From a virus: a DNA stretch of 33,275 nucleotides. Shown in pieces: positions 1 to 33,275 of this stretch; positions within the stretch are counted from its first letter, which is position 1; every line of letters starts with the position of its first letter. The DNA is taken from the IMG/VR virus record IMGVR_UViG_3300020159_001827, positions 1-33,275 of that record; one strand, given 5' to 3'. A program made the position numbers and the translations under genes. Below the pieces are notes generated by a model. That model was not told the origin of the DNA. It saw only the letters and a list, made by a program, of their open reading frames with translations, and did not search any database.

Positions 1-708
1 CAATTAAAAAATGGTGTATTCATTCTTAAAACAAGTGATAGAGTCGTATTTGATAGTTTGGCTAGAGAAACTAAAAGGATATATGAAACTAATCAAGTTA
101 CGGATAAATTAGGTAATTCTAAACGTAAGTTTTCATCAATCAAAGAATATGGTATTCAGGTGGCAGATGCTCAGATTACCGATGTGGATTATGAAAAACG
201 TGTGGATGATATGTTAGGTAAGAAAATTGACGCATCAACAAAGGCTTCGGTATCTAAACAAGAATTACTAACCGCTCAACAACAACAATTAACCGCTAAA
301 GCTAAAGGTGAGCAACGATTGGTGGAAATTGAATACCAACAAAAACAAGAACAAACCAAACAAGTTGTAGCGGCTGAAACAAAGGTTGAAGTGGCTAAAC
401 AAGATATGGAACAACAAAGAATTCAATCACAAGCGGCTGAGTTGGAAGCAAGAAAGATTAAGACGTTGGCAGACGCTCAAGCATACGCTAAACGAACTGA
501 AATTCAAGCGAATGGGGCTTTGGAACAAAAGTTAGCGGCTTATAAAGAAGTTCAAAGATATTGGGCAGATGCTTTCGGTAAATATCAAGGTAATGTGGTT
601 CCACAAATTCAATCAGGTGGTAGTAATGGTAATGGGGCTTTAAATTTTATGGAACTTATGGGAGCGAAAGCCGCAAGAGATTTAACCTTAGATTTAAAAA
701 ATAAGTAG
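1..708 (+). CDS. SPFH/band-7 (prohibitin-like) protein, 5' end missing
   Basis: The reading frame is open from base 1, so only the C-terminal 235 residues are present. The TTG at 58 lies inside the domain and is not a credible start. The visible part begins in the end of an SPFH-type beta domain (VFILKTSDRVVFDS). It continues into a long Gln/Ala/Glu/Lys-rich helix (about residues 85-180) containing the ELEARKIKTLADAQAYAKRTEIQANG stretch typical of prohibitin/flotillin coiled coils, and ends in a Gly/Asn-rich tail. SPFH proteins form membrane-associated ring assemblies, and phage versions are common but their role is unclear. No membrane anchor is visible because the N-terminus is outside the window. 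A hairpin terminator follows. The family call is fairly firm and the function is unknown. Confidence 0.75.
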   Translation, partial: QLKNGVFILKTSDRVVFDSLARETKRIYETNQVTDKLGNSKRKFSSIKEYGIQVADAQITDVDYEKRVDDMLGKKIDASTKASVSKQELLTAQQQQLTAKAKGEQRLVEIEYQQKQEQTKQVVAAETKVEVAKQDMEQQRIQSQAAELEARKIKTLADAQAYAKRTEIQANGALEQKLAAYKEVQRYWADAFGKYQGNVVPQIQSGGSNGNGALNFMELMGAKAARDLTLDLKNK

Positions 709-709
709 T

Positions 710-766
710 ATGGATAGTAATAGTTTAAGTTTATCACCTGAATGTTATCTTGGTGAAAAATTGTAA
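710..766 (+). CDS. possible 18-residue micro-ORF
   Basis: An ATG two bases after the SPFH stop opens an 18-codon frame (MDSNSLSLSPECYLGEKL) that ends where the terminator stem begins. It is placed like a translationally coupled leader or small peptide and uses codons like its neighbours. There is no recognisable domain and chance is a real alternative, so this is only a candidate. Confidence 0.25.
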   Translation: MDSNSLSLSPECYLGEKL

Positions 767-795
767 AAAAAAAGGGGGTTTTTACCCCTTTTTTT
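766..795 (+). terminator. Rho-independent terminator after the SPFH gene
   Basis: An A-rich arm plus GGGG (766-777) pairs with CCCC plus T7 (785-795) around a short GTTTTTA loop. The T-run directly follows the G/C core, as in intrinsic terminators. It separates the SPFH gene from the promoter at 794-824. Confidence 0.8.
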
Positions 796-824
796 GTTTT
801 TATTAAATTATTACTATATATTTG
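794..824 (+). promoter_or_regulatory. Bacteroidota-type promoter (TTG-N20-TATATTTG)
   Basis: TTG at 794-796 and TATATTTG at 817-824 are separated by 20 bases, matching the Bacteroidota housekeeping consensus TTG-N19/20-TAnnTTTG. The ATG of the nuclease-like gene lies 16 bases downstream. Confidence 0.7.
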
Positions 825-840
825 TATAAATATTAAATAT

Positions 841-1557
841 ATGAACTGGAAAGAATTAAAAGAAACCATTGGTTTTAAGATATTCAAAAACGACTACATA
901 AGGATATTTGAAGCTCACCATTCACAACTATTAAAAGAAGTGGGAGGGTATAGACAACCAAGAATATTTAAAACAAATAAATGTGAGGAGGAAAGTATAT
1001 TAAATTATATCAATACTAATTTTTCAGCTTATGGTGTAATAGTCGATGAAACCCTCACTAAGATTATTTTCAACCCATCAACTAAAGAAGGGTATGAAAC
1101 TATGATGGATTACGTATTAAGTAATAAATGGCATTGGATTGGTATGTTACCTAAAATAACTGATAAAATCCAATACACGTCATCTAAAGGTGGTAAAAAA
1201 GAAGATTTAGTTGTATCCAAATTAAAAAAACATTTCGAATCTAAAGGTGGTTATGAAGTAATTAGTGTTGGTAAATTAGGTAATTTGAATGATATGATTG
1301 GTGGTTATGACATCATCATTAAGAATATTAAGAATGGTAAAGAATTCAGAGCTCAAATTAAAACTTGTTCATCAATCACATTAAATGTCAATAACTTATA
1401 TGAAATTAAATATAATGGCATAAATAAATTATATACTGGTATTGATTATATGATTTGTGTGGTTGAAAATAATATCCATATCTTTGATAATAAAATGATA
1501 CTTAACAATAAGGATGGGTATTGTTGTGAAAAGGATGGATTAAAAATTATAATATAA
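841..1557 (+). CDS. putative PD-(D/E)XK-type nuclease
   Basis: This 238-residue protein has no close family that I recognise. Residues 121-175 read like a restriction-endonuclease-like core: a helix (DLVVSKLKKHFES), then GGYDIII with Asp157, a turn, and EFRAQIK with Gln172 and Lys174. That gives the D-x(n)-(D/E/Q)-x-K signature of PD-(D/E)XK enzymes. The N-terminal 110 residues are unassigned. The ATG at 841 follows a host-type promoter and the gene ends at its own terminator, so it is a single-gene unit. It could degrade or nick DNA, but the catalytic motif is degenerate and a non-nuclease role is possible. Confidence 0.5.
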   Translation: MNWKELKETIGFKIFKNDYIRIFEAHHSQLLKEVGGYRQPRIFKTNKCEEESILNYINTNFSAYGVIVDETLTKIIFNPSTKEGYETMMDYVLSNKWHWIGMLPKITDKIQYTSSKGGKKEDLVVSKLKKHFESKGGYEVISVGKLGNLNDMIGGYDIIIKNIKNGKEFRAQIKTCSSITLNVNNLYEIKYNGINKLYTGIDYMICVVENNIHIFDNKMILNNKDGYCCEKDGLKIII

Positions 1558-1565
1558 AAAAAATT

Positions 1566-1590
1566 AAAACCCCTTCATTGGGGTTTTTTT
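1566..1590 (+). terminator. Rho-independent terminator
   Basis: AAAACCCC (1566-1573) pairs with GGGGTTTT (1580-1587) around TTCATT, followed by further T residues to 1590. It closes the nuclease-like gene and lies inside the 55-bp repeat. Confidence 0.85.
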
Positions 1591-1601
1591 ATGTTCCAAA
1601 C

Positions 1602-1609
1602 TATTTATA
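1602..1609 (+). promoter_or_regulatory. late-type box TATTTATA
   Basis: TATTTATA lies 4 bases before the ATG at 1614. It is a member of the recurrent box found ahead of packaging and leader-bearing genes in this window. Confidence 0.6.
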
Positions 1610-1613
1610 TTGT

Positions 1614-1676
1614 ATGAAGATAGTTATAACTGAAGAACAAAAGAAAAAGTTATTTATACCAAGAAAAATTGATGAA
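1614..1676 (+). repeat. LFIPRK leader-coding repeat, copy A
   Basis: The first 21 codons are about 94% identical at the DNA level to 16491-16553 on the minus strand, while the sequences beyond them diverge completely. This suggests recent exchange or duplication of the leader alone. Confidence 0.8.
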
Positions 1677-2006
1677 AGGGATAGGTTGTTTATGACTGAA
1701 TTGGGTATGGATTCGGCTCTTGAATATCTAATGGATTATGACACATCCATTAGGTTTGATATGAGCACAACTCCTGACGAATGGAATTGGTTTATGCACG
1801 GTGTCTTTGATGGGAGTAATACTCACCGCGAATTAAATGAGTTTGAAACTCCGGTGAAAAAACTAATTGAAAATATCGCTAATGAAATTGATGGTATATT
1901 CCATATATGGGGTGATATATCAATAATTGAAGAAAATAAATTATTTATTAGTTATGACTATGAAATAAGTCAATTACGAAATGATAGTAAAACATATCAA
2001 CTATAA
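1614..2006 (+). CDS. LFIPRK-leader protein, body unknown
   Basis: The start is the ATG at 1614, because upstream in-frame codons lie within the terminator and promoter cassette. The 130-residue product opens with MKIVITEEQKKKLFIPRK, a leader shared almost base for base with the minus-strand gene at 16050-16553 (59 of 63 bases identical) and, as LFIPRK, with two other minus-strand genes. The body that follows is acidic, has no recognised domain, and differs from the bodies attached to the other copies. Ile5-Thr6-Glu7 fits the (I/L)xE consensus cleaved by T4-type prohead proteases. I infer a virion-associated cargo or structural protein, but this is untested. Confidence 0.7.
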   Translation: MKIVITEEQKKKLFIPRKIDERDRLFMTELGMDSALEYLMDYDTSIRFDMSTTPDEWNWFMHGVFDGSNTHRELNEFETPVKKLIENIANEIDGIFHIWGDISIIEENKLFISYDYEISQLRNDSKTYQL

Positions 2007-2007
2007 C

Positions 2008-2015
2008 TATTTATA
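2008..2015 (+). promoter_or_regulatory. late-type box TATTTATA
   Basis: TATTTATA ends 5 bases before the ATG at 2021. It stands at the head of the 2021-5022 gene run, whose internal genes lack the box. Confidence 0.6.
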
Positions 2016-2020
2016 CATAT

Positions 2021-2269
2021 ATGAGAGAGATATTATTTGAAGAATTAAATAAAACAGAAAAGGATCAAGTTGAAAAGATTGTTAAATCACAGATAAAAGA
2101 TTTAATTGATAAAGATTTGGAGAAAACTGTTCTTGATTTATTAAAGAAAGAATTAAAAGGTAAAGATGCCGAAAAAATAATGACAGATATATCAAAAGAA
2201 GTTTTGGTTTCATTATATAAAACATTATGGACTAGAAGAAACTTCTGGGTGACTAACTTAGGTAAATAA
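2021..2269 (+). CDS. small helical protein with LFE leader
   Basis: This 82-residue, strongly charged helical protein begins MREILFEELNK and ends with YKTLWTRRNFWVTNLGK. The N-terminal Leu5-Phe6-Glu7 resembles the LFE leaders at 11958 and 18063 and fits a T4-type prohead-protease site. The tail (LYKTLWTRRNFW) resembles short conserved phage proteins of unknown role that I have seen in marine T4-like genomes. It opens an operon-like run: the next ATG is 2 bases after its stop. A prohead-core or minor virion protein is the best guess. Confidence 0.6.
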   Translation: MREILFEELNKTEKDQVEKIVKSQIKDLIDKDLEKTVLDLLKKELKGKDAEKIMTDISKEVLVSLYKTLWTRRNFWVTNLGK

Positions 2270-2271
2270 GT

Positions 2272-2337
2272 ATGAAAAAGACGATACTATTAAAAGAAAG
2301 TGAATTGATTTCTTTAATTGAAAAAATGGTAAATGAG
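2272..2337 (+). repeat. LISLIERM leader-coding repeat, copy 1
   Basis: These 22 codons recur as direct repeats at 2585, 2991 and 4003, with strong nucleotide similarity that ends abruptly after the leader. Confidence 0.8.
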
Positions 2338-2583
2338 GCTAAAAGTACTCATAATACTAAGAAATTTAAAGAATTCATTAAATACGCTAAAAAACATTTG
2401 GATTCAGATATTACTGAAAATAATAATAAAGTTAAGTTTTGTCCTAAAGGACATTCTGATTGTTATATATCACATCCTGAAGATAAGGCTTTATATGATA
2501 TATATAGATTTTATGCTAAAGTATTCAATGTAAGTAAACAAAAGATTGAAACATATTTTAACCAAAACAAACCTATAAAATAA
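2272..2583 (+). CDS. LISLIERM-leader protein 1
   Basis: This 103-residue product opens with MKKTILLKESELISLIEKM, the first of four closely related leaders in the next 1.8 kb. The rest is basic, with a short Cys/His patch (FCPKGHSDCYISH, about residues 57-69) that might bind a metal, and a helical C-terminus. The start is 2 bases after the previous stop, without a Shine-Dalgarno site, so translation is probably coupled. The leader resembles in length and position the capsid-targeting sequences of T4 internal proteins. The body has no recognised function. Confidence 0.65.
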   Translation: MKKTILLKESELISLIEKMVNEAKSTHNTKKFKEFIKYAKKHLDSDITENNNKVKFCPKGHSDCYISHPEDKALYDIYRFYAKVFNVSKQKIETYFNQNKPIK

Positions 2584-2584
2584 T

Positions 2585-2650
2585 ATGAAAAAAACAATTA
2601 TATTAAAAGAAAACGAATTAATTTCTTTAATTGAAAGAATGATTAAAGAA
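2585..2650 (+). repeat. LISLIERM leader-coding repeat, copy 2
   Basis: This is a direct repeat of the 22-codon leader. It is nearly identical to the copy at 2991 from GAATTAATTTCTTTAATTGA onward. Confidence 0.8.
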
Positions 2651-2989
2651 GATGGTAATTTACTCAATAGAGTATTTGGTAGAAAGAAAAAAATAAAAGT
2701 GGGTGATGAATTATTATGTATTAAAAATTATAAATGGTCTGTTGATTTAAGTGATACTGAGTACGCATCTAAATCAGGGTATTCTGATTTGGTGTTAGAT
2801 AAATTAAAAGGTCCGAAATATTATTTTACTAAAGGTAAAAAATACAAAGTAGTTGGTATTGGTGATAATTCTGTTAAATTAGAAAGTAATATAGGTAATC
2901 CATTTAACCCTGAGAAAAAAGAAACTCAAACATTTGTTAAATACGATGACAATTATTTCCCTGAATTAAATAAATATTTTGAAGTATAA
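2585..2989 (+). CDS. LISLIERM-leader protein 2, possible SH3-like body
   Basis: This 134-residue product starts MKKTIILKENELISLIERM and carries Ile20-Lys21-Glu22, which fits an (I/L)xE cleavage site at the end of the leader. After a basic linker (GRKKKIK) the body alternates short strands and turns (KVGDELLCIKNYKW, later KGKKYKVVGIGDNSVKLES), reminiscent of an SH3-like or KOW-like beta barrel. That reading is by eye only. The ATG is one base after the preceding stop. It probably belongs to the same virion-protein run as its neighbours, and its function is unknown. Confidence 0.65.
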   Translation: MKKTIILKENELISLIERMIKEDGNLLNRVFGRKKKIKVGDELLCIKNYKWSVDLSDTEYASKSGYSDLVLDKLKGPKYYFTKGKKYKVVGIGDNSVKLESNIGNPFNPEKKETQTFVKYDDNYFPELNKYFEV

Positions 2990-2990
2990 T

Positions 2991-3056
2991 ATGAAAAAAA
3001 CAATAACATTAAACGAAAACGAATTAATTTCTTTAATTGAAAGAATGATTAAAGAA
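2991..3056 (+). repeat. LISLIERM leader-coding repeat, copy 3
   Basis: This is the third direct repeat of the leader, at the extreme 5' end of the gene. Confidence 0.8.
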
Positions 3057-3662
3057 TATGGTGAAGATTCTGGTGGTCAAGATATGACTTATGGAATATA
3101 TAAAAGAGATAATAAAGGATTGGGTCAATCAATTGATTTTAGAATGATGTCCCCTATGAATGTGGCTCTTGAAATTGAAGATGTATTACCTGAAAAATAT
3201 ATTGATACAGACGTTGAAAAGGCTGTGGATAATTATATTGAAGATTCTTCAATTAATATCGAAATGGCTAATAAATATATGAAGGATGAAGATTGGTGGG
3301 ATACATTATACTATAATATTAAGGATGTTAGGGATAAGAAAAATATTAAAGAAGAAACTGGAACAGCATCGGCAGGTGCATATTCAACAGCATTAGATCA
3401 ACAACCAATCAGAAGAAAAATAAGAACAGGTTTAACCAAAGAAGAATTCTTCAAATTGAAAGAATATATGGATATGGATGAGAGTTTATCTGAAGGTAAA
3501 AAGAAAACCGGAACTAAATTATGTGCTAGAGGTAAAGCGGCGGCTAAAGCTAAGTTTAAGGTGTATCCAAGTGCTTATTCGAATGGCTTTGCTGTTCAAG
3601 TATGTAAAGGAAGATTTAAGGGCTTAGATGGGCAGAAAAAATGTTCGGGAGCTTATTGTTAA
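2991..3662 (+). CDS. LISLIERM-leader protein 3 with Cys-containing basic C-terminal domain
   Basis: I place the start at the ATG at 2991, one base after the previous stop. An upstream in-frame TTG at 2979 would overlap the previous gene and disrupt the leader. The 223-residue product has the leader MKKTITLNENELISLIERM, an acidic middle, the motif KEETGTASAGAYSTA (about residues 120-134), and a basic C-terminal module with three Cys. That module (LCARGKAAAKAKFKVYPSAY ... VQVCKGRFKG) recurs in phage and giant-virus proteins, possibly the DUF5872-like group, and has no known function. The ETG motif recurs in the next gene. I infer a virion or head-associated protein. Confidence 0.7.
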   Translation: MKKTITLNENELISLIERMIKEYGEDSGGQDMTYGIYKRDNKGLGQSIDFRMMSPMNVALEIEDVLPEKYIDTDVEKAVDNYIEDSSINIEMANKYMKDEDWWDTLYYNIKDVRDKKNIKEETGTASAGAYSTALDQQPIRRKIRTGLTKEEFFKLKEYMDMDESLSEGKKKTGTKLCARGKAAAKAKFKVYPSAYSNGFAVQVCKGRFKGLDGQKKCSGAYC

Positions 3663-3666
3663 AACT

Positions 3667-5022
3667 ATGGAAAATATTAGAAAAAAAATAAGGGAACATT
3701 TAACAACTGAGGATTTGGCTGTTTGGTTTGGAACTAAAAAGAAGCCAAAAGGTAGTAAGCAACCTAAAGGACCTTGGGTTAATATATGTCGTAAGGAAGA
3801 TGGTAAGCATCCTCCTTGTGGTAGAGATAAGGCTACCGATAAATCATACCCTAAATGTAGGGCGGCAGGTGTTGCATCTAAAATGACTGATGAGCAAAAA
3901 AGGGCTGCTTGTGCTCAAAAAAGAAGGGTTGAAAAGACTCATAGTAAAGTGGGTAAGGGTAATAAACCAGCAATGGCTTCTTATAAGCCAAGAAAGGAAA
4001 GTATGAAACAGACAATAACATTAAAAGAAAGTGAATTAATTTCGTTAATTGAAAGAATGGTTAAAGAAAATAGTTCTAATGACGCATCGGAAAAAAGGAA
4101 AACGGATGTTGAAAGAATTAAAAGTTTGGTTGGTGAAAAAAACATAACCGATAGAAATAGATTACTTTTAATAATGAAAAATGATTGGATGATTGATGGT
4201 AATCCATTAAAAGGTTTCCCTCGCGAATATTATTTTAAATTGATTAAGGGTGTATTAACTAATATGAGTCAAGAAAATAAAGTTAATAGTATAAGTAAGG
4301 AAAAAGAATTAAATTATACATTTATTATTGATATACTTAAAAAAATGTATGGATATAATGTTTCTATGGATGATTTAAAAACATTTGAGAATACGAGTAG
4401 ATATAATCAAACAAATAATAGTTATGATTATATTGAACAATATAATGGTTATATAGATGAAATGAAAGGTGTTAAACGTCATTTTGATAGGTTAAAACTT
4501 AAAGAAGAAACAGGTTCATCATCAACTGGTTCATATGAAACACCGGGATTTTTGGCTAAGAATATTCCAAATATGAGACAAGGTGCTAAGACAACTTATG
4601 GTGGTCCGGGTGGTAAGTTTGTTAAGATTAAAGCTAAGTGTAGAAAGTTCCCATATTGTTCTCAGGGAGCTGTGGATGCTCCACTTGAACTATCAAGTAA
4701 GTATAAAGGTGAGAGTTCATTATCAGGTGAAATGGAATTAACTCCAACATATCCAAAAGGGTATAAAGGTAATGTTCATTTACCAAAAACAAAATGGGTT
4801 AATGAAGAAGCAATTCCTGGTGGTAAATCAAATGATATGACTATTAAAGAAATTGCTAAAAAACATAAAGTATCTCCACAAATAGCTATGAGAGAATGGT
4901 TAAAAGGTATTAAAGTTGAAATGGAGCATACGACTAATAAGAAAATTGCTAGAGAGATTGCTAAGGATCATTTATACGAAGATATTTATTACTATAAAAA
5001 ACTATCAAAAATAGAAAATTGA
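3667..5022 (+). CDS. mosaic virion-type protein: Cys-rich module, internal LISLIERM leader, DUF5661-like C-terminus
   Basis: The start is the ATG at 3667, four bases after the preceding stop. A 3628 start would overlap the previous gene. The 451-residue product contains, in order: a short leader (MENIRKKIREHLTTED); a basic Cys-containing module (GPWVNICRKEDGKHPPCGRD ... YPKCRAAGVASKMT, about residues 34-90) like domains in phage and giant-virus proteins; an internal complete leader MKQTITLKESELISLIERM from residue 113; an unassigned region; KEETGSSSTGSYETPGFL (about 279); and a C-terminal segment (IAKKHKVSPQIAMREWLKGIKVEMEHT ... AKDHLYED) matching the DUF5661 pattern. It looks like two proteins joined in frame, and the ATG at 4003 could be a second start. 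Its function is unknown. Confidence 0.65.
   Translation: MENIRKKIREHLTTEDLAVWFGTKKKPKGSKQPKGPWVNICRKEDGKHPPCGRDKATDKSYPKCRAAGVASKMTDEQKRAACAQKRRVEKTHSKVGKGNKPAMASYKPRKESMKQTITLKESELISLIERMVKENSSNDASEKRKTDVERIKSLVGEKNITDRNRLLLIMKNDWMIDGNPLKGFPREYYFKLIKGVLTNMSQENKVNSISKEKELNYTFIIDILKKMYGYNVSMDDLKTFENTSRYNQTNNSYDYIEQYNGYIDEMKGVKRHFDRLKLKEETGSSSTGSYETPGFLAKNIPNMRQGAKTTYGGPGGKFVKIKAKCRKFPYCSQGAVDAPLELSSKYKGESSLSGEMELTPTYPKGYKGNVHLPKTKWVNEEAIPGGKSNDMTIKEIAKKHKVSPQIAMREWLKGIKVEMEHTTNKKIAREIAKDHLYEDIYYYKKLSKIEN
4003..4068 (+). repeat. LISLIERM leader-coding repeat, copy 4 (internal)
   Basis: The fourth leader copy begins at an in-frame ATG inside the 3667-5022 gene, 112 codons from its start. It is the only copy not at a gene's 5' end. 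Confidence 0.8.
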
Positions 5023-5024
5023 TA

Positions 5025-5032
5025 TATTTATA
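5025..5032 (+). promoter_or_regulatory. late-type box TATTTATA
   Basis: TATTTATA ends 3 bases before the ATG at 5036, within the 13-base gap after the previous gene. Confidence 0.6.
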
Positions 5033-5035
5033 TGT

Positions 5036-7081
5036 ATGGCAATAAATGAGAGATATGAAAATGTAGATGATTACAGATTCGTTGAGAAAAAAAGTAAAAG
5101 TATGAAACCAAGATACAGGAAAATCCAAATGGAAGATTTATTTGATGACGATGATATCATTGTTGATGATGAATTAAATGAGATTGATATGAAAACTCAA
5201 CAAACATTATCAAAAGATGCTGATAGTAGAACGTATTATGTTCCAAGTAGTAAAATAGCTGATGCTGTTAAAATAAAAGACAAAAATGCTAATGTTGTTA
5301 TTACAAATGAATCTACGGATGATAAAATTGAAGTATTTTATGTTATGGATTCAAAAGGAAGTGTAAAAAACCTATCTAAAACACATAAAGATGCCGATAA
5401 ATTTTTAGAAAAATCATTAAAAAATAATGGTAAAATCGGACATAAAATGGTTTCAAAAAAAGATTGGGATAGTGAAAAAATAACGACATCAAATATTAAA
5501 ACATATAAAATGAATGAATCTATGGACGGTGGATGTGGCTGTGGTGGAAAAAAATCTATTAATGAAACTATTAATGTTCAAAAAACAGAAACAGGTTATT
5601 TAGTTTTAAGTAAACGTCTTGAAAATGGTGATTTATTTAAACGTAGATATATGGATTATACTGAGAAAGAAGCTAAGGCTAAATTCAGAAATGAGTTTAA
5701 TGAAGAAAATAAAAAAACACTTAAAGAAGGTGGATGTGGTTGTGGTGGAGGTAAAAAATCTTTAAAAGAAAATAATGAAATTAATCTATTTAATAACCTA
5801 TCTTATAGAGATGAGATTAAATATTTAGTTAATGAGTTTGGGATGGATAAAATTGAGGCTATGGAGATATGTGATAATAACACTACTGTTGATGACTTAC
5901 CTGATGAAATAAAAGATTATTTCATTAGTGAGGGGGTTAAAAAATCCATCAGAGAAGCTGATATAATGGGTAGAAGAAGCTTACCGGGTATCGGTGGGGC
6001 TGCACCTGGTGTTGGTATGTATAACAAAATATCAAAAGATAATGCCAAAGAAAATAAATCGGCTTATGAAGAAAGTATGAAGAAGGTTTCCAAATATAAT
6101 GATATTAAATTAAAACCACAATTGGTTGATAATGGTGGAACAGCAAAGACTGCCGCTGGTGATAATAACACTAAGAAATATGGCGTTGAAAATGATGAAG
6201 CTTATATTGAAGAATTAGCTAAATCAGGTATGAATAATTTAGATTTAGATTATGATAGAGAGCCATCAGATAAGTTTAAAGAAAGAGTTAGAAAAAATTT
6301 AGATGGTGACGAAAGCATTTCAATGAGAATTGCTAATAAAAGAAAAGAATTACAGAATAAACAAGCGGTGTATCACACATTTTATAAAGACCCAAAACCT
6401 ATGAAAGATTTAGTAAATAATTATAAAGCATTCGGTAAGAATAAGAATGTAGAAGAATCAATATCATCTATCGTTGATAGAATTATTGCAGAGGCAATCA
6501 AAATGAAAGAAGGTAAAAAATCAAAACCTGATTTCTTAGATTTAGATAAAGATGGTAATAAAAAAGAACCAATGAAAAAAGCAGCTAAAGATGCTAAAAT
6601 GAAGAAATCTAAATCAAAAATCTTCAAGAAGAAAGAAGTAAAAGAATCTGAAGGTTGGATGACTATCTTAAATAATGACGATATGAAAGAAATTAATTCG
6701 ACTCCACAACCAAAAGTTGAAAGACCATCAGCAAATATGAGTATTTCATCAGGGTTTGCTTCAATTAATTTGGGAACATTAAGAGTTGAAAATGCTGAGA
6801 ACTTAGATAAAGTTGTTATTCCAAGTGAATACCAAGTGAATGGTTTAGTATTTGAAATCGCTGACAACAATAGAACCGCTAAAGTTAGATTTGAAGAAGG
6901 TGAATTGATTGTATTGGCTGATAAAAATAAGAAGATGATAAATGAAGAAACTTCTAAAATTATGAAGTTGATGAATTACAACTATAACACAAAGCCAGCG
7001 GCTAAAAGTGTTATGAAAGAAGATGTAAATGCTACTCTAAAGAAAATGTTAAACGAAGTAAAAGGTTTAACAAAAGAATAA
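5036..7081 (+). CDS. large mosaic protein with twin CGCGG motifs, putative prohead core or virion protein
   Basis: This 681-residue, Lys/Glu/Asn-rich product is built of short segments rather than one fold. Two Cys-Gly clusters, GGCGCGGKKS near residue 165 and GGCGCGGGKKS near residue 235, flank a small domain. Further on are a Gly/Pro patch (LPGIGGAAPGVGMY), SIVDRIIAEAIKMKEG followed by PDFLDLDKDGNKKEPMKKA (an EF-hand-like DxDxDG loop common in T4-like marine phage proteins), a compact C-terminal domain, and INEETSKIMKLMNYNY. Many (I/L)xE sites could be cleaved by a prohead protease, but that motif is frequent by chance. It is a single gene between a late-type box and a terminator, just before the packaging block. 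A scaffold or internal virion role is inferred. Confidence 0.6.
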   Translation: MAINERYENVDDYRFVEKKSKSMKPRYRKIQMEDLFDDDDIIVDDELNEIDMKTQQTLSKDADSRTYYVPSSKIADAVKIKDKNANVVITNESTDDKIEVFYVMDSKGSVKNLSKTHKDADKFLEKSLKNNGKIGHKMVSKKDWDSEKITTSNIKTYKMNESMDGGCGCGGKKSINETINVQKTETGYLVLSKRLENGDLFKRRYMDYTEKEAKAKFRNEFNEENKKTLKEGGCGCGGGKKSLKENNEINLFNNLSYRDEIKYLVNEFGMDKIEAMEICDNNTTVDDLPDEIKDYFISEGVKKSIREADIMGRRSLPGIGGAAPGVGMYNKISKDNAKENKSAYEESMKKVSKYNDIKLKPQLVDNGGTAKTAAGDNNTKKYGVENDEAYIEELAKSGMNNLDLDYDREPSDKFKERVRKNLDGDESISMRIANKRKELQNKQAVYHTFYKDPKPMKDLVNNYKAFGKNKNVEESISSIVDRIIAEAIKMKEGKKSKPDFLDLDKDGNKKEPMKKAAKDAKMKKSKSKIFKKKEVKESEGWMTILNNDDMKEINSTPQPKVERPSANMSISSGFASINLGTLRVENAENLDKVVIPSEYQVNGLVFEIADNNRTAKVRFEEGELIVLADKNKKMINEETSKIMKLMNYNYNTKPAAKSVMKEDVNATLKKMLNEVKGLTKE

Positions 7082-7114
7082 AGTCATAACTGAATGAAAA
7101 TAACATATTTAAAC

Positions 7115-7151
7115 GCCACAAAGAATACAATAATTCCTTGTGGCTTTTTTT
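7115..7151 (+). terminator. Rho-independent terminator
   Basis: GCCACAAAGAAT (7115-7126) pairs, with one mismatch, with ATTCCTTGTGGC (7133-7144) and is followed by T7. It separates the large mosaic gene from the packaging block. Confidence 0.85.
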
Positions 7152-7199
7152 ATGCTTTATTTTCAAAGCATTTTAATTAAAATAAAGATATAAAACAAA

Positions 7200-7207
7200 T
7201 ATTTATG
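7200..7207 (+). promoter_or_regulatory. late-type box TATTTATG
   Basis: The box overlaps the first candidate ATG (7205) of phoH. Its normal 3-5 base spacing fits the second ATG at 7211, which argues for the later start. Confidence 0.5.
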
Positions 7208-7210
7208 AAT

Positions 7211-7891
7211 ATGGAATATACAGGTAAAACAACTAACACCCAAAAAAGAAAACCTAAAGGTGATATTAGATATAATATCAACCTTAATGCTGAACAAAAA
7301 GAAGCTAAACGGTTAATATTGGAAAATGACATAACGGTTCTTAAAGGACAAGCTGGTTCAGGAAAGACATTATTAGCTTGTTTAATAGCGTTAGATTTAT
7401 ACAATAGAAGGGAAATTGAGAAGATAATTATTTGTCGTCCAGCGGTATCAAAAGAAGAAATTGGATTCTTACCTGGTGGAGCTGATGATAAATTACAACC
7501 ATACATTCAACCTTTACATAATAACTTTTATAAGTTATATAATAAACAAAAGGTTGATGAGATGATTAAAGAGGGTGTGATTCAAATGATACCTTTGGCT
7601 TATATGAGAGGTCATACATTTCAAGATTCATTTATTATTGCAGATGAATGTCAAAACTTAATTCATACACAAACAGAATTGATTATTGGTAGATTGGGTA
7701 TGAGAAGTAAAATGGTTCTATGTGGTGATACATCACAAGTGGATTTAAGGAATAAAAAAGAATCAGGACTTTCGTTTTTAACAGGTTTAGATGGTAAAGT
7801 AAAAGGATTTAAAGTGATTACTTTAAAAGAAAACCATAGACATCCGATAGTTGCTGAAGTATTAAATATCTATAAAGAATTCAATGACTAA
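7211..7891 (+). CDS. phoH: PhoH-like P-loop NTPase
   Basis: The product has 226 residues from ATG 7211, or 228 from ATG 7205. The 7211 start is preferred because the late-type box then has its usual spacing. Numbered from 7205, it shows Walker A GQAGSGKT (48-55), the PhoH motif ICRPAVSKEEIGFLPG (76-91), Walker B FIIADEC (143-149) and CGDTSQVD (173-180), ending in an arginine-finger-like region with NHRHP. PhoH proteins are ATPases related to RNA-helicase domains and are widespread in phages, where their role is unsettled. It is the first gene of the packaging block and its stop overlaps the next start by 8 bases. Confidence 0.93.
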   Translation: MEYTGKTTNTQKRKPKGDIRYNINLNAEQKEAKRLILENDITVLKGQAGSGKTLLACLIALDLYNRREIEKIIICRPAVSKEEIGFLPGGADDKLQPYIQPLHNNFYKLYNKQKVDEMIKEGVIQMIPLAYMRGHTFQDSFIIADECQNLIHTQTELIIGRLGMRSKMVLCGDTSQVDLRNKKESGLSFLTGLDGKVKGFKVITLKENHRHPIVAEVLNIYKEFND

Positions 7892-8360
7892 AATGGATAA
7901 CCCTAAAAACTTTATAGAATATATCGGAAAGTTTTTACCTAAAGAAAAAACAAAAGATTTCTTTACACAACAAAACGTAAAGGTCGAACAAACTGATTTG
8001 TTTATTGATTTTACTATTACTTTACTATCAATATTACACGATAGTTATTTGGGTGATGATACAATTACAAATGATACTGATAGATATAGTCATTTTAATT
8101 GGATATGGAAACAAACAATAAATCAATATAAGAAAGAAAAAATTAAGTTTAAGGAAGAAGGGTATCATAAAGATTACTTTTGGTATTTCTTACACGAAAA
8201 CTTTTATGTTGCTAAAGATAAAGATAAGATTGTTATTGGTATAAAAGAGTTCTTTAGGTCTGTATTAGATATTACTAAAGAAAAAACTATGAGTGATGTT
8301 GATAATTTCCAAATAATATACGTCACATTAAAAGAAAATCTTGAAAATAAGCTATCCTAA
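7884..8360 (+). CDS. unknown protein upstream of terminase; positional small-terminase candidate
   Basis: This 158-residue protein is rich in aromatic and charged residues (for example FNWIWKQTINQY, HKDYFWYFLHENFY) and has no motif I recognise. It overlaps the phoH stop by 8 bases and ends 14 bases before the terminase large subunit. A second ATG at 7893 is an equally possible start. T4-like genomes often place the small terminase subunit just before the large one, but this protein shows neither the coiled-coil oligomerisation region nor a helix-turn-helix clear enough to support that. The position is suggestive only. Confidence 0.75.
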   Translation: MTKMDNPKNFIEYIGKFLPKEKTKDFFTQQNVKVEQTDLFIDFTITLLSILHDSYLGDDTITNDTDRYSHFNWIWKQTINQYKKEKIKFKEEGYHKDYFWYFLHENFYVAKDKDKIVIGIKEFFRSVLDITKEKTMSDVDNFQIIYVTLKENLENKLS

Positions 8361-8361
8361 C

Positions 8362-8369
8362 TATTTATT
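8362..8369 (+). promoter_or_regulatory. late-type box TATTTATT
   Basis: TATTTATT ends 5 bases before the terminase ATG at 8375. Confidence 0.6.
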
Positions 8370-8374
8370 GTAAT

Positions 8375-10063
8375 ATGAATGATATTACAAGTGAATATTT
8401 AAAGTGTAGTCTGGATTATGTTTATTTCATTGAAAATTACTTAACAACATACGATCAAACACAAAAGGGTAATGTCCCTTTTAAATTGTTTGACATACAA
8501 AAAAACATACTACATAATTTTAAAAACGAAAGATATAACCTGGCTTTGAAATACAGACAAGCCGGGTTATCTACTATTACAGCAGCCTATGTTTGCTGGT
8601 TATTATTATTCGCCGATGAAGAATCACCTGAAAAGGTTCTTATTGTCGCAAACAAACGAGATACCGCAGCCTTAATGTTAAAAAAGGTAAATGAATTCAT
8701 CAACCAATGTCCTGATTGGATTTTTGATGTTTCAAAAGATAAAATGTATGATAAAACAACGGAATTTCATAAGATATTATATAACAAATCTGAAGTTAAA
8801 GCCGTTGCAACATCAATGGATGCTTTAAGGGGTTATACACCTACTTTAATGATTATTGACGAGGCGGCTCACATTGATAATATTGATGTGGAAGAATTTT
8901 GGACGGCATCTATGGCGGCATTATCAACAGGGGGAAGAGCAATTCTTATTTCAACTCCAAATGGTAATGATTTATTATATTGGAAAACATATAATAATTC
9001 CGTATTAGGTAAAAATACGTTTATTATAAATGAAGTTAAGTGGTATCAAGATCCAAGATATAATATTAATTTGATGTGGTTGAAGGAGGATCAAACCATT
9101 GAGAATTGGAATGAAGATGAGTGGAAGGAATTGGTAAGAAATGGTTGGAAACCAACTTCGCCGTGGTATGAAGGTATGAAAGCCGATATGGATTCACCGA
9201 GAAAAGTAAGTCAAGAGATTGATGGAAACTTTGTTGGTTCAGGTAATACATTTGTCGCTGGTGAAGATATTGACAAACAAGAAAGAGAATGTGTAATTAA
9301 CCCAATTAGAATTGAAGGATTTGATAAATCGGTATGGGTATTTAAAGAACCTGAAAAAGATCATAGATATGCCGCAGGATTAGATATTTCATTAGGACAA
9401 TCAGATGATTGGAGTGTTTTAACAATTGTTGATTTTGATACTTGGGAACAAGTGTTTGAATGGAGGGGTAAAATGGCTCCGGATGTTGTGGCTGAATTTA
9501 TATTGAAATATTTAGAGATGTATGGTAATCCAATGTTAATAACAGATTTAACAGGTGGATTGGGTTTAATATGTGTAAATAAGTTAAAAGAATTCGGATA
9601 CAAAAACTTCTTTTATGATTATAAAGGGAAGGATATGTATGGTTATATCAATAAAGATGAATTGGCTGCGGGTTTGGTGATAGGTTCATCAATAACAAGG
9701 ATGAATGTATTAGATGCTTTTGAAAGGAATATTAGACAAGGTTTCAAAGTAAGAAGTCAAAGAACGTTATCTGAAATGAGGACATTTATTGTGACGGCAT
9801 CTGGAAGACCTGATCATATGAAAGGATGTAATGATGACTGTTTATTTTCCTTAGCATTGGCATTATACTTATGTGAAGTAAGGTTTAAGGAACTTACAAA
9901 GAATGAATCACAAATAAAATCATTATTAAATTCTTGGACTGTTGAAACAACCGTAACAGGTATTCCAACATATAATATGCAAGATAAAATGAATCCTTTA
10001 GGGGGACAAACAAATCAAGGACAAAATCAAAAAGAATTTGGTTGGTTATTTGGGATGAAATGA
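8375..10063 (+). CDS. terL: terminase large subunit, T4 gp17-like
   Basis: This 562-residue DNA-packaging motor has an ATPase domain with a Walker A-like RQAGLST (61-67), Walker B TLMIIDEAA (157-165, Asp162 and Glu163) and STPNG (193-197, coupling motif). The C-terminal RNase-H-fold nuclease has GLDISLGQSDDWS (Asp337), LITDLTGG (Asp391) and GCNDDCLFSLALAL (Asp487/488), so both active sites look intact. It cuts concatemeric DNA and pumps it into the prohead through the portal encoded next. The length matches T4 gp17. Its own late-type box precedes it. Confidence 0.96.
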   Translation: MNDITSEYLKCSLDYVYFIENYLTTYDQTQKGNVPFKLFDIQKNILHNFKNERYNLALKYRQAGLSTITAAYVCWLLLFADEESPEKVLIVANKRDTAALMLKKVNEFINQCPDWIFDVSKDKMYDKTTEFHKILYNKSEVKAVATSMDALRGYTPTLMIIDEAAHIDNIDVEEFWTASMAALSTGGRAILISTPNGNDLLYWKTYNNSVLGKNTFIINEVKWYQDPRYNINLMWLKEDQTIENWNEDEWKELVRNGWKPTSPWYEGMKADMDSPRKVSQEIDGNFVGSGNTFVAGEDIDKQERECVINPIRIEGFDKSVWVFKEPEKDHRYAAGLDISLGQSDDWSVLTIVDFDTWEQVFEWRGKMAPDVVAEFILKYLEMYGNPMLITDLTGGLGLICVNKLKEFGYKNFFYDYKGKDMYGYINKDELAAGLVIGSSITRMNVLDAFERNIRQGFKVRSQRTLSEMRTFIVTASGRPDHMKGCNDDCLFSLALALYLCEVRFKELTKNESQIKSLLNSWTVETTVTGIPTYNMQDKMNPLGGQTNQGQNQKEFGWLFGMK

Positions 10064-10073
10064 AAAATATAAA

Positions 10074-10081
10074 TATTTATA
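10074..10081 (+). promoter_or_regulatory. late-type box TATTTATA
   Basis: TATTTATA ends 3 bases before the portal ATG at 10085. Confidence 0.6.
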
Positions 10082-10084
10082 TAT

Positions 10085-11917
10085 ATGGCAGAACAAAATT
10101 TAACGATATTTCAAAGAATGGGTATATTATTAGGACCCAACAATGAAAACAAAAGAAGAATAAGTAAACCTCAAAGACCTGTTGATCCTTTATTAGTGAC
10201 AACAAACCCTGAAGAGTTTAAGGTTACAAAAACCGAACTTCAACAACAAAAATACGTAAATGATTTATGGGGTAAGGTTGAAAATGATATGTATGCTCGT
10301 TCAATTCACAATGAACCAACCAGGATGGCGGCATATTACGATTTTGAATCAATGGAGTTTTTCCCTGAGATTGCAGCGGCGCTCGATATTATGTCGGAAG
10401 AGGCCTGTGTGCCTTCTGAACAGGGTAAAGTACTAACAATTTTTTCAGAATCAGAGAGAGTTAGATCGATACTTCAAGACCTTTTTAATAAAACATTGGA
10501 TATTGAAACAAACTTACAGGCTTGGACAAGGAATACGGTAAAATATGGTGATAACTTTGTTTATTTACATTTGGAACATGGTGAAGGGGTTGTTGGTTGT
10601 ACCCAATTACCTACAATTGAAATTGAAAGATTTGAAGATACTGATTTAATTGCTAAGAAAAAGAAAATTAGATTCCAATACAAAACAAAAGATTTACAAT
10701 TTGAACCATTTCAGATTGCTCATTTTAGATTATTAGGTGATGATAGAAAACTTCCTTATGGTACGAGTATCCTCGAAAAAGCTAGGAGGATTTATAGACA
10801 ATTAGTAATGTCGGAAGATGCTATGTTGATTTATAGGGTTGTAAGAGCACCTGAAAGAAGGATATTTAAAGTGTTTGTTGGTAATATGGAAGATAGTGAT
10901 ATTGAAGCATACATCCAAAAAATAGCAAATAAGTTTAAAAGAACACCTATTGTTGATAGTAAAACAGGACAAATTGATTTAAGATATAATCAAGCAGGTA
11001 TTGATCAAGATTGGTTTGTTCCTGTTAGAACTGAAAATGCAGCAAGTCCTATTGATACATTACCAGGAGCTGCACCATTACCAATTGACGATATTGAATA
11101 CTTACAAAAGAAATTATTTGCGGCTATTAGAGTACCAGCACCTTTCTTAGGTTTTGGTGAAGCTGTGGGTGATGGTAAAAACTTATCGTTATTAGATATT
11201 AGATTTTCAAGGACAGTAAATAGAATACAAAAAGCAATGATTCAAGAATTGAATAAGATTGCTATTATTCATTTATTTATGTTAGGATATGAAGAAGAGT
11301 TAGATAATTTTACATTAGCTTTAACTAATCCTTCAACCCAAGCGGAATTATTAAAGATTGAATTATGGTCTCAGAAATTGGATGTTTATTCTAAAGCAAT
11401 GGCTGACGCTGGTAATGGTTTTTCGGCTATATCTATGGTAAGGGGTAAGAAAGAAATATTAGGTATGTCAGATGAAGAAATTGCGTTAGATTTACAACAA
11501 CAAAGAATTGAAAAAGCTGCGGCGGCTGAATTGGCTAATACTGCTTCAGTTATACCAAAAACAGGTGTATTTGATAAAGTTGATAAGATTTATGGTGTTA
11601 AACCTGGTGAAGGTGGTCCTGTTCCTGCTGAAGGTGGTCCTGAAGCCGGTGGATCTGAATTTGGTGGAGGACCTGAAGCCGGTGGATTTGGTGGAGGACC
11701 TGAAGCTGGTGGTGAAGCACCTGGTGTAAGTCCTGAGACAGGTGCTGAAGCGGGTGGTGGAACACCTCCTCCGGGTGGTCCTGAAGGAGCTCCACAGGAA
11801 TCATTCGTATTTGGTAGGCACAAACCTTTAATAACTGAAAAGTTAATAAGTAAAACAGATAGTTATAATAGGGATATAAAAGAAATGATAGAAAAAATTG
11901 ATAAAAGTATCTTATAA
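10085..11917 (+). CDS. portal protein, T4 gp20-like, with Gly/Pro/Glu-rich C-terminal extension
   Basis: This 610-residue protein has gp20-family features: TRMAAYYDFESMEFFPEIAAALDIMSEEA near the N-terminus, NTVKYGDNFVY, a run of stem and wing segments, RVPAPFLGFGEAVGDG and LDIRFSRTVNRIQKAMIQELNK. It would form the dodecameric vertex ring that receives terminase and joins the tail. It lies directly after terL. About residues 504-570 are a low-complexity Gly/Pro/Glu/Ala stretch built from GGPEAGG-like units, absent from T4 gp20, followed by a more ordinary tail with PLITEKLISK. That tail holds an (I/L)xE site, so the extension could be processed. Confidence 0.93.
   Translation: MAEQNLTIFQRMGILLGPNNENKRRISKPQRPVDPLLVTTNPEEFKVTKTELQQQKYVNDLWGKVENDMYARSIHNEPTRMAAYYDFESMEFFPEIAAALDIMSEEACVPSEQGKVLTIFSESERVRSILQDLFNKTLDIETNLQAWTRNTVKYGDNFVYLHLEHGEGVVGCTQLPTIEIERFEDTDLIAKKKKIRFQYKTKDLQFEPFQIAHFRLLGDDRKLPYGTSILEKARRIYRQLVMSEDAMLIYRVVRAPERRIFKVFVGNMEDSDIEAYIQKIANKFKRTPIVDSKTGQIDLRYNQAGIDQDWFVPVRTENAASPIDTLPGAAPLPIDDIEYLQKKLFAAIRVPAPFLGFGEAVGDGKNLSLLDIRFSRTVNRIQKAMIQELNKIAIIHLFMLGYEEELDNFTLALTNPSTQAELLKIELWSQKLDVYSKAMADAGNGFSAISMVRGKKEILGMSDEEIALDLQQQRIEKAAAAELANTASVIPKTGVFDKVDKIYGVKPGEGGPVPAEGGPEAGGSEFGGGPEAGGFGGGPEAGGEAPGVSPETGAEAGGGTPPPGGPEGAPQESFVFGRHKPLITEKLISKTDSYNRDIKEMIEKIDKSIL
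11590..11800 (+). repeat. low-complexity GGPEAGG-coding tract in the portal gene
   Basis: Imperfect repeats of GGTGG-ACCTGAAGCCGGTGG type encode the Gly/Pro/Glu-rich portal extension. The tract is clearly richer in G and C than the surrounding genes and creates open but spurious frames on both strands. Confidence 0.8.
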
Positions 11918-11930
11918 TTTAATAACCATA

Positions 11931-11938
11931 TATTTATT
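11931..11938 (+). promoter_or_regulatory. late-type box TATTTATT, wide spacing
   Basis: TATTTATT lies 19 bases before the ATG at 11958. The spacing is longer than the usual 3-5 bases, so a short untranslated leader would be present here. Confidence 0.45.
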
Positions 11939-11957
11939 GATATAACAAAATACGACT

Positions 11958-12701
11958 ATGACATTTGGTAAAATTAAACAACATATAAACAATATATTAT
12001 TTGAATCTTATTCGGATAAAGATAAGTTTAAGAAATTATTTAAGGAGTTTTATAACATACTTAAAAATAATAAAACAATTAAAGAGTATTATATTACATA
12101 TTCTAATATTGAGAATAAAAAATTTGATGATATATCAGACGCAACTCATTATTTAAATGAAAGTATTGATTATCTTAAATCATTAGATAATGACTTTTCA
12201 ATAGCACACGATTTTATTTTAAAATATAAATCAGATAAAGTATATGTAAAAGAAACATTATTGGAGAATATTGATATTTTATTACGTGACACTAAATCTA
12301 ATTTAATTGAAAGTAGGTTAAGCGCTAAAAAATATTTGGTATCACATCTATTAACACAAAAATCGGTATCAGAAAATGTGGTTGAAGGTATATTACCAAT
12401 AAAAGTTTATACTAATTTAATTGCTAAGAAGTTCAATAAAAAATACGAACATTTAACTGAATGGGAAAAAGATTTAGTTAAAACAATAATAAGTAATGAT
12501 GAAGGTAAGTTATCTTCAATTGAAGAAAGTATCGTAAAAGAAAACTTAGAACTGGTTAATAGTAAAATAAATATTGGTGATGATGAGATAAAAGAAAAAC
12601 TATCAAAAGTTAAATTGAAATTGGAATCTTACATATCGACTGATAAGAAAGATAGTATAATTAAATTAATAAAATTAAAATCAGATTTGGAAACAATCTA
12701 A
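11958..12701 (+). CDS. helical protein with LFE leader, putative prohead core or internal protein
   Basis: This 247-residue, almost entirely helical, Lys/Glu/Ile/Leu-rich protein has no recognised domain. It opens with MTFGKIKQHINNILFES. This amphipathic leader ends in Leu14-Phe15-Glu16, like the leaders at 2021 and 18063, and fits an (I/L)xE prohead-protease site. In T4 the genes after the portal encode the prohead protease and scaffold, so a core or scaffold role fits the position. The protein is not recognisably gp21 or gp22. A terminator follows. Confidence 0.6.
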   Translation: MTFGKIKQHINNILFESYSDKDKFKKLFKEFYNILKNNKTIKEYYITYSNIENKKFDDISDATHYLNESIDYLKSLDNDFSIAHDFILKYKSDKVYVKETLLENIDILLRDTKSNLIESRLSAKKYLVSHLLTQKSVSENVVEGILPIKVYTNLIAKKFNKKYEHLTEWEKDLVKTIISNDEGKLSSIEESIVKENLELVNSKINIGDDEIKEKLSKVKLKLESYISTDKKDSIIKLIKLKSDLETI

Positions 12702-12732
12702 ACATATTGACTTTTCCCGAAGTTAAACAGGT

Positions 12733-12771
12733 AAAACCCACGCTAAATTTTTTTTTAGTTGTGGGTTTTTT
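12733..12771 (+). terminator. Rho-independent terminator ending the packaging block
   Basis: AAAACCCAC (12733-12741) pairs with GTGGGTTTT (12761-12769). An inner CTAAA/TTTAG pair lengthens the stem, and a T-run follows. Confidence 0.8.
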
Positions 12772-12789
12772 ATTGTAAATTATTTTACA

Positions 12790-12797
12790 TATATTTG
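12790..12797 (+). promoter_or_regulatory. host-type -7 element TATATTTG
   Basis: TATATTTG is only 4 bases before the ATG at 12802. No TTG sits at the preferred 19-20 base distance, so the -33 element is weak. Transcripts would be nearly leaderless. Confidence 0.5.
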
Positions 12798-12801
12798 CCA
12801 A

Positions 12802-13065
12802 ATGAGAACATTGAAAAATATTAATGATAATTATCTTATATCGAACGGGAATAACGAAGTTATATATTTAAAAATTAATAAATACGAATTTACATCATTT
12901 TATGATGATTATATTGGTTTATATACCGACAGCCAAAAATTTACATATAAATTTGAAACTTACCAAAGTGTTAAATTTAAAAAGATAAGCTACGATGAAT
13001 GTCAATTAGTTATGAAAAATAATTGTAAAGTTAGAGATTTATGGGAAAAATATTTTGGAAATTAA
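12802..13065 (+). CDS. unknown 87-residue protein
   Basis: This small protein is rich in Tyr, Lys and Asn (for example FTSFYDDYIGLYTDSQKFTYKFETY) and probably beta-rich. No family is recognised. It starts right after a TATATTTG element and ends 23 bases before the metallopeptidase start, which has its own promoter overlapping this gene's end. It belongs to the host-promoter block rather than the late block. Confidence 0.6.
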   Translation: MRTLKNINDNYLISNGNNEVIYLKINKYEFTSFYDDYIGLYTDSQKFTYKFETYQSVKFKKISYDECQLVMKNNCKVRDLWEKYFGN

Positions 13066-13084
13066 AAAAATAGTATTACATTTG
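13055..13084 (+). promoter_or_regulatory. Bacteroidota-type promoter (TTG-N19-TACATTTG)
   Basis: TTG at 13055-13057 and TACATTTG at 13077-13084 are separated by 19 bases. The ATG at 13089 follows 4 bases later, so the mRNA may be leaderless. Confidence 0.7.
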
Positions 13085-13088
13085 TGGT

Positions 13089-14273
13089 ATGGATAATAAT
13101 AAATTAGAAAGATTAAAAGAAATCCTCTCAATCCCATCGGTATCTGGTAGGGAAGAAAAGGTTCGTAAATACATTGCTGATTGGGCGACAAGTCGCAACA
13201 TTCCTCATTATACTGACAAAACTGGTAATATTTACCTAACAAAAGGTGAATCTGAATATTACCCATGCATGGTGGCTCATATGGATACTGTTCATAAGAT
13301 TGAGAGTAGTGGTATTGAAATTGTTGAAGAAACTTATGTAAGGAGTCAATATGACTATTCAAGTGTATGTGATGGACAACAAGTTCTTCGTGGTTATGTT
13401 AAAGGAAAAACACATACAAGAAATAATAGAACTGGTTGTGGTGGAGATGATAAAGCGGGTATTTTCTTGGCTCTTGAAGTAATGGATAAGTTTGACACTA
13501 TGAAATGTGCTTTCTTTATTTCAGAAGAAATTGGATGTATTGGTTCAAGGGAAGCTGATCCTGAATTCTTTAAAGATGTTGCTTACACTATTCAACACGA
13601 TTCACCTGAAAATGATACAATTTCTTGGTATTGTTCAGGTTATCAATTATTCAGTAGTGAATGGGCTAAACCTGGTGTAGTTATTGATGAAGAAACAGGT
13701 AAGAGTAAATTTGAGGGTAAGATTGGTGATTTATTATACGATCATGGTGTAAGAATATTTGCTCGTCATCCATTTACTGATGTTAGTCAATTAACTAAGA
13801 AATTTGACTTTGAGTGTATTAACTTACCTGCGGCTTACTACCAATACCACACATCAAATGAGTGTGTTTTAATTGATGGTATTGAAATCGCATATGATTT
13901 ATCAGTAGCTATTATTGAAAGATTAGGTAATGAAAAACAACTATTTGGGCAACAAGAATCGACATATAATACTTATAGTTCTGGTAATGGACAATCTTAT
14001 AATTATGGGAGTAATTATGGGAGTGGTAATGGATACGCTTATGGTTATAGTGGGAGTTCTAACAACAATTGGAGTGGTGGTAAAAAATATATATCACAAG
14101 ATGAAATTAAGGTAAAGATTAAAAAATATTACAAAACCAAATTCAATATGAGTGACGATGAATTTTCATTTATTTTTGATGGACTTCATTACTATATTGA
14201 TGATTTTACTGGTACTGATACCATTACTGAAATAATGGAAGAATATAAAGATACCCCATTTTACCTTAACTAA
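13089..14273 (+). CDS. M20-family zinc metallopeptidase (PepT-like) with C-terminal extension
   Basis: The 394-residue product keeps the full M20 active-site set: AHMDTVH (His64, Asp66), GCGGDDKAG (Asp120/121, bridging ligand), SEEIGCIGS (Glu146 as base, Glu147 as ligand), QHDSP (Asp171) and YHTSNE (His254). Such enzymes remove amino acids from di- or tripeptides or cleave related amides with two zinc ions, in the cytoplasm. The dimerisation-domain region (172-250) looks shorter than in PepT. A Gly/Ser/Asn/Tyr-rich linker (about 285-335) joins a 55-residue acidic helical tail (YISQDEIKVKIKKYYKTKF onward) that I cannot assign. The substrate in infection is unknown. Confidence 0.88.
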   Translation: MDNNKLERLKEILSIPSVSGREEKVRKYIADWATSRNIPHYTDKTGNIYLTKGESEYYPCMVAHMDTVHKIESSGIEIVEETYVRSQYDYSSVCDGQQVLRGYVKGKTHTRNNRTGCGGDDKAGIFLALEVMDKFDTMKCAFFISEEIGCIGSREADPEFFKDVAYTIQHDSPENDTISWYCSGYQLFSSEWAKPGVVIDEETGKSKFEGKIGDLLYDHGVRIFARHPFTDVSQLTKKFDFECINLPAAYYQYHTSNECVLIDGIEIAYDLSVAIIERLGNEKQLFGQQESTYNTYSSGNGQSYNYGSNYGSGNGYAYGYSGSSNNNWSGGKKYISQDEIKVKIKKYYKTKFNMSDDEFSFIFDGLHYYIDDFTGTDTITEIMEEYKDTPFYLN

Positions 14274-14279
14274 TTGATT

Positions 14280-14987
14280 ATGAATAAAGAAAATTTAGTT
14301 TACCTCGAACCGGTAGAACATAAATATTTTAATAGGGAGACTGGTGAGCAATACACGTCAATATCGGCAATCTTAGGTAAGTATAAGGTTAAGTTTGAGG
14401 AGAATAAAATTGCTTCGGCGATTGCAAGACGTGATGGTAGGAAGAAAGAAGATATAATTGCTGAGTGGAGAGCAATTAATAAGGAAGCGACTGATTTTGG
14501 GACTTATAAAGTTCATAATCCGATTGAAGATTATATTAACGCCAAAGGATTTTATTTTCCGACAGATGATTATGAAAGACAGGTTATTGAGGCTTTTAAG
14601 AGATTAGATTTATTAAGAGCTGAAACCATAATGGCTGAGGAGTGTTTATGGATTGATGAGTATAAAGTTGCTGGAACATCCGATTTGGTGTTGGATTATG
14701 GCGATTTCTTTGATATCAATGACTACAAATCCAATAAAAAATTAACATATAAAAATGATTATGGTAATTGGATGAAGGGTTGTTTATCACATTTGTCAGA
14801 TTGTTCATATAATGCTTACGCAATCCAATTAAGCTTTTACGCATATATGTATCAATTAAGAACAGGTAAGAAGTTAAGGGAGTTAAAGATTTTATGGTGG
14901 AATAGGGAAACTATGGATTTTGATAGAGTTCCTTTACCATATATGAAATATGAAGTTTTAGAAATATTAAAAGAAATTAATTTGTAA
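14280..14987 (+). CDS. PD-(D/E)XK exonuclease, RecB/Cas4-like fold
   Basis: The ATG at 14280 is preferred to the in-frame TTG at 14274. It gives 235 residues. Motifs follow the phage exonuclease order: GTYKVHNPIEDY (His79, Glu83), AEECLW (Glu120/121), AGTSDLVLD (Asp135), DINDYKSNK (Asp148 and Lys150) and AIQLSFYAYM (Gln183). Together these form a complete RecB-like nuclease site needing a divalent metal. It could act in recombination, replication-end processing or host DNA breakdown. It follows the peptidase by 6 bases and probably shares its transcript. Confidence 0.85.
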   Translation: MNKENLVYLEPVEHKYFNRETGEQYTSISAILGKYKVKFEENKIASAIARRDGRKKEDIIAEWRAINKEATDFGTYKVHNPIEDYINAKGFYFPTDDYERQVIEAFKRLDLLRAETIMAEECLWIDEYKVAGTSDLVLDYGDFFDINDYKSNKKLTYKNDYGNWMKGCLSHLSDCSYNAYAIQLSFYAYMYQLRTGKKLRELKILWWNRETMDFDRVPLPYMKYEVLEILKEINL

Positions 14988-15011
14988 TTTTAAAAAAAAG
15001 AAATATATTTG
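14982..15011 (+). promoter_or_regulatory. Bacteroidota-type promoter (TTG-N19-TATATTTG)
   Basis: TTG at 14982-14984 and TATATTTG at 15004-15011 have exact 19-base spacing. The ATG at 15039 is 27 bases downstream, with a weak AGGG before it. Confidence 0.75.
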
Positions 15012-15038
15012 TAGTGTAATTTAAAATAGGGAATAAAT

Positions 15039-15818
15039 ATGATTAGTATCACAGAAATTAAAGAAAAGTTCAAAGAACAATTATCAATCGACCTTTTGGA
15101 TTTATTGAAAAAATATGATCCATCGGCTCAGAATAAGTCAAGTCAGTTTAAATACACTAAATGGTTAGTGTCTTGCACCGATGAAATTGAAAACCTTAAA
15201 AAGTCAATTCTTGATGAATTTACTGATTGGTTGGAAAATGATTTCAACAAAGATTGTACAGCTTTTGATGAATTAGTAAAGGAGGGATTTATCAAAGGGG
15301 TTGATTCAGACATATTCAAGTTTAAATCGGTTGAAGATTTTAATAAGGTGTTGGAAGTGGCAAAACAACAACGTGAGTTGAAGCGTAGGGAAAAAGAATT
15401 CCATAAGTATTTTGAGGATGATGAATATATCATCGGAACACCTTTAACCTACGAGGCTTCTTTAACATATGGTTCTAGTACTAAATGGTGCACAGCTTCA
15501 AAAGATACGTCAAATCACTTCTATTCTTACTCAAAGAATGTGTTGATTTACTTTATCTCAAAGAAAAATCATAATAAAGAAACCTATGGTATCTACTTAC
15601 AAGTTGATAAATTGGGTTCAGATTTCAATGGATTGGATTCTAAAGGTAAGAAATTCACGGCAATTCAAAAACACATTGAATTCTGGAATGTTCAAGATAC
15701 CAAAACTGAAGTAAAGGACATTGTATTTGGTAGTAGAACCAAAGAAATGTTTATTAACTTGTACGAATCGGTTATCAAACACATTGAGGATAGACCTAAT
15801 ATAAAGTCTAAATCCTAA
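15039..15818 (+). CDS. KWC-family protein 1 (unknown function)
   Basis: This 259-residue protein is one of five paralogues in the window. Shared parts are an N-terminal helical segment (FKEQLSIDLLDLLKKYDPSA ... KYTKWLV, residues 11-43) and a core around residues 130-175: PLTYEASLTYGSSTKWCTAS, then HFYSYSKNVLIYFISKK. The core consensus is P-x2-Y-x-A-x3-YG-x2-(T/S)-(K/R)-W-C-(T/V/I). No catalytic function is known to me. Unlike the minus-strand paralogues it has a host-type promoter and no (I/L)xE leader. Its stop overlaps the next start by one base (TAATG). Confidence 0.8.
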   Translation: MISITEIKEKFKEQLSIDLLDLLKKYDPSAQNKSSQFKYTKWLVSCTDEIENLKKSILDEFTDWLENDFNKDCTAFDELVKEGFIKGVDSDIFKFKSVEDFNKVLEVAKQQRELKRREKEFHKYFEDDEYIIGTPLTYEASLTYGSSTKWCTASKDTSNHFYSYSKNVLIYFISKKNHNKETYGIYLQVDKLGSDFNGLDSKGKKFTAIQKHIEFWNVQDTKTEVKDIVFGSRTKEMFINLYESVIKHIEDRPNIKSKS

Positions 15819-16060
15819 TGATTGAAAGTATTATTGAAAGATACCCTGATGAGAGTTTCCTTAAAGCCGATGGTTTTGACGAAGCTCTTATCGGTGTCGA
15901 TACTAAATCTATGAGATTGGTTTATTCTGTCTCTAAATGTATCCAAATCCTTTGTAGGGAGATGAATGAATTAGACGCTATTGAATACTTCGATTTTAAT
16001 GTTTCAGGGGCTTACGTTGGAGAAAAAACCCCTATTTGGTGTGATGATATTAAAGGGTAA
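15818..16060 (+). CDS. unknown 80-residue protein
   Basis: The product (MIESIIERYPDESFLKADGF ...) resembles small proteins of unknown function found repeatedly in phage genomes, with a conserved look in DEALIGVDTKSMRLVYS and ending EKTPIWCDDIKG. It is translationally coupled to the KWC-family gene through a TAATG overlap. Its 3' end overlaps the convergent minus-strand gene by 11 bases, within a hairpin. No function can be proposed. Confidence 0.75.
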   Translation: MIESIIERYPDESFLKADGFDEALIGVDTKSMRLVYSVSKCIQILCREMNELDAIEYFDFNVSGAYVGEKTPIWCDDIKG

Positions 16061-16553
16061 TAGTTTCTTTACCCTTTTTATTTATGTACTCTACAATAGC
16101 ATAAGAAAAACTAATATCTATTTTTGATGGGGTAATATCTATTCTATACATTCTACCAATAACATTAGGTTCTGACTTATATATGCTTTCATCTGATGGT
16201 TGTGGCATAATTGTATTTAAGTATGTCGCCAACATTTCTTCCCATTCGTTTAAAAAATCTATTATTTCATCATCAACAATGATATTAACGTCATCCATTA
16301 TTGAAAAAATTCCGTGATAGTTTTTACCGTCAATAATAACTTTTTCATAGGCACCATTTAAATGATCTTCAGCGGTTATTACTTCATCATAATCATCAAT
16401 ACGACCATGATTCATTATTTCAGTTATATTAAAACGTGAAAGAAGTTCTTTGGTTTTTTTAACCAATTCTTTTTTTAATTGTCCCTGTCTCTCATCAATT
16501 TTTCTTGGAATAAATAACTTATTCTTTTGTTCTTCAGTTATAACTATTTTCAT
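16050..16553 (-). CDS. LFIPRK-leader protein, body unknown
   Basis: The 167-residue product opens MKIVITEEQKNKLFIPRK, nearly identical in DNA to the leader of the gene at 1614. Its body is unrelated: a helical part, then an acidic alpha/beta part (YEKVIIDGKNYHGIFSIMDDVNIIVDDE) ending in YRIDITPSKIDISFSYAIVEYI. Ile5-Thr6-Glu7 fits a prohead-protease site. It is the second gene of a minus-strand pair, one base after the stop of the gene before it, with no box of its own. The function is unknown, and a virion cargo role is inferred from the shared leader. Confidence 0.7.
   Translation of the reverse strand: MKIVITEEQKNKLFIPRKIDERQGQLKKELVKKTKELLSRFNITEIMNHGRIDDYDEVITAEDHLNGAYEKVIIDGKNYHGIFSIMDDVNIIVDDEIIDFLNEWEEMLATYLNTIMPQPSDESIYKSEPNVIGRMYRIDITPSKIDISFSYAIVEYINKKGKETITL
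16052..16080. terminator. bidirectional terminator at convergent gene ends
   Basis: AAAGGGT (16052-16058) pairs with ACCCTTT (16071-16077), with T-rich sequence on both strands. It overlaps the last codons of both convergent genes. Confidence 0.65.
16491..16553 (-). repeat. LFIPRK leader-coding repeat, copy B
   Basis: 59 of 63 bases match 1614-1676 in the opposite orientation, and similarity stops just after the IDE codons. Confidence 0.8.
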
Positions 16554-16554
16554 C

Positions 16555-16992
16555 TTAATCTATCGGGTAAAACTTATCATCTTCCATTTCATTTGGCTCA
16601 ACATACCCTATTTGAATGTCTTTTATTTTAAAACGAATACCTACCACACCTAAAGATGTTATTTTTGATTCTAAAAATAACGTAACTTCACCACTTGATT
16701 TATTATATGATGTCATTGATACCTCACCTAAAGAAGGACCTTTGTAAGAAAGTTTTAGTTCTTGATCTAAATTATTTTCCTGTAGCCATTCAAATAAAGT
16801 GTCTTTTGATATTGAACCAAAAGGACTTTTTTTAATCTTTTCTTTTTCACCATCAATTATTTTTTGGTATTCAACTTCACGTTCATCAATTTTTCTTGGG
16901 ATAAATAATTTCTTTTTAGGTTCTTCATCTTCTAAGATAACCCTTTTAACTATATTAGTTAAATCTTGTTCAGTTAATTTAATCTTTTTCAT
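16555..16992 (-). CDS. LFIPRK-leader protein with composite N-terminus
   Basis: The start is the ATG at 16992, inside the 55-bp repeat. A longer frame would read through the terminator and promoter. The 145-residue product begins with MKKIKLTEQDLTNIVKRVILED, a leader recalling the LISLIERM type and ending in Ile19-Leu20-Glu21. It runs directly into EEPKKKLFIPRKIDERE, so both leader styles are joined. The remaining body (about residues 40-145) ends in beta-strand-like sequence (SLGVVGIRFKIKDIQIGYV). No domain is recognised. It heads a two-gene unit with 16050-16553. Confidence 0.7.
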   Translation of the reverse strand: MKKIKLTEQDLTNIVKRVILEDEEPKKKLFIPRKIDEREVEYQKIIDGEKEKIKKSPFGSISKDTLFEWLQENNLDQELKLSYKGPSLGEVSMTSYNKSSGEVTLFLESKITSLGVVGIRFKIKDIQIGYVEPNEMEDDKFYPID

Positions 16993-16996
16993 ACAA

Positions 16997-17004
16997 TATA
17001 AATA
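16997..17004 (-). promoter_or_regulatory. late-type box TATTTATA
   Basis: On the minus strand TATTTATA ends 4 bases before the ATG at 16992, as in copy 1 of the 55-bp repeat. Confidence 0.6.
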
Positions 17005-17015
17005 GTTTGGAACAT

Positions 17016-17040
17016 AAAAAAACCCCAATGAAGGGGTTTT
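17016..17040 (-). terminator. Rho-independent terminator
   Basis: On the minus strand AAAACCCC and GGGGTTTT form a stem around TTCATT with a T-run after it. It closes the KWC-family gene 17046-18011. Confidence 0.85.
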
Positions 17041-17045
17041 AAATT

Positions 17046-18011
17046 TTAAATATATTGATCTAAACCAATTACTCTGAAGTATTCTTTCCATCCCTTATTG
17101 AATGAAATATCGTCAGATGAATAAATATGGGCATTTTCCATATCAGGTAGAGGTTGATTATCTTCATCTCTCATAATTTCACCTTTTCTATCTTTTAATG
17201 GTGGAACTAAAAACGCTACTTTATATAGATTTCTATAACCATAGTTTTCAATTTCATATCCTTTTAATGATGGTAAATTTAATCTTTGTTTGAATAATTC
17301 AGCCGCTTCATTTTCATTTTCAGCCGCTATTTCAGAAACATCTTTACCATTCTTAACTAATACCCATTTTCTTTTTTTAGAATTCCATGCGGCTTTACCT
17401 AACCCCATTGATTCCCACTTATCTTCATAATGTTCTTTAACTTTTCTTTGGGCTTCTTCACTAATAACACTTATAATGTAAAAAGTATTTCTTTGGTTGA
17501 AATAATAACCCATCCAATGAGTTGAAGTATCCATAGATACACACCATTTAGTTCCTTGACCATAATAACATATCGCATCGTGATTATAAGGTGCAACAAC
17601 TGAAATACCATTAACATTATTTAATAACGTATCAGAATTCTCACGAGCTCTCTTTCTTAATGATGTTTTATCACTATCTCCTGATGATGTATTTAAACTA
17701 TCAACTAAGTCAGTTAAATCATCAAATGATAATCTATAAATATCTTTTTTATCTTGTGGAACTCTACCAAGTAAAGCATTATATTCTGTCACATATGAAA
17801 ATATTGGTGATAAAATACCCATATCTAAATCATCTAGTGATAAATCAGATACTTTATTACCTGCTTCATCAGATTGTCTTAGATATTCTTTAATCATATA
17901 AAACACATATTTCTTTTGTGTTGTTGGATCTTCATTTAAAAATCTATCAAATGTGTCTTTTTTTAATATCCCCCTATCTAAATAGGCTCTTTTTGCTTCA
18001 TTTTTTGTCAT
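17046..18011 (-). CDS. KWC-family protein 2 (unknown function)
   Basis: This 321-residue paralogue has the N-terminal helical segment (FDRFLNEDPTTQKKYVFYMI, residues 21-40) and the core VVAPYNHDAICYYGQGTKWCVSM (about 138-160), followed by THWMGYYFNQRNTFYIIS. After the core come KAAWNSKKRKWVLVKNGKDV and a C-terminal region (GYRNLYKVAFLVPP onward) that reads like a continuation of the beta sheet. There is no (I/L)xE leader at the start (MTKNEAKRAYLDRG). A late-type box lies 3 bases before the ATG. The function is unknown. Confidence 0.8.
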   Translation of the reverse strand: MTKNEAKRAYLDRGILKKDTFDRFLNEDPTTQKKYVFYMIKEYLRQSDEAGNKVSDLSLDDLDMGILSPIFSYVTEYNALLGRVPQDKKDIYRLSFDDLTDLVDSLNTSSGDSDKTSLRKRARENSDTLLNNVNGISVVAPYNHDAICYYGQGTKWCVSMDTSTHWMGYYFNQRNTFYIISVISEEAQRKVKEHYEDKWESMGLGKAAWNSKKRKWVLVKNGKDVSEIAAENENEAAELFKQRLNLPSLKGYEIENYGYRNLYKVAFLVPPLKDRKGEIMRDEDNQPLPDMENAHIYSSDDISFNKGWKEYFRVIGLDQYI

Positions 18012-18014
18012 ACT

Positions 18015-18022
18015 TATAAATA
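18015..18022 (-). promoter_or_regulatory. late-type box TATTTATA
   Basis: On the minus strand the box ends 3 bases before the ATG at 18011. Confidence 0.6.
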
Positions 18023-18062
18023 TAATATTTTTATTAAAGGGTTCAAATATAGTGAATTTTTA

Positions 18063-19886
18063 TTATCTATCGGTATTCATTATATGATATGTCTCACCAT
18101 CCCATTCAACAGTATCACCCTCACCATTATAACTATTTAATGTGTGGTAATATCCATCTTCATCAACTACCGCATTAATAAACTCATCTTCATCTATGTA
18201 ATCCCCATATTTTTCAATACCCATCTCTTTTAACCAATCTAATGGATTATCTTTTACACCATCAACCAACTCATCAATTTTTTCTTCAATCTTATCTTCA
18301 TCCCAATCACCATCCGGTTCTTCTTTAATGTTTTCAATATCATATTCAAGGTCAGATATTAAATCCGTTAGTTTATCAATACCCTTTTCAAGTGCCTTCC
18401 ATTCTCTACTATCTGAATCATAATTTTCCTGACGTTCAGTTGCTTTTTCACGGAAAGAGTTATATTTATCAATCTTTTCTTGGAATTCAGCAATCTCTTC
18501 TTTTTGTGATTTACTTAACTCCCTGTCTGTTTCATCTAAATACGACTCAGGATTATCATAAACCCAATAGTTGTAATTCTCTCTCGCCTCATCAGCTACA
18601 GCGTCAGCATCAATATATTGTTCAATAAAACTCATATTAAATCCTTCATACCCGATATCATCTAAAAGACTTTTGGCGCTATCAACAGCGGCTCGTTTAA
18701 TTTGATCATCATCACCGACAGTGTATATATATCCTTCATAATCAGGACTTGCTACACTAAATTCTGTTAAATCGTAAGTACTTTCAGGTATCATATCATA
18801 CACATCAACTCTTTTTTCTAACTCATCTTTTTCTTCTTCTAATGCTGAAATATCACCATCAATATCAGTTAAATCTCTACCCTCAACCTCATATTGACTT
18901 TGTAATTCACCTAATCTATCTAATTCAGAATCAATAAACTCAAGTCTTTCAGCATCACCCGGTTCTTTTGGTTCTAAATTTTCATAACGAGTTAAATAAG
19001 TGTATAATGCCCAAGCGTGTGATCCAACATCACCATGCGTAATTTCTTCAGGATCCCATTCATTATCTTCTCTTCTACTTTGAGCATCCTCTCTTTTTTG
19101 ATTTAATCTTCGTTGAGCTTCAACCCTTGCTAACCTTTCCCTTTCAATTTTTGCTTTTTGTTCGTCTGAGAATATTTCAATTTCTTTTGAGTAATTATCC
19201 CTCATATATTGATCTACAACTTTAAGTAAATCGTTCATATAATCAGTCCCTAATATCCAACCAGAAGAGAATTCTGTATCAGGGGCATCCCAAAACTTCT
19301 TTTCTCCATCATATCCTTGTAATAAGGCTACTTTATAGAATTTATCACTTGTAGGTAATTTCTTTGATAAGAAATAAAATAATTTAGCTTCTTTATTATA
19401 TGAATACCAATGACTATCTGTATTTTCTGAAGATGTGCACCATTTAGAACCTTGACCATAAAAACAAGAAGCTTTGTATTGTTTCGGATGAACAATTGTG
19501 TAATCGTCATCATCGTAGATTATATCAGCACCATCAACCTTTTTAATCGTTCTTCTTTGTCTATTTTCGTAGGTTTTAATTGCTTCCGCTAAGTCAGACA
19601 TACTTTTATATTGTGAAATATCTTTAATAGGTAGATTTGAACCAATTGTATTAAACCTCATTAAAAGTTCTTGTGCTTCGGATAATTCTTCAGCAAAAGC
19701 AATTTCGTTATTGAATACTGGTTTGGTAAGTGATTTAGCTAACCAAATTAAATATTTGTGTTTAGGTTCTACTTCAGATGAAACTCTGATAATAGCATCT
19801 ATTTGTTCAGGGGTTGTATATTTGTCCTTGAATATATTTTTAAAGTCCTCGACTTTTCCTTCGAATAAAAATTGTAAAAATCCCAT
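18063..19886 (-). CDS. KWC-family protein 3, long form with coiled-coil and acidic C-terminus
   Basis: This is the longest plus-or-minus paralogue at 607 residues. It opens MGFLQFLFEG, a short amphipathic leader with Leu7-Phe8-Glu9 matching an (I/L)xE site. Next come the shared helical segment (FKDKYTTPEQIDAII ... PKHKYLIWLAKSL, 19-53) and the core HPKQYKASCFYGQGSKWCTSS (133-153) with HWYSYNKEAKLFYFLSKK. Residues about 235-355 are Arg/Glu/Gln-rich coiled coil, and the remainder is very acidic (for example IYDDDDY, DEDEFINAVVDEDGYY). The acidic tail looks specific to this copy and could be a binding or assembly region. The function is unknown. Confidence 0.8.
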   Translation of the reverse strand: MGFLQFLFEGKVEDFKNIFKDKYTTPEQIDAIIRVSSEVEPKHKYLIWLAKSLTKPVFNNEIAFAEELSEAQELLMRFNTIGSNLPIKDISQYKSMSDLAEAIKTYENRQRRTIKKVDGADIIYDDDDYTIVHPKQYKASCFYGQGSKWCTSSENTDSHWYSYNKEAKLFYFLSKKLPTSDKFYKVALLQGYDGEKKFWDAPDTEFSSGWILGTDYMNDLLKVVDQYMRDNYSKEIEIFSDEQKAKIERERLARVEAQRRLNQKREDAQSRREDNEWDPEEITHGDVGSHAWALYTYLTRYENLEPKEPGDAERLEFIDSELDRLGELQSQYEVEGRDLTDIDGDISALEEEKDELEKRVDVYDMIPESTYDLTEFSVASPDYEGYIYTVGDDDQIKRAAVDSAKSLLDDIGYEGFNMSFIEQYIDADAVADEARENYNYWVYDNPESYLDETDRELSKSQKEEIAEFQEKIDKYNSFREKATERQENYDSDSREWKALEKGIDKLTDLISDLEYDIENIKEEPDGDWDEDKIEEKIDELVDGVKDNPLDWLKEMGIEKYGDYIDEDEFINAVVDEDGYYHTLNSYNGEGDTVEWDGETYHIMNTDR

Positions 19887-19891
19887 ATTAG

Positions 19892-19899
19892 TATAAATA
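19892..19899 (-). promoter_or_regulatory. late-type box TATTTATA
   Basis: On the minus strand the box ends 5 bases before the ATG at 19886, in the 20-base gap after the lysozyme gene. Confidence 0.6.
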
Positions 19900-19906
19900 T
19901 TGTGTT

Positions 19907-21346
19907 TTATGTATTTACGTTGGTTGGTTTTGATAAATATGATAAAAACATATCGGATTCCTTATATCTTCTTTTTTCAAGACCTGGAAATGAATCATTA
20001 TCAATATTTGTTTTTTTAATAAGTTGTCCTGCTGTTTTATAATCACCATCTCTAAGATGATCGACTAAATTAGTATTTCTAAGTCCTGATACACCCATAT
20101 TAAAAGCCATTGAAACTAATGCGTCAAACATATCTTGAGTAATTTTATAGTTTTTATCTTGTTTTTTCCAATCATTAAACATTCTTCTTACACCATCTGC
20201 AGCTATTTTAAGGTCTTCTTTAAGGTATAATTTTGCTTGTTCTTTGGTTATTTTTTGCCCTACTTTAAGTTTTGTTGTTTCAACTGGTTCAGCGTGTCCA
20301 TAACCAACGGTAATTTTACCATCACCCAATGCGTATGCTATAAGTTTTGGTTTTTCTTCATCCATAATATGTTGAAAACCTTTTTTAGATAAACGAAATT
20401 TTGTTCCATCTTTAAACATAGAAAAATTATCTTTTTTGTTCATTACCCTATGAACAATTTCTTTTGCTTCTTTGTCAGGTGATTTATCAATAATTGATTG
20501 AATAACAGGGTAAGATGTGTAACCTAAAAGGGTTGAAATTGCTATTATAAGATATTTCTTTTTTGTTTCATATGGTAAGTTTTTAATTTTTGATATTACG
20601 TTATTAATATAATCCTGAACATTCCCTTCTCTTATTAAAACCATTTCTTCTTTTAATAAGAATGATGGGGTTTTTGATTCAGTTATGGGTAAATCTTTAA
20701 CATATTCACCATCTTTAAATAATTTTTTTTCAATTAATTTACCATTTTTCCAACCATATTCTTCCCAAATACCATCTCTCAAATTATTAACATAACTACC
20801 TTTACAATCTAATTTACCATTATCGTAATAAAATTCCCAATGACCTTCTTTCTCCCCATTAATATAATTTCCTTTAAAGAATAATTCACCGTTATCATGA
20901 TATTCATACCATATACCTTGTTTTCTACCATCAATATCGTATTGGTTAATCTTGATTCCATCAACTATTGGTTGTTTATTATTCCATTCGGAATACCTAG
21001 AGTCCCCATCAGATAGTTTTCTTGGTATGAATAGTTTTTTAGATTCAGTTATGGGTAATTCTTCAATTAATTTATCATTCTTATATAATCTCCTTCCATT
21101 CAAACTACCATCATACAAATACCATTCCCATATACCGTCCCGCACACCATTTTTATATGTTCCCTTATACCATAATTGATCATCCCAATAATACTCCCAA
21201 TAACCCTGCTCCCTACCTTCACCATCGTACTGGTTAATCCTTTTACCATCAACTATCGGTTGATCTTTGTTCCATTGTTCCCACCTCGATCCTTCGCCCG
21301 ATAGTTTTCTTGGTATAAAAAGTTTTTTCTTATTTATATCGCTCAT
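19907..21346 (-). CDS. MORN-repeat and GH24 lysozyme fusion with two LFIPRK motifs
   Basis: This 479-residue product starts with two copies of a module: KKLFIPRKLS (residues 7-16 and 103-112), then MORN-type repeats (GIWEWYLYDG, NGELFFKGNYINGEKEGHWEFYYDNGKL), each closing with LPITESK. After FLLKEEMVLIREG comes a hydrophobic segment (YLIIAISTLLGYTSYPVI, 265-282), then a GH24 muramidase domain from about 320: Glu331, LIAYALGDGKITVGYGH (335-351) and DALVSMAFNMGVSGL. Such enzymes cleave MurNAc-GlcNAc bonds in peptidoglycan. The MORN units and leaders suggest a virion-borne rather than purely lytic enzyme. Aligned on GYGH, the position of T4 lysozyme Asp20 is Leu340 and an Asp lies two residues later. 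Confidence 0.85.
   Translation of the reverse strand: MSDINKKKLFIPRKLSGEGSRWEQWNKDQPIVDGKRINQYDGEGREQGYWEYYWDDQLWYKGTYKNGVRDGIWEWYLYDGSLNGRRLYKNDKLIEELPITESKKLFIPRKLSDGDSRYSEWNNKQPIVDGIKINQYDIDGRKQGIWYEYHDNGELFFKGNYINGEKEGHWEFYYDNGKLDCKGSYVNNLRDGIWEEYGWKNGKLIEKKLFKDGEYVKDLPITESKTPSFLLKEEMVLIREGNVQDYINNVISKIKNLPYETKKKYLIIAISTLLGYTSYPVIQSIIDKSPDKEAKEIVHRVMNKKDNFSMFKDGTKFRLSKKGFQHIMDEEKPKLIAYALGDGKITVGYGHAEPVETTKLKVGQKITKEQAKLYLKEDLKIAADGVRRMFNDWKKQDKNYKITQDMFDALVSMAFNMGVSGLRNTNLVDHLRDGDYKTAGQLIKKTNIDNDSFPGLEKRRYKESDMFLSYLSKPTNVNT
20660..21330 (-). repeat. internal duplication: LFIPRK plus MORN plus PITESK module
   Basis: Two tandem modules of about 96 and 120 codons encode KKLFIPRKLS, QPIVDGxxINQYDxxGRxQGxW, several MORN units and LPITESK. 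They are clearly duplicated at the protein level. Confidence 0.8.
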
Positions 21347-21351
21347 ATCAT

Positions 21352-21359
21352 TATAAATA
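21352..21359 (-). promoter_or_regulatory. late-type box TATTTATA
   Basis: On the minus strand the box ends 5 bases before the ATG at 21346 of the MORN-lysozyme gene. Confidence 0.6.
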
Positions 21360-21396
21360 TTTCCTTTTTTGGTTTTAATTTATTATATATAAAAAT

Positions 21397-21669
21397 ATGA
21401 AAAATTATATAGTTGAGTGGTTTCCTGAAAGGAAAATTAAAGGTCATTCCATTTGTTTTAAAAATAGTAAAGGATTATTTTTTATTGGTTTGTTATTTAC
21501 ACTATTTTCAATAACAACAGGTTTATTACCTTTATTTGGGATTGGAACTATGGGTATTGCTTCGTGGTTTAATATATCAGTAAATGTGATTTTATTGGTT
21601 TATTATAGGTGGGTTTTATTTGGATTTAAAAAAAATGATATAGGAAATGGAGTTCCTGAAAAATGGTAA
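21397..21669 (+). CDS. small membrane protein with two predicted transmembrane helices
   Basis: This 90-residue protein has a polar N-terminus (MKNYIVEWFPERKIKGHS) followed by two hydrophobic stretches, about residues 27-47 (LFFIGLLFTLFSITTGLLPLF) and 52-72 (MGIASWFNISVNVILLVYY), then a basic tail. It is divergent from the MORN-lysozyme gene, and a lipoprotein gene follows. Size and topology would allow a holin, but no holin family signature is seen. The gene overlaps the next by 7 bases, so a shared transcript is likely. The function is unassigned. Confidence 0.65.
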   Translation: MKNYIVEWFPERKIKGHSICFKNSKGLFFIGLLFTLFSITTGLLPLFGIGTMGIASWFNISVNVILLVYYRWVLFGFKKNDIGNGVPEKW

Positions 21670-22037
21670 TGTTTGATAGATGTATGAAACTTCCTTTAAC
21701 AATGGAAGAAAGAAATGATGAGAATGATTCGGAAACATTCGGTTCAATTGATTTGGTTGATCAAAATGGTTTATTTATTGGAACAATAACCGCAGAAGAT
21801 GAAGAAAATAGGGATGAACAAAATATTATTGACACCAGAAAAGACGCTGTATTCATATTAAATGCGGTTAATTCATTTGATGAAATGATGTTATTAGTCA
21901 AAAACTACCAAAAACTTCTATTGAAAGATGACCCTAAAAGTAAAGATTTATCCAAAATAGATAGTTTAATAAATTCATTTAAAACAATTGATTATGACAA
22001 TGGTATTCCGTATAATTGGAATGATAATGATATTTAA
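21663..22037 (+). CDS. unknown acidic 124-residue protein
   Basis: The protein is acidic (EERNDENDSETFGSIDLVDQ, EDEENRDEQNIID) with a helical second half (SFDEMMLLVKNYQKLLLKDD) that resembles short phage proteins of unknown function. The start could be ATG 21663 or ATG 21669, and both overlap or abut the stop of the preceding membrane-protein gene. Its 3' end overlaps the next frame. No domain is recognised. Confidence 0.65.
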   Translation: MVMFDRCMKLPLTMEERNDENDSETFGSIDLVDQNGLFIGTITAEDEENRDEQNIIDTRKDAVFILNAVNSFDEMMLLVKNYQKLLLKDDPKSKDLSKIDSLINSFKTIDYDNGIPYNWNDNDI

Positions 22038-22203
22038 TATCCTATCCTGTAATATTGAAACAACTAAACAAACCAAAGTTATTACGGATACCACCTATGT
22101 TTGTGATAAAGTAATAATAACCGATGAAGGTCAATTATTATTATACAAAGATGGTGAAATTAAATGGATTATAAAACATAATGAATATACAATAGAACAA
22201 TGA
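22000..22203 (+). CDS. putative small lipoprotein
   Basis: From ATG 22000 the 67-residue product reads MVFRIIGMIMIFNILSC. It has a positive residue, a hydrophobic core and an ILSC lipobox with Cys17, as expected for a lipoprotein signal peptide. The mature part is short and polar (NIETTKQTKVITDTTYVCD). Other in-frame ATGs at 21988 and 22021 are possible. It overlaps the upstream gene in another frame and couples to the next gene through ATGA. A spanin-like or surface role is conceivable but unsupported by family similarity. Confidence 0.5.
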   Translation: MVFRIIGMIMIFNILSCNIETTKQTKVITDTTYVCDKVIITDEGQLLLYKDGEIKWIIKHNEYTIEQ

Positions 22204-22478
22204 GTGATTTAAAAGATACATTAAAAGATAAGGCTAAATTTGAGTTTTTTGCGATAATGGCTCAACTTATTAACTTTTCACCTATTGATATTACTGAAGG
22301 TGAAGAAAAAATAACAATACTCGGTGATAACGGAAAATTAAAAATCTTATATAAAGATAGTCAAAGAATTACCGATTATGATAAATGGGTAGAGGAATTT
22401 GGAGACTCATTACTAAAAGATTTCAACAATAATAAAATAAACATTAACTCACAATATAATATAGAAACAAATGGCTAA
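22200..22478 (+). CDS. unknown 92-residue protein
   Basis: The product (MSDLKDTLKDKAKFEFFAIM ...) has a helical first third, then short strands (EKITILGDNGKLKILYKDSQ). No family is recognised. It overlaps the lipoprotein stop by 4 bases and the next start by 8 bases, so it sits in the middle of a tightly packed operon that ends with a KWC-family protein and an aminotransferase. Confidence 0.65.
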   Translation: MSDLKDTLKDKAKFEFFAIMAQLINFSPIDITEGEEKITILGDNGKLKILYKDSQRITDYDKWVEEFGDSLLKDFNNNKININSQYNIETNG

Positions 22479-23454
22479 AATTGACGTAATTAGAGAAAAA
22501 TTTAAAGATAAAATCAAACCTATTGATTTTATTGGAATAGCAAATAATATTGACAATTCCAAAACAAAAAAATATATGGAACATTTAGTTAGATTTACAA
22601 ATAATCTATCAAATGATTTTGAGCATACTGCAATAACTGAAATGGAGTATATTTTAGAAGTCCTAAATAAATTTGATGAATTAGCGACTAATGGTTTAAT
22701 TGAAAATGCTGATTTAAATCAACATAAAAACCTTTCGGCTGTTAAACAATCGATTAAAGAAGCGACTTTAACAAAATCAATTGGTAAAGCTAAAAAGGAA
22801 ATTAAAATCCTTTATGAGGATGATAAATATATGTTATTCTTACCTCTTTCATATGATGCAGCCGCTGTTTATGGTAAAGGAACTAGATGGTGTGTCACTC
22901 AACACGAATATTTTTATAGGTATGTTGACAAAGGTATTTTAGCTTACTTCATTGAGAAAGATATAAATAGGAAGATAGGTTTATATTATGATATGAATAT
23001 TTCATATTATGATTCAGTATTAAAAGCCAAAAATTCAAACGAAAAATTAGGTTATGGGTTAAGAAGTAAACTTATTAATGATAGTGATGACGAAGAATCT
23101 GTTAAATATGACGCTGAAATGAGGGAAATGTTTAATTTTTCAAACAAATTTTCTTGTTGGACTGATTGGGATGTTAGAATGGAAATGATGTTTATCCCAA
23201 TTCCTTTACACATTAAAGAATTATTCATCAACTATTGTAAAGAAACTAATATCCAAAATGCTTCTTTATTGGATGAAACTGAAACTAATAATCTTATTGG
23301 TCATTATGAAGATACTTCAAAAGGTGTTATGGGGTTTGACGATGAACCAGAAGCAATGGAACAAATGCCGCCAATGGGAGAAATGATAATGGGGGGTGAA
23401 ATGGAAATGATGCCAATGGACACAAATAATGAAGCCCTAAATTACGAATTTTAA
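22471..23454 (+). CDS. KWC-family protein 4 (unknown function)
   Basis: This 327-residue paralogue begins MAKIDVIREKFKDKI, close to the start of the 15039 copy, with the KKYMEHLVRF helical segment (33-42). Its core is PLSYDAAAVYGKGTRWCVTQ (125-144), with Arg replacing Lys before Trp-Cys, followed by FYRYVDKGILAYFIEKD. The C-terminal region ends in a Met/Gly/Glu-rich tail (MEQMPPMGEMIMGGEMEMMPM), an unusual low-complexity end. It has no (I/L)xE leader. It overlaps the previous gene and is followed after 2 bases by the aminotransferase. The function is unknown. Confidence 0.8.
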   Translation: MAKIDVIREKFKDKIKPIDFIGIANNIDNSKTKKYMEHLVRFTNNLSNDFEHTAITEMEYILEVLNKFDELATNGLIENADLNQHKNLSAVKQSIKEATLTKSIGKAKKEIKILYEDDKYMLFLPLSYDAAAVYGKGTRWCVTQHEYFYRYVDKGILAYFIEKDINRKIGLYYDMNISYYDSVLKAKNSNEKLGYGLRSKLINDSDDEESVKYDAEMREMFNFSNKFSCWTDWDVRMEMMFIPIPLHIKELFINYCKETNIQNASLLDETETNNLIGHYEDTSKGVMGFDDEPEAMEQMPPMGEMIMGGEMEMMPMDTNNEALNYEF

Positions 23455-23456
23455 TT

Positions 23457-24710
23457 ATGGGGGATTTATCAAACTATGGTGAAAATATTATTGGATCCGA
23501 GATATTAAAAATATCAAGCAAACTCAAAGCCAAAACTGAAAAGGTATATAACTATACAATTGGGGATTTCGATTCTCAATTGTATCCTATACCACAAAAA
23601 TTAAATGATTATATTCAATGGAACTTTAATATTTCCAATACAAATTATCCAACACCGGTTGGTGAATTATCACTTAGGGAAGCAGTTTCATCACATCTTA
23701 AAAGAAAACATTTTATAGATTACTCACCAAATCAAATACTTATTGGTGCTGGTGTTAGACCTCTTATTTATACAATATTTAAGACAATCATTGATAAAGG
23801 TGATGAAATTATATTCCCAGTTCCAAGTTGGAATAATAATCACTATACATTCTTACACGATGGAAAACCAATTAAAATTGAATGTTCCCCTGAGAATGAT
23901 TTCTTCCCAACAGCGCAACAAATTAAAGATAATATCAAACAAGCAAGAATGATATGTCTTTGCTCACCTCAAAATCCAACAGGAAAAATAATCAATCCTG
24001 ATGTTTTAAAAGAAATATGTGAAATAATCATTGATGAAAATAAAAGAAGGTTGGAGACGAGCAATAATTATCGTCCAGTATATTTTTTCTTTGACCAGAT
24101 TTATTCAGATCTATCAAGGATACAAACACATCATCCGATTAATTTAACCCCTCAAATCAAAGATTTTTTGATATGTGTGGATGGTATTTCTAAGTCATTG
24201 GCTGCGACAGGTGTTAGGGTTGGATGGATGTTTGGACCTGAGCATTTAATTAAGAAAGCGGGTGAGATATTCAGTCATATTGGGGCTTGGGCTAATAAAC
24301 CTGAACAAATTGGGGTTGGACAATATTTGGCGACCAATGTGGATAATCCTTATTATGGTATTGACGAATTTTTATCTGGTAGGAATAATACATTTGGACA
24401 AATATGTGATAATATTTGTGATGTATTAGAAACAATGAAATCTAATGGTTGTAAGGTTGATTATAAAAAACCTGATGGGGCTATCTATATATCTATTTAT
24501 TTGGGTTATAGGGATAAATTTAATAGTTTGGAAGAAATGTTAGATTTCCTTATTGATGAATGTAAAGTTGGATTAGTTCCATTTGAATACTTTGGTTCAA
24601 CTGAAAATAAAGGTTGGTTTAGGTTATCGGTTGGAACAATTAAATTGAAAGATATATCTGAACATCAAGAAGTTATAGAAAATATGATAAATATTTTGGA
24701 AAATAGGTAA
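23457..24710 (+). CDS. PLP-dependent aminotransferase, class I/II (aspartate aminotransferase-like)
   Basis: This 417-residue fold-type-I enzyme has a complete site: YPTPVGELSLREAV (64-77), GAGVRP (97-102, PLP phosphate region), CSPQNPTG (169-176, Asn173), FFDQIY (Asp213 and Tyr216), the Schiff-base lysine in DGISKSLAATGVRVGW (Lys246, Arg254) and FRLSVG (Arg389, substrate carboxylate). It would move an amino group between an amino acid and a 2-oxo acid. The substrate cannot be read from the motifs, and aspartate, alanine or aromatic types are possible. Phage-borne aminotransferases are uncommon. It is the last gene of the operon that starts near 21397. Confidence 0.88.
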   Translation: MGDLSNYGENIIGSEILKISSKLKAKTEKVYNYTIGDFDSQLYPIPQKLNDYIQWNFNISNTNYPTPVGELSLREAVSSHLKRKHFIDYSPNQILIGAGVRPLIYTIFKTIIDKGDEIIFPVPSWNNNHYTFLHDGKPIKIECSPENDFFPTAQQIKDNIKQARMICLCSPQNPTGKIINPDVLKEICEIIIDENKRRLETSNNYRPVYFFFDQIYSDLSRIQTHHPINLTPQIKDFLICVDGISKSLAATGVRVGWMFGPEHLIKKAGEIFSHIGAWANKPEQIGVGQYLATNVDNPYYGIDEFLSGRNNTFGQICDNICDVLETMKSNGCKVDYKKPDGAIYISIYLGYRDKFNSLEEMLDFLIDECKVGLVPFEYFGSTENKGWFRLSVGTIKLKDISEHQEVIENMINILENR

Positions 24711-24726
24711 TCGTTCTATATTTTTG
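24696..24726 (+). promoter_or_regulatory. Bacteroidota-type promoter (TTG-N20-TATTTTTG)
   Basis: TTG at 24696-24698 and TATTTTTG at 24719-24726 are separated by 20 bases. The ATG at 24731 follows 4 bases later. Confidence 0.65.
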
Positions 24727-24730
24727 TGAG

Positions 24731-24943
24731 ATGAAGAAAACAAAACAAATTAATCAGGTTTTATTGATAGTTTCCGATACAGGTAATCCTAAATTGGGTA
24801 GGTTTGGTAATAATTGGGCTATGGATTGTCCTTTTTCAAGTGATGTATCAAAAGATATTAAGGATGAGTTCGCTAAAAAACAGATTGAAATGTATAAACC
24901 ATTTACTGAAGGTAGGGTGAGTTATTGTTTCCACGAAAAATAA
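24731..24943 (+). CDS. unknown 70-residue protein
   Basis: The product (MKKTKQINQVLLIVSDTGNP ... RVSYCFHEK) has no recognised family. It has two Cys and a basic N-terminus. It is a single gene between two host-type promoters, with a start 4 bases after TATTTTTG. The N-terminus is not related to the LISLIERM leaders despite the MKKT start. Confidence 0.6.
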   Translation: MKKTKQINQVLLIVSDTGNPKLGRFGNNWAMDCPFSSDVSKDIKDEFAKKQIEMYKPFTEGRVSYCFHEK

Positions 24944-24945
24944 AT

Positions 24946-24975
24946 TTGGATTTATTATTAATAGTATTATATTTG
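24946..24975 (+). promoter_or_regulatory. Bacteroidota-type promoter (TTG-N19-TATATTTG)
   Basis: TTG at 24946-24948 and TATATTTG at 24968-24975 are separated by 19 bases. The ATG at 24980 is 4 bases downstream. Confidence 0.75.
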
Positions 24976-24979
24976 TACC

Positions 24980-25357
24980 ATGGAAAAATTATTTGTAGAA
25001 TACGAACAAGCATTAGTTTTAAAAGAATTAGGTTTTGATGAACCTTGTTTTAGGTGGTATGATGAAAGATGGGGGGATGATTTACATCAAGATAAATATA
25101 ATACTAATAAGGATTTATTTATGACTGATTTAGATTGTTCAGCACCACTATACCAACAAGCATTTAGATGGTTTAGAGAGAAGTATAATCAACATTGTTT
25201 TATACATTATCATAGTAAACCTGAATACACATTTGTTATCTATAATGATATTAAAAGATATTGGACTTTAGATGAAAAAATATCATTTAATACTTACGAA
25301 GAAGCAGAACTCCATTGTCTTAAAAAATTAATCGAAATAGTTAAAAAACAGAAATAA
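24980..25357 (+). CDS. APLYQQAFRWFREK-family protein, copy 1
   Basis: This 125-residue protein contains SAPLYQQAFRWFREKYNQH near the middle and TYEEAELHCLKKLIEIVK at the end. That pattern is frequent in small proteins of Bacteroidota prophages and phages, with no known function. The start resembles the next gene (LKELGFDEPCF versus MKEIGFDEPCV). It is read from a host-type promoter and is separated from its paralogue by one base, so the two are a tandem duplication on one transcript. Confidence 0.75.
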   Translation: MEKLFVEYEQALVLKELGFDEPCFRWYDERWGDDLHQDKYNTNKDLFMTDLDCSAPLYQQAFRWFREKYNQHCFIHYHSKPEYTFVIYNDIKRYWTLDEKISFNTYEEAELHCLKKLIEIVKKQK

Positions 25358-25358
25358 T

Positions 25359-25733
25359 ATGAATAAAGAATTTATACCATACCAACCAAGTCTTGATATG
25401 AAAGAGATTGGATTTGATGAACCATGTGTCTATTATGTAGACAAAAACAATGAAAGTTATATCTATAACTTTGAAACCCATCCTGATGAATTTATTGAAT
25501 GGTGTGGTGTAAATGTAATTTCAGCACCACTATACCAACAAGCCTTTAGATGGTTTAGAGAGAAGCATAAACTACATTCTACTATTACATCTATAAGTCA
25601 AGAGTCTTGGCAATGGCACATTCAAAAACCTGGTCAACAATTAGGTAAATTATATGATGAAGATTTTTATACCTACGAAGAAGCAGAACTTGAATGTCTT
25701 AAAAAATTAATTCAGATTGTTAAAAATAAATAG
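25359..25733 (+). CDS. APLYQQAFRWFREK-family protein, copy 2
   Basis: This 124-residue paralogue of the preceding gene shares GFDEPC, SAPLYQQAFRWFREK and TYEEAELECLKKLIQIVK. The central region between these blocks differs. No domain with known activity is recognised. It ends 12 bases before the smpB start, which has its own -7 element. Confidence 0.75.
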   Translation: MNKEFIPYQPSLDMKEIGFDEPCVYYVDKNNESYIYNFETHPDEFIEWCGVNVISAPLYQQAFRWFREKHKLHSTITSISQESWQWHIQKPGQQLGKLYDEDFYTYEEAELECLKKLIQIVKNK

Positions 25734-25741
25734 TATATTTG
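25734..25741 (+). promoter_or_regulatory. host-type -7 element TATATTTG before smpB
   Basis: TATATTTG ends 4 bases before ATG 25746. The nearest upstream TTG (25717-25719) is only 14 bases away, so the -33 element is weak. Confidence 0.55.
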
Positions 25742-25745
25742 TAAG

Positions 25746-26171
25746 ATGAAAAACAGGAAAGCATTTTATAATTATAGTATTGAAGAACAATACACCGCTG
25801 GTATTATCCTTAAAGGTGATGAGGTTAAATCCATTCGTAATGGTAAATGTAATTTTACCGATCCTTTCTGTGTGATTACATCCAATTCAATAATCCTTAA
25901 AGGTTTATACGTTAATAAGAATAATATTTTCTCACCTGATGAGTCTAGAGATAAGGTATTGTTATTAAATTCAAAAGAAATTAACAAAATCCGTAATAAG
26001 TTTATTCAAAAAGGATATGCTTTAATTCCATTGGAACTAATCTTTGTAAAAGGATTGGTTAAAATTGTAATTGGGGTTGGTAAAGGTCGTAAAACATTCG
26101 ATAAGAAAGATGTCATTAAAACTAAAGACATTGAAAGAGATACAAAAAGAGAACTTAAAAACTATAAATAA
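25746..26171 (+). CDS. smpB: SmpB-like tmRNA-binding protein
   Basis: This 141-residue protein follows the SmpB pattern: NRKAFYNYSIEEQYTAGIILKGDEVKSIRNGKCNF at the N-terminus (canonical AGI-L-G-EVKS-R), LLLNSKEINKIRNKFIQKGYALIPLELIF in the middle, and KIVIGVGKGRKTFDKKDVIKTKDIERDTKREL, the basic tail that enters the ribosome A site. SmpB carries tmRNA to stalled ribosomes. The region after residue 50 is slightly shortened. No tmRNA gene was seen nearby. It shares a transcript with the PRPP-synthetase-like gene, whose ATG is one base after this stop. Confidence 0.88.
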   Translation: MKNRKAFYNYSIEEQYTAGIILKGDEVKSIRNGKCNFTDPFCVITSNSIILKGLYVNKNNIFSPDESRDKVLLLNSKEINKIRNKFIQKGYALIPLELIFVKGLVKIVIGVGKGRKTFDKKDVIKTKDIERDTKRELKNYK

Positions 26172-26172
26172 T

Positions 26173-27126
26173 ATGGCAGAAACATTAAATTTGGTAAACC
26201 CCAACGACAAATTATCTTTCAAATATGAGATAAGTAAATTTCCTGATGGACAACAATCATTACGATTAATTGAAGAAGGATACAATACGTTCAATTCACT
26301 TAAAGAAAATCCTCACGGAATTATAATTAAATCTCGTTTGAATACATTTAAGGATTTGGAGATTATCATCTGTGCAACACAAGCATTAAAAGAGGTTGGT
26401 GTAAGTAAAATTAAACTTTATATCCCATATTGTATTGGAGGTCGTTCAGATAGAAAATTCGCTGAAGGTGGATTTAACTACATTAAAAATGTAATCGCTC
26501 CAATTATCAATAGTCAAGGATACGAAAAAGTTATTATTATGGATCCACATTCAGACGTATTAGAAGCTTGTATCAATAACATTGAAAAAGTGGATAACGT
26601 CAAGTTAGTTCATTTTGCGCTTACAGATTATTTCATAAAGAAAGGTTTTGAAGTGTGGGATAAAATGAATTTTGAGAAACTCCGATTGATATCACCTGAT
26701 GCTGGTGCATTAAAGAAAGTATTCTATGTCGCCGAAAGGATTGGTTATAAAAATGAGGTTATTATAGCGTCAAAACATCGTAATCTTGAAACAGGTAAAA
26801 TTGATTATACCAATGTACCAATGTCAGTAAATGACGCAGATAAAGATATCTTTATTATTGACGATATTTGTGATGGTGGTAGAACATTCATTGAGATAGC
26901 TAAAGCGGTTAATGATGTTAGAAATCTATCAAGTTCCGTTCAACCACAACATTACGGTAAAAACTATTTGATTATTACTCACGGAATATTTAGTGCCGGT
27001 TACGCTAATTTAGGTGAATATTTTGATTGTATTTACACAACAAATAGTGTGAAAGATATTGGTGGAACTGAGTATCATGCCTTGGCAAATACACCAACAA
27101 AGGTTAAACAATTAAATATATTTTAA
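26173..27126 (+). CDS. ribose-phosphate pyrophosphokinase-like enzyme; candidate ADP-ribose pyrophosphate synthetase (Adps of NARP1)
   Basis: The start is ATG 26173, one base after smpB. The longer open frame would overlap smpB. The 317-residue product has PRPP-synthetase features: FPDGQQSLRL (23-32), the ATP-site region YIPYCIGGRSDRKFAEGG (83-100), IIMDPHSDVLEA (121-132), ISPDAGALKKV (173-183), a KHRN flexible-loop equivalent (201-204) and the phosphoribosyl-binding loop IDDICDGGRTF (229-239). Classical Prs transfers pyrophosphate from ATP to ribose-5-phosphate. In phage NARP1 the homologous Adps uses ADP-ribose instead. The N-terminus and the GGRSDR insertion differ from bacterial Prs. The neighbouring NAMPT-like and macro-domain genes favour an ADP-ribose role, but this is inference. 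Confidence 0.85.
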   Translation: MAETLNLVNPNDKLSFKYEISKFPDGQQSLRLIEEGYNTFNSLKENPHGIIIKSRLNTFKDLEIIICATQALKEVGVSKIKLYIPYCIGGRSDRKFAEGGFNYIKNVIAPIINSQGYEKVIIMDPHSDVLEACINNIEKVDNVKLVHFALTDYFIKKGFEVWDKMNFEKLRLISPDAGALKKVFYVAERIGYKNEVIIASKHRNLETGKIDYTNVPMSVNDADKDIFIIDDICDGGRTFIEIAKAVNDVRNLSSSVQPQHYGKNYLIITHGIFSAGYANLGEYFDCIYTTNSVKDIGGTEYHALANTPTKVKQLNIF

Positions 27127-27153
27127 AGATTTGGGTATAATAAATAATTAATT

Positions 27154-27630
27154 ATGGGAATGTATAAAGAAATTAAAGGGGATTTAATTAAACTCGCGAT
27201 TCAAGGGGAGTTTGACGTTATTGCTCACGGATGTAATTGTATGTGTAATATGGGTGCAGGAATTGCTGTTGGTATGAATAAGAAGTTTGGGGTTGGAAAT
27301 TATCCATTGGAACATCCAAATATGGCAGGTAATGTTAATAAATTGGGACAAATTGAATTTAGGTTATTCCCATTAACACCTGAAAAAGGTGTTAATGTGG
27401 TTAATTGTTATACTCAATATTACCCATCAAGGAAATTAAAACCATTAGATTATGAAGCACTAAAATTATGTTTAAGGAAAATTAATTTTACTTTTAGTGG
27501 TAAAAAAATTGGATTACCTATGATTGGTGCTGGTTTGGCTGGTGGTGATTGGAATATAATTAAAGAATATATTATCGAAGAATTATCAGATTGTGATGTA
27601 ACGGTTGTAATTTATGATGGGGGTGAATAA
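27154..27630 (+). CDS. macro-domain protein (ADP-ribose binding or hydrolysing)
   Basis: The 158-residue single domain has macro-fold signatures: KGDLIKLA (8-15), DVIAHGCNCMCNMGAGIAVGM (21-41) and GLPMIGAGLAGGDW (about 134-147), close to the ADP-ribose-1''-phosphate phosphatase (Poa1p) type. Macro domains bind ADP-ribose, and some remove it from proteins, DNA or small molecules. It lies between the PRPP-synthetase-like and NAMPT-like genes, so it may guard or recycle ADP-ribose, or reverse ADP-ribosylation by host toxins such as DarT. No clear promoter of either type precedes it, so it is probably on the smpB-Prs transcript. Confidence 0.88.
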   Translation: MGMYKEIKGDLIKLAIQGEFDVIAHGCNCMCNMGAGIAVGMNKKFGVGNYPLEHPNMAGNVNKLGQIEFRLFPLTPEKGVNVVNCYTQYYPSRKLKPLDYEALKLCLRKINFTFSGKKIGLPMIGAGLAGGDWNIIKEYIIEELSDCDVTVVIYDGGE

Positions 27631-27639
27631 TAAATAAAT

Positions 27640-27669
27640 TTGGAATTAATAATATTTCCATTATCTTTG
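27640..27669 (+). promoter_or_regulatory. Bacteroidota-type promoter (TTG-N19-TATCTTTG)
   Basis: TTG at 27640-27642 and TATCTTTG at 27662-27669 are separated by 19 bases. The ATG at 27690 is 20 bases downstream. Confidence 0.75.
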
Positions 27670-27689
27670 TAATCTAATAAATAAAAAAA

Positions 27690-28133
27690 ATGAAAGAATA
27701 TTTTGATAAAAATCCTGAATCTACTCCATATTTGGATAGATTGGAAAAAGAATGGCGTGAGCATGGTAAAATAGTAATAGCGGTTGATTATGACTCAACC
27801 ATATTCCCATATCACACAATTGACAATGCTAAAGACATTGAGAAAGTTATTGATGTGTTAAAAATAGCGAAAGAAACAGGTGCTTATATAGCGATTTTTA
27901 CTTGTAGTGCTCCTGATAGACACGATGAGATTAGGGAATATTGTAAAACTAAAGGGTTGTCAATCGACTCTATTAATGAAAACCCAATTCACTTACCTTA
28001 CGGACATCACGGAAAAATATATGCGAACATATATCTTGATGATAGGGCTGGGTTAAATGAAGCGTTAAAAACACTTCAATTCGCAATGTATAAAATCAGA
28101 GGATCTAAAACTACCCAAATGTATGATTTTTAA
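27690..28133 (+). CDS. HAD-superfamily hydrolase
   Basis: This 147-residue phosphatase-like protein has the four HAD motifs: AVDYDSTIF (nucleophile Asp33, Asp35), IFTCSAP (Thr71/Ser73), Lys109 in HHGKIYAN and YLDDRAG (Asp117/118). There is little room for a cap domain, as in the short HAD proteins seen in many phages. The substrate is unknown. Its place between the macro-domain and NAMPT-like genes suggests a nucleotide or phospho-ribose substrate. It has its own host-type promoter. Confidence 0.82.
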   Translation: MKEYFDKNPESTPYLDRLEKEWREHGKIVIAVDYDSTIFPYHTIDNAKDIEKVIDVLKIAKETGAYIAIFTCSAPDRHDEIREYCKTKGLSIDSINENPIHLPYGHHGKIYANIYLDDRAGLNEALKTLQFAMYKIRGSKTTQMYDF

Positions 28134-28139
28134 AAAAAA

Positions 28140-28170
28140 TTGGATAAGTAAAAATTAAGAAATATATATG
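28140..28170 (+). promoter_or_regulatory. probable host-type promoter (TTG-N20-TATATATG)
   Basis: TTG at 28140-28142 and TATATATG at 28163-28170 are separated by 20 bases. The -7 element has one mismatch to TAnnTTTG. The NAMPT-like ATG is at 28198. Confidence 0.5.
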
Positions 28171-28197
28171 TAAAACAATTTAAAACAATAAAAAATT

Positions 28198-29715
28198 ATG
28201 TTCAAACCAATTGCATTGTATTATACCGATGGGTATAAGGCATCACACAAAAAAATGTTAGCTAAAGGAACTGCTAAATTATACGGAACTTGGATTCCTC
28301 GCTCTTTAAAATACGCACCTAAAGGTGTTAAAAAAATCTTGTCAGTTGGACATCAACTAACAATGCGTTGGTTGCATGATGAGTTCCAAGAAAACTTCTT
28401 CAATCAACCAAAAGATGTTGCAACCCAATTCCAATCAGATATGTCAAAATATCTTGGTATGGATTACGATGGGGCTCATTTCGAAGCCTTACACGATTTA
28501 GGTTATTTACCTATCCGAGTTAAAGCTTTACCTGAAGGTATTGAAACCTCACCAAACATTCCACATATGACATTTATCAATACTATTGATGGATTTGCTT
28601 GGCTTACACTTTACCTTGAAACAGTCATTTCAAGTTTGGCTTGGAAAACATCTACATCCGCTACAATCGCACTACAATATCGTAGAAATGTTGCTAAATG
28701 GGTGGCTAAAACAGACCCAGCAAACGCTTGGTTAATTCCTTTCTTATGTCACGATTTCTCAGCAAGAGGTTTATCACCTTTTGATATGTTATCAAGTGGA
28801 TTAGGACACGCAATGTCATTCAGAGGTAGTGATACCTTAATTGTTATCCCTGGAGCTCGTTATTTCTATGACGAATCAAAAGATGAGGTATGTATCAATT
28901 CGGTAAATGCTTCAGAGCATTCAGTATCAACTACAAAGATTTTTACCGTTGGTGAATCTCAGATGATTGCCGATTGGTTAGTTGAATTCCCTGATGGTAT
29001 TCTTTCAATTGTATCGGATACATTTGATTTATGGAAATTAATTACTGAGTATTTACCTGAAAATAAAGAAGCTATTATGGCTCGTAATGGTAAATTAGTA
29101 ATTAGACCTGATAGTGGTGATCCAGTAGATATTATTTGTGGTTATGACTTTTCTAAATTAGAAGATGATGGTTGGAAATCAAAAGGATTTAAAGATAGGC
29201 CAAGTACTAAAGGAGTAATAGAACTTCTTTGGGATATCTTCGGTGGTGAAATCAACGAACAAGGTTTCAAAGTTTTAGATCCTCACATCGGAGCAATCTA
29301 CGGAGATTCGATCACATTGGATCGTCAATTGGAAATCTATGAAAGATTGGAAATGAAAGGATTTGCATCAACCAATATTGTATTAGGTGTAGGTAGTTTT
29401 ACTTATCAATACAATACTCGTGATACATTAGGATTCGCAGCAAAAGGTGCTTGGTTTGAGGTTGAAGAAAATGGTGTGAGAACTGGTTTTGATATCTATA
29501 AAGACCCTATAACTGATGACGGTACCAAGAAGTCTTTGAAAGGTAGATGTGCAGTTCATATTGAAAATGGTGAATATGTGGTGAAGATTCAATGTAGTGA
29601 AGAAGAAGAAAAGGGTGGGATATTACAAACTATCTATGAAGATGGTAAGTTCTATAACCAAACAACTTTAACCCAAATCAGGGAAAGAATTGATAAATTG
29701 GTTGAGGTTGAATAA
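28198..29715 (+). CDS. nadV: nicotinamide phosphoribosyltransferase-like enzyme (NadV/NAMPT family); candidate Namat of NARP1
   Basis: The 505-residue product has family length and a complete set of active-site positions by comparison with human NAMPT: YYTDGYKASH (8-17), HDFSARG (185-191, Phe187 stacking on nicotinamide), GSDT (Asp212), ASEHS (His241, the phosphorylated histidine), VIRPDSGDPVD (Arg303, Asp305), IYGDSIT (Asp370) and LGVGSF. NAMPT joins nicotinamide to PRPP to give NMN. In the phage NARP1 pathway a homologue (Namat) joins nicotinamide to ADP-ribose pyrophosphate and gives NAD+ directly. No NMN adenylyltransferase gene is visible in the window, which slightly favours the NARP1 reading. 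It is read from its own promoter. Confidence 0.93.
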   Translation: MFKPIALYYTDGYKASHKKMLAKGTAKLYGTWIPRSLKYAPKGVKKILSVGHQLTMRWLHDEFQENFFNQPKDVATQFQSDMSKYLGMDYDGAHFEALHDLGYLPIRVKALPEGIETSPNIPHMTFINTIDGFAWLTLYLETVISSLAWKTSTSATIALQYRRNVAKWVAKTDPANAWLIPFLCHDFSARGLSPFDMLSSGLGHAMSFRGSDTLIVIPGARYFYDESKDEVCINSVNASEHSVSTTKIFTVGESQMIADWLVEFPDGILSIVSDTFDLWKLITEYLPENKEAIMARNGKLVIRPDSGDPVDIICGYDFSKLEDDGWKSKGFKDRPSTKGVIELLWDIFGGEINEQGFKVLDPHIGAIYGDSITLDRQLEIYERLEMKGFASTNIVLGVGSFTYQYNTRDTLGFAAKGAWFEVEENGVRTGFDIYKDPITDDGTKKSLKGRCAVHIENGEYVVKIQCSEEEEKGGILQTIYEDGKFYNQTTLTQIRERIDKLVEVE

Positions 29716-29720
29716 ATAAT

Positions 29721-29750
29721 TTGACAATTTAAAAAAAATTAATACAATTA
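29721..29750 (+). promoter_or_regulatory. weak host-type promoter (TTG-N19-TACAATTA)
   Basis: TTG at 29721-29723 lies 19 bases before TACAATTA at 29743-29750, a poor match to TAnnTTTG. The ATG at 29755 is 4 bases downstream, the spacing seen at several other promoters here. Confidence 0.4.
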
Positions 29751-29754
29751 GAAT

Positions 29755-30012
29755 ATGGAAAATAAAAACAATAAAAACCAAACCTTTAAAAGATTTGAAG
29801 GTACCGGACAGTTCCCAACAGATGCTCACGGAAAAATAGTCAATAACCGAGCAACTGGTTATGACGCATCAAAGTATAGTTTTGAAATTTATAAAAAAAC
29901 TGTAAAAGAAAAATTGGATTTATCTGTTGCGAAATCTAAGTGGAAAGCCGCTATGATGGTGTGTTATGGAAAAAATTGGAAAAAATATAACAATCCAACA
30001 CCATTTCAATAA
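29755..30012 (+). CDS. unknown basic 85-residue protein
   Basis: The product (MENKNNKNQTFKRFEGTGQF ... VCYGKNWKKYNNPTPFQ) is basic and mostly polar, with one Cys and an aromatic C-terminus. No family is recognised. It follows the NAMPT-like gene by 39 bases and has a weak host-type promoter. Nothing in the sequence ties it to NAD metabolism apart from position. Confidence 0.6.
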   Translation: MENKNNKNQTFKRFEGTGQFPTDAHGKIVNNRATGYDASKYSFEIYKKTVKEKLDLSVAKSKWKAAMMVCYGKNWKKYNNPTPFQ

Positions 30013-30019
30013 AACTGAC

Positions 30020-30027
30020 TATTTATT
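30020..30027 (+). promoter_or_regulatory. possible late-type box TATTTATT
   Basis: The box lies 16 bases before ATG 30044, wider than usual. It is similar to the wide-spaced boxes at 11931 and 32620. Confidence 0.35.
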
Positions 30028-30043
30028 CTTAAAATCTATAATT

Positions 30044-30286
30044 ATGAAATTACAAGACATTAAAAGCAAAATTAAAAGTGAAGATTTTGAAACTGTTTGT
30101 TTACTTGTTTATGAATCAGTCGTTGAAAATAAAATCACACAAGATCAGTTCGTTGAATTGATGTATGAAATCACCGAAGAGTTTGAAGGTGAAACTGAAT
30201 TAGATAGTGAAGATGATTTTAACGAATCTTTTGACGAAGATAAAGATTTTTTTTCTGATGATGAAGAATTTGATGAAAACTATTAA
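30044..30286 (+). CDS. acidic 80-residue protein
   Basis: The start is ATG 30044. An earlier in-frame ATG (29966) lies deep inside the previous gene. The product has a helical first half (MKLQDIKSKIKSEDFETVCL) and an extremely acidic tail of Asp/Glu/Phe (for example EDDFNESFDEDKDFFSDDEE). Such tails can mimic nucleic acid, as in some phage inhibitor proteins, but there is no direct evidence here. A terminator follows. Confidence 0.65.
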   Translation: MKLQDIKSKIKSEDFETVCLLVYESVVENKITQDQFVELMYEITEEFEGETELDSEDDFNESFDEDKDFFSDDEEFDENY

Positions 30287-30294
30287 ATAATATA

Positions 30295-30322
30295 AAACCC
30301 AATATTTCTATTGGGTTTTTTT
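30295..30322 (+). terminator. Rho-independent terminator
   Basis: AAACCCAATA (30295-30304) pairs perfectly with TATTGGGTTT (30309-30318) around TTTC, followed by T residues. It closes the metabolic island. Confidence 0.9.
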
Positions 30323-30345
30323 ATGCCCATACTTAAAAAAAAATT

Positions 30346-31161
30346 ATGAAAGACACAAAAACATATCACGAACTAGTGCAAAAACTCAGGGAGTTTTTCC
30401 TAGCAAAGGGCTTCTTAGAAGTTCCTACACAATCAAGATTATCTATCTTGGCGGCATGCGAAAATCCGCACTCAATTACACAATTTAACTACTCAGGTGA
30501 AGTTTGGCCTTTACCGCAAACAGGTCAGATGCAACTGGAGCATGAGCTTTTACAAAACCCGGATTGGAATGGGGTATTTTGTATTTCAACATCATACAGA
30601 CAAGAAAAAGATCCAATTCCTGGAAGACACGAACTTATTTTCCCAATGTTTGAATTTGAATCTAAGGGTGATATGAATGTTATGAGAAAGATGGAGGAAG
30701 AATTGCTCATTCATTTAGGGTTTGGAACACCTAATCGTGTATTCTATAATTCTATGTGTGATAAATATGATGTTCAGATTTTGGAGAACAGAGAAGAAAC
30801 TAAAATGTGGGAGGATTTCGGACATTGTATATCATTGGAACATTTCCCAGAAAGAACAAATCCATTTTGGAATATGAAACACGATAAAGATGATTTATAT
30901 AATAAAATTGATGTTATTTTATTTGGACAAGAAACAATTGGTTCGGCTGAAAGAAGCACAAATGTAGAACAAATGAGAAATACATTCTATACAATTGAAA
31001 ATGGTGGTTACGCTAATAAATTATTTGAACTATTCGGTAAAGAAAGAGTTGAAAAAGAATTAGAAGAATTCTTATCATATGACTTCTTTAGCAGATTTGG
31101 TGGCGGAATAGGAATGACAAGATTAAGCCGAGCTTATAACTTATTAAACAACATTAAATAA
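30346..31161 (+). CDS. class II aminoacyl-tRNA synthetase-like enzyme lacking an anticodon domain; AsnA-like asparagine synthetase candidate
   Basis: This 271-residue protein is only the catalytic core of the Asp/Asn/Lys synthetase class: motif 2 CISTSYRQEKDPIPGRHELI ... FEFE (79-105) and motif 3 GGGIGMTRLSRAY (252-264). The N-terminal anticodon-binding OB fold of AspRS and AsnRS is absent. That architecture matches asparagine synthetases of the AsnA type, including the archaeal AspRS-derived form, which activate aspartate with ATP and amidate it with ammonia. Another possibility is a paralogue that aminoacylates a non-tRNA target. The gene ends 8 bases inside the convergent gene. No promoter of either class is clear. 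Confidence 0.78.
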   Translation: MKDTKTYHELVQKLREFFLAKGFLEVPTQSRLSILAACENPHSITQFNYSGEVWPLPQTGQMQLEHELLQNPDWNGVFCISTSYRQEKDPIPGRHELIFPMFEFESKGDMNVMRKMEEELLIHLGFGTPNRVFYNSMCDKYDVQILENREETKMWEDFGHCISLEHFPERTNPFWNMKHDKDDLYNKIDVILFGQETIGSAERSTNVEQMRNTFYTIENGGYANKLFELFGKERVEKELEEFLSYDFFSRFGGGIGMTRLSRAYNLLNNIK

Positions 31162-32584
31162 GTTTATCCAAAGGAGTTTTAACCAATTTAGGGGTAGGGA
31201 CAATCATTACGTTTCTACCCCTTTTTTCTAATTTAATTAAACCAAATGAATAAAGAGATCTAAGTAATGGTTTTACATTATGTGATGCCAATAATCTTGG
31301 ATCAACAATTCTTCTTATTGTTGTGATATTTTGCTCACCTTTATCTTTTAATAATTTAATTGCTGTAATAAATGCTTTTTGAGGGACTTTTTTAGTTCCC
31401 ATATTTTCAATATCTTGATATAATTTAACAGATGAAAAATATTCGTTAGGATTGTCAATAAAATACTTTTTAACTTCAGGGGATTTTAATAAATCAATAA
31501 CTGATTTTTTAATTAACGAAGTAAAATTAGATTTAGTTATTTTTTCGTTCGATACTCTCGATAAAACACTTATTGGCGTAAAACTATAATATCTTTCACC
31601 TGTTTTTTCATCATTTATTAGTTTATAATAATAAAATGTTGCTGATATGTTGTTATTTTTAACATCTATATCAACTTCTATAAAGTGTCTGGATTCCCCG
31701 AATTGATACTTTAATTCTAACATAGAGTAATCGGTATTAAATTTTAATCCCACCCTTTTATAATCCTTAATATATTTAGTACTATAATTATCGTAAAGAG
31801 AAAATTTAATAAAATTTTCATCTAATTCATCTTTAGCGATTTTACTATCTTTACCAATTGATTCAAATATTTCTGGTATGAATCTTCTTACCATATTTAC
31901 TTGATCGGGTGTTAATTTGTTATCCGCAGCATCCCAAACCTCAATTACATTTGCTCTTTTATTAACAAGTATCGCCATTTTATATAAAACATCTTCAGAG
32001 TCAAGTTTTTCTTTTTTATCGATAACAAAATAAATATGATTGTTTTCAGAATATCCATAACCAATAAATCTATTATCACTTTTAGTTGCCGATATACACC
32101 ATTTAGTTTCAGAACCATACTTACAAGAAGCTTCTTTACTTTTAACTCTAATTACTAACCATCTATCACTTTCATAGATTTTATCAATTTCTTTTTCAGA
32201 CTCTTTTATTCTCTGATTTTCTTCAACCTCTTCAATTATATCAAATAACGAGTTAGCGTCTTGAGCCAATATATCTTTAGTGATTAGATTTTTTGATTTA
32301 TATAACATCCATTTATTGAAGTTGTAATACACACCCTCAAAAGCGTCACCTAATCCAGTTCCACCATAGTTATAATATTCATCAACCAAATCAAAAAACT
32401 TGGATATATATTTTTTTGGGGTTGGAATATTTTTAATGAATTCTTTAGTAAAATAATCAAATTCTTTTGAGAATTCTGGATTATTCCCAATATCACCTTT
32501 AGATAACTTTTCTTTTTTGTTTTTGATGATATTATCAATTTCACCCTCCAACAATATATTTTCAATTAGTGTTCTTAAACTCAT
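31154..32584 (-). CDS. KWC-family protein 5, with leader and C-terminal winged-helix-like domain
   Basis: This 476-residue paralogue starts MSLRTLIENILLEGEID, a short amphipathic leader with Leu11-Leu12-Glu13 matching the (I/L)xE pattern. The core is VKSKEASCKYGSETKWCISA (147-166) followed by RFIGYGYSENNHIYFVIDKKE. After a beta-rich middle, residues about 400-470 (KAFITAIKLLKDKGEQNITTIRRIV ... SLYSFGLIKLEKRGRNVMIV) look like a winged-helix fold that could bind nucleic acid. It is read from a late-type box in a divergent region with the M15 peptidase. The function is unknown. Confidence 0.8.
   Translation of the reverse strand: MSLRTLIENILLEGEIDNIIKNKKEKLSKGDIGNNPEFSKEFDYFTKEFIKNIPTPKKYISKFFDLVDEYYNYGGTGLGDAFEGVYYNFNKWMLYKSKNLITKDILAQDANSLFDIIEEVEENQRIKESEKEIDKIYESDRWLVIRVKSKEASCKYGSETKWCISATKSDNRFIGYGYSENNHIYFVIDKKEKLDSEDVLYKMAILVNKRANVIEVWDAADNKLTPDQVNMVRRFIPEIFESIGKDSKIAKDELDENFIKFSLYDNYSTKYIKDYKRVGLKFNTDYSMLELKYQFGESRHFIEVDIDVKNNNISATFYYYKLINDEKTGERYYSFTPISVLSRVSNEKITKSNFTSLIKKSVIDLLKSPEVKKYFIDNPNEYFSSVKLYQDIENMGTKKVPQKAFITAIKLLKDKGEQNITTIRRIVDPRLLASHNVKPLLRSLYSFGLIKLEKRGRNVMIVPTPKLVKTPLDKLI
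31190..31227 (+). terminator. terminator for the AsnA-like gene inside the convergent gene
   Basis: GGGGTAG (31191-31197) pairs with CTACCCC (31215-31221), followed by T6. It lies in the 3' coding end of the minus-strand KWC gene. Confidence 0.55.
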
Positions 32585-32588
32585 ACTA

Positions 32589-32596
32589 TATAAATA
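32589..32596 (-). promoter_or_regulatory. late-type box TATTTATA
   Basis: On the minus strand the box ends 4 bases before ATG 32584. It forms a divergent pair with the box at 32620. Confidence 0.6.
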
Positions 32597-32619
32597 TAAC
32601 CTAAAATGAAAATATAAAC

Positions 32620-32633
32620 TATTTATTGGAGGA
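32620..32633 (+). promoter_or_regulatory. late-type box TATTTATT with adjoining GGAGGA ribosome-binding site
   Basis: TATTTATT (32620-32627) is followed at once by GGAGGA (32628-32633) and, 9 bases later, the ATG at 32643. This strong Shine-Dalgarno sequence is exceptional in the window. Confidence 0.6.
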
Positions 32634-32642
32634 ATATATAAT

Positions 32643-33152
32643 ATGGCGATAGATAATATAACACTAAGCAGGATTGATACTCTTCATCCAAAAATTAGAC
32701 AAGAAGTTAAAGACATATACCTCAATGAAGTCGTTCCGGCTTTAACCAATATTACTTGTAGGTTTGCCTATACACTTAGAACATTTCAGGAACAAGATGC
32801 TTTATATGCTCAAGGTAGAACAAAATTATATGATACCAATGGAAAAAAATTAGGGATTGTCACCAAAGCAAAAGGTGGGCAATCAATCCATAATTACGGA
32901 TTGGCTTTTGATATTGTTTTATTGGTAAATGGTGGTGCTAGTTGGGATGATGTAAAAGATTTTGATAAGGATGGGAAACCTGATTGGATGGAAGTTATAA
33001 ATATCTATAAAAGACATGGATATACTTGGGGTGGTGACTGGAAGTTTAAGGATTCCCCACACTTAGAAAAAACAGGGTATGATTGGAGAACATTACTTGC
33101 CAAACATAATGCCGGTGATTTCATACCTGGAACAAGATATGTAAATATATAA
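32643..33152 (+). CDS. M15-family peptidase, L-Ala-D-Glu endolysin type
   Basis: This 169-residue protein has the M15 zinc site: QSIHNYGLAFD (His83 and Asp90 in SxHxxGxAxD) and GGDWKFKDSPHLE (Asp132-Trp133, His140). The arrangement matches M15C phage endolysins such as the Listeria Ply500 and T5 types, which cut the L-Ala-D-Glu bond in peptidoglycan stem peptides. No signal peptide is seen, so release would need a holin or the enzyme is virion-borne. The neighbouring gene starts with a peptidoglycan-binding domain, so the two may act together. Expression is favoured by a strong ribosome-binding site. Confidence 0.92.
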   Translation: MAIDNITLSRIDTLHPKIRQEVKDIYLNEVVPALTNITCRFAYTLRTFQEQDALYAQGRTKLYDTNGKKLGIVTKAKGGQSIHNYGLAFDIVLLVNGGASWDDVKDFDKDGKPDWMEVINIYKRHGYTWGGDWKFKDSPHLEKTGYDWRTLLAKHNAGDFIPGTRYVNI

Positions 33153-33180
33153 TAAACTAATAAATAAAAACTAACAAACT

Positions 33181-33275
33181 ATGTTATTAAAAGTAGGATC
33201 TAAAGGAGAAGATGTAAAAAAACTCCAAGCAAAATTGGGAACAGCAGCGGATGGTGTATTCGGTGCAGGGACAGA
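33181..33275 (+). CDS. protein starting with a peptidoglycan-binding domain, 3' end missing
   Basis: The frame from ATG 33181 is open to the window end (31 codons). It reads MLLKVGSKGEDVKKLQAKLG ... ADGVFGAGT, the classic first helix and loop of a PG_binding_1 domain (GxxGxxVxxLQxxL ... DGxFGxxT). It directly follows the M15 endolysin gene, so it is probably a second cell-wall hydrolase or a binding partner. The catalytic part, if any, lies outside the window. Confidence 0.75.
   Translation, partial: MLLKVGSKGEDVKKLQAKLGTAADGVFGAGT

Follow-up and report, generated by a model that had tools for sequence, protein, structure and literature searches.

NAD+ destruction is a widespread bacterial strategy against phages, and NARP1 is an experimentally established means of reversing it. 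Several described systems resemble the locus analysed here. The NrsAB pair of Vibrio phage ICP1 is homologous to it and counters the NAD+-depleting Nezha SIR2-HerA system, as shown genetically (PMC11559045); in mycobacteriophage DyoEdafos the NARP1 operon contains an additional gene for RyDEP, an enzyme that releases ADP-ribose and supplies it to NARP1 (PMC13232231); and a report on Pseudomonas phage Adele already notes a macrodomain next to NARP1, PaAdele_020, with the proposal that it frees ADP-ribose (PMC12846349). Our window is the whole of IMG/VR record IMGVR_UViG_3300020159_001827 (33,275 nucleotides), a linear 33-kb fragment that gives a partial view of the gene content of its phage. 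On the evidence of sequence we consider it very probable (roughly 0.9) that the Adps and Namat encoded here make up a phage NARP1 module; with them come a macrodomain and a HAD-type phosphatase, which by conjecture most likely widen the pathway. The Adps and Namat module is of a known, already published kind, and the two extra genes embedded in it are the newer part. The features of the locus are:

25746–26171, + strand: SmpB gene (Pfam SmpB, E 3.6e-43, full model covered)
26173–27126, + strand: Adps-type Prs homologue, P0001 (phrog_619, E 1.7e-59; motifs; tree)
27154–27630, + strand: macrodomain protein of the TARG1/DarG/Poa1p (ALC1-like) class (phrog_335, E 5e-45; AlphaFold model)
27690–28133, + strand: small HAD-type phosphatase, BT0820-like (phrog_1238, E 1e-22; AlphaFold model)
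28198–29715, + strand: Namat-type nicotinamide ADP-ribose transferase, P0002 (SCH motif; SCL K38-Y39; tree)

The Prs-like and NAMPT-like genes reported in the initial annotation are real: both reading frames are intact (P0001, 317 aa from an ATG at 26173, with a TTG start at 26071 likewise open; P0002, 505 aa from an ATG at 28198) and their family matches lie far beyond chance. That annotation omitted the macrodomain and HAD genes between the pair, which are co-directional with it at gaps of 27–64 bp, and the SmpB gene 1 bp upstream. The locus shares with NARP1 of Bacillus phage SPbetaL1 the SCH motif GSFTYQYNTRD, the catalytic core and the two-enzyme logic, but has an SCL Lys-Tyr for Arg40 and Ser371 for Ala362 of SPbetaL1, and two genes separate its Adps and Namat. 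P0002 is 45% identical to NrsB of ICP1, where, unlike here, the pair is adjacent and the stretch examined holds no macrodomain or HAD gene. The operon of DyoEdafos contains an extra gene, as does ours, although RyDEP is a RyR-domain glycosidase and the genes inserted here encode a macrodomain and a HAD. In Adele the macrodomain lies downstream of the pair rather than within it, and a HAD goes unmentioned in the passage that describes it. The crAss-like phages cr126_1, cr111_1 and DAC15 have Adps, Namat and HAD genes of the same three families in the order Namat-HAD-Adps with overlapping reading frames; relative to our locus the order is reversed, the macrodomain is missing and the HAD is about 36–39% identical.

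Assignment of P0002 to Namat is based on several lines of evidence. It matches the phrog_448 nicotinamide phosphoribosyltransferase family (E 8.9e-160) and scores 429.8 bits against NF006629 (cut-off 405). At residues 399–409 it carries the SCH motif in a form identical to that of structures 9w5x/9w5w, which were assigned to SPbetaL1 Namat by residue numbering; this follows the published GSxxxxxxTRD rule for the adenine clamp, in which the third and seventh residues are aromatic, and the motif is published as absent from Nampt (PMC12774641). The SCL residues S36-L37-K38-Y39 align with T38-S39-R40 of SPbetaL1 and agree, in the Lys-Tyr form, with the stacking rule (Arg in third position, or else Lys/Tyr there and stacking by the fourth residue). 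Of the 20 residues through which SPbetaL1 Namat contacts NAD+, 18 are identical in P0002 by alignment (including D11, Y13, F187, R190, D212, R303 and D305); the EHS histidine, H241, is invariant and the Nampt-like catalytic core is conserved. P0002 scores 380 bits against 9w5x/9w5w and the human and Xanthomonas-type Nampts at most 162, the latter two being used in this score comparison only. A tree, the check proposed initially, groups P0002 with phage and Bacteroidota Namats and splits it from NadV of the KVP40/RB43/phiN3 type at 100/100.

P0001 scores 85.7 bits against the canonical Prs model TIGR01251, below the cut-off of 113, as expected of a divergent Prs. Its motifs DPHSDVLE, SPDAGALKK and DDICDGGRTF are common to Namat-linked enzymes, while E. 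coli Prs has DLHAEQIQ, SPDIGGVVR and DDMIDTGGTL, and canonical Prs (three sequences) forms a separate 100/100 clade with P0001 outside it. An Adps homologue distinct from canonical Prs lies within 10 genes of Namat, with two genes between; Adps is likewise present in the flanks retrieved around 87 of 105 non-redundant Namat loci. What the analysis shows directly is which genes these are, their motifs, their phylogeny and the order in which they lie, and this supports the NARP1-type reading first put forward for the pair. By analogy with published relatives, Adps would make ADP-ribose pyrophosphate from ADP-ribose and ATP, and Namat would join this product to nicotinamide to give NAD+ directly, so that the phage could restore NAD+ destroyed by NADase defences of its host and would need no NMN adenylyltransferase to do so. 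We conjecture that the macrodomain and HAD most likely widen what this pathway uses or tolerates, the macrodomain by acting on ADP-ribose adducts, which it would release or clear, and the HAD by taking a phosphate off an ADP-ribose-related metabolite.

The macrodomain model (pLDDT 93.8) matches the ALC1-like class at Z 16.6–19.6 and rmsd 2.0–2.9, with BT1257 (Z 19.6, rmsd 2.5, 147 aligned), TARG1 (18.4, 2.2, 136), DarG (18.1, 2.5, 143) and Poa1p (16.6, 2.5, 146) as matches. H25, N28, G36 and IGxxLAGG are invariant in the family, in keeping with a macro fold with ADP-ribose-binding loops; which substrate a phage macrodomain hydrolyses (DNA-ADPR, protein-ADPR or ADPR-1''-P) is not readable from sequence alone (PMC9503650). 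The HAD retains all of its motifs (DxDxT, Ser/Thr, Lys, DD), with D33, D35, T37, T71, K109, D117 and D118 showing little or no variation among 51 sequences. It is a distant relative of the BT0820 family that falls outside the NF046079 equivalog (E 4.6e-7, 30.3 bits, cut-off 165), and the best match of its model (pLDDT 95.1) is BT_0820 (Z 11.1, rmsd 4.6, 112 aligned). The crAss-like HADs are annotated as phosphoheptose isomerase or hypothetical; we rejected the isomerase label, which is that of PHROG/RefSeq, as the model has a HAD fold, with BT_0820 as its best match, and not that of a SIS isomerase.

Of 58 non-redundant IMG/VR loci with the phage-type HAD subfamily, 47 have Adps or Namat within 6 kb; the gap to the NARP1 gene is no more than 50 bp in 40 of 59. 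The HAD directly adjoins these genes in crAss-like, Lak, Vibrio VPT02 (in the order Adps-HAD-Namat), Tenacibaculum PTm1 and Phass-1 phages and in six Bacteroidota loci. No mention of this link was found in the literature searched. A general partnership of the HAD with NARP1 in all bacteria was rejected: none of 30 Bacteroidota loci with generic BT0820-like HADs had Adps or Namat within flanks of about 1.5 kb, and the link is accordingly a feature of the phage-type subfamily. For the macrodomain family, Namat or Adps lies within 6 kb in 34 of 58 non-redundant loci, at 50 bp or less in 22 of 40.

It is quite possible, though at somewhat below even odds, that the HAD and macrodomain genes have no connection with NARP1 and are accessory functions, for instance in RNA-end repair or reversal of ADP-ribosylation, which share an early counter-defence region with it. 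Other genes are found repeatedly near NARP1 loci, namely those for RNA ligase, NADAR, nucleoside deoxyribosyltransferase-like and Band7 proteins, and the second structural match of the HAD model is the T4 Pnkp phosphatase (Z 8.0). A macrodomain also occurs near the classical NMNAT and NadV pair of phage phiN3, so its role need not be to feed Adps. However, the close spacing seen for the HAD and macrodomain is rarer for the other genes: a distance of 50 bp or less to a NARP1 gene occurs for RNA ligase in 0 of 12 loci, for Band7 in 3 of 13 and for NADAR in 2 of 14. The phage PhoH gene, intended as a control for chance, yielded no more than 16 loci, and these served to identify relatives.

The role that we favour for the HAD is that of supplying or cleaning ADP-ribose for Adps. 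That it is a third NARP1 component supplying this substrate, for example from ADP-ribose-1''-phosphate or ADP-ribose-2'-phosphate, is a tentative and rather doubtful proposal, and a shade more doubtful is its specific form as an undescribed third enzyme that dephosphorylates the 1''- or 2'-phosphate and feeds Adps. Possible sources are RES-type NAD+ phosphorylases for the former and NADP+ for the latter. The adjacency and overlapping reading frames across unrelated phages are consistent with such a component, as is the position of the HAD beside Adps in Lak phages, including Lak-B1, where Namat is elsewhere in the genome; yet its nearest structures are an RNA-end phosphatase and BT_0820, which has no known function. 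HAD and macrodomain are seldom together in Namat-query loci (both in 2, singly in 24 and 19; p 0.027, or 0.055 over all loci, in a test that ignores shared ancestry), although our window and one other locus (L042) hold both. Strong mutual exclusion was rejected, since the pooled p of 2e-5 is biased by the collection of loci through HAD and macrodomain queries. Should the HAD belong to the pathway, NARP1 would be larger and more modular than two genes, and if it dephosphorylates these compounds, phages carrying it could rebuild NAD+ even after NAD+ phosphorolysis or NADP+ cleavage by a defence; the question is approachable in isolates such as Vibrio phage VPT02 and Bacteroides phage DAC15.

Classical, NARP2-like salvage, with P0001 as a PRPP synthetase and P0002 as a NadV/Nampt whose NMN a host or phage NMN adenylyltransferase converts to NAD+, is set aside on motifs and trees as very improbable, for although homologues are annotated Prs and NAPRT, published Namat keeps NMN-forming activity from PRPP (PMC12774641; P0002 may thus use PRPP in addition) and the window is a genome fragment, the classical NadVs compared have GMGGGLLQ..RD in place of the adenine clamp, P0001 lies outside canonical Prs, and PF01467, the NMNAT fold, has no match in the 33-kb record (positive controls, 14 of 14) or in eight contigs from close relatives. 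The apparent lack of an NMN adenylyltransferase in the initial annotation thus holds for these sequences, while some longer Namat-bearing contigs do carry PF01467-fold reading frames. None of the results named beforehand as refuting the NARP1 reading (clustering with classical Prs and NadV, a PRPP-only pocket, a paired NMN adenylyltransferase) was found.

Searches of the window found no NADAR gene and no RyR-domain (RyDEP) gene, the latter search giving no match in control genomes either, and the reading frames of the fetched loci included no HAD fused to Adps or Namat. That NARP1 loci elsewhere include genes for macrodomains, NADAR or RyDEP suggests a tendency of phages to gather enzymes by which ADP-ribose derivatives are returned to NAD+. 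A 98-kb contig with a 96% identical PhoH has no Namat, and the module may therefore not be common to all members of this phage group. The SmpB gene forms part of one co-directional run with Adps, an order kept in three further loci (L005, L013 and L022); any functional link of SmpB to NARP1 is putative.

The two genes read in the initial annotation as Prs-like and NAMPT-like are intact and lie at its coordinates, flanking two further genes in one operon behind smpB:

25746–26171, + strand, full-length, phage-borne SmpB (trans-translation/ribosome rescue factor)
26173–27126, + strand, Adps-type Prs homologue (P0001)
27154–27630, + strand, macrodomain protein
27690–28133, + strand, small HAD phosphatase
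28198–29715, + strand, Namat-type protein (P0002)

Judged from sequence, this module is very probably NARP1 (roughly 90%). By extension from the published enzymes, Adps would convert ADP-ribose to ADP-ribose pyrophosphate, from which Namat would form NAD+ with nicotinamide. NARP1 is a known kind of system; the four-enzyme arrangement, above all the recurring HAD, is a variant that merits assay.

The classical Prs plus NadV route, which the initial annotation had left possible, is unlikely judging from both proteins. P0002 (phrog_448, E 8.9e-160) was compared with the two features that separate Namat from Nampt according to a 2026 structural study of SPbetaL1 Namat (PMC12774641), namely the SCH, a conserved helix motif GSxxxxxxTRD in which positions 3 and 7 are aromatic, and the SCL, a loop that has either Arg in third place or Lys/Tyr there and a stacking residue in fourth. 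It has GSFTYQYNTRD at residues 399–409 and K38-Y39 in the loop, and it shares 18 of the 20 residues that the study lists as contacting NAD+, the exceptions being R40 to K38, which the loop rule accommodates, and A362 to S371. Against PDB chains 9w5x/9w5w, taken to be SPbetaL1 Namat since their residue numbers agree with the paper (D13, Y15, R40, F392, D400), P0002 reaches 380 bits, against 9ke8 (motif GAQTYQRNTRD) 360 bits, and against the remaining Nampt chains, human included, at most 162 bits. In a maximum likelihood tree of 53 proteins (human and Xanthomonas Nampt being compared by score only), it groups with all motif-bearing proteins, across a 100/100 branch from the NadVs of KVP40/nt-1, RB43, IME13, phiN3 and RBC57, with long branches converging at this split. 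In one Namat group (L092, L096, L098, L101, L108 and L109) the clamp motif deviates, reading GSYSMGYATRD or GSFSMGYATRD in place of GSFTYQxxTRD.

P0001 (phrog_619, E 1.7e-59) scores under the cut-off of the canonical Prs model. In a tree of 48 proteins with only three canonical rows (E. coli and two Bacteroidota housekeeping Prs), a branch 2.5 changes per site long sets these three apart as a 100/100 clade; P0001 falls outside that clade, among the Namat-linked enzymes. Its motifs DPHSDV, SPDAGA and DDICDGGRTF differ consistently from the E. coli counterparts DLHAEQIQ, SPDIGGVV and DDMIDTGGTL. We found no residue rule in print that would mark Adps specificity, and the identity of P0001 is therefore drawn from phylogeny, motifs and linkage. 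The reported lack of an NMN ADENYLYLTRANSFERASE also held: PF01467 matches nothing in the window, nor in eight contigs from close relatives. Of a further set of 20 records, the majority of them longer contigs with Namat, 7 have an ORF of this fold.

Successive gaps from Adps to Namat are 27, 59 and 64 bp. The predicted macrodomain structure (pLDDT 93.8) matches BT1257, TARG1, DarG and Poa1p (Z 16.6–19.6), a class that strips ADP-ribose off DNA or protein, or phosphate off ADPR-1''-P. The HAD model (pLDDT 95.1) best matches BT_0820 (Z 11.1, rmsd 4.6, 112 aligned), followed by T4 Pnkp phosphatase (Z 8.0), and its catalytic motifs are invariant or almost so across 51 relatives. Their placement suggests that both enzymes supply or clean up ADP-ribose. 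In the literature, an account of Pseudomonas phage Adele notes a macrodomain beside NARP1 and proposes that it frees ADP-ribose (PMC12846349), RyDEP, an RyR-domain glycosidase within a mycobacteriophage NARP1 operon, was shown to feed NARP1 (PMC13232231), and NADAR was noted next to phage NAD+ salvage genes (PMC9503650). A search for NARP1 with a phosphatase in a phage operon returned no paper from a library that lacks the bulk of the subscription literature, the original account of NARP1 among it. An anti-signal role for the macrodomain and HAD is equally plausible, since in Sinorhizobium phage phiN3 (L410, 1861–6416) a classical NMN adenylyltransferase and NadV pair, for which free ADP-ribose is no substrate, is followed some 1.5 kb further downstream by an Appr-1-p (macro) gene.

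Association of the HAD and macrodomain with NARP1 recurs. Among 105 non-redundant loci collected with a Namat query and scored inside the fetched flanks, Adps occurs in 87, the HAD in 27 and the macrodomain in 22. Conversely, Namat and/or Adps lies within 6 kb in 47/58 non-redundant HAD loci and 34/58 macrodomain loci of IMG/VR, counts that describe NARP1-linked subfamilies, from whose members the query alignments were made, rather than HADs or macrodomains at large. The nearest NARP1 gene is at most 50 bp away for the HAD in 40/59 loci and the macrodomain in 22/40, and for RNA ligase in 0/12, Band7 in 3/13 and NADAR in 2/14. Any Namat/Nampt homologue occurs in 1,915 of 50,697 phage records, and the HAD family in 35 records among named phage genomes. 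Among lineages inspected, the HAD directly adjoins Adps or Namat in cr126_1, cr111_1, DAC15, Phass-1, VPT02, PTm1, Lak-A1 and Lak-B1 (beside Adps at ~417 kb, the Namat match in this record lying at 195 kb), and not in FLC8, TSW001 or LR756501. In Bacteroidota assemblies it lies between or overlaps Adps and Namat in 6 of 80 Namat loci, many of which have NADAR or nucleoside deoxyribosyltransferase-like genes; generic BT0820-like HADs, which occur in 295 genomes from that bacterial class, were not close to NARP1. A nucleoside 2-deoxyribosyltransferase-like gene (PF15891; e.g. L238:3198–3689) lies near NARP1 in 41 of 148 non-redundant loci from IMG/VR and Bacteroidota genomes, 16 within 50 bp. 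Phage Phass-1 (L304, 2893–6408) has the operon nicotinamidase–Adps–Namat–HAD, which is puzzling, as the first enzyme and Namat would compete for nicotinamide.

Near relatives of the window operon read SmpB–Adps–HAD–Namat, without the macrodomain, and Adps is of a divergent type in L005 and, by a weak score, in L013; parts of the operon are thus swapped rather than fixed. Three related contigs also have SmpB followed by Adps, and no tmRNA was found in the window. Immediately 5' of smpB lie tandem paralogues of ~125 aa (24980–25357 and 25359–25733, +), both matching phrog_25117 (unknown function).

The linear 33,275-base record, probably a fragment, encodes a T4-type portal, terminase large subunit, PhoH and lysozyme. 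Its 30% GC, the AT-rich leaders of the gene starts inspected, with no obvious Shine-Dalgarno sequence, and its Tenacibaculum and Bacteroidota relatives tentatively suggest a Bacteroidota host, although the closest named Namat is from a Leptolyngbya phage (66.5%). The product of 30346–31161 (+, 271 aa; phrog_29758, function unknown, E 3e-97) resembles a class II aminoacyl-tRNA synthetase catalytic core, with a weak AsnRS match, and is too short for an anticodon-binding domain. Four genes on both strands (15039–15818, +; 17046–18011, −; 18063–19886, −; 31154–32584, −) match phrog_17056 and/or phrog_28193 (unknown function) and may share a repeated domain of a fibre or adhesin.
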